This document shows, in pieces, positions 1 through 27,531 of a stretch of 27,531 nucleotides of DNA. The translations under genes were made by a program, and so were the position numbers. The notes under the pieces are model-generated. The model saw only the letters and a list, made by a program, of their open reading frames with translations, was not told the DNA's origin and did no database searches. This DNA is from a virus, in the IMG/VR virus record IMGVR_UViG_3300025141_000590, positions 1-27,531 of that record. One strand, written 5' to 3'. Numbering within the stretch: position 1 is the stretch's first letter; every line of letters begins with the position of its first letter.

Positions 1-141
1 AAAGACCAAGCAGCTAAAAAAAAAATGATTGAAACCTATAATACAATTTTTAATACTAACTACAATGTCAGAACGAATTGTGGTTCTTGTATATCAACTT
101 GCTTTGACGGAATAAAAAAATTATACAATGAATACAAATAG
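1..141 (+). CDS. C-terminal part of the Cys-rich zinc-ribbon-like protein (partial, complete copy at 27112-27510)
   Basis: Base 1 is the first base of a Lys codon, and the reading frame runs to a TAG at 139-141. The 46 encoded residues are identical to the C-terminus of the complete gene at 27112-27510, including the Cys-rich stretch NCGSCISTCF. It is partial only because the window is cut here. See the full-length entry for the functional description. Confidence 0.9.
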   Translation, partial: KDQAAKKKMIETYNTIFNTNYNVRTNCGSCISTCFDGIKKLYNEYK

Positions 142-162
142 AACTTACAAAACAATTAAATG
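1..162. repeat. Terminal direct repeat (left copy), circular overlap
   Basis: Bases 1-162 match 27370-27531 with one mismatch (c at 36, a at 27405) and are otherwise identical. The mismatch is at a third codon position (ACC/ACA, both Thr) of the gene spanning the junction. The repeat cuts through two genes that are intact only when the ends are joined, so this is an assembly overlap of a circular or circularly permuted genome rather than a dedicated terminal repeat. True short terminal repeats cannot be fully excluded. Confidence 0.9.
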
Positions 163-325
163 GGTGTTGAACAACCACGTTAAAAAGAATGTCAGAAGTC
201 TTTGGACTTGGGAGAATGACAACTTTACTTGTATATTTGAAAATTACTCAGGTGATAGCAGAATATATACACCGCACCAACTTTTAAAACTTTTAAATAA
301 TGACACAGAACGAGAAACTAATTAA
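128..325 (+). CDS. Hypothetical protein, 65 aa
   Basis: The ATG at 128 overlaps the end of the preceding zinc-ribbon gene by 14 bases, and the end of this gene overlaps the DUF3310 gene by 26 bases. The protein is small and polar, with several Trp and Tyr residues and no membrane segment or recognisable motif. The N-terminal part is repeated at 27497-27531 because of the circular overlap. The tight overlaps with neighbours on both sides support a real gene in the early/middle operon. I do not recognise a family and assign no function. Confidence 0.6.
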   Translation: MNTNRTYKTIKWVLNNHVKKNVRSLWTWENDNFTCIFENYSGDSRIYTPHQLLKLLNNDTERETN

Positions 326-572
326 AAACCTAGAAAATATGCCAATAGATTTAGACTATAAAGCAACACCCGAACCAAGTTACTATTCAGGTAAGAAGTA
401 TGGTTACTCAGCAAGAAAAGTAGTAGAGGACTTCCAACCTGATAGCTACAATTTAGGGACTGCAATAAGTTACCTCTTACGTGCAGGTCATAAACCCGAC
501 AATCCTGCTGAACAAGATATACAGAAAGCAATTAATCATTTACACTTTGAACTAGACAGATTAAGCAAATAA
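300..572 (+). CDS. DUF3310 family protein
   Basis: A 90-residue protein whose C-terminal two thirds fit the phage DUF3310 pattern. Residues 50-65 read YNLGTAISYLLRAGHK, the conserved 'N..aikYl.RaghK' helix, followed by D73-L85, the 'D..KA..hL..EL' helix. Such proteins are common in early or nucleotide-metabolism regions of many phages and are sometimes labelled nucleotide kinase-like, but no biochemical function is established and no P-loop is visible here. The start at 300 is inside the previous gene, indicating translational coupling. Family assignment is fairly firm; function is open. Confidence 0.75.
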   Translation: MTQNEKLIKNLENMPIDLDYKATPEPSYYSGKKYGYSARKVVEDFQPDSYNLGTAISYLLRAGHKPDNPAEQDIQKAINHLHFELDRLSK

Positions 573-578
573 GAAATT

Positions 579-803
579 ATGAAAGACACAATAGAATTAG
601 TTACTTGGAAAGGAGTAGTTAAAAAATATGGATATAAAGAAGGAGAAAATAAAGGAACTAGATTTGGTTTGCAATTAACTTTAGATGGTATGAACGATAC
701 TCAATTTATATGGTGCGAAACTAACCTAGAACGAAAGAAGCTATTTAAGACAATAATCCGAATAGCTAAGAATGAAGGAAGGGATTTAAAAATAATAGAA
801 TAA
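579..803 (+). CDS. Hypothetical protein, 74 aa
   Basis: The ATG at 579 follows the DUF3310 stop by six bases, and the stop at 801-803 is one base before the next gene. The protein alternates polar and aromatic residues (LVTWKGVVKKYGY, TQFIWCETNLER) in a pattern suggesting a small beta-rich fold followed by a basic helix at residues 50-70. There is no membrane segment, signal peptide or metal site. I do not recognise a family. Its place in a tight same-strand cluster of phage accessory genes is the main support. Confidence 0.6.
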   Translation: MKDTIELVTWKGVVKKYGYKEGENKGTRFGLQLTLDGMNDTQFIWCETNLERKKLFKTIIRIAKNEGRDLKIIE

Positions 804-804
804 G

Positions 805-1062
805 ATGACACTATATAGCTGCGAATGTGGAAACACTATGGAAATAGGAAAAGCTACAATAGTCCTAAGAGATAAGAAATGGGTAACTAAGGAAGCACTA
901 TGTGAATGTGGTCTTTATATGGATAGCAAACCAACTGAAGGAATGCCAAGCCTTAAAAGAACTGAAGCATCTTTAAGTAAAAAAAAAAGAGGTGACAAGC
1001 TATGGGCAGGAGCAAAAGAAAAGCTAGTAGGCGAAAGAGGTATCAATGAATCATTTGACTAG
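805..1062 (+). CDS. Small zinc-ribbon-like protein, 85 aa
   Basis: The N-terminal third carries two Cys-x-Cys pairs, CECG at residues 6-9 and CECG at 33-36, spaced as in a small zinc ribbon. The rest is Lys-rich and probably disordered (KKKRGDKLWAGAKEKL). A four-Cys knuckle with a basic tail suggests nucleic-acid or protein binding, but this is inference. The stop TAG at 1060-1062 shares its G with the GTG start of the next gene, so the two are likely coupled. Confidence 0.6.
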   Translation: MTLYSCECGNTMEIGKATIVLRDKKWVTKEALCECGLYMDSKPTEGMPSLKRTEASLSKKKRGDKLWAGAKEKLVGERGINESFD

Positions 1063-1445
1063 TGAAGTTTGTAATAAAAGACAATAGAGATAAACAAAGT
1101 CTATTTAGTTACCTAAAAGAATTAGAGAACGACTACATAGTAAGTGTAAAGAAACAAAGAAACACAAGAAGCAATATGCAGAACAGTTACTATTGGAAAT
1201 GTATCGTACAAGGATTAGCAGAAGAACTAGGATATTTTCCTAATGAAATGCACGACGCTTTAAGAGCTAAGTTCTTGTCTGAATATGAAATGATAAGTTT
1301 TAATGATAATCAAATAGCAATAAATAAAATAGGAAGTACAACATCTTTAAACACTAAACAATTTGAGCAATACACAGAACAAATAAGAGTATGGGCTTTA
1401 ACTGACTTAGGGATTAGACTAATGCTTCCAAATGAACACGAATGA
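1062..1445 (+). CDS. ninB: NinB-like recombination protein
   Basis: A 127-residue protein resembling lambda NinB/Orf (YbcN family), which binds single-stranded DNA and helps RecA loading during phage recombination. Visible hallmarks are the RSNMQNSYYW block at 36-45 (the family 'R(S/T)..QN..yW' signature) and the late S92-TTSL-NTKQFEQYTEQI helix region typical of the Bacteroidota version. The start is GTG at 1062, sharing a base with the preceding TAG. There is no ATG nearby that preserves the conserved N-terminus. Together with NinG at 25704 and an SSB it suggests a phage recombination set. Confidence 0.7.
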   Translation: MKFVIKDNRDKQSLFSYLKELENDYIVSVKKQRNTRSNMQNSYYWKCIVQGLAEELGYFPNEMHDALRAKFLSEYEMISFNDNQIAINKIGSTTSLNTKQFEQYTEQIRVWALTDLGIRLMLPNEHE

Positions 1446-2077
1446 ATATAACTAACGAATGTAATATGGAGTTAATGTCTAGGTATGAAGACAATCACTT
1501 TGACTTAGCAATAGTAGACCCTCCTTATGGAATAGGTGTTACTAAAAATAAAAGACTAAATAATATATCTAATAAGGATTGGGATAATGAAATTCCTAAA
1601 AAAGAGTATTTTGAAGAATTAAAAAGAGTAAGTAAAAACCAAATCATTTGGGGAGGTAATTATTTTATAGAGCATTTAAGTAATACAAGATGTTATCTAA
1701 ATTGGGATAAATTAAACCATTCTGATACTTATGCTGACTGTGAAATGGCTTGGACTTCTTTTGATAAAAATGCAAAGATTTTTAAATATATGTGGGATGG
1801 TAATAGATATGGTTTTATTGGAGCTATAAAAGGTGTAGGTAAAAAAAGTATAAGAATGCACCCAACACAAAAACCTATTGCATTATACGAATGGATTTTA
1901 ATGAATTACGCAAAAGAAGGAGATAAGATTTTAGATACTCATTTAGGTAGTGGTTCTATTGCTATTGCTTGTCATAATCTTAAATATGACTTAACAGCTT
2001 GTGAACTTGATAAAGAATATTTTGAAGCAGCTATGAAAAGAATTGAAAAACATAAGCAGCAACTAACTATGTTTTAA
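1442..2077 (+). CDS. Orphan DNA adenine-N6 methyltransferase (beta-class)
   Basis: A 211-residue site-specific DNA methyltransferase. Catalytic motif IV DPPYG is at residues 26-30 and comes before the SAM-binding motif LDTHLGSGS at 164-172, with HPTQKP at 140-145; this motif order is that of beta-class N6-adenine enzymes. No restriction endonuclease is adjacent, so it is an orphan enzyme that probably protects phage DNA from host restriction or modulates DNA transactions. The start overlaps the NinB stop as ATGA. The C-terminus QQLTMF resembles a beta-clamp-binding peptide. Target sequence cannot be read from the protein. Confidence 0.9.
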   Translation: MNITNECNMELMSRYEDNHFDLAIVDPPYGIGVTKNKRLNNISNKDWDNEIPKKEYFEELKRVSKNQIIWGGNYFIEHLSNTRCYLNWDKLNHSDTYADCEMAWTSFDKNAKIFKYMWDGNRYGFIGAIKGVGKKSIRMHPTQKPIALYEWILMNYAKEGDKILDTHLGSGSIAIACHNLKYDLTACELDKEYFEAAMKRIEKHKQQLTMF

Positions 2078-2093
2078 ATAAATAACAATAATT

Positions 2094-2104
2094 TCTATTA
2101 TATA
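2094..2104 (+). promoter_or_regulatory. Candidate late promoter motif, copy A
   Basis: Exact TCTATTATATA in the gap between the methyltransferase and the terminase small subunit, 32 bases before the ATG at 2137. It sits in an A/T-rich context with AACAATAA just upstream, very similar to copy B. It is one of five exact copies, all intergenic and all before late genes. Whether it is a promoter, an activator site or an RNA element is not known from sequence. Confidence 0.55.
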
Positions 2105-2136
2105 ATATAGGATTGAATAATCAATCTATTTCAATT

Positions 2137-2406
2137 ATGGATAAACGAATAAACAATGGCGGTGCAAGGAAAGGTGCAGGACGAAAGTCTAAGGCAGCAG
2201 AGCAAAAGTTAATAGAGAACTTAACACCAATGAATGAAAAGGCTTTAAAGTCTTTAGAAAACGGTATAGACAAAAAAGAGCAATGGGCGGTCAAGCTGTT
2301 CTTTGAATACTTTTACGGTAAACCTCAACAAAGGGTAGATGTTACAACAAATGATGATAGTATCAATATGCCTTTAATAACATTTGTAGAAACTGATACT
2401 GAGTAA
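2137..2406 (+). CDS. terS: Terminase small subunit (putative)
   Basis: An 89-residue protein starting NNGGARKGAGRKSKAAEQ after a short leader. This basic 'GARKGAGRK' opening followed by helices is common in small terminase subunits of Bacteroidota and other phages, which recognise packaging sites on DNA. Position immediately before the large terminase is the strongest support. I prefer ATG 2137 over the in-frame TTG at 2113 because the latter adds residues unlike the family and lies closer to motif A. The protein is shorter than typical TerS, so a full homology search would be useful. Confidence 0.7.
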   Translation: MDKRINNGGARKGAGRKSKAAEQKLIENLTPMNEKALKSLENGIDKKEQWAVKLFFEYFYGKPQQRVDVTTNDDSINMPLITFVETDTE

Positions 2407-3595
2407 TAAATATAACCCTCTATTTAATTCTGACGCTAGATACTTTATAATTACAGGCGGTAGGGGTTCAGGAAAGTCTTTTGCTGTTACAGTATTTTTA
2501 ACTTTACTTACTATGTCTAAGAACATAAGAGTATTGTTTACAAGATTTACAATGGTATCAGCTCACCTGTCAATTATTCCTGAGTTCTTAGAAAAGATTA
2601 GTCTGTTAGGTTTTGAAAACATCTTTAGTGTAAACAAAGCTGAGGTAGTTAATTTAGGAAACAAGTCAGACATTCTATTTAGAGGTATTAAGACTTCAGC
2701 AGGAAATCAAACAGCAAGTCTAAAGTCATTACAGGGAATAAGCACTTGGGTACTTGATGAAGCCGAGGAACTTATAGACGAGGATATATTTGACACTATT
2801 GATTTAAGTATTAGAGAAAAGGGAATACAGAACAGAATTATACTTATACTAAATCCTGTAACTAAAGAGCATTGGATATATAAAAGGTTCTTTGAGGACA
2901 AAGGAGTTGAAGCAGGTTTTAATGGTGTTAGAGACAATGTATGCTATATCCATAGTACATACCTAGACAATGAAGATAACCTCTCACAGAGCTTCCTAGA
3001 GCGTATTAAGACTATAAAGCATAGAAACTTTAAAAAGTATCAGCATAAAATCTTAGGGGGTTGGTTAGATAAAGCTGAAGGAGTAGTCTTTGAGAATTGG
3101 TCAATAGGTGAATTTAATCCTGATGGCTTACAAACTTCTTGCGGAATGGACTTTGGTTTTAGTGTTGACCCTGATAGTCTTACAGAAGTAGCTATTGATA
3201 AAAGGAAGCGTAAGATATATTTAAAAGAACATATCTACAAGAACGGATTGAAGTCAAACGAATTAGCTAAGATTATTTTAGACAAAGTAGATAATAAACT
3301 TATCATTGCAGACTCAGCAGAACCAAGACTAATTGCAGATCTTAGACATTTAGGAGTAAATATAAAACCTGTAAAAAAAGGAACTATTGAAAGTGGTATT
3401 ACTCGTATGCAAGACTATGAACTTATCATAACTCCTGAAAGCACTAACATAGCTAAAGAATTGAATAACTATATATATGCTGACAAAGGTTCAAAGCTGT
3501 ATGTAGATAACTACAATCACGCAATAGACGGTGTTAGATATAATGTTATTTATCACTTAGATAACCCTAATGCAGGGAAGTATTACGTACAGTAA
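2396..3595 (+). CDS. terL: Terminase large subunit (non-ATG start)
   Basis: ATP-driven DNA-packaging motor and nuclease. Reading back in frame from the first ATG (2513) recovers LFNSDARYFIITGGRGSGKS, containing the Walker A motif GGRGSGKS (about residues 21-28), so the gene must begin upstream. The frame is open back to a TAG at 2387-2389, and the only codons available before the motif are rare starts: CTG 2393, ATA 2396 and CTG 2399. I give 2396, which makes about 399 aa and overlaps the terS stop. Walker B is WVLDEAEE (about 118-125). Likely RNase-H-type nuclease acidic residues are D252, D306 and D378 in MDFGFS, IADSAE and AIDGVRY. It fits the Terminase_3/3C families. Confidence 0.88.
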   Translation: MLSNKYNPLFNSDARYFIITGGRGSGKSFAVTVFLTLLTMSKNIRVLFTRFTMVSAHLSIIPEFLEKISLLGFENIFSVNKAEVVNLGNKSDILFRGIKTSAGNQTASLKSLQGISTWVLDEAEELIDEDIFDTIDLSIREKGIQNRIILILNPVTKEHWIYKRFFEDKGVEAGFNGVRDNVCYIHSTYLDNEDNLSQSFLERIKTIKHRNFKKYQHKILGGWLDKAEGVVFENWSIGEFNPDGLQTSCGMDFGFSVDPDSLTEVAIDKRKRKIYLKEHIYKNGLKSNELAKIILDKVDNKLIIADSAEPRLIADLRHLGVNIKPVKKGTIESGITRMQDYELIITPESTNIAKELNNYIYADKGSKLYVDNYNHAIDGVRYNVIYHLDNPNAGKYYVQ

Positions 3596-3612
3596 ACTAA
3601 AAACAACAAATT

Positions 3613-3623
3613 TCTATTATATA
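3613..3623 (+). promoter_or_regulatory. Candidate late promoter motif, copy B
   Basis: Exact TCTATTATATA, four bases before the ATG at 3628. The wider TTTCTATTATATAACAGA (18 bases) is shared with copy E at 15619-15636. If the TATTATATA part acts as a -10 element, transcription would begin at or just inside the start codon, giving a leaderless mRNA. That is possible but unusual, and it is the copy that fits a simple promoter model least well. Confidence 0.5.
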
Positions 3624-3627
3624 ACAG

Positions 3628-4227
3628 ATGAAAGTAAAAGTTAAAAAAGACGGCAAGGTAAAAGAGTTTAAACTAATAAGCAGTTGGAAAGATGTAACGC
3701 TAGAGAAATGGTTGAAACTTATTGATTTTGAAACAGGTACAAAAACAGAAGAAGCAACTGAAACAATAGCAGCTTTATCTAATATTCCTAAGCAGTTGGT
3801 AAAGGAATTAGCTTTAAAAGATGTAGCGGTATTAATGAGCAAGATTGCAGAGCTACAGCAAAAGCAAGATAGTTCTTTAAAAAGGATAATTGAAATAGAA
3901 GGAATTGAGTACGGCTTTCATCCTGATTTAGACTCAATTACGCTCGGGGAGTATGCCGATATCGAGACCTTTATTAAGAACGGAGTTGAAAACCATTTAG
4001 CTGAATTAATGGCTGTATTGTATAGACCGATAAAAGAAAAGAAAAATGATTTGTATATTATTGATGCTTATGATGGTAATATACGGCTCAGGGCAGAAGA
4101 AATGAAAAAGATGGCAGCAGAACAAGTGCAAAGTGCGTTGGTTTTTTTTTACAATTTCGGGAAGGAGTTGTCAGCGATTTTGCCATTGTTTTTGATGGAG
4201 CAGCTGAAGGAAATGCAGATGCAATAG
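3628..4227 (+). CDS. Tail assembly chaperone, short (G-type) form
   Basis: A 199-residue zero-frame product that I read as the abundant short tail-assembly chaperone. It begins with a small basic beta region, then helices; DLDSITLGEYADIETFI near the middle and the helical block after it resemble chaperone-like proteins of Bacteroidota siphoviruses. The strongest evidence is the overlapping -1 frame: a T9 run at 4142-4150 allows slippage into an 84-codon extension that ends at 4403 just inside the next gene. Chaperones of this class coat the tape measure protein during tail assembly. It is unusual in being next to the terminase rather than next to the tape measure gene. Confidence 0.65.
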   Translation: MKVKVKKDGKVKEFKLISSWKDVTLEKWLKLIDFETGTKTEEATETIAALSNIPKQLVKELALKDVAVLMSKIAELQQKQDSSLKRIIEIEGIEYGFHPDLDSITLGEYADIETFIKNGVENHLAELMAVLYRPIKEKKNDLYIIDAYDGNIRLRAEEMKKMAAEQVQSALVFFYNFGKELSAILPLFLMEQLKEMQMQ

Positions 4228-4403
4228 CAACAGAAAGCTTTGCAGAGAAATGGGGATGGTTTGGTGTGATGTATAGATTGACAAATGGTGAAATAGTAAA
4301 CTTAGAAAGAATAACGAATTTAGGGCTGTTAGAATGCTTGACTTGGTTAAGTTATGAAACAGATTTAAACTCACAAAATAAAGTGAAAAGAAATGGTGAA
4401 TAA
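3628..4403 (+). CDS. Tail assembly chaperone, -1 frameshift fusion (GT-type) form
   Basis: Zero-frame codons GTT TTT TTT TAC at 4141-4152 give a T TTT TTT slippery heptamer at 4143-4149. Slipping by -1 continues at TTA 4149 and stays open to TAA 4401-4403, giving a fusion of about 258 aa. The extension is clearly protein-like (FAEKWGWFGVMYRL, then NLERITNLGLLECLTWLSYE) and has no start codon arrangement of its own that fits. It fills what would otherwise be a 165-base gap before the gene at 4393, overlapping that gene by 11 bases. Frameshifted chaperones are a conserved feature of long-tailed phages. Transcriptional slippage on the T9 run is an alternative mechanism. Confidence 0.75.
4143..4149 (+). 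other. Slippery heptamer for -1 frameshifting
   Basis: T TTT TTT within a nine-T run (4142-4150), in the correct phase for a canonical X XXY YYZ slip. I do not see an obvious strong hairpin immediately downstream, so stimulation may be weak or come from elsewhere. The purine-rich stretch GGGAAGGAG at 4159-4167 lies just 3' of it; its relevance in a host that rarely uses Shine-Dalgarno pairing is doubtful. Confidence 0.7.
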
Positions 4404-4938
4404 TAAAAGTTATAATAATGTAGTAAACACTTTGCTAAGGATAGGTGAATTTCACCAACAAATAAGCACAACTTCAGTAGGGGATATTTACGATATCAAC
4501 TTAGAAAAGATGGAGAAGTTTCCTTTAATGCACATAAACCCTACATCAGTTGAAACAGGAGATAGTCAGCTTACTTATAACTTCCAAGTGTTTATAATGG
4601 ACATGGTAGGCGAGAAGTCAGATTGGCAAACTAAACAGCATGAAGACTTAACTAAGCTAGTAAATACAGAGAATAACGAGCAAGAAGTATTTAATCAGAC
4701 TTTGCATATTTGTACAGATATTATAGGAATGCTTAGGCACAGTACGCAACAATCATTAGTTGGAGTAACTGATATAAACGAACCTATCTACTTTACACAA
4801 GACCAATTTACAATAGAACCTTTTCAGGAAAGGTTTGATAACTTATGTTGTGGATATGTATTTAGTATAGGCGTATTAGTTCAAAATGATTTTCAAACTT
4901 GTAATATTCCTGTTACTGCAAGAGGTGCAGGATATTAA
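4393..4938 (+). CDS. Putative tail terminator / tail completion protein
   Basis: A 181-residue protein with a long N-terminal helix, then beta-rich sequence (DIYDINLEK, FPLMHINPTSVE, LTYNFQVFIMDMV), the layout of minor virion proteins found repeatedly in Bacteroidota phages beside HK97-gp10-like genes. Size and neighbours (chaperone before, gp10-like protein two genes later) suggest a tail terminator or neck protein that caps the tail tube. This role is inferred from context and not from a diagnostic motif. Its ATG lies inside the end of the frameshift extension, and its TAA overlaps the next ATG. Confidence 0.5.
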   Translation: MVNNKSYNNVVNTLLRIGEFHQQISTTSVGDIYDINLEKMEKFPLMHINPTSVETGDSQLTYNFQVFIMDMVGEKSDWQTKQHEDLTKLVNTENNEQEVFNQTLHICTDIIGMLRHSTQQSLVGVTDINEPIYFTQDQFTIEPFQERFDNLCCGYVFSIGVLVQNDFQTCNIPVTARGAGY

Positions 4939-5012
4939 TGTTCAAGTTTAAAATAGGAAGATTAATAGTTCAAATAGGATGGAAGAAATTTAAAATAACA
5001 ATAAAAATATAA
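4938..5012 (+). CDS. Possible 24-aa basic peptide
   Basis: The ATG at 4938 overlaps the previous stop as TAATG, the same junction used by most neighbouring genes, and the frame ends one base before the next ATG (5014). The peptide MFKFKIGRLIVQIGWKKFKI... is strongly basic and amphipathic. It fills the gap exactly, which argues that it is translated, perhaps only to couple its neighbours. With 24 codons the chance explanation remains real. Confidence 0.4.
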   Translation: MFKFKIGRLIVQIGWKKFKITIKI

Positions 5013-5013
5013 C

Positions 5014-5463
5014 ATGGCAGATTTAACAACAACAATTACAGAGAATGTCGTATTGAACGGCTCAGTCAGAGGTTCTACAAACACTTTAACAACTACAGGT
5101 ATTGTGGATGTATTTGAAAGGATATTAACTTGTACTCACTCACAGACTACAACAGTAGCAGTATTTAACTCAACTCCTTATGGTGCAGATGGTGCTTTAG
5201 ATGTAGAGAATTGTAAATACTTAAGAGTTACTAATCTAAGTGATGACCAAGATATGAAAGTAGCTTTTGTAACAGCAGCAACTAATTATCAAGTAACAGT
5301 AAGAGCAGGGGGTTCACATATCTTATTCCAAGCAGAAAATGCTTTAATTGGTGAAGAAGACGCAAGTCCTGCTTTCCCTACACTAGAAGATTTAGTTACT
5401 GTAGAGGTAAGGCCTTCAGCAACAACTGATGTGCAAGTAGAAGTGTTTGCAGCACTAGTGTAA
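5014..5463 (+). CDS. Hypothetical virion protein, 149 aa
   Basis: A Thr/Val-rich, beta-strand-dominated protein (TTTITENVVLNGSVRGS, TTTVAVFNS, NYQVTVRAGGSHILF) with no membrane segment. The composition is typical of small structural proteins such as head decoration, tail tube or connector proteins. The position between a putative tail terminator and a gp10-like protein suggests a neck or tail component. It is not clearly related to the protein at 14957, which I consider the better tail-tube candidate. The TAA overlaps the next ATG as TAATG (5461-5465). Confidence 0.55.
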   Translation: MADLTTTITENVVLNGSVRGSTNTLTTTGIVDVFERILTCTHSQTTTVAVFNSTPYGADGALDVENCKYLRVTNLSDDQDMKVAFVTAATNYQVTVRAGGSHILFQAENALIGEEDASPAFPTLEDLVTVEVRPSATTDVQVEVFAALV

Positions 5464-5990
5464 TGAATATACCGTCACTCGAAAGGTATCTTAATAGCTT
5501 TGGTAAACAAATAGTCAAACAAGCTAAAGAGAATTTGTCTAAAGCAGATAAGAAAGGAGCTTTAGAAAACTCAATAGATTTCTTTGTTATAAAAAAGGGC
5601 GGTTCAATAACAGTAAGATTTAAGATGAACTCTTACGGTGCTTTTGTAGATAAAGGGGTTTCAGGAACAGATAAAAAAAGAAGTTATAAAGACTACAAAG
5701 GTAAAACAAAGTCAAGTCCTTTTAAGTACAAAGCAAAACAACCACCATCAGGAATAATTGAAAAGTGGATTAAAAGAAAAGGTTTAAAAGGTAGGGATAA
5801 AAAGGGAAGGTTCATAACTCACAAATCTTTGTCTTTTTTAATTGCAAGAAGTATAAAGAAGAAAGGAATACAAGGTATCAGCTTCTTTCAGAAACCTTTA
5901 ATGTTAGGAATGAAACAGTTTAGCAGTAAGTTTGGGAAAGCAATAGCTGATGACATAGTAAATAGTTTAAGAAAACAAAAAATAGCATAA
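5463..5990 (+). CDS. HK97-gp10-like neck/tail protein
   Basis: A 175-residue, very basic protein. Residues 55-68 (MNSYGAFVDKGVSG) match the 'YG.fvd.GvsG' signature seen in HK97-gp10-like proteins of Bacteroidota phages, and the late 'RSIKKKGIQGISFFQKPL' is also characteristic. Family members sit at the head-tail junction of siphoviruses. The start overlaps the previous stop and the end overlaps the following start, both TAATG, so translation is probably coupled across three genes. Confidence 0.7.
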   Translation: MNIPSLERYLNSFGKQIVKQAKENLSKADKKGALENSIDFFVIKKGGSITVRFKMNSYGAFVDKGVSGTDKKRSYKDYKGKTKSSPFKYKAKQPPSGIIEKWIKRKGLKGRDKKGRFITHKSLSFLIARSIKKKGIQGISFFQKPLMLGMKQFSSKFGKAIADDIVNSLRKQKIA

Positions 5991-7375
5991 TGGCAACAAC
6001 AATAGAACAAAAACCTTTATATACTCAACTTCCTGTAGGGCAAGAAGTAATTTTTGTAGTATCAAATAATACGATAGTATCAGGCTTTACTAATGTTAGA
6101 TTTATTGCTGATGTTTATATAAGTGAAACAACACCTAGTTCAATAACTACAACATCCACAGCAACAGCAACTTTTAAAACAACTCCTAACAATGCAGGAG
6201 TAGGAATATTTGATTTTAAGCAAGTAGTTGAAAATTATGTTAGTGCTGATAATATGGCTTACAATCAAAGTAAATATAAAACAACAGTCACAAGTGATGA
6301 CACACCGCACCCTATTCATTTGATTGATAAATACTCAAGGAATAAAAAAACTTTTAGATGGTTAACTATTCAATTTAAAACACAGTACACAGACGCAAAT
6401 GGTGATGTGCAAACGGTACAGGAAATAAACTCAGTTGATTATCAATTATTCAATGGCTATTTAAAATATACTGATGAACTTTCAATATTCAATAATGACT
6501 TTGGATATGACTTAGGAAATTATAATCTATCTTCTCCAACAGATAGGTTCTTAACTAACGCTCCTGCTACTCAGTATGCTAATTTAGAAGATTACGGAAC
6601 GATTGCTTTTTTATCACCAAATGCTGATTTAAGTTACATTAAATTAATATACAAAAATAGTGCAGATGTTCAAATAGGAACAGAGAATATAACAAAGAAT
6701 TGGACTAACGGTGCTTATACTAATTTCAGTACATATATATCCGAAAGACTTTTGTACTTTGGTTGCTTTCCTGCTAACTTACAAAATTGGAGTGGAACTT
6801 TTAACGCTTTAGTTTCACCTGTAGACCAAATGAGTGGCGGCTCAATAGTTGTACAAGCTTTTGATGCTAGTGATGATGCAATTTCAAAAGGTTACACTAT
6901 AAATGTTAATTGCCCTAACTTAAAAGGATATGAAAGCATAAGACTTTGTTGGCTCAATCAGTGGGGTGCTTGGGATTATTACACTTTCACACAGAAGTCA
7001 ATTAGAAGCATATCAACTAAAGGTTCTACATACGAACAATTAGCAGGAACATGGAATGAAGCAGCTTACAGAGTAGATAGTTATAAAGGCGGCAAGAAAT
7101 CTTTTAGAGTAAACGCTACTGAGAAAATAACAATGAATTCAGACTTTGTAAGTGAAAGCGAAAATGATATGCTTGAAGAATTAATAAACAGTCCTGAAGT
7201 TTATATTTTAGAAGGATATCAAGATGACGGAGCTTACTCAGCACTTAATCAATATGTAAAACCTGTTAGGCTTACAACTTCTAGCTTTGTAAAAAAGACA
7301 GTAGCAAACGACAAACTTATTCAGTACACTTTTGAAGTAGAAAAGAGTAAAACACTAAGAACACAATCAGTATAA
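5990..7375 (+). CDS. Tail protein (putative distal tail or receptor-binding component)
   Basis: A 461-residue beta-rich protein. A distinctive mid-late block, RLCWLNQWGAWDYYTFT (about residues 315-335), occurs in a family of large flavobacterial phage virion proteins that I associate with the tail tip. There is no transmembrane segment or signal peptide. It lies immediately before an 882-aa tail protein, an arrangement like a distal tail protein followed by a tail-associated hub protein. The exact role is inferred. Both junctions are TAATG overlaps. Confidence 0.6.
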   Translation: MATTIEQKPLYTQLPVGQEVIFVVSNNTIVSGFTNVRFIADVYISETTPSSITTTSTATATFKTTPNNAGVGIFDFKQVVENYVSADNMAYNQSKYKTTVTSDDTPHPIHLIDKYSRNKKTFRWLTIQFKTQYTDANGDVQTVQEINSVDYQLFNGYLKYTDELSIFNNDFGYDLGNYNLSSPTDRFLTNAPATQYANLEDYGTIAFLSPNADLSYIKLIYKNSADVQIGTENITKNWTNGAYTNFSTYISERLLYFGCFPANLQNWSGTFNALVSPVDQMSGGSIVVQAFDASDDAISKGYTINVNCPNLKGYESIRLCWLNQWGAWDYYTFTQKSIRSISTKGSTYEQLAGTWNEAAYRVDSYKGGKKSFRVNATEKITMNSDFVSESENDMLEELINSPEVYILEGYQDDGAYSALNQYVKPVRLTTSSFVKKTVANDKLIQYTFEVEKSKTLRTQSV

Positions 7376-10023
7376 TGAGTGTACAATTAATAGTATTTCC
7401 ACAATATTTTGATGGTTCAACACCATTAAGTTCACCATCTAATCAATTCTTTGTTGATGGTATTAATTTTAATCAAGTAAATACTTCTACTTCTACTCAA
7501 AGTATTTCAGGTGCTTTGCCACAAGCTTTTATAAATTCTTATTCAATAGGCTCATCTTCTCTTTTTATATTAAATACTTGGTATCGTTTTAGTAGTGTTG
7601 CAAGTCAAGTATTTGAGAGTTCAAATTCAATGGGGTTTTTAGCAAATACAGGTATAGTTCAAAGATTATCTAATTTAACTTACGGTGCTACTTACGATTT
7701 AACATTAAACATAATTACAAATACTACAAGTTTAATTGTGTATCAATACACAGGGAATGTATTAAATAGCACTCACACAATTTCAGGTACAGGAACGCAG
7801 ACTATTTCATTTAACGCTTATTCAACTGCTGATGTAATAGCAATATATAGTGTAACCTCAGTCGCAGTAATAGCAGACATATCGTGTGTTTTATCTATAT
7901 CAACACCTAGTGGAATATTTACAGATTTAAGCAATGGACAAGTTATTTGCGACCTTTACGAAGATGAAGATATTCCTCTTAGTCTTAGTGTTGATGACTT
8001 TAAAAATGTAGCTGAGAAAGTACAGTCATATTCAAAGGCTTTTAATTTACCTGCTACAAAAAGAAACAATCAAATCTTTGACAATATTTTCGAGATAACA
8101 AGAACTGATACAGGGCTTAACTTTAATCCTTATAAAAGAACAAAGGCTATTCTAAAACAAGACGGCTTTTTATTATTTGAAGGTTATTTAAGAATGCTTG
8201 ACATATCGGACAAGTCAGGAGAAACAAGTTACAATGTAAACTTATATTCTGAAGTAGTTGCACTAGCTGATGTATTAGGTGACAAGACTTTTTCAGATTT
8301 AGATTTTACAGAGTTAGAACACGCATATAATAGAACACAAATTATTAATAGTTGGAATGACTCACCAAGTGCAGGTATTACTTATCTTAATGCTAGTACT
8401 TCAGGGTTTAGAGATGCTAACAGCACTGTAAAATATCCTTTTGTAGATTGGACACACCAACAACTAATAGGTGGTTCAAGTGGAACAAATGCTACAGTTG
8501 GCAATCCTGAATATACATCTTTAGAACAAATCTTTAGACCTTTTATAAATATCAAGTATTTAATAGATAGAATATTTGAAGTCGTGCCTTTTACTTATGA
8601 AAGTGCGTTTTTTGATACTGACGATTTTAAAAAGTTGTATATGGACTTTAATTGGGGTTCTAAAGATTTTCCTGTAGAACCAACTGAGGGTACGTACACA
8701 AGTCTAAATTACCCTATATATATCAGTGATACAGCTTACCAAAATTATCAATTAGAAAATGTTAATTTTTCTACTGACTTAGGTTATGATACAACAAACC
8801 ATAGATTTGAAGCTACAACAGCAGGAACAGGGTACACTATTGATTATAGTGTAGATTATTCAGGAAATCAATATGTTGATTGTAGGTGGGCGCATATAAA
8901 TAGTGGAGGAACTGTACTCAATACTTTTAATTTGCAATCATTTGCTCAGGGTGATAATACTTATTCAGGAACAGTTCAAGTAGTATTAGCAGTTAATGAT
9001 ACCTTACAGCTCCAAGCAAAAGCAGGAACGGCAGGAGCAGGGGATAAATTTCAAAAATCTTCTACTAGTATTAATGGAACGATAACTGCTAATACAGGTG
9101 GTAGTCTTGTTACTACTAACACTATATTGCAAACACTCAGAGGTGAACTAGGACAATGGGATTTCTTAAAAGGATTGATGACTATGTTCAATTTAGTTAC
9201 TTTACCTGATGAAGATAACCCTAGCAATATAAAGATAGAACCTTATTCAGATATATTTATAAATAACCCTAATAGTAAAGAGTTAGATTGGACAGAAAAA
9301 GTAGATGTTTCAGAAATGAAACTTGTGCCTTTAACCGATTTAAACAAAAAAACTATTTTTAAGTTTGTAGAAGACGAGGATGATTACGCTTTTATGACAT
9401 ATAAAAGAGGAAGTAATCACTTATACGGAAGTAAAAAATATGACGCTTCAGAGTTTACAATCTTAGCAGGAGAAGATGAAATAATTGCTGAACCTTTTGC
9501 AGCTACAGTAGTAAAACCTTTAGAAGATATGTGGTCTGATATAATAACACCTGCGCTTTATTCTATGAATGATGACGAAACTTCTGAAGGATTTGACAAC
9601 AGCCCTAGAATAATGTATAACAATGGAATAAAATCAACAGGGGCTTCTTATTATATACCTGCACAAAATGGAGTTACTTCAGATAACCAAGATGATTTTT
9701 TACAATTTAGTCATTTTTCTGCTATATCGCCACAAAGTGCGCCAAGTGTTAGAGATTTTCATTTTGGCGAATGTCAGCTAATAGGGGGTGTAGGTTCTCC
9801 TGTAAACGATAATCTATTTAACTTGTATTGGTTACCTTATTACTCAGAACTTTACAATCCTGACACTAGAATAATGACTATTAAAGTTAATTTAAGTCCT
9901 TCAGATATTAATACTTTTAAATTCAATGATACAGTATTTATTAAAAACAGAACATTCAGAGTTAACAAAATAGACTACAAACCTAACGACTTAGCAACAG
10001 TTGAATTTATACTTATACCATAA
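7375..10023 (+). CDS. Large tail protein, 882 aa (putative tail-tip hub)
   Basis: The largest gene in the genome. Residues 1-180 are Ser/Thr-rich and beta-like, perhaps an adhesive or carbohydrate-binding module. From about 195 (DLYEDEDIPLSLSVDDFKNV) the sequence resembles the tail hub/baseplate-like proteins of Bacteroidota siphophages (SKAFNLPATKRNN, FEGYLRMLDI). A second Gly/Thr-rich segment near 480-560 looks like an inserted carbohydrate-binding domain, and the C-terminus returns to the hub-like fold (FNDTVFIKNRTFRVNKID). No lytic enzyme motif is apparent. Assignment to the tail is firm by context; hub function is likely. Confidence 0.6.
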   Translation: MSVQLIVFPQYFDGSTPLSSPSNQFFVDGINFNQVNTSTSTQSISGALPQAFINSYSIGSSSLFILNTWYRFSSVASQVFESSNSMGFLANTGIVQRLSNLTYGATYDLTLNIITNTTSLIVYQYTGNVLNSTHTISGTGTQTISFNAYSTADVIAIYSVTSVAVIADISCVLSISTPSGIFTDLSNGQVICDLYEDEDIPLSLSVDDFKNVAEKVQSYSKAFNLPATKRNNQIFDNIFEITRTDTGLNFNPYKRTKAILKQDGFLLFEGYLRMLDISDKSGETSYNVNLYSEVVALADVLGDKTFSDLDFTELEHAYNRTQIINSWNDSPSAGITYLNASTSGFRDANSTVKYPFVDWTHQQLIGGSSGTNATVGNPEYTSLEQIFRPFINIKYLIDRIFEVVPFTYESAFFDTDDFKKLYMDFNWGSKDFPVEPTEGTYTSLNYPIYISDTAYQNYQLENVNFSTDLGYDTTNHRFEATTAGTGYTIDYSVDYSGNQYVDCRWAHINSGGTVLNTFNLQSFAQGDNTYSGTVQVVLAVNDTLQLQAKAGTAGAGDKFQKSSTSINGTITANTGGSLVTTNTILQTLRGELGQWDFLKGLMTMFNLVTLPDEDNPSNIKIEPYSDIFINNPNSKELDWTEKVDVSEMKLVPLTDLNKKTIFKFVEDEDDYAFMTYKRGSNHLYGSKKYDASEFTILAGEDEIIAEPFAATVVKPLEDMWSDIITPALYSMNDDETSEGFDNSPRIMYNNGIKSTGASYYIPAQNGVTSDNQDDFLQFSHFSAISPQSAPSVRDFHFGECQLIGGVGSPVNDNLFNLYWLPYYSELYNPDTRIMTIKVNLSPSDINTFKFNDTVFIKNRTFRVNKIDYKPNDLATVEFILIP

Positions 10024-10874
10024 TGAGCAAAGTAGCAATACCATATTTAACAGGCTTTGATGTAAAGCCTTCTTCAACTTCTCCGATAGGAGTTGTAACC
10101 TTTACTGATGGAACAAACGACATAATACCTAATCAACTACAATGTGAAGCATACGGATATACTTACAACAAAGCAGACGGAACTTGCTCAATATTTAGAT
10201 ACAATACAAACCTAAACAGGAGCTTTAGCAATATAAGTAATAAATTACAGGGAGCAGGAAACACAACTGAAACAGGAACAAACAACACTTATATAATAGG
10301 TGAAAATAATACAGTAAAAGGATTATCAAGAAATAACATAGTAGTAGGAAACCAAAATGAAATAGCAAACGGAGTAAACAACGCTAACGTCTATGGTACT
10401 TTAGGAGAAGCTACAGCTGACAACTCTATTGTCTTAGGGGGTAACGCTTCAGGTGATAATTTAGGCGAAAGGCAAAGTATTACTTTATTGTTTGGAACTG
10501 AAACAACAGACAATACTGTTTCTGATAGTTTCTTAAATAATACTTCAGCTAGTTATTTTGCAATTCCTGAAAATACTATTATAGCTTTTCAAACTGAAAC
10601 AGTAGCCGTAAGAGTAGGCGGAACAGGAGCAGGAAACAATGGCGATTTTAAAGCGTTTATAGAAACAGGTGTAGCTATTAATGAAGCAGGAACTTTAAGT
10701 ATTGACAAGTCAAGGAGTACAATAGCAAATACAGGTACAACTACAGGGTGGACTTGTGACATTTCGGTATCAGGTACAAATCTTGTACAAACAGTAAAAG
10801 GTGCAAATAATAGAACTTTAATGTGGGCTACAACAATTAGAATGACACAAATAAAAACAGGAGTAGCACTTTAA
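10023..10874 (+). CDS. Putative tail fibre with YadA-head-like repeats
   Basis: A 283-residue protein. Between about residues 85 and 140 there are short repeats with the pattern NN-x-(I/V)-x-x-G-x-x-N (NTYIIGENNTVKG, RNNIVVGNQNEIANG, NSIVLGG), as in the left-handed beta-roll heads of trimeric adhesins such as YadA. The remainder is beta-rich with a C-terminal region (VAVRVGGTGAGNNGDFKAF) like trimerising virion spikes. This suggests a trimeric fibre or receptor-binding protein exposed at the tail tip. It starts in a TAATG overlap with the hub gene. Confidence 0.6.
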   Translation: MSKVAIPYLTGFDVKPSSTSPIGVVTFTDGTNDIIPNQLQCEAYGYTYNKADGTCSIFRYNTNLNRSFSNISNKLQGAGNTTETGTNNTYIIGENNTVKGLSRNNIVVGNQNEIANGVNNANVYGTLGEATADNSIVLGGNASGDNLGERQSITLLFGTETTDNTVSDSFLNNTSASYFAIPENTIIAFQTETVAVRVGGTGAGNNGDFKAFIETGVAINEAGTLSIDKSRSTIANTGTTTGWTCDISVSGTNLVQTVKGANNRTLMWATTIRMTQIKTGVAL

Positions 10875-10885
10875 AAAATATAAAT

Positions 10886-12445
10886 ATGGCAGATGAAAAT
10901 ATAAATATAAATGTAAAATCAAACATAGGAGATGTATCTAAAGATGCAGGAAATGCCGCTTCTGAGTTTAAAATTATGGGAGTTTCTCTTAATGGAGTAA
11001 AAAGAGGTTTTGCTTCAGCGGCGGTAACAGCAAAGGGAATGTTTGGCTCAATTAAAGCAGGGCTAATATCTTCAGGGATAGGTGCTTTTGTAGTTTTAAT
11101 AGGCTCGTTAATTGCTTACTTTAAAAGTACTAAGGAAGGTGCTGAAAAGCTTGAAAGAGCTATGGCAGGGTTTGGAGCAGTAATTAGTGTTATTACTGAT
11201 AGACTGTCAGGTTTTGGTGAAGTAATAGTTAGCGCTTTTGAAGACCCACAACAAGCAATAGCGGACTTATGGGAAGCTATAAAGAAAAACCTACTTAACA
11301 GAGTTCAGGGTATTATTGACGCCTTTGGATATTTAGGTAAAACTATTCAGTCAGCGTTAAAGTTTGATTGGGATGAGATGAAGGAAAACGCAGCAGGCTT
11401 TGGTGAAAGCATGGTGCAAGTAGCAACAGGAGTAGATGACTTAACAGGTAAAATGGCTGCAGGGTTTAAGTCTTTAGGTGATGAAATAGAAAAGGATGTA
11501 ACTGCTGCAATGAAATTAAAAGGTTTAACGCAACAGTTAAGAGACGAAGAGAGAGAGTTTAACAAAGTAAGAGCACAGACAAGACAAGAAATACAGAAAG
11601 CTAGACTAGACGCTTTAGATGAAAGTAAAACAGCAGAAGAAAGACTTGCAGCACTTCAAACAGCAAACGAATTAGAGCTAAAAACTACAGAAGATGTTTT
11701 GGAAATGCAAAGGAGAAAAATTGCAATACAAAAGGAGACAATGGCTTTGTCTGAAAATATGGCTGAAGATTTAGACGAACTAGCAACTTTAGAAGTTGGT
11801 TTAATTGATTTACAGACTTCATCTTTTCAAACACAGAAAAGACTTGCTACTGAAATGGAAACTCTGACAAATGAAATAGCAGCAAACAAAAAAGCAAAAC
11901 AAAAAGAAGAAGCAGACGCAATAAAAAAAGCAGCAGATGACGAGATAAAAGAAGCAAAAAGAGTAGCAAAGGAACAAGAAGCAATTACAAAGGCTGCTGA
12001 AAGTGCAAAAGAAAACTTAATAAAGCAGGGGTTTGGAATGGCAAAAAATTTAGCAGGAGAAAATGCTGCTTTATCAAAAGGTGTTGCCGTAGCACAAACA
12101 GTTTATTCTACCCAACAAGCAGTCATGGCAGCATTAGCAGCAACTTCTGTTGGTGACAAATTGCTTCCTTACCCTATAAGGTTAGGAAATGCAATAGGTG
12201 CAGGTTTAATGGGAGCAAAAGCTATACAAAATATTATGTCAACAGACCCAACAAGCGGTGAAGGAGGAGAAGGAGGAGTTTCCGCACCTGCAACATCTTC
12301 AACACCTGCGCCACAAATGATGTCAGGAGCTTTTGATTTATCAGGTGGATTAGAACCTGAGCCAACTCGTGCTTACGTAATTACCGACGAAATGACGTCG
12401 TCACAGAATCAATTAGCCAATATAAGACGTAGAGCTACAATCTAA
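10886..12445 (+). CDS. Tape measure protein
   Basis: A 519-residue, mostly helical protein with a hydrophobic stretch at about 58-79 (SIKAGLISSGIGAFVVLIGSL), a long charged coiled coil at about 210-390 (EEREFNKVRAQTRQEIQKAR...) and an Ala/Gly-rich C-terminal part ending SSQNQLANIRRRATI, all typical of tape measure proteins that set tail length and pass through the membrane at infection. The protein is short for the class. With the usual rule of about 0.15 nm per residue it predicts a tail near 80 nm (a rough estimate). It ends at motif C. Confidence 0.85.
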   Translation: MADENININVKSNIGDVSKDAGNAASEFKIMGVSLNGVKRGFASAAVTAKGMFGSIKAGLISSGIGAFVVLIGSLIAYFKSTKEGAEKLERAMAGFGAVISVITDRLSGFGEVIVSAFEDPQQAIADLWEAIKKNLLNRVQGIIDAFGYLGKTIQSALKFDWDEMKENAAGFGESMVQVATGVDDLTGKMAAGFKSLGDEIEKDVTAAMKLKGLTQQLRDEEREFNKVRAQTRQEIQKARLDALDESKTAEERLAALQTANELELKTTEDVLEMQRRKIAIQKETMALSENMAEDLDELATLEVGLIDLQTSSFQTQKRLATEMETLTNEIAANKKAKQKEEADAIKKAADDEIKEAKRVAKEQEAITKAAESAKENLIKQGFGMAKNLAGENAALSKGVAVAQTVYSTQQAVMAALAATSVGDKLLPYPIRLGNAIGAGLMGAKAIQNIMSTDPTSGEGGEGGVSAPATSSTPAPQMMSGAFDLSGGLEPEPTRAYVITDEMTSSQNQLANIRRRATI

Positions 12446-12467
12446 AATCAAATTTATTAACTATATA

Positions 12468-12478
12468 TCTATTATATA
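12468..12478 (+). promoter_or_regulatory. Candidate late promoter motif, copy C
   Basis: Exact TCTATTATATA in the 47-base gap between the tape measure gene and the head protease gene, 14 bases before the ATG at 12493. The wider TATCTATTATATAC is shared with copy D. It marks the boundary between the tail and head modules. Confidence 0.55.
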
Positions 12479-12492
12479 CAAAACAGAATACT

Positions 12493-13209
12493 ATGCCACC
12501 ATGCGAAGAATGTGAAAACGGAAAATATAAATGGGGAAAGACAGGAGACTGTCAATACGACTCTATTGCTGAATGTGAAGAAGCGAACAAAGACTATTAC
12601 GAAAAGACTACATCTATTGTTGAGTTAGTAATTTCAGATGATAGTCAAGAACTAGCAATAGACGCTATTAGTCTAGTAACTTCACCTGCAATAGAACAGG
12701 ACTTTGTTTACTTTGGGAAAGAAAAGAATAACTTAACATTTGCTAAAGTAGATGAGGAGAAAAGAATGCTCGTTAGTCCTGCTTTAATTCCAAACAAGCA
12801 AATATTCAGACACGACCCAAATACAGACAGCGACTACTATGTTTACTTCAGTCCTGAGACAGTTAGAAAAGCATCTGAGTTATATTTGAAACATAACAAC
12901 CACCATAAAGCTACATACCAACACCAAGACAGAGTTTCAGGCGTTCTAACAGTTGAAAGTTGGATTAAGGAAGGTGACCAAGATAAGTCTAAGTTATACG
13001 GTTACGATTTACCTAACGGCACTTGGTTTGTAAAAATGAAAATAGAAAATGACGAGCTTTGGAATAAAATCAAAGAAGGTGAACTTAAAGGATTATCAAT
13101 TGAAGGCTACTTTACGGACAAGATGGAACAGATGTCACAAAAAGCACCAACAAACGAGGAAATTCTTTCAGCACTAAATGAAATAATTAAGCAAAATCAA
13201 ACAAAGTAA
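12493..13209 (+). CDS. XkdF-like prohead protease (putative)
   Basis: A 238-residue protein with a Cys-rich start (PPCEECENGKYKWGKTGDC) followed by a domain resembling the XkdF family of putative phage serine proteases. Matching features are the KQIFRHDPNTDSDYYVYFS block at 102-120, a His pair in NNHHKATYQHQ (H137/H138) and the terminal GLSIEGYF with S202, the likely His/Ser catalytic pair. These proteases mature procapsids by cutting scaffold and capsid. Its position directly before a scaffold-like and a capsid gene fits. The Cys-rich N-terminus could bind metal; its role is unknown. Confidence 0.7.
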   Translation: MPPCEECENGKYKWGKTGDCQYDSIAECEEANKDYYEKTTSIVELVISDDSQELAIDAISLVTSPAIEQDFVYFGKEKNNLTFAKVDEEKRMLVSPALIPNKQIFRHDPNTDSDYYVYFSPETVRKASELYLKHNNHHKATYQHQDRVSGVLTVESWIKEGDQDKSKLYGYDLPNGTWFVKMKIENDELWNKIKEGELKGLSIEGYFTDKMEQMSQKAPTNEEILSALNEIIKQNQTK

Positions 13210-13216
13210 TAGTTTA

Positions 13217-13227
13217 TCTATTATATA
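13217..13227 (+). promoter_or_regulatory. Candidate late promoter motif, copy D
   Basis: Exact TCTATTATATA, 31 bases before the ATG of the scaffold gene (13259) and just after the protease stop. An additional start here would let scaffold and capsid be transcribed more strongly than the upstream protease, which matches the stoichiometry a phage needs. Confidence 0.55.
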
Positions 13228-13258
13228 CTACAAACACTAATAAAACTAAAAAGAAATT

Positions 13259-13951
13259 ATGGACATTAAAGAACAAATCTTAGTTGCCTTAGGCCTTAAC
13301 AAAGAAGAAACAGTTAAGTTAGAATGGCAAGCAAAATCAGAAGACGGAACAATCTTTGTTTCAACTGCTGAAGAATTAGAAGCAGGAGTGGATATTTCAG
13401 TTTTGACGGAAGACGGAACGACAATATTATTACCTGTTGGAACTTACAAAACTGATACAGGCGTATCTTTCAGAGTAGAAGAAGAAGGTATTGTTGCTGA
13501 AGTTATTGAGTCAGAAACTGAAGAAGTAGATACAGTTGAAGAAGAAGATTTAGCAGAAGAAACAGTATTAGCTGAAGAAGATGAAGAAGCGGATGTTGCT
13601 GATTGGCAAGGTATGGAGAAAAGAATTGAAAACTTAGAAATCGCTGTTGCAAAACTTAAAGAAGAAAAAGTTGGCGGTGATGACGAAGTTGAAGAATTAG
13701 CTGAAGAAACAGAAGAACCTTCTACAAATCCTAAGTCTATAAAAACTACAGAAGTAGTTGAGTTCTCAGCAGAAGATGAATTGACTAAGTTAAAAGAAGA
13801 AAACGAAAGGTTAAAAACTGAGTTAGCTTCACAACCTGCTTCAGCACCTTTAGATGTAAACAAGTTCAGTTCAGATAGAAAACCTGTTTCAAGAGCAGAA
13901 TACAACAAAATGACAAGGAGAGAAAAATTCTTACACGATTTAAATAAATAA
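13259..13951 (+). CDS. Scaffold-like protein
   Basis: A 230-residue, extremely acidic protein. Residues 75-120 are Glu/Asp-rich and probably disordered, followed by short coiled-coil segments (KRIENLEIAVAKLKEE and ELTKLKEENERLKTEL) and a basic C-terminus (SRAEYNKMTRREKFLHDLNK). Acidic coiled-coil proteins with a basic, capsid-binding tail directly upstream of the major capsid gene are typical scaffolds. The N-terminal 60 residues look folded and may be a separate domain. Likely cleaved and removed by the upstream protease; this is inferred. Confidence 0.7.
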   Translation: MDIKEQILVALGLNKEETVKLEWQAKSEDGTIFVSTAEELEAGVDISVLTEDGTTILLPVGTYKTDTGVSFRVEEEGIVAEVIESETEEVDTVEEEDLAEETVLAEEDEEADVADWQGMEKRIENLEIAVAKLKEEKVGGDDEVEELAEETEEPSTNPKSIKTTEVVEFSAEDELTKLKEENERLKTELASQPASAPLDVNKFSSDRKPVSRAEYNKMTRREKFLHDLNK

Positions 13952-13975
13952 TATTAATTAAAAAAAAACAAAAAA

Positions 13976-14890
13976 ATGGCTTTTACAACAACAAGCAACT
14001 TTGCAGGAAAGGCAGCAGGATTCTACATCTCGGCAGCTTTAAAACAAGCAAATTCATTAGACTACTTAACTTTGATAGAAAATATCAAGTATAAGAGTAA
14101 CATCCAACGCATGGCGGGTTCAGGAGTAGTAGCAGACGCTACTTGCGACTTTACGGATGCAGGTACTTTAGCACTTACTGAAAAAGTATTAGAACCTAAA
14201 AATTTACAAATCAACTTAGACCTTTGCAAATCTACTTTATTAGATTCATGGGAAGCGTTACAAATGAGAGCAGGAGCAGGAGCACCACCACCTGCATCTT
14301 TTGATGACTATGTAATTTCTTACATGGGTGAAATCATAGCACAAGCAACTGAAGAAAGTATTTGGGCAGGAACTGCTGTAGCAGGGAAATTCAACGGTTT
14401 CTTAGGTGCTGTAACAGGACTTTTATTGCCGGGTGTTGATGGTACAGTTAATCAAGATGCAGCTTCAGGTGCTTATACTGCTGCTAATATCATTGCTAAC
14501 TTACAATCTTTAACTGCTGATATGGCAGCTAACATTTCTCCTGTATTAAGAAAAGATGACTTACATATCTATATGTCACCAAAGACTTATGCTTTATATG
14601 TATCAGCAGTATCTACTTTAGGATATGTTAATGCTTACAATATGAACGGAGATTATGTTCCTGTATTTGAAGGGTACAAAATCGCTGTTTGTAACGGAAT
14701 GAATGACAACGAATTAGTAGCAGCAGAGAAGTCTAACTTATTCTTTGGAACTGACCTTTTAAGTGACGCTACTAGAATCACTTTGATGGACATGTCTGCT
14801 TTGGACGGAAGTGACAATATGAGATTAGTTGCTCGTTACTCAGCAGGTGTTCAGACAGGAGTTGGAGCTGATATCGTAAGACAATCATAA
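13976..14890 (+). CDS. Major capsid protein (HK97 fold, putative)
   Basis: A 304-residue protein with features of a HK97-type shell protein: an Ala-rich helical N-terminus, a central segment with many Ala/Gly and small residues, and the block LRKDDLHIYMSPKTYALYVSA (about 192-212) typical of the family's A-domain strand and helix. The gene follows protease and scaffold and is followed by a hairpin terminator, consistent with high expression. A run of A residues directly before the ATG (13959-13975) is the kind of start region linked with strong translation in Bacteroidota. Confidence 0.8.
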   Translation: MAFTTTSNFAGKAAGFYISAALKQANSLDYLTLIENIKYKSNIQRMAGSGVVADATCDFTDAGTLALTEKVLEPKNLQINLDLCKSTLLDSWEALQMRAGAGAPPPASFDDYVISYMGEIIAQATEESIWAGTAVAGKFNGFLGAVTGLLLPGVDGTVNQDAASGAYTAANIIANLQSLTADMAANISPVLRKDDLHIYMSPKTYALYVSAVSTLGYVNAYNMNGDYVPVFEGYKIAVCNGMNDNELVAAEKSNLFFGTDLLSDATRITLMDMSALDGSDNMRLVARYSAGVQTGVGADIVRQS

Positions 14891-14908
14891 TAAAATAAAT
14901 TTATAGAA

Positions 14909-14928
14909 GTGGGTGCTTAGGCACTCAC
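14909..14928 (+). terminator. Hairpin after the capsid gene (weak terminator)
   Basis: GTGGGTGC, loop TTAG, GCACTCAC: an eight-pair stem with one G-U pair. It is followed by TCCTTTAACC rather than a clean T tract, so it may attenuate or protect the capsid mRNA end rather than fully terminate. It closely resembles the stronger hairpin at 15568-15587. Confidence 0.65.
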
Positions 14929-14956
14929 TCCTTTAACCTTTAAAACATATAATATC

Positions 14957-15541
14957 ATGGCATGTACAGCACTAACGAAGGGAAGGGGACTCGACTGTAA
15001 TAGAATTTCAGGCGGGATAAAGAATATTTATTTCGGAGTTTACGACCAATTCACAGCACCACTAACAACAGTAGGAATAGTTCAAGCAAATGGAGAAATT
15101 TCAGATATTGAAATGGGTACATCCACAGGACTTTATAGATATACTACACCTCTAGGCGTAGCTAGTCTTACAGAAACAATTACAGGAAGTAAAGAAAACG
15201 GCACAATTTTCTATACTCCTAGTATAACTGTAATTCTTAACAGACTAACAAAAGAGGATCAAAACCAAATTAAATTATTAGGTCAAACGAAACTTGTTAT
15301 CTTTGCAGAATTAAACGCAACTTTAGCAAACGGACATAACGTAATTGTAGGGCTAGGAGTAACAAACGGAATGGAACTTAATGCAGGGACTATTGACTCA
15401 GGCGCTGCTTGGGGTGACCGTTCGGGATACACTCTTACATTTGACGGCATGGAGCCAATCCCATTCCCAATGGTGGCGGACTACACAACTAATCCTTTTG
15501 ACAATGGAGCGTTTACTAATGTTTCAATAACTACATCTTAA
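14957..15541 (+). CDS. Probable major tail (tube) protein
   Basis: A 194-residue beta-rich protein. The central block LLGQTKLVIFAELNATLANGHN, followed by GMELNAGTIDSG...GYTLTFDGMEPIPFPM, matches the layout I know from Bacteroidota phage tail-tube-like proteins, where a polymerising core ends in a beta-sandwich. The gene is flanked by two related hairpins, implying its own abundant transcript, as expected for a tail tube subunit. It lies in the head module and away from the other tail genes. A head decoration protein is the main alternative. Confidence 0.55.
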   Translation: MACTALTKGRGLDCNRISGGIKNIYFGVYDQFTAPLTTVGIVQANGEISDIEMGTSTGLYRYTTPLGVASLTETITGSKENGTIFYTPSITVILNRLTKEDQNQIKLLGQTKLVIFAELNATLANGHNVIVGLGVTNGMELNAGTIDSGAAWGDRSGYTLTFDGMEPIPFPMVADYTTNPFDNGAFTNVSITTS

Positions 15542-15567
15542 TTAGTTTTCTTATATATTCTTGATTG

Positions 15568-15587
15568 AGGGGTGCTAACGCACTCCT
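15568..15587 (+). terminator. Strong Rho-independent terminator
   Basis: AGGGGTGC, loop TAAC, GCACTCCT: an eight-pair stem with one G-U pair, directly followed by TTTTCTTTTT (to 15597). This is the clearest terminator in the genome. It ends the capsid/tail-tube transcript, and motif E begins 24 bases after the T tract. Confidence 0.88.
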
Positions 15588-15620
15588 TTTTCTTTTTAAA
15601 GCAAATAAATTCAAAGTTTT

Positions 15621-15631
15621 TCTATTATATA
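15621..15631 (+). promoter_or_regulatory. Candidate late promoter motif, copy E
   Basis: Exact TCTATTATATA, 15 bases before the ATG at 15647 and right after a strong terminator. A new transcript must start here for the downstream portal and lysis genes to be expressed well, so this copy gives the best positional argument that the motif is a promoter. It shares 18 bases with copy B. Confidence 0.65.
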
Positions 15632-15646
15632 ACAGACAAACTAACT

Positions 15647-16129
15647 ATGATACAAGCAACAACAGTAGATACTATAAATATATATGTGCAAACTGAGGAT
15701 AATCGTATAAATACTTCTGTAGCTTCTACTCAGATAAGACACTTAGTTAAATTCACTAATGACTTAGATAAGTCTGTTTACTATGCTTATGGCAATACTG
15801 AACTTATTAAAGATAGATATACTCAGATTAATATTATTTATAATACTACACCTAATATTTATGAAGGTAAGGCAAAACTATTTCCTGCAGGATATTGGAA
15901 GTACGAAATTTACGAGGTTAGTTGGATAGGAACAGTAACTGTTTCTTCAGGAAACGCACCTGCAACAGAAAATGATGTTTTAAGCCCTGTAGCTGATACT
16001 AAGGGGATAGTACAGGGATTAGTAACTAAGGGTAAAATGAATCTATCAGAAAAAGACGGAACGCAGCAAGTTAGATACAAGCAAAGAGAAGCACCGACAG
16101 AAACAAACTATATATATTACGGACAATAA
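15647..16129 (+). CDS. Hypothetical virion protein, 160 aa
   Basis: I choose ATG 15647 because any longer reading frame would run back through motif E and the terminator. The protein starts with a beta-rich segment (TIQATTVDTI-like opening, then HLVKFTNDLDKSVYYAYG) similar to small virion-associated proteins of flavobacterial phages, and ends with a flexible tail containing many Thr/Tyr residues. There are no enzyme motifs. It lies between the tail tube and LamG-like genes, so a head or tail accessory role is likely. Function is unknown. Confidence 0.6.
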   Translation: MIQATTVDTINIYVQTEDNRINTSVASTQIRHLVKFTNDLDKSVYYAYGNTELIKDRYTQINIIYNTTPNIYEGKAKLFPAGYWKYEIYEVSWIGTVTVSSGNAPATENDVLSPVADTKGIVQGLVTKGKMNLSEKDGTQQVRYKQREAPTETNYIYYGQ

Positions 16130-16140
16130 AATAAAAAAAA

Positions 16141-16425
16141 ATGGCAATAGAAAACGTACAACAATTACTAACTGAGCAACTAGGAAAGAATAGATGTGAT
16201 GTTATTACAACAACAGCAATGACAAGTAAAGACTATTACGCAATTCACTTTGTAACTGAAAGTGTGATAGCTTCAATAGCAGCTACTAATATTCAAACAG
16301 GTACAGGTTCAGCAGCGGCAAGTCTTCACACGACTATTCCTGCGGGAACGACTTTATTTCTTCAATGTACAGCTATCACTTTGACTAGTGGTTTAGCTAT
16401 TTGTTACTACGAGCAAGTTATATAA
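16141..16425 (+). CDS. Small virion-associated protein, 94 aa
   Basis: An A-rich run directly precedes ATG 16141. The protein has a polar N-terminal 35 residues, then Ala/Thr/Ser-rich beta-like sequence (VIASIAATNIQTGTGSAAASL, PAGTTLFLQCTAI). This is reminiscent of small capsid-decorating or fibre-associated proteins, but I do not recognise a family. Its stop overlaps the start of the LamG-like gene as TAATG (16423-16427), suggesting that the two proteins are made together and perhaps assemble together. Confidence 0.55.
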   Translation: MAIENVQQLLTEQLGKNRCDVITTTAMTSKDYYAIHFVTESVIASIAATNIQTGTGSAAASLHTTIPAGTTLFLQCTAITLTSGLAICYYEQVI

Positions 16426-17102
16426 TGTTAGCACTTAAACAAGGATTAAGTTTAGTAAGCACACGAGCTTTAGGCGCTTGGCAACCTTCTGATGAAACAG
16501 GTTTAGAAGCGTGGTATAAATATCAAACAGGAATTACATTAAATGGTTCTGATGTTTCTGCTTGGGCTGATAGTTCTGAGAATAGTTTTAATATGGTGCA
16601 AGCTACAGCAAGTGAGCAACCTGCTTACAATTCAGGAGCTATAGAGTTTACACCTGCAGACACTCACAATTTAGGTTCAGCTAGTGATATTACTTTAAGT
16701 GGTGCTTTTACTATTGGTATAAAGTTAGAGGCAGCTGCTTCAGGTGTATCTGTTTTAGGTTCAAATACTACAGCAAATGAGTTTTTTAAAATTAATACAA
16801 GTACTACTTTAAGGTTTAAAACAGACGGCACACTAGTTGATATTAGTTTAGATAGTGGTACTTTTTTAGCTGACTTATATTTAGTTATTACAAGAAACGC
16901 ATCTAATTTAATTACACTTTATAAAAATGGTGTAGCACAAGCAGACACAGAAACTTTAGCAGGAACGGCTGATATTAATACAATAGGTGTAAGAAGGGTA
17001 GATCTTAACCCTTATGACGGAACTATTAGCGAAATACAAATATTTGACACAGAAAGCACAGCACTTACAGCTAATGTAAATGCTTATTTATCAAACTTAT
17101 AA
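16425..17102 (+). CDS. LamG/concanavalin-A-like lectin-fold virion protein
   Basis: A 225-residue protein beginning LALKQGLSLVSTRALGAWQPSD. The remainder has the jelly-roll pattern of LamG/ConA-like domains: LEAWYKYQTGI, VSAWADSSENSFNMVQAT, then FTIGIKL, LYLVITRNASNLITLYKNGV and the closing GTISEIQIFD. Such domains on virions usually bind sugars, so this may be a capsid- or tail-attached adhesin for host surface or polysaccharide. The start is the ATG in the TAATG overlap; the longer frame from 16401 is not needed. Confidence 0.7.
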   Translation: MLALKQGLSLVSTRALGAWQPSDETGLEAWYKYQTGITLNGSDVSAWADSSENSFNMVQATASEQPAYNSGAIEFTPADTHNLGSASDITLSGAFTIGIKLEAAASGVSVLGSNTTANEFFKINTSTTLRFKTDGTLVDISLDSGTFLADLYLVITRNASNLITLYKNGVAQADTETLAGTADINTIGVRRVDLNPYDGTISEIQIFDTESTALTANVNAYLSNL

Positions 17103-17103
17103 A

Positions 17104-18984
17104 ATGGAAAACATACTTAGTATAAACTTAGAAACTCAAACTGCACCTGTAATACAGGAAGTTAAAGGACGTGATTATATAGAATACGGAACAGAAGATT
17201 GGAGAAACCTCTATCCGCAGTTCTTAATTGACTTATATTATTCAAGTTCTACCCATGCAGCAATCGTTAATCAGACCGCTGAAATGATAGCAGGTGAAGA
17301 CTTAGTATGCGAAGAAGAAGACGCTATAAATTTAGAAGCTTATGTTAAATTAAAGAAGTTTTTAAGACACGCTAATTCAAATGAAAGTTTACACCAAGTA
17401 ATTAAGAAAGTTGCTTTTGATTTTAAACTTCAGGGAGCTTACGCTTTGCACGTTGTTTGGAATAGAGAACGAACGGAAATAGTTGAGCTGTATCACGTAC
17501 CTGTAGAACGAGTAAGAGCAGGAAGACCAAATGAGCTAGGGAAGATTGACACTTACTTTATAAGTGCTGATTGGGGAAACACTAGAACAAATAAACCTTA
17601 TCCTATTACCGCTTTTAATGTTAATGATAGAACCTCAGGAAGTCAATTGCTTTATACAGGTGCTTACAGCCCTAACATGGACGTTTATCATACGCCTGAT
17701 TACATAGCAGGGTGCAATTGGGCTTTAGTAGACCAAAAAGTTGCAGAGTTTCATTTAAATAATATAGAAAATGGATTTAGTGGGAGCTATTTCGTTTCTT
17801 TTGCTAATGGTATTCCTACGCAAGAAGAAAGAAGACAAATAGAACAAAGTTTAGTTGAGAAATTTACAGGTGCTTCTAACTCAGGGAAATTTATTTTAAC
17901 GTTCTCAGACGACAAGACTAGAACACCTGAAATAACACCTATAAGCGTATCAGATGCCGACAAACAATACTTAGCTTTACAGGAGCTATTAGTTTCAAAT
18001 ATTTGTGCAGCCCACAGAATTACATCTAAAACTTTAATGGGTATTGATACAAATAACGGTTTTTCTAGTAATGCAGACGAACTAATAAATGCAGCTAATT
18101 TCTATCAAAATACAGTAGTAAGAGGATTTCAATTAAATATCTTAAACACTTTACAGACTATATTCTCAGTAAACAATATGGACTTGCCTGTTGAGTTTGT
18201 ACAATTAAAACCTATTACAGTACAGTTTGACTCTAAGACGATAAGGGAAGTAATGACGGTTGACGAAATACGTTCAGACTTAGGGCTAGAACCTTTAGGG
18301 GATGAAGACACAGTTGAGCAAGATGTTAAGCTTTCAGAAGTTGAAAAATGTAACTGTAAAAAAACAGAAAATGACTTTACTGAATTAGAAAGTTTTATTG
18401 AAGAATTTGGAGAGGATATTCCTGAAGATTGGGAATTGATAGATGAAGAAATTGTTGATGGAGAACATCAAGATTTTAATTATGAAGCTGAACTAAATAG
18501 TTACAACAAAACAGAATTAGCTTCTACAGGAACAGCAAGACCGAACGCAAGAAGTGAACAAGATGGTACTAATAAATCAGATAATGATTTTTATAAGGTT
18601 AGGTATGTTTACACTAAAGATAATTTCTTAACTCAGGAAGGAAGTACAAGAGATTTTTGTAGTAAAATGATGGCTGCAAGAAAAGTTTACAGAAAAGAGG
18701 ATATTATTCAGATGGGTTCTAGGGCTGTTAATGCAGGATGGGGGCCTCGTGGGGCTGCTACTTATTCAATATGGCTTTACAAAGGCGGTGGTAATTGCCA
18801 TCACTTTTGGCTAAGACAAATCTATAAAACTTCTTTAAGAGGTGCAAAGAGTAATATCAAGCCAAGTGAAGCAATATCTTATACTAAAGCTTTGTCTGAA
18901 GGGTTTACTGCTGAAAGAAACGACACGCTTGTAGCTAGACCACCTAAGAGAATGAAAAACAACGGATTTTTAAAACCTAGATAA
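17104..18984 (+). CDS. Portal protein with C-terminal Cys/His domain
   Basis: A 626-residue protein. Residues 1 to about 400 have portal features: YPQFLIDLYYSSSTHAAIVNQTAEMIAGEDL at the start, then LYHVPVERVRAG, and the helix-rich stem (NICAAHRITSKTLMGI, NTVVRGFQLNILNTLQTIF). After an acidic linker (about 430-470) comes a separate domain with DFCSKMM (C519) and GGGNCHHFW (C565, H566, H567), a likely metal site of unknown function, perhaps comparable in position to MuF-type minor head domains. Portals form the ring through which DNA is packaged. ATG 17104 is preferred over upstream starts inside the LamG gene. Confidence 0.8.
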   Translation: MENILSINLETQTAPVIQEVKGRDYIEYGTEDWRNLYPQFLIDLYYSSSTHAAIVNQTAEMIAGEDLVCEEEDAINLEAYVKLKKFLRHANSNESLHQVIKKVAFDFKLQGAYALHVVWNRERTEIVELYHVPVERVRAGRPNELGKIDTYFISADWGNTRTNKPYPITAFNVNDRTSGSQLLYTGAYSPNMDVYHTPDYIAGCNWALVDQKVAEFHLNNIENGFSGSYFVSFANGIPTQEERRQIEQSLVEKFTGASNSGKFILTFSDDKTRTPEITPISVSDADKQYLALQELLVSNICAAHRITSKTLMGIDTNNGFSSNADELINAANFYQNTVVRGFQLNILNTLQTIFSVNNMDLPVEFVQLKPITVQFDSKTIREVMTVDEIRSDLGLEPLGDEDTVEQDVKLSEVEKCNCKKTENDFTELESFIEEFGEDIPEDWELIDEEIVDGEHQDFNYEAELNSYNKTELASTGTARPNARSEQDGTNKSDNDFYKVRYVYTKDNFLTQEGSTRDFCSKMMAARKVYRKEDIIQMGSRAVNAGWGPRGAATYSIWLYKGGGNCHHFWLRQIYKTSLRGAKSNIKPSEAISYTKALSEGFTAERNDTLVARPPKRMKNNGFLKPR

Positions 18985-18986
18985 TT

Positions 18987-19559
18987 ATGGCATACGTATT
19001 ATTTGTATCAGAAGCAAAGCTAAAAGATAGCACAGCAATCAACTTAAATGTTTCAACCGATTTATTATTGCCTTATGTATTACAGGCACAAAAATTGTAT
19101 GTAGAACCTAAGCTCGGAACAACACTATACCAAAAATTAGAAAGTTTAATTACAGCAGGAACAATAGGTGATGTAGGGAATGAAGCTTACAAAACTTTAG
19201 TAGATGATTACATTGGGGATATGCTTCCGAATTGGGCTTTTTATCACGCTATACCTTTTTTAAGGTTTAAGATAGAGAACGGAAATATTTACAGCAAAAC
19301 AAGCGAAACAGGAACGGCTTTAAGTACGGAAGAAGCTCAACACCTTAGAGAAGAAATCAGGAACACATCTGAGTATTACACAGAACGTTTAATTGACTAT
19401 GTTACTAATAACACAGGCAGCTTTCCTGAATACAATACTAATAGTGGTGCAGATATTTCAGCAGACCAAAACGCTTACTATAATGGGATGAACCTAGAAA
19501 GACCAATGAAACAGGGAACTAAACTTACATTGAGAAACTTTTTAAACGCTTCTGATTAA
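18987..19559 (+). CDS. Head-tail connector/adaptor-like protein
   Basis: A 190-residue helical protein with segments (LLLPYVLQAQKLYVEPKLGTTLYQKL, DDYIGDMLPNWAFYHAIPFLRFKI) resembling Bacteroidota phage neck proteins (DUF6712-like) that follow the portal. Its position two bases after the portal stop fits an adaptor ring that binds the portal and starts the tail-joining platform. The C-terminal part is polar and Asn/Asp-rich. The stop overlaps the next small gene as TAATG. Confidence 0.65.
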   Translation: MAYVLFVSEAKLKDSTAINLNVSTDLLLPYVLQAQKLYVEPKLGTTLYQKLESLITAGTIGDVGNEAYKTLVDDYIGDMLPNWAFYHAIPFLRFKIENGNIYSKTSETGTALSTEEAQHLREEIRNTSEYYTERLIDYVTNNTGSFPEYNTNSGADISADQNAYYNGMNLERPMKQGTKLTLRNFLNASD

Positions 19560-19675
19560 TGAAGAAACACTACAAACCGAAAACTAAAAATGTTACTAAG
19601 CTAAAGACCTACTTAGATAAAAAAACAAAACAAAATGACAGAAGTAAAAGATACACTACAAGTAGGGCTAGCTAA
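19559..19675 (+). CDS. Small basic protein, 38 aa
   Basis: ATG 19559 lies in a TAATG overlap with the connector stop, and the frame ends at TAA 19675, overlapping the following holin-like gene by 41 bases in another frame. The product (MKKHYKPKTKNVTKLKTYL...) is Lys-rich and has no hydrophobic segment. The coupling junction is good evidence of translation; the function is unknown. Confidence 0.5.
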   Translation: MKKHYKPKTKNVTKLKTYLDKKTKQNDRSKRYTTSRAS

Positions 19676-19793
19676 CACCTCAGCAATAGCTTTCAGCATA
19701 ACAGACTGTAACGAAATACTAACGCTAGTTTCCTTGACTCTAGCAATTAGTTTTACTATATATAAATTCATTCAATTTGAAAAAAATAAATAG
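19635..19793 (+). CDS. Small membrane protein, 52 aa (holin-like or accessory)
   Basis: The frame from ATG 19635 to TAG 19793 encodes a 52-residue protein with one membrane helix at about 27-46 (EILTLVSLTLAISFTIYKFI) and a short Lys-rich tail. Similar single-span proteins are common just before lysis genes in Bacteroidota phages. The stop is immediately followed by the next ATG. It may be a holin, antiholin or spanin-type accessory; the sequence does not decide. Confidence 0.65.
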   Translation: MTEVKDTLQVGLANTSAIAFSITDCNEILTLVSLTLAISFTIYKFIQFEKNK

Positions 19794-19919
19794 ATGGCTC
19801 GTAAAGTTATTACAAGTGGTTTTAAGAGCGTTAAAAAGAAACGAAAGGGTGTGCACTCCAAAAACGCAAGCAAGGGACATAACGGCTTTAAAAAAGCCTA
19901 CAGGGGTCAAGGGCGTTAA
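19794..19919 (+). CDS. Small highly basic protein, 41 aa
   Basis: ATG 19794 directly follows the previous TAG. The product starts MARKVITSGFKSVKKKRKGVH and ends KKAYRGQGR; short proteins with this 'SGFKSVKKKRKGVH...YRGQG' layout recur in Bacteroidota phage genomes. It is strongly basic and probably nucleic-acid binding or virion-associated. It overlaps the upstream in-frame extension of the DUF5675 gene, so only one of the two frames is likely used here, and this one has the better start. Confidence 0.65.
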   Translation: MARKVITSGFKSVKKKRKGVHSKNASKGHNGFKKAYRGQGR

Positions 19920-20316
19920 TCTTCTTATAATTAGAGATACATTTACAAAAGAAAGCACTATTGGTAAGTTGTTTATTAATGGTGAGATTTTCTGTGATAC
20001 ATTAGAAAATCCCTATATAAATAACGAAAGAAACATAAGCTGTATTCCTGAAGGACAATACAAAGTAAGGCTTAGGCTTCCTAGAGAGTCAGCAACTAGG
20101 GATTACTTGCATTTATTAGTTCAGGATGTGCCAAATAGGGATTGGATCTTATTTCATAGAGGAAACACAGCTAAAGATACAAGCGGTTGTATTCTAGTAG
20201 GGAATGGTCGTCAACAAGACGTTGTTGAAAACTCACGTTTAGCTATGGACTTAGTTATCAAAGAAATAGTAAATTTGGGCGGTGAAAATATTAATTTAAT
20301 AATCAAAAATAAATAA
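19849..20316 (+). CDS. DUF5675 family protein, L,D-transpeptidase-like motif (start uncertain)
   Basis: The conserved region begins at about 19915 (VNLLIIRDTFTKESTIGKLF) and continues through CDTLENPY to HRGNTAKDTSGCILVG, a His...Ser-Gly-Cys arrangement like the active site of L,D-transpeptidase (YkuD) folds. DUF5675 proteins often sit in phage lysis regions and may act on peptidoglycan; activity is unproven. No ATG, GTG or TTG exists at the family's usual start. The nearest is GTG 19849, which gives 155 aa and overlaps the basic 41-aa gene. A TTG at 19777 would give 179 aa. A rare start near 19915-19927 is possible. Confidence 0.65.
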   Translation: MCTPKTQARDITALKKPTGVKGVNLLIIRDTFTKESTIGKLFINGEIFCDTLENPYINNERNISCIPEGQYKVRLRLPRESATRDYLHLLVQDVPNRDWILFHRGNTAKDTSGCILVGNGRQQDVVENSRLAMDLVIKEIVNLGGENINLIIKNK

Positions 20317-20317
20317 A

Positions 20318-20521
20318 ATGAAAAAGTTTATCGAGAAGTATGTAAATGAAATTATCTTAAAAATGTTTGGTAGTCGTAAATTTTGGTACACTGTGATCGG
20401 TGTGTTAACGACTTTACTTAGTGAAAAATTTGGCTTAAATGCTGAAGAAGTAAAAAACATTTTACTTAGTATAAGTGCTTTAGTACTTGGGCAAGGTATA
20501 GCGGACGTTACTAAAAAGTAA
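20318..20521 (+). CDS. Holin-like membrane protein, 67 aa
   Basis: A short protein with a basic, amphipathic N-terminus, then two hydrophobic stretches at about 22-34 (FWYTVIGVLTTLL) and 47-60 (NILLSISALVLGQ) separated by a charged turn, ending GIADVTKK. This is a frequent holin-like layout in phages and it sits directly after the putative peptidoglycan-acting gene. It would form membrane holes or help time lysis. Identification rests on topology and context. Confidence 0.65.
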   Translation: MKKFIEKYVNEIILKMFGSRKFWYTVIGVLTTLLSEKFGLNAEEVKNILLSISALVLGQGIADVTKK

Positions 20522-21604
20522 ATGTCAAAAGGTAAAAGGTTAAGATTGTCTTCTGAAGAAGTTGAAATTATCAATGAATTCAGAGGGCAAGACTTAGCTA
20601 ACATAAACGGTAACACTGCTTTAGATTTACACCTTAAAGATAGGGGCATAAATAAAAAGGATATTGTAAGCGTTAAACATTGGCAAAGTATGTCAGGGGA
20701 GTTACGCTTTTCAATAGTTACTAAAGAACAATACGGAACAGATAAGCTAGAACTACTTAAAGACATACAAAATTTAATAGAAAACTACTCTCCAAAATAC
20801 CCAACAATTAAAAGGGTTGAAGGTGAACACCTTTTAGTTATAAACCCTGCTGACATTCATATTGGTAAACTAGGAGTAGCTTTAGAAACAGGAGAAGATT
20901 ATAATACAGAAATAGCTTACAATAGAGTTTTAGAAGGCGTTACAGGACTTATAAGCAAAGCTCAGGGGTTTAGTATTGATAGGGTTTTATTTTGCGTAGG
21001 TAATGACGTGCTACATATTGACAATGTATATAATACAACTACTGCAGGAACACCACAAGACGCAGACGGTAAATGGTGGCAACATTTTGAAGCAGCTTTA
21101 AAATTATATGTTAAATGCGTTGAGATACTAAGAGAAGTTGCTCCTGTAGATGTAGTACATTCAATGTCTAATCACGATTATCAAAGCGGCTTTCATTTAG
21201 CACACTCTTTAAAATCTTGGTTTAGAAATACAAATGATGTAACTTTTGATATATCAGTAGCACATAGAAAATATTACAAGTACGGTTCTAATCTTATAGG
21301 GCTAGAACATGGTGACGGAGCTAAAATGGATAAGCTACCTATGTTAATGGCAAACGAAAAACCGCAAGAATGGGCGGAAACTAAATACAGATATTGGTAT
21401 TTACATCACATTCACCACAAAGTAAAATACAAATGGCTAGACGCAAAAGACTTTATAGGTGTAACTGTTGAATATATGCGTAGTCCTTCAGGAACTGATA
21501 GTTGGCACAACAGAAAAGGCTTTTGTGGAGTACAAAAAGCAGTAGAAGGCTTTATACATTCCAAAAAATCAGGACAAATAGCAAGACTAGTTCACTATTT
21601 TTAA
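20522..21604 (+). CDS. Calcineurin-like metallophosphoesterase
   Basis: A 360-residue enzyme with metal-binding motifs in the expected order: PADIHIG (D111, H113), VGNDVLH (G160-N161-D162), MSNHDY (N217-H218-D219), LEHGDG (H263) and LHHIHH (H295-H299). The first 100 residues are a separate domain (SSEEVEIINEFRG...), perhaps DNA-binding. Related phage enzymes are nucleases or phosphatases; the substrate cannot be inferred. It is the last gene of the late operon, starting directly after the holin-like stop. Confidence 0.8.
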   Translation: MSKGKRLRLSSEEVEIINEFRGQDLANINGNTALDLHLKDRGINKKDIVSVKHWQSMSGELRFSIVTKEQYGTDKLELLKDIQNLIENYSPKYPTIKRVEGEHLLVINPADIHIGKLGVALETGEDYNTEIAYNRVLEGVTGLISKAQGFSIDRVLFCVGNDVLHIDNVYNTTTAGTPQDADGKWWQHFEAALKLYVKCVEILREVAPVDVVHSMSNHDYQSGFHLAHSLKSWFRNTNDVTFDISVAHRKYYKYGSNLIGLEHGDGAKMDKLPMLMANEKPQEWAETKYRYWYLHHIHHKVKYKWLDAKDFIGVTVEYMRSPSGTDSWHNRKGFCGVQKAVEGFIHSKKSGQIARLVHYF

Positions 21605-21724
21605 CACTTTTTAACGCTTTTTCAACTAATTTCAATCTTTTTTTAAATTTATTTTAGTATCATTTACTAGATAAGGGATAACTATTTTTAATATTTTTAG
21701 TTAAAAAGTATGTTAAAAGTTTTG
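21598..21724 (+). promoter_or_regulatory. Repeats around the early promoter (candidate operator)
   Basis: The gap holds TTTTAACACTTTTT (21599-21612) and a near-repeat TTTTTAACGCTTTTTC (21608-21623). Further right are GTTAAAAAGT (21700-21709) and GTTAAAAGTT (21712-21721), 12 bases apart, which are close to the inverse complement of the left repeats. The right pair abuts the -33 element of the early promoter, as a regulator site would. A+T richness makes chance matches likely, so this is tentative. There is no gene in 21605-21789. Confidence 0.35.
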
Positions 21725-21751
21725 TCAGTAAGTTTTTTAATTGTACTTTTG
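21721..21751 (+). promoter_or_regulatory. Bacteroidota-type promoter for the early operon
   Basis: TTTG (21721-21724), a 19-base spacer and TACTTTTG (21744-21751) match the established Bacteroidota consensus TTTG/TTG-N(17-23)-TAnnTTTG. It lies 38 bases before the first early gene (ATG 21790) in the longest intergenic gap. It should be read by the host primary sigma factor, so these genes can be expressed immediately after infection. Confidence 0.8.
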
Positions 21752-21789
21752 TCTTGTCAAAATTAAATAAATAACTAAAAACAAAAAAA

Positions 21790-22008
21790 ATGACAAATTC
21801 AACTACAGCAAACACAAACACAGAAGGGCTAAGCCAATCACATTTAAATTACCTTTCAAAACTTAGTGAAATAAGACAACTTAAACAAATTGAAGATTCA
21901 TTAAAATCAGCTTGGTATTCTACGAATTGTTGTACAAAGGTAGGAGAATCAATTGAGAACATTAGAGTATTAATCGCTAATGCTAAATCAGAATTAAAAA
22001 ACTTATAA
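21790..22008 (+). CDS. Hypothetical early protein, 72 aa
   Basis: First gene after the host-type promoter. An A-rich run (21779-21789) precedes the ATG. The product is polar: an Asn/Thr-rich start, then predicted helices (SHLNYLSKLSEIRQLKQIEDSL and the C-terminal ENIRVLIANAKSELKNL) with a CC pair between. Early position and size suggest a host-takeover or regulatory protein, but I recognise no family. Confidence 0.6.
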   Translation: MTNSTTANTNTEGLSQSHLNYLSKLSEIRQLKQIEDSLKSAWYSTNCCTKVGESIENIRVLIANAKSELKNL

Positions 22009-22014
22009 TAACTA

Positions 22015-22032
22015 GGGGGTGTAAAAACCCCC
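22015..22032 (+). terminator. Hairpin between the first two early genes (attenuator or RNA structure)
   Basis: GGGGGT, loop GTAAAA, ACCCCC: a perfect six-pair GC-rich stem that is striking in such A/T-rich DNA. No T tract follows (ACAAATAATC), so it is probably not a full terminator. It may reduce downstream expression or protect the first early mRNA. Confidence 0.5.
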
Positions 22033-22047
22033 ACAAATAATCAAGAA

Positions 22048-22272
22048 ATGGAAAACTTTAAAACAGTAAACAAAAACACAAACGCAACTTATTTTTTAAA
22101 TGAAGATGAATTAATAAACTTTTTCAAAAAAAATAGAGTTCAAAATTACAGTATTACAAATTTAACAAAGCAAAAGAGAATAAGAATAAACAAGATGTTA
22201 GATGTAGTTGCTCATTTAGCAATTTTTGCAGCTTCTGTATTAGCAACTTTACTTTACATCCAAAACTATTAA
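22048..22272 (+). CDS. Early protein with one C-terminal membrane segment, 74 aa
   Basis: The first 50 residues are polar and basic (MENFKTVNKNTNATYFLNED...KQKRIRINK), followed by a hydrophobic helix at about 51-71 (LDVVAHLAIFAASVLATLLY). The positive-inside rule would put the N-terminal domain in the cytoplasm. A small early membrane-anchored protein could act on host membranes or exclusion, but this is speculation. The next gene starts two bases after its stop. Confidence 0.6.
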   Translation: MENFKTVNKNTNATYFLNEDELINFFKKNRVQNYSITNLTKQKRIRINKMLDVVAHLAIFAASVLATLLYIQNY

Positions 22273-22273
22273 G

Positions 22274-22633
22274 ATGACTATACAAGACGCAAACTATTTA
22301 GAATTTTCTACATACGTAGATTACAGCGAACCTAAAATATCTTTTATAACAGGTAAGCTAATAGATGATAAAAAAGTAATTGCAGAGCTTTGGCTGTTAA
22401 AACCTGATTTCATTCCTGCTAAGGTAACAAGCTCAGGCGGAAATGACTTAGCTTACAACAGTCGTTCAGTTGTTGTTGTAGGAACTGCTTTACAATGCTA
22501 CAGGAAGTTTTGTGAAATGCTAAAGACTAAAGGTTGGCAACAAAAAGATTGTTGGGATGTAGAACTAAAGCCAATCTATAAAAAATACTACAAGAATAAT
22601 GGCAATTTGCCTGTAATAATAAATTTAAAATAA
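22274..22633 (+). CDS. Hypothetical early protein, 119 aa
   Basis: A soluble, mixed alpha/beta protein with aromatic-rich segments (LEFSTYVDYSEPKISF, KPDFIPAKV) and KGWQQKDCWDVELKPIYKKYYKN toward the end. There are no metal, nucleotide or membrane motifs. The TAA overlaps the next ATG as TAATG (22631-22635), so it is translated together with the gene at 22633. I do not recognise a family. Confidence 0.55.
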   Translation: MTIQDANYLEFSTYVDYSEPKISFITGKLIDDKKVIAELWLLKPDFIPAKVTSSGGNDLAYNSRSVVVVGTALQCYRKFCEMLKTKGWQQKDCWDVELKPIYKKYYKNNGNLPVIINLK

Positions 22634-22830
22634 TGGAAGAAACACACAAAAGATTGCATGAAATAAACACGTTTCAATGCGTAGATAACGAACTATACCT
22701 CAGAGGTAAAGATGAAATGGGAAAAGACTTAACGATATGCTTTGACGCTTTTAACTTCTTAGAATGGATAGACAAAGAACAAATAGATTATATAAAACAA
22801 AAAGTAATTGAGTATGTTGAAAACAAATAA
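22633..22830 (+). CDS. Hypothetical early protein, 65 aa
   Basis: An acidic small protein with a beta-hairpin-like start (NTFQCVDNELYLRGKDEMGKDL) and helical end (WIDKEQIDYIKQKVIEYVENK). It is coupled to the preceding gene by a TAATG overlap and followed by a 66-base gap that holds a possible weak promoter. No family recognised. Confidence 0.55.
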   Translation: MEETHKRLHEINTFQCVDNELYLRGKDEMGKDLTICFDAFNFLEWIDKEQIDYIKQKVIEYVENK

Positions 22831-22844
22831 TTTTATTACTTTTA
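22817..22844 (+). promoter_or_regulatory. Possible weak host-type promoter
   Basis: TTG (22817-22819), a 17-base spacer and TACTTTTA (22837-22844) match the Bacteroidota consensus except for the last base of the -7 element. It would transcribe the replication genes starting at 22897, with a 50-base leader containing a short CCTA/TAGG inverted repeat. The -33 part lies inside the end of the previous gene. Weakly supported. Confidence 0.35.
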
Positions 22845-22896
22845 CACCGAATTATTAACAGGCAAAAATCCTAGCCAATTAAAATAGGTAGAATAT

Positions 22897-23340
22897 ATGA
22901 AAACAGAAGCACTAAAAGAAAAGTACATTAAGTACAATCTAACCAAAGATGACGTGTTCAAACATCAGCACTACATCATCTTAACAAGGAGCGGTATTGA
23001 TAAGATACAGGCTTTAGAAAACATTAACATAGATTATGATGTTATCAAATGTGAAAAAGATTTTTGCGTAGTAAAAGCCAATGCAAGAAAAGAAGGGAAG
23101 GCAATTCAAACTTTTGGTTCAGCTTTGAAAGGAGCAGGGTTTAAAGACGGAAACACTAACAGTTGGTACACAATGGAAATGGCTGAGAAAAGGGCTATGA
23201 GTCGTGCTGTACTCAAGCTAACAGGTTTCTATGAATTAGGATGTTTCGGAGAAGATGAAGCAGAAGACTTTAAAAAGAGTAATAATCAAGAGCCACACCG
23301 ACACCAAAAAGGTCAAGATTATGGTGATGGCACATTTTAA
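22897..23340 (+). CDS. Putative phage recombination/annealing protein
   Basis: A 147-residue protein. The block AIQTFGSALKG followed by WYTMEMAEKRAMSRAVLKLTGFYELGCFGEDE (about 88-135) resembles the core of ssDNA-annealing proteins such as the ERF/Rad52-like group, where a 'ypmemAeKRA.sRAvl.l.G' helix is conserved. The position directly before an SSB gene supports a role in recombination or replication. The C-terminus is polar and His-rich. It is smaller than typical annealing proteins and could instead be an uncharacterised replication accessory. Confidence 0.45.
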   Translation: MKTEALKEKYIKYNLTKDDVFKHQHYIILTRSGIDKIQALENINIDYDVIKCEKDFCVVKANARKEGKAIQTFGSALKGAGFKDGNTNSWYTMEMAEKRAMSRAVLKLTGFYELGCFGEDEAEDFKKSNNQEPHRHQKGQDYGDGTF

Positions 23341-23361
23341 TAATTAAATAAATAAAACAAA

Positions 23362-23682
23362 ATGGAAGTAACAGGAAAACTAGTAAAGAAACTTGAATTA
23401 GAAACAGGAACATCTAAAGCAGGTAAAGAATGGCAAAAGCAATCAATAGTAATTGATACAGGAAACGATTTTAATAATGAAGTCTGTGTAAGTGCCTTTG
23501 GTGATAAAGTAGAGCGAATGAACAAACTAGAAATAGGAATGGAAGTATCAGTTCTTTGTAATGTTTATTCAAGGGAATATAACGGAAAATACTATCACAA
23601 TATAGATGGCTACTTTTTTACTAATCAGAGCAACAAATCTTCAGACAAGATAACGAATGGAGAAGAAGATATGCCTTTCTAA
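23362..23682 (+). CDS. DUF3127-type single-stranded-DNA-binding protein
   Basis: A 106-residue OB-fold-like protein with the DUF3127 pattern characteristic of Bacteroidota: EVTGKLVKKLELETGTSKAGKEW, then the strand-rich IGMEVSVLCNVYSREYNGKYYHNIDGYFF. The C-terminus EEDMPF matches the acidic, Phe-ending tip by which SSB proteins recruit partner enzymes. It likely coats ssDNA during phage replication and recombination, acting with the putative annealing protein upstream. Confidence 0.8.
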   Translation: MEVTGKLVKKLELETGTSKAGKEWQKQSIVIDTGNDFNNEVCVSAFGDKVERMNKLEIGMEVSVLCNVYSREYNGKYYHNIDGYFFTNQSNKSSDKITNGEEDMPF

Positions 23683-23683
23683 G

Positions 23684-24193
23684 ATGAATACAGAAGAAAA
23701 CTTTAAAACCCTTTGCGACCTCACTACAAGTTTAGTGGGGTTGCCTAAAGGCTCTCTAGCTTTAAAAACTAGGAAGACAGAATATCAAGTACCTAGAATG
23801 GTTGCTGCTATGGTTGCAAGGATAGAAGATGAAACTCACAGGGAAGTAATTGCGAAGGTATTGGATAGAAACAGAACAAGCGTGAACCATTACGAAAGAT
23901 GTCACTCAGCTAATTATGCTTCTTTTCCTTTGTATCGTAATACATTTATAAAAGTATTTAACGCTTATACTGAAATCAAGGACGCTAAATTAACTTTTAT
24001 TGACTTGTATAATTTACAAGAACATTTAAGAAAGAATGGAATACACGACAGCTCAAAACATCAGACAACTATCCGTATTGTTTCAGGTAAATTTGGAAAA
24101 GATGTTAAAGTTTCTTACAAAGATTTTTACAATCAATTAGAATTGTGTAAGTTAGCCCTCCAAAATTATCAACACGAAATAGAAGTTATATGA
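23684..24193 (+). CDS. Replication protein with a DnaA-domain-IV-like helix-turn-helix (putative)
   Basis: A 169-residue protein starting at ATG 23684, two bases after the SSB stop; a longer frame inside the SSB gene is not needed. Residues about 25-72 (TRKTEYQVPRMVAAMVARIEDE, then VIAKVLDRNRTSVNHYE) follow the helix pattern of bacterial DnaA domain IV (basic loop, 'R..a..l', 'g.r.rtsV.Hy'), which binds DnaA boxes. It probably binds the phage origin or competes with host DnaA. The remaining C-terminal half is not recognised. The stop overlaps the next gene (ATGA). Confidence 0.55.
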   Translation: MNTEENFKTLCDLTTSLVGLPKGSLALKTRKTEYQVPRMVAAMVARIEDETHREVIAKVLDRNRTSVNHYERCHSANYASFPLYRNTFIKVFNAYTEIKDAKLTFIDLYNLQEHLRKNGIHDSSKHQTTIRIVSGKFGKDVKVSYKDFYNQLELCKLALQNYQHEIEVI

Positions 24194-24798
24194 AAGAGAA
24201 GCCAAGTTACTATGCTATAATTCCTGCTGAAGTAAGATACAGCAAAAAGCTAACACCTAACGCTAAATTACTTTATGCAGAAATTACAGCGCTTTGCAAT
24301 ATGAATGGTAAATGTACAGCTTCAACTAAATACTTTTGTAAATTATATGAAGTTAGCAGGGGTTCTATTCAGAATTGGCTTAAAATGCTAGATGATAATG
24401 GATATATTGAAAGAACTGTTATTTTTAAACAAGGTAGTAAAGAAATTTTGCATAGGTATATTAAATTAAAAGACAAGGGTAGTATAAAAAATTATACAGA
24501 TAATAATAATATAAATATAACTAATACTAATCTTACAGATAGTAATAAAAAGGCGTTCTTTAAAAAACCTACTTTTGATGAGGTAAATAATTATTGCTTA
24601 GAAAGAAATAATAATATAGATGCTGAAGCGTTTATTGATTTTTATGAAAGCAAAAATTTTATGATTGGTAAAAACAAAATGAAGGATTGGAAAGCTGCTG
24701 TAAGAACTTGGGAGAAAAGAGAAGCAAAGAAACCGAAAACAATGAGTAAGTTAGACGCACAAATTAATGCTTGGCAAGAAGCTAAAAAATTATTATGA
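24190..24798 (+). CDS. DnaD-like replication initiator / replisome organiser
   Basis: A 202-residue protein with a winged-helix N-terminal domain (PSYYAIIPAEVRYSKKLTPNAKLLYAEI, then VSRGSIQNWLKMLDDNGYIE at about 55-75), an Asn-rich linker (about 97-118) and a C-terminal helical domain (FDEVNNYCLERNNNIDAEAFIDFYESKNFMIGKNKMKDWKAAVRTWE) as in phage replisome organisers that load the host helicase. The linker DNA is very A/T-rich with repeats, so it may be the origin. ATGA junctions link it to both neighbours. Confidence 0.75.
   Translation: MKEKPSYYAIIPAEVRYSKKLTPNAKLLYAEITALCNMNGKCTASTKYFCKLYEVSRGSIQNWLKMLDDNGYIERTVIFKQGSKEILHRYIKLKDKGSIKNYTDNNNINITNTNLTDSNKKAFFKKPTFDEVNNYCLERNNNIDAEAFIDFYESKNFMIGKNKMKDWKAAVRTWEKREAKKPKTMSKLDAQINAWQEAKKLL
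24476..24550. other. Candidate replication origin inside the initiator gene
   Basis: An almost pure A/T stretch coding for the Asn-rich linker. It contains TACAGATAATAATAA (24495-24509) and TACAGATAGTAATAA (24534-24548), one mismatch apart and offset by 39 bases. By analogy to lambda O, where iterons lie in the initiator gene, this could be the origin and its melting region. The repeats may also simply reflect TDNNN/TDSNK coding. Confidence 0.4.
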
Positions 24799-25163
24799 AA
24801 CCATTAAAACAAGAAAACTTAAAAGAGCTGACTGCTAAAGTCTTAGACTTAGTTGCTAAGACGGCAGTTGAAATAGGGCATAAAACAGACCCTCAAACTA
24901 TGGCAAGTCTATCTAAGATATTTGCAGCAGATTTAATACAAGAGAAAAGATTTGGCAATATGACCTTCAACCAAGTTCAAGATGCCTTTCATCAGGGTGT
25001 AAGATTTGGAAAGGATGAACCCTTTTTAAATATCAGAACTTTTTACAAATGGACATATAAAATGAAAGAGATGTGCGACAATGCCTACTATGAAGTACAC
25101 ACTTTAGGAAAGCCAAAAGAAAACACCTTATGGTATCAAGAACCTTTAAAACTTTTAAAATGA
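24795..25163 (+). CDS. Hypothetical replication-region protein, 122 aa
   Basis: A helical, soluble protein (NLKELTAKVLDLVAKTAVEIGHKTD, IFAADLIQEKRFGNMTFNQVQDAFHQGVRFG) of a type often found right after the replisome organiser in Bacteroidota phages. By position it could be a helicase loader or a co-factor, but no P-loop or other signature is visible. Linked by ATGA overlaps to both sides. Confidence 0.6.
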   Translation: MKPLKQENLKELTAKVLDLVAKTAVEIGHKTDPQTMASLSKIFAADLIQEKRFGNMTFNQVQDAFHQGVRFGKDEPFLNIRTFYKWTYKMKEMCDNAYYEVHTLGKPKENTLWYQEPLKLLK

Positions 25164-25219
25164 TAGGATGGGTATTAATAACAGCCATTGTAATGTGGCT
25201 AATAAGAAAATTGAAATGA
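25160..25219 (+). CDS. Tiny membrane peptide, 19 aa
   Basis: ATG 25160 overlaps the previous TGA as ATGA, and the stop TGA 25217-25219 overlaps the next start. The product MIGWVLITAIVMWLIRKLK is one hydrophobic helix followed by basic residues. The two-sided coupling and clear membrane character suggest real translation. Function unknown. Confidence 0.5.
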   Translation: MIGWVLITAIVMWLIRKLK

Positions 25220-25305
25220 AGATATTAACAATCGTATGGGGAATAATAATTGTACTTTGTATTTTAGAAGCTTATTTTTGTTCTAAGTTTGAAGATGAAA
25301 TTTGA
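25216..25305 (+). CDS. Tiny membrane peptide, 29 aa
   Basis: ATG 25216 overlaps the previous TGA, and the gene runs 11 bases into the nuclease gene. The product starts MKILTIVWGIIIVLCILEAYF, a single membrane helix, followed by a short acidic tail. With its neighbour it forms a pair of single-span peptides of opposite tail charge. Function unknown. Confidence 0.5.
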   Translation: MKILTIVWGIIIVLCILEAYFCSKFEDEI

Positions 25306-25723
25306 AAGAAAAGCACATAGAGAAAGACAGAACAAAGCTTTAACTCAGTTTTGCAATCACTTTGGTTTAACTTATGGTTCACATCAGGAATATGCTCATA
25401 TTGACGCAGTTCTTTATAACAAAGGAAAGATAACAGGCTTTGCTGAAGTAAAAGGAGTAAATAAGAATATAGAAGACGGACAAGATGTTATAGTAGCAAT
25501 GCGTAAAATAGTAAGAGCTCAACAGCTTCAAGTCAATAGCGGTAAACCTGTAGCAATTATATGGGCTTTTAATAACGCTATTGTCTATGAAAGAATAAAT
25601 AATTTAAAAGGTATTTTCTATTATGGTGGTCGTGCAGTCAGAGAAGGAAGCACCTTTGACCAAGAAATGCTTATAAAAGTATTAATTAAAAACTTAATAA
25701 GAATTGAAGAAGACAGTCAGTAA
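25295..25723 (+). CDS. PD-(D/E)XK nuclease-like protein
   Basis: A 142-residue protein with D37 (HIDAVLYNKGK) followed by E51-V-K53 in FAEVKG, the D...ExK core of PD-(D/E)XK nucleases, and a following helix (VIVAMRKIVRAQQLQVNSG) and strand (PVAIIWAF). It may act as a Holliday-junction resolvase-type enzyme or process DNA for packaging. I prefer ATG 25295 over an in-frame TTG two codons upstream. The stop overlaps the next gene. Confidence 0.65.
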   Translation: MKFERKAHRERQNKALTQFCNHFGLTYGSHQEYAHIDAVLYNKGKITGFAEVKGVNKNIEDGQDVIVAMRKIVRAQQLQVNSGKPVAIIWAFNNAIVYERINNLKGIFYYGGRAVREGSTFDQEMLIKVLIKNLIRIEEDSQ

Positions 25724-26114
25724 ATTAAAAAAAGAACTAGACAAAATCTTTTCAACCTACATTAGATTAAGAGAAGCTAACGAGTACGGAATGTGCCAAT
25801 GCTTCACTTGTGGAGTAGTCAGGCACTACAAAGACGGAATGCAAAACGGACATTTTCAAAGCAGGAAACATTTATCTACACGCTTTGATGAAGAAAATTG
25901 TCAGGTGCAATGTGTTAAGTGTAATGTCTATGCTTGGGGTGAACAGTATAAATTCTCGTTAGCTTTAGATGGAAAGTATGGAGAAGGCAAAGCTGAAGAA
26001 TTACAATACTTAGCTAGAACAACTTTAAAGATTTCTAGGATAGAATATGAAGAAAAGATAAGTTACTACAAATCACTTGTTGATAAGTTAAAAAAAGAAA
26101 AAGGAATTGAGTAA
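25704..26114 (+). CDS. ninG: NinG-like recombination nuclease
   Basis: A 136-residue protein similar to lambda NinG/Rap. Metal-binding Cys C31/C33/C36 (CQCFTC) and C66/C70/C73 (CQVQCVKC) flank MQNGHFQSRKHLSTRFDE with H50 and H56, the zinc-stabilised HNH-type active region. Rap cuts branched DNA in lambda recombination. The start is probably TTG 25704, since no ATG lies before the conserved N-terminal helix; it sits inside the end of the nuclease gene. Confidence 0.85.
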   Translation: MKKTVSKLKKELDKIFSTYIRLREANEYGMCQCFTCGVVRHYKDGMQNGHFQSRKHLSTRFDEENCQVQCVKCNVYAWGEQYKFSLALDGKYGEGKAEELQYLARTTLKISRIEYEEKISYYKSLVDKLKKEKGIE

Positions 26115-26493
26115 ACTTTTTTATTATGTTTGGCGTATGATAGAACCGATTTACGCAAGTGAAGAACACAAGCAAATAATTGAAACCTATATATCTATGT
26201 GTACTGAGTTTGCAAAAGATGTAAGTTCAAAAACAAGATACAATAATTATTTAGATGTTTTAGATGTTATTTTAGAATATCACAACAATTATGGCAAAGG
26301 AGTACGAGAGAATAATTGGTACGATTGGTTAATGATAATACCAACAAATCTTTCAGTTGCTACAAATGGTTTTTTTGCAGGGCTTGAAACTAAAACAAAC
26401 GCATCTGTTATAAGAGCTTATAAAGTTGTACTTAGTGAAATGGTTTTTGATGTAGTAGATAAAATTGACGCTTTAGAACAAATAAATGACTGA
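26107..26493 (+). CDS. Hypothetical helical protein, 128 aa
   Basis: Either TTG 26107 (overlapping the ninG stop) or ATG 26137 (118 aa) begins this gene; the TTG is favoured by the coupling seen elsewhere. The protein is mostly helical (EEHKQIIETYISMCTEFAKDV, YLDVLDVILEYHNNYGKGV) with a middle NNWYDWLMIIPTNLSV. Its stop overlaps the sigma-like gene start by eight bases, so the two are co-expressed. It could regulate that factor, but there is no direct evidence. Confidence 0.55.
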   Translation: MSKLFYYVWRMIEPIYASEEHKQIIETYISMCTEFAKDVSSKTRYNNYLDVLDVILEYHNNYGKGVRENNWYDWLMIIPTNLSVATNGFFAGLETKTNASVIRAYKVVLSEMVFDVVDKIDALEQIND

Positions 26494-27031
26494 GATATAT
26501 GCAGAAATATCTAAGCTAAGTTCATTCTTTAGAAATATGTGTTATGGTATTACGCAAGACGAACAAGCTGTTAATGACGCAGTACAGGAACTTATGCTTT
26601 ACTTCTTACAGATGAACCCTGATACATTAAAAAACATTTATAAAAAAGACGGTATAAAAGGAATTAAAGGTTATGGTGCAGTAGTATTGAGAAGAAGTTT
26701 AACAAGTGTAAGAAGTCCTTTTTATTATAAGTATAATAAATACTACACGCATATAAATAACTATTACGAAACAAATGTTACTCAAGGACACACTAGAAGT
26801 ATATACAATATACCTGAAGTGACAGAAGAATACAAATGGGAAAAGCTAGAAGAAATTGACAAAGTATTAGATAAACAAAGTTGGTATGACAAAAAAGTTT
26901 TTGAGCTATACTACTCAGGAGAAACTTTAGATAGCCTAGCTAAGAAAACAGGAATAAGTAGAAACAGTTTATTTACTACAATAGATAAAGTAAGAGAAAT
27001 ATTAAAAAAAAAATTAAATGAAATTGTATGA
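26486..27031 (+). CDS. Phage sigma-70-like factor (small, ECF-type layout)
   Basis: A 181-residue protein with the two-domain plan of small sigma factors. Residues about 20-80 (QDEQAVNDAVQELMLYFLQMNP, then KGYGAVVLRRSLTSV) resemble sigma region 2, and about 128-178 (WYDKKVFELYYSGETLDSLAKKTGIS, RNSLFTTIDKVREILKKKL) is a region 4-type helix-turn-helix. It would bind host RNA polymerase and redirect it, or act as an activator. It is encoded at the end of the middle operon, the right time to switch on late genes that share the TCTATTATATA motif. Assignment is moderate; the pairing with the motif is inferred. Confidence 0.65.
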   Translation: MTEIYAEISKLSSFFRNMCYGITQDEQAVNDAVQELMLYFLQMNPDTLKNIYKKDGIKGIKGYGAVVLRRSLTSVRSPFYYKYNKYYTHINNYYETNVTQGHTRSIYNIPEVTEEYKWEKLEEIDKVLDKQSWYDKKVFELYYSGETLDSLAKKTGISRNSLFTTIDKVREILKKKLNEIV

Positions 27032-27119
27032 CCCTGATAAGTGTTCTTCTTTTGAAATGATGTTTGGGTTTTCTCAGACAATAATCGTTAAAAAAAGGAA
27101 GAAGAAGAAAAATGAATAA
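27018..27119 (+). CDS. Small basic protein, 33 aa
   Basis: ATG 27018 lies inside the end of the sigma-like gene, and the frame ends at TAA 27119, overlapping the zinc-ribbon gene start at 27112. The product MKLYDPDKCSSFEMMFGFSQ... ends in a Lys/Arg run. It fills the gap exactly and shows two-sided overlap, like other small genes here. Function unknown. Confidence 0.5.
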   Translation: MKLYDPDKCSSFEMMFGFSQTIIVKKRKKKKNE

Positions 27120-27510
27120 GTTTTTTGTACCTAACGAAATTTATGAAGATAGGATTACTATTTGCAAGTCTTGTGTTTATTATTCAAGTATTTTAGGAAA
27201 TTGCACAATTTGTAAATGCTTCATGAAAGTAAAGGCAAGAATAAGCAGTCAACATTGCCCTCAGAAGTATTGGGATAAAACAACAGAAGTAGAAACACCT
27301 GAAAGTTTACCGCAGGAAATAGTAGACGAAATTTTAGATATGTGGAAAGATTTAAAAACAGGTAGAGCAAAAGACCAAGCAGCTAAAAAAAAAATGATTG
27401 AAACATATAATACAATTTTTAATACTAACTACAATGTCAGAACGAATTGTGGTTCTTGTATATCAACTTGCTTTGACGGAATAAAAAAATTATACAATGA
27501 ATACAAATAG
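27112..27510 (+). CDS. Cys-rich zinc-ribbon-like protein, 132 aa
   Basis: The complete copy of the gene cut at the window start. Residues 18-52 hold a multi-Cys block (ICKSCVYYSSILGNCTICKC...HCPQKYW; C18, C21, C31, C34, C36, C49), a 'C..C...G.C..CgC...CP.kkW' pattern found in many phage small proteins that probably bind zinc. A linker helix and a second Cys-rich segment (NCGSCISTCF) near the end follow. It may bind nucleic acid or act as a protein adaptor. It continues directly into the gene numbered 128-325 across the junction. Confidence 0.65.
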   Translation: MNKFFVPNEIYEDRITICKSCVYYSSILGNCTICKCFMKVKARISSQHCPQKYWDKTTEVETPESLPQEIVDEILDMWKDLKTGRAKDQAAKKKMIETYNTIFNTNYNVRTNCGSCISTCFDGIKKLYNEYK

Positions 27511-27531
27511 AACTTACAAAACAATTAAATG
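27370..27531. repeat. Terminal direct repeat (right copy), circular overlap
   Basis: Second copy of the 162-base end repeat. The last 126 bases (27406-27531) are identical to 37-162, and the single difference is at 27405. Joining the ends at this repeat restores two complete genes. Confidence 0.9.
27497..27531 (+). CDS. N-terminal fragment of the 65-aa hypothetical protein (window edge)
   Basis: Repeats the first 11 codons plus two bases of the gene at 128-325, cut by the end of the window. It is the same gene seen through the circular overlap, not a duplication. Confidence 0.85.
   Translation, partial: MNTNRTYKTIK

Follow-up and report, generated by a model that had tools for sequence, protein, structure and literature searches.

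A predicted ECF-architecture σ factor and five putative late promoters in a phage related to the Nonlabens phages P12024S and P12024L

The window, which is the whole stretch of 27,531 nucleotides analysed here (IMG/VR record IMGVR_UViG_3300025141_000590), encodes a 181-aa protein that, as judged from profile matches and a structure model, is a two-domain σ factor of ECF architecture, with region 2, a variable linker, and region 4. This phage σ, a product of the early/middle operon, very probably directs the host core RNA polymerase to five late promoters, all of which precede packaging or morphogenesis genes. The features of the window that are relevant to this reading are listed in Table 1.

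The window is a complete genome with a 162-bp direct end repeat (bases 1–162 versus 27370–27531, 99% identity). The two copies of the repeat are not perfectly identical, and the circularly closed genome is ~27.37 kb. The phage group to which it belongs is marine, very common, and almost uncultured. Its hosts are probably flavobacteria, because of its kinship to phage P12024S and because it has no Shine-Dalgarno-like sequences.

Table 1. Positions of genes, domains, and predicted transcription signals in the window
Feature	Position	Strand	Basis and context
Predicted late promoter 1	2076-2107, core 2094-2104, +1 2107	+	36.3 bits; before presumed small terminase gene 2113/2137 and terL 2513
Predicted late promoter 2	3595-3626, core 3613-3623, +1 3626	+	34.9 bits; before gene 3628
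Predicted late promoter 3	12450-12481, core 12468-12478, +1 12481	+	23.5 bits; before head-maturation-protease-like gene 12493
Predicted late promoter 4	13199-13230, core 13217-13227, +1 13230	+	30.2 bits; before gene 13259 and virion-structural-like gene 13976
Intrinsic terminator	15567-15588	+	9-pair stem, then T-run; directly upstream of late promoter 5
Predicted late promoter 5	15603-15634, core 15621-15631, +1 15634	+	34.5 bits; before 15647-16129, leading to portal gene 17080
Candidate host-type promoter	21722-21751	+	TTG-N19-TACTTTTG; before early operon (21790); fits Bacteroidota housekeeping consensus
NinG/Rap junction endonuclease gene	25704-26114	+	Pfam NinG 1e-15, PHROG 5034; same conserved block as σ
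128-aa protein gene	26107-26493	+	Directly upstream of σ in 218/218 loci; no family match
Predicted σ factor gene	26486-27031	+	ATG start, 181 aa; PHROG 1740; relatives match Pfam Sigma70_r4_2; σ factors found by Foldseek with the AF2 model (PDB, viral structures)
Region-2-like domain	26486-26764, residues 1-93	+	AF2 helices; N-terminal homology to P12024S gp33
Region-4-like domain with helix-turn-helix, TLDSLAKKTGISRNSLFTTIDKVREILKK	26825-27019, residues 114-178	+	Pfam Sigma70_r4_2, PHROG 36 and 1740
DUF6171 protein gene	27112-27510	+	Pfam PF19668 4.5e-7; directly downstream of σ; linkage 219/220

PHROG 1740 ('RNA polymerase sigma factor') matches the protein over residues 9–179 with E = 1.2e-5. 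The same profile matches 30 of the 34 family members, and PHROG 36 matches 31 of them. Pfam Sigma70_r4_2 is found in 19 of the 34 members (E = 2e-5 in the best member). Together, these matches bear out the region-4-like helix-turn-helix of the original prediction. In the comparison with profiles of σ regions 2 and 4 that had been suggested at the same time, the PHROG 1740 match and the region 4 matches of the relatives stand, and the window protein alone stays under the curated Pfam cut-offs (13.5 versus 25.7 bits) and gives no match to Pfam Sigma70_r2; the best Pfam region 2 value among the family members is only 0.03. Searching the PDB by sequence, with the single protein or with a profile, returned just designed coiled coils and chance matches and no σ factor, and fold comparison was therefore needed.

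The AF2 model used for this comparison was built from 49 family members, with pLDDT of 78.7 and pTM of 0.47. An earlier model had a pLDDT of 63, which rose to 78.7 with a more diverse alignment, and gave the same kind of PDB matches. The N-terminal ~80 residues are modelled with pLDDT of ~90, while residues 91–104 are disordered; the linker as a whole (~residues 91–113) is variable in the alignment and of low confidence in the model. The region-2-like domain contains predicted helices at residues 2–9, 12–19, 26–42, 45–73, and 78–93, and an aromatic-rich stretch, SPFYYKYNKYYTHI, follows the helix corresponding to region 2.2. In the region-4-like domain, ISRNS-TIDKVR is nearly invariant.

Foldseek comparison of the modelled protein with the PDB indicates that 50 of the top 50 structures are σ factors or σ-containing complexes, with ECF types first. 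The best match is the ECF σ factor SigL (6dv9_F), with E = 5e-4 and probability of 1.00. The E-values are modest, and the σ matches align over both domains, in agreement with what was originally predicted. Low whole-chain TM-scores would be expected for such a model, in which the relative position of the two domains is uncertain (pTM 0.47). Among viral structures, the best matches that carry a name are ECF/σ70 proteins of phages, including the ECF σ of Cronobacter phage GAP52, a phage akin to phiEco32. The region-2-like nature of the N-terminus is supported by the span of the PHROG 1740 match, by the predicted fold, and by the homology of residues 1–50 to P12024S gp33, a protein that passes the Pfam cut-off for Sigma70_r2. 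ECF σ factors consist of regions 2 and 4 only (PMC6372665). The predicted architecture of the 181-aa protein is that of this group (group 4), without regions 1.1, 1.2, and 3 and with a short linker between regions 2 and 4.

The gene is real and deeply conserved. One scan found relatives of the 181-aa protein in at least 572 IMG/VR stretches; a second IMG/VR query, starting from a subgroup at 55% identity, found 334 relatives, and a third σ subgroup lies near 50% identity. Over 49 proteins down to 48% identity, 26 residues are invariant. Among 50,697 GenBank phage records, tblastn found no match to the window σ at E ≤ 1. The two matches in genome collections, PAPR01000004.1 and PBGL02000003.1, are in MAGs labelled Pseudooceanicola and Euryarchaeota and are most likely mis-binned contigs of the phage group.

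The σ gene is part of a conserved block with the gene order ninG-128aa-sigma-DUF6171, in which its ORF overlaps that of the 128-aa protein by 8 nt. In 211/211 cases in which a 128-aa gene is followed by sufficient sequence, the σ gene lies 3' of it. The overlapping 128-aa gene had been proposed to encode a partner or regulator of σ. This proposal is not supported, and the 128-aa gene was rejected as a specific σ partner, because its adjacency in all 218 loci is matched by the linkage of ninG (188/190) and DUF6171 (219/220) to the σ gene. A cognate anti-σ gene is a frequent, though not invariable, neighbour of ECF σ genes; Pfam and PHROG profile searches gave no match of the 128-aa protein to an anti-σ family. 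The protein could be an anti-σ or a co-factor, although the evidence does not single it out among its neighbours. Three loci in which σ seemed to be lost beside DUF6171 or ninG were also rejected, as they have a longer gap or a changed gene order and their genomes do carry a σ gene.

The putative late promoters share the core TCTATTATATA, of which the window has five copies, each on the + strand (Table 1). With up to one mismatch allowed, there are 12 matches in the window, versus 2.1 expected. Alignment of 79 sites of the group defines an upstream box, AAA(C/T)(A/G)AA, located at −18 to −12 from the first base of the core with fixed spacing. The site is therefore bipartite, with AAA(T/C)nAA at about −31 to −25 and TCTATTATATA at −13 to −3 in fixed register. 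A position matrix was derived from 115 non-redundant sites of other phages, with the window left out of training. Scanning the window with this matrix gave exactly five sites with scores of 23.5–36.3 bits, all on the + strand, and nothing else above 8 bits; there is no matrix site in the early/middle region of the window and about none in order-1 shuffles of it. The late-specific DNA motif of the original prediction is thus real.

A matrix of the same kind found 55 sites in 11 genomes, 4–6 per genome, and 54 of the 55 are on the late strand. Across the relatives, the sites precede orthologues of the presumed small terminase gene 2113, of gene 3628, of the protease-like gene 12493 (PHROG 24921/3017), and of genes 13259 and 15647. 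Several relatives have a further site before a gene with a ...NPRxI N-terminus; the window has no obvious equivalent of this gene. For RAP44, snork6-1, and Harreka_1, which are other Bacteroidota phages, the matrix gave at best 8–10 bits or no score.

We scanned IMG/VR by the motif alone and then searched the whole records for σ. All 19 motif-selected records of at least 25 kb contain σ (one of them cut by the contig end), and 9 of 21 shorter fragments are without it, as expected for fragments. Among long records chosen by σ or portal, the core is present in 30/30 and σ in 29/30. Divergent σ factors, at about 50% identity, have also kept the motif. The exception, G067, has five sites and is without the whole ninG-128aa-sigma-DUF6171 block. 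As a counterexample it decides nothing, because it is a linear contig with two replication-initiator genes that ends next to the expected position of the block. Among the records searched, no relative with the motif demonstrably lacks the gene, as anticipated by the original prediction. A methyltransferase gene is found in G067 where the σ block is expected, and this record may be a mosaic or a chimeric assembly. In four further genomes (G004, G014, G055, and G018), no homologue of the window-type large terminase was found, and σ and the structural genes stay in place.

Within a single phage group, common descent confounds such co-occurrence and could by itself explain it, and an outgroup was therefore needed; the coupling of σ and motif rests on two groups. 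The closest cultured phages are the Nonlabens (Persicivirga) phages P12024S and P12024L (Inhavirus), with a terminase 65% identical to that of the window. In P12024S, the gp33 gene is flanked by a VRR-NUC nuclease gene on one side and by the terminase genes on the other, and its product passes the cut-off of Pfam Sigma70_r2 (PF04542). Both gp33 and P12024L gp35 are annotated only as 'containing Sigma-70 region 2'. A single comparison of gp33 with the N-terminus of the window σ gave E = 3e-5, with ~27% identity over 45 residues; the profile match is weak (E = 1.6e-4 with Prob 50; Prob range 34–50).

P12024S has a bipartite motif of its own, AAAAC-N17-CGTTA, directly before seven ORFs (gp01, gp05, gp08, gp35, gp41, gp44, and gp45), and an ATG is placed at +1 in 7/7 of them, with one site shifted by one base. 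The motif of the window group is absent from the P12024S genome, and the P12024-type motif is absent from the window group. IMG/VR contigs with gp33 relatives at 48–92% identity (L391–L396) have kept AAAAC-N17-CGTTA before the same genes; contig L390 is P12024L-like. The seven sites, which precede positions 179, 3031, 5412, 21280, 23961, 25201, and 26802 (L379), are ECF-type promoter-like and fused to start codons; in P12024S/L they are apparently unannotated, and no published promoter work on P12024S or P12024L was found in the literature searched.

ECF promoters generally contain AAC at −35 and CGT at −10 (PMC4153023), and CGT at −10 is the hallmark of ECF promoters in Flavobacterium psychrophilum (PMC9723704). 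This AAC/CGT signature is present in the P12024 group, whereas the window group has AAAC/T and CGT is replaced by CTA. Specifically, the −10 box is CGTTAATA in P12024S and CTATTATATA in the window group, and the spacer is 17 nt in P12024S and 15 nt in the window group, the upstream box of which is closer. In other respects the two systems are alike: gp33 and the window σ have matching genome positions and N-terminal homology, and both phages have a repeated bipartite motif before late operons with the same placing of +1 and ATG. Two σ types go with two promoter types.

The conservation, the fold, the placing and number of the motif sites, and the pairing of σ and motif types in two phage groups are shown; we infer polymerase binding and promoter recognition by the σ protein, as well as the time of its expression and the leaderless transcripts described below. 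In the proposed order of events, the early operon would be read from host-type promoters, followed by the operon with the replication, nuclease, NinG, 128-aa, and σ genes. The σ protein would then load on the host core RNA polymerase. Region 4 would read AAA(T/C)nAA, the upstream box at about −31 to −25, while region 2 would read and melt the TTCTATTATATA box around −10. The five late operons would thereby be opened, and transcription, until then driven by host-type promoters, would pass to the packaging and morphogenesis genes. A self-contained switch made of a σ factor and a late motif, as originally proposed, is supported by the co-occurrence of gene and motif and by the five late-strand sites.

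Alternatively, the protein might be a σ-derived activator or anti-terminator that works with the host σ instead of replacing it, as PHROG 79 ('anti-termination protein Q-like') and PHROG 36 ('transcriptional regulator') are among the matches of some family members and the region 2 similarity of the window protein is weak by sequence alone. We consider this unlikely, because the model has two complete σ domains with ECF σ factors as best fold matches, because the promoter combines a phage-specific −10 box with an upstream box and is without the TAnnTTTG −7 element of the host, and because the outgroup promoter bears the AAC/CGT signature of ECF σ factors. It is less probable still that the late promoters are read by another factor, such as a host ECF σ, the 128-aa protein, or the DUF6171 protein, and that the σ-like gene serves another purpose, e.g., host shut-off or a small regulon of its own. 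Although the motif is accompanied just as strictly by the 128-aa and DUF6171 genes as by the σ gene, P12024S has a σ in the matching position and a motif of its own, homologues of the 128-aa and DUF6171 genes were not found there, and the type of motif changes with the type of σ.

The start codons behind the sites provide information on the transcription start. In 191 distinct sites, no ATG of a long ORF lies between −22 and +12 of the core. An ATG is located exactly at position 13 in 77 of 177 sites and within 5 nt in 30 more, and in sites without an ATG at position 13 this base is still A in 97 of 117. The simplest reading is that +1 is the A at position 13, which would place CTATTA at −12 to −7. 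Start codons never precede this +1 and are most often exactly there, which implies leaderless late messages; across the group, many late messages would be leaderless or nearly so. In the window, the distances from the predicted +1 to the start codon are 2, 6 or 30, 12, 13, and 29 nt. Because these distances are longer, the late messages of the window itself would be short-leadered, not strictly leaderless.

Leaderless messages account for 5.5% in F. psychrophilum (PMC9723704), and leaders of <10 nt for 3.7% in Bacteroides thetaiotaomicron (PMC7366714). A plausible if tentative reading of the start-codon geometry is that ECF-type σ promoters fused to start codons define a leaderless late regulon, with late messages starting at or within a few bases of AUG. 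If so, the transcription switch would also be a translation switch, in hosts with under about 6% leaderless messages. It is hardly credible that the repeats are a different kind of cis element ahead of the late genes, for example signals for translation start or packaging, since, although many sites directly abut the start codon, their fixed two-box anatomy and the strict lower limit on the distance to the start codon agree with a −35/−10/+1 arrangement, only 4–6 copies are present per genome, at operon heads and not before every gene, and one copy directly follows an intrinsic terminator.

For the early operon, the candidate host-type promoter in Table 1 has a similar site in the relative G060. 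Over the whole window genome, the Bacteroidota housekeeping promoter TTG-N-TAnnTTTG is not clearly above chance, and a generic σ70 promoter scan of the window is not above shuffles. The assignment of 21722–21751 as the host-type promoter of the early operon is a weak one.

Phage σ factors with their own late promoters are already known from T4 (gp55), phiEco32, and 7-11. T4 gp55 is a small late σ that reads an AT-rich −10 box, TATAAATA; it has no region 4 for reading a −35 box and depends on T4 gp33 and the sliding clamp gp45. The window σ is not of this type, as it has a predicted region 4 and a fixed upstream box. The E. coli and Salmonella phages phiEco32 and 7-11 have a phage σ with its own late and middle promoters, which are few, well-conserved sites with the consensus TAATGTATA (PMC4331800). 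They differ from the window phage in their proteobacterial hosts, in having a known anti-σ factor, and in their extended −10 promoter. By tblastn of the phage records, no match of their σ factors to the window protein was obtained at E ≤ 1, and the only similarity is the fold-level match to the GAP52 ECF σ. Host ECF σ factors (SigL, RpoE/σE, and SigW) resemble the window σ in having region 2 and region 4 only and provide its best fold matches. Their AAC/CGT promoter type is common to the P12024 group, whereas the promoter of the window group is without the CGT box; furthermore, the window σ is encoded by a phage gene in a replication/recombination operon, with no anti-σ family match nearby.

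The novel points are a σ family that finds no match by sequence among GenBank phages, the presence of this family in an abundant marine group with kinship to a flavobacterial phage, the comparison of two promoter codes (window group and P12024), and the geometry of the start codons. Early-to-late switches in Bacteroidota phages had been called little described, and nothing on them was found in the literature searched, which also contains no description of a σ/promoter system of the window type. The whole putative regulon, σ and about five promoters, is readable from sequence and could be checked in a cultured relative. Two related σ factors with two promoter codes amount to a natural experiment on σ/promoter co-change, and the window system is a candidate orthogonal σ/promoter pair for flavobacterial genetics. 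For a phylum that does without Shine-Dalgarno sequences, the start-codon geometry leads directly to a prediction of leaderless translation.

The predicted promoters bear on the starts of two genes. With its listed start, GTG 15572, one ORF would begin within the intrinsic terminator and extend through late promoter 5, and its orthologues align from residue 26; its true start is most likely ATG 15647. The gene listed at 2113 (TTG) possibly starts at ATG 2137 instead. The interval from late promoter 1 to the small terminase gene (2107–2140) contains a leader with an inverted repeat, GATTGAATAATCAATC, that is strongly conserved in relatives and is a possible 5' UTR hairpin. In the relative G046, sites at ~8703, 11052, and 11810 of the record have a changed core, TCTCTTATAT, with the upstream box kept, which amounts to within-genome drift of the promoter code.
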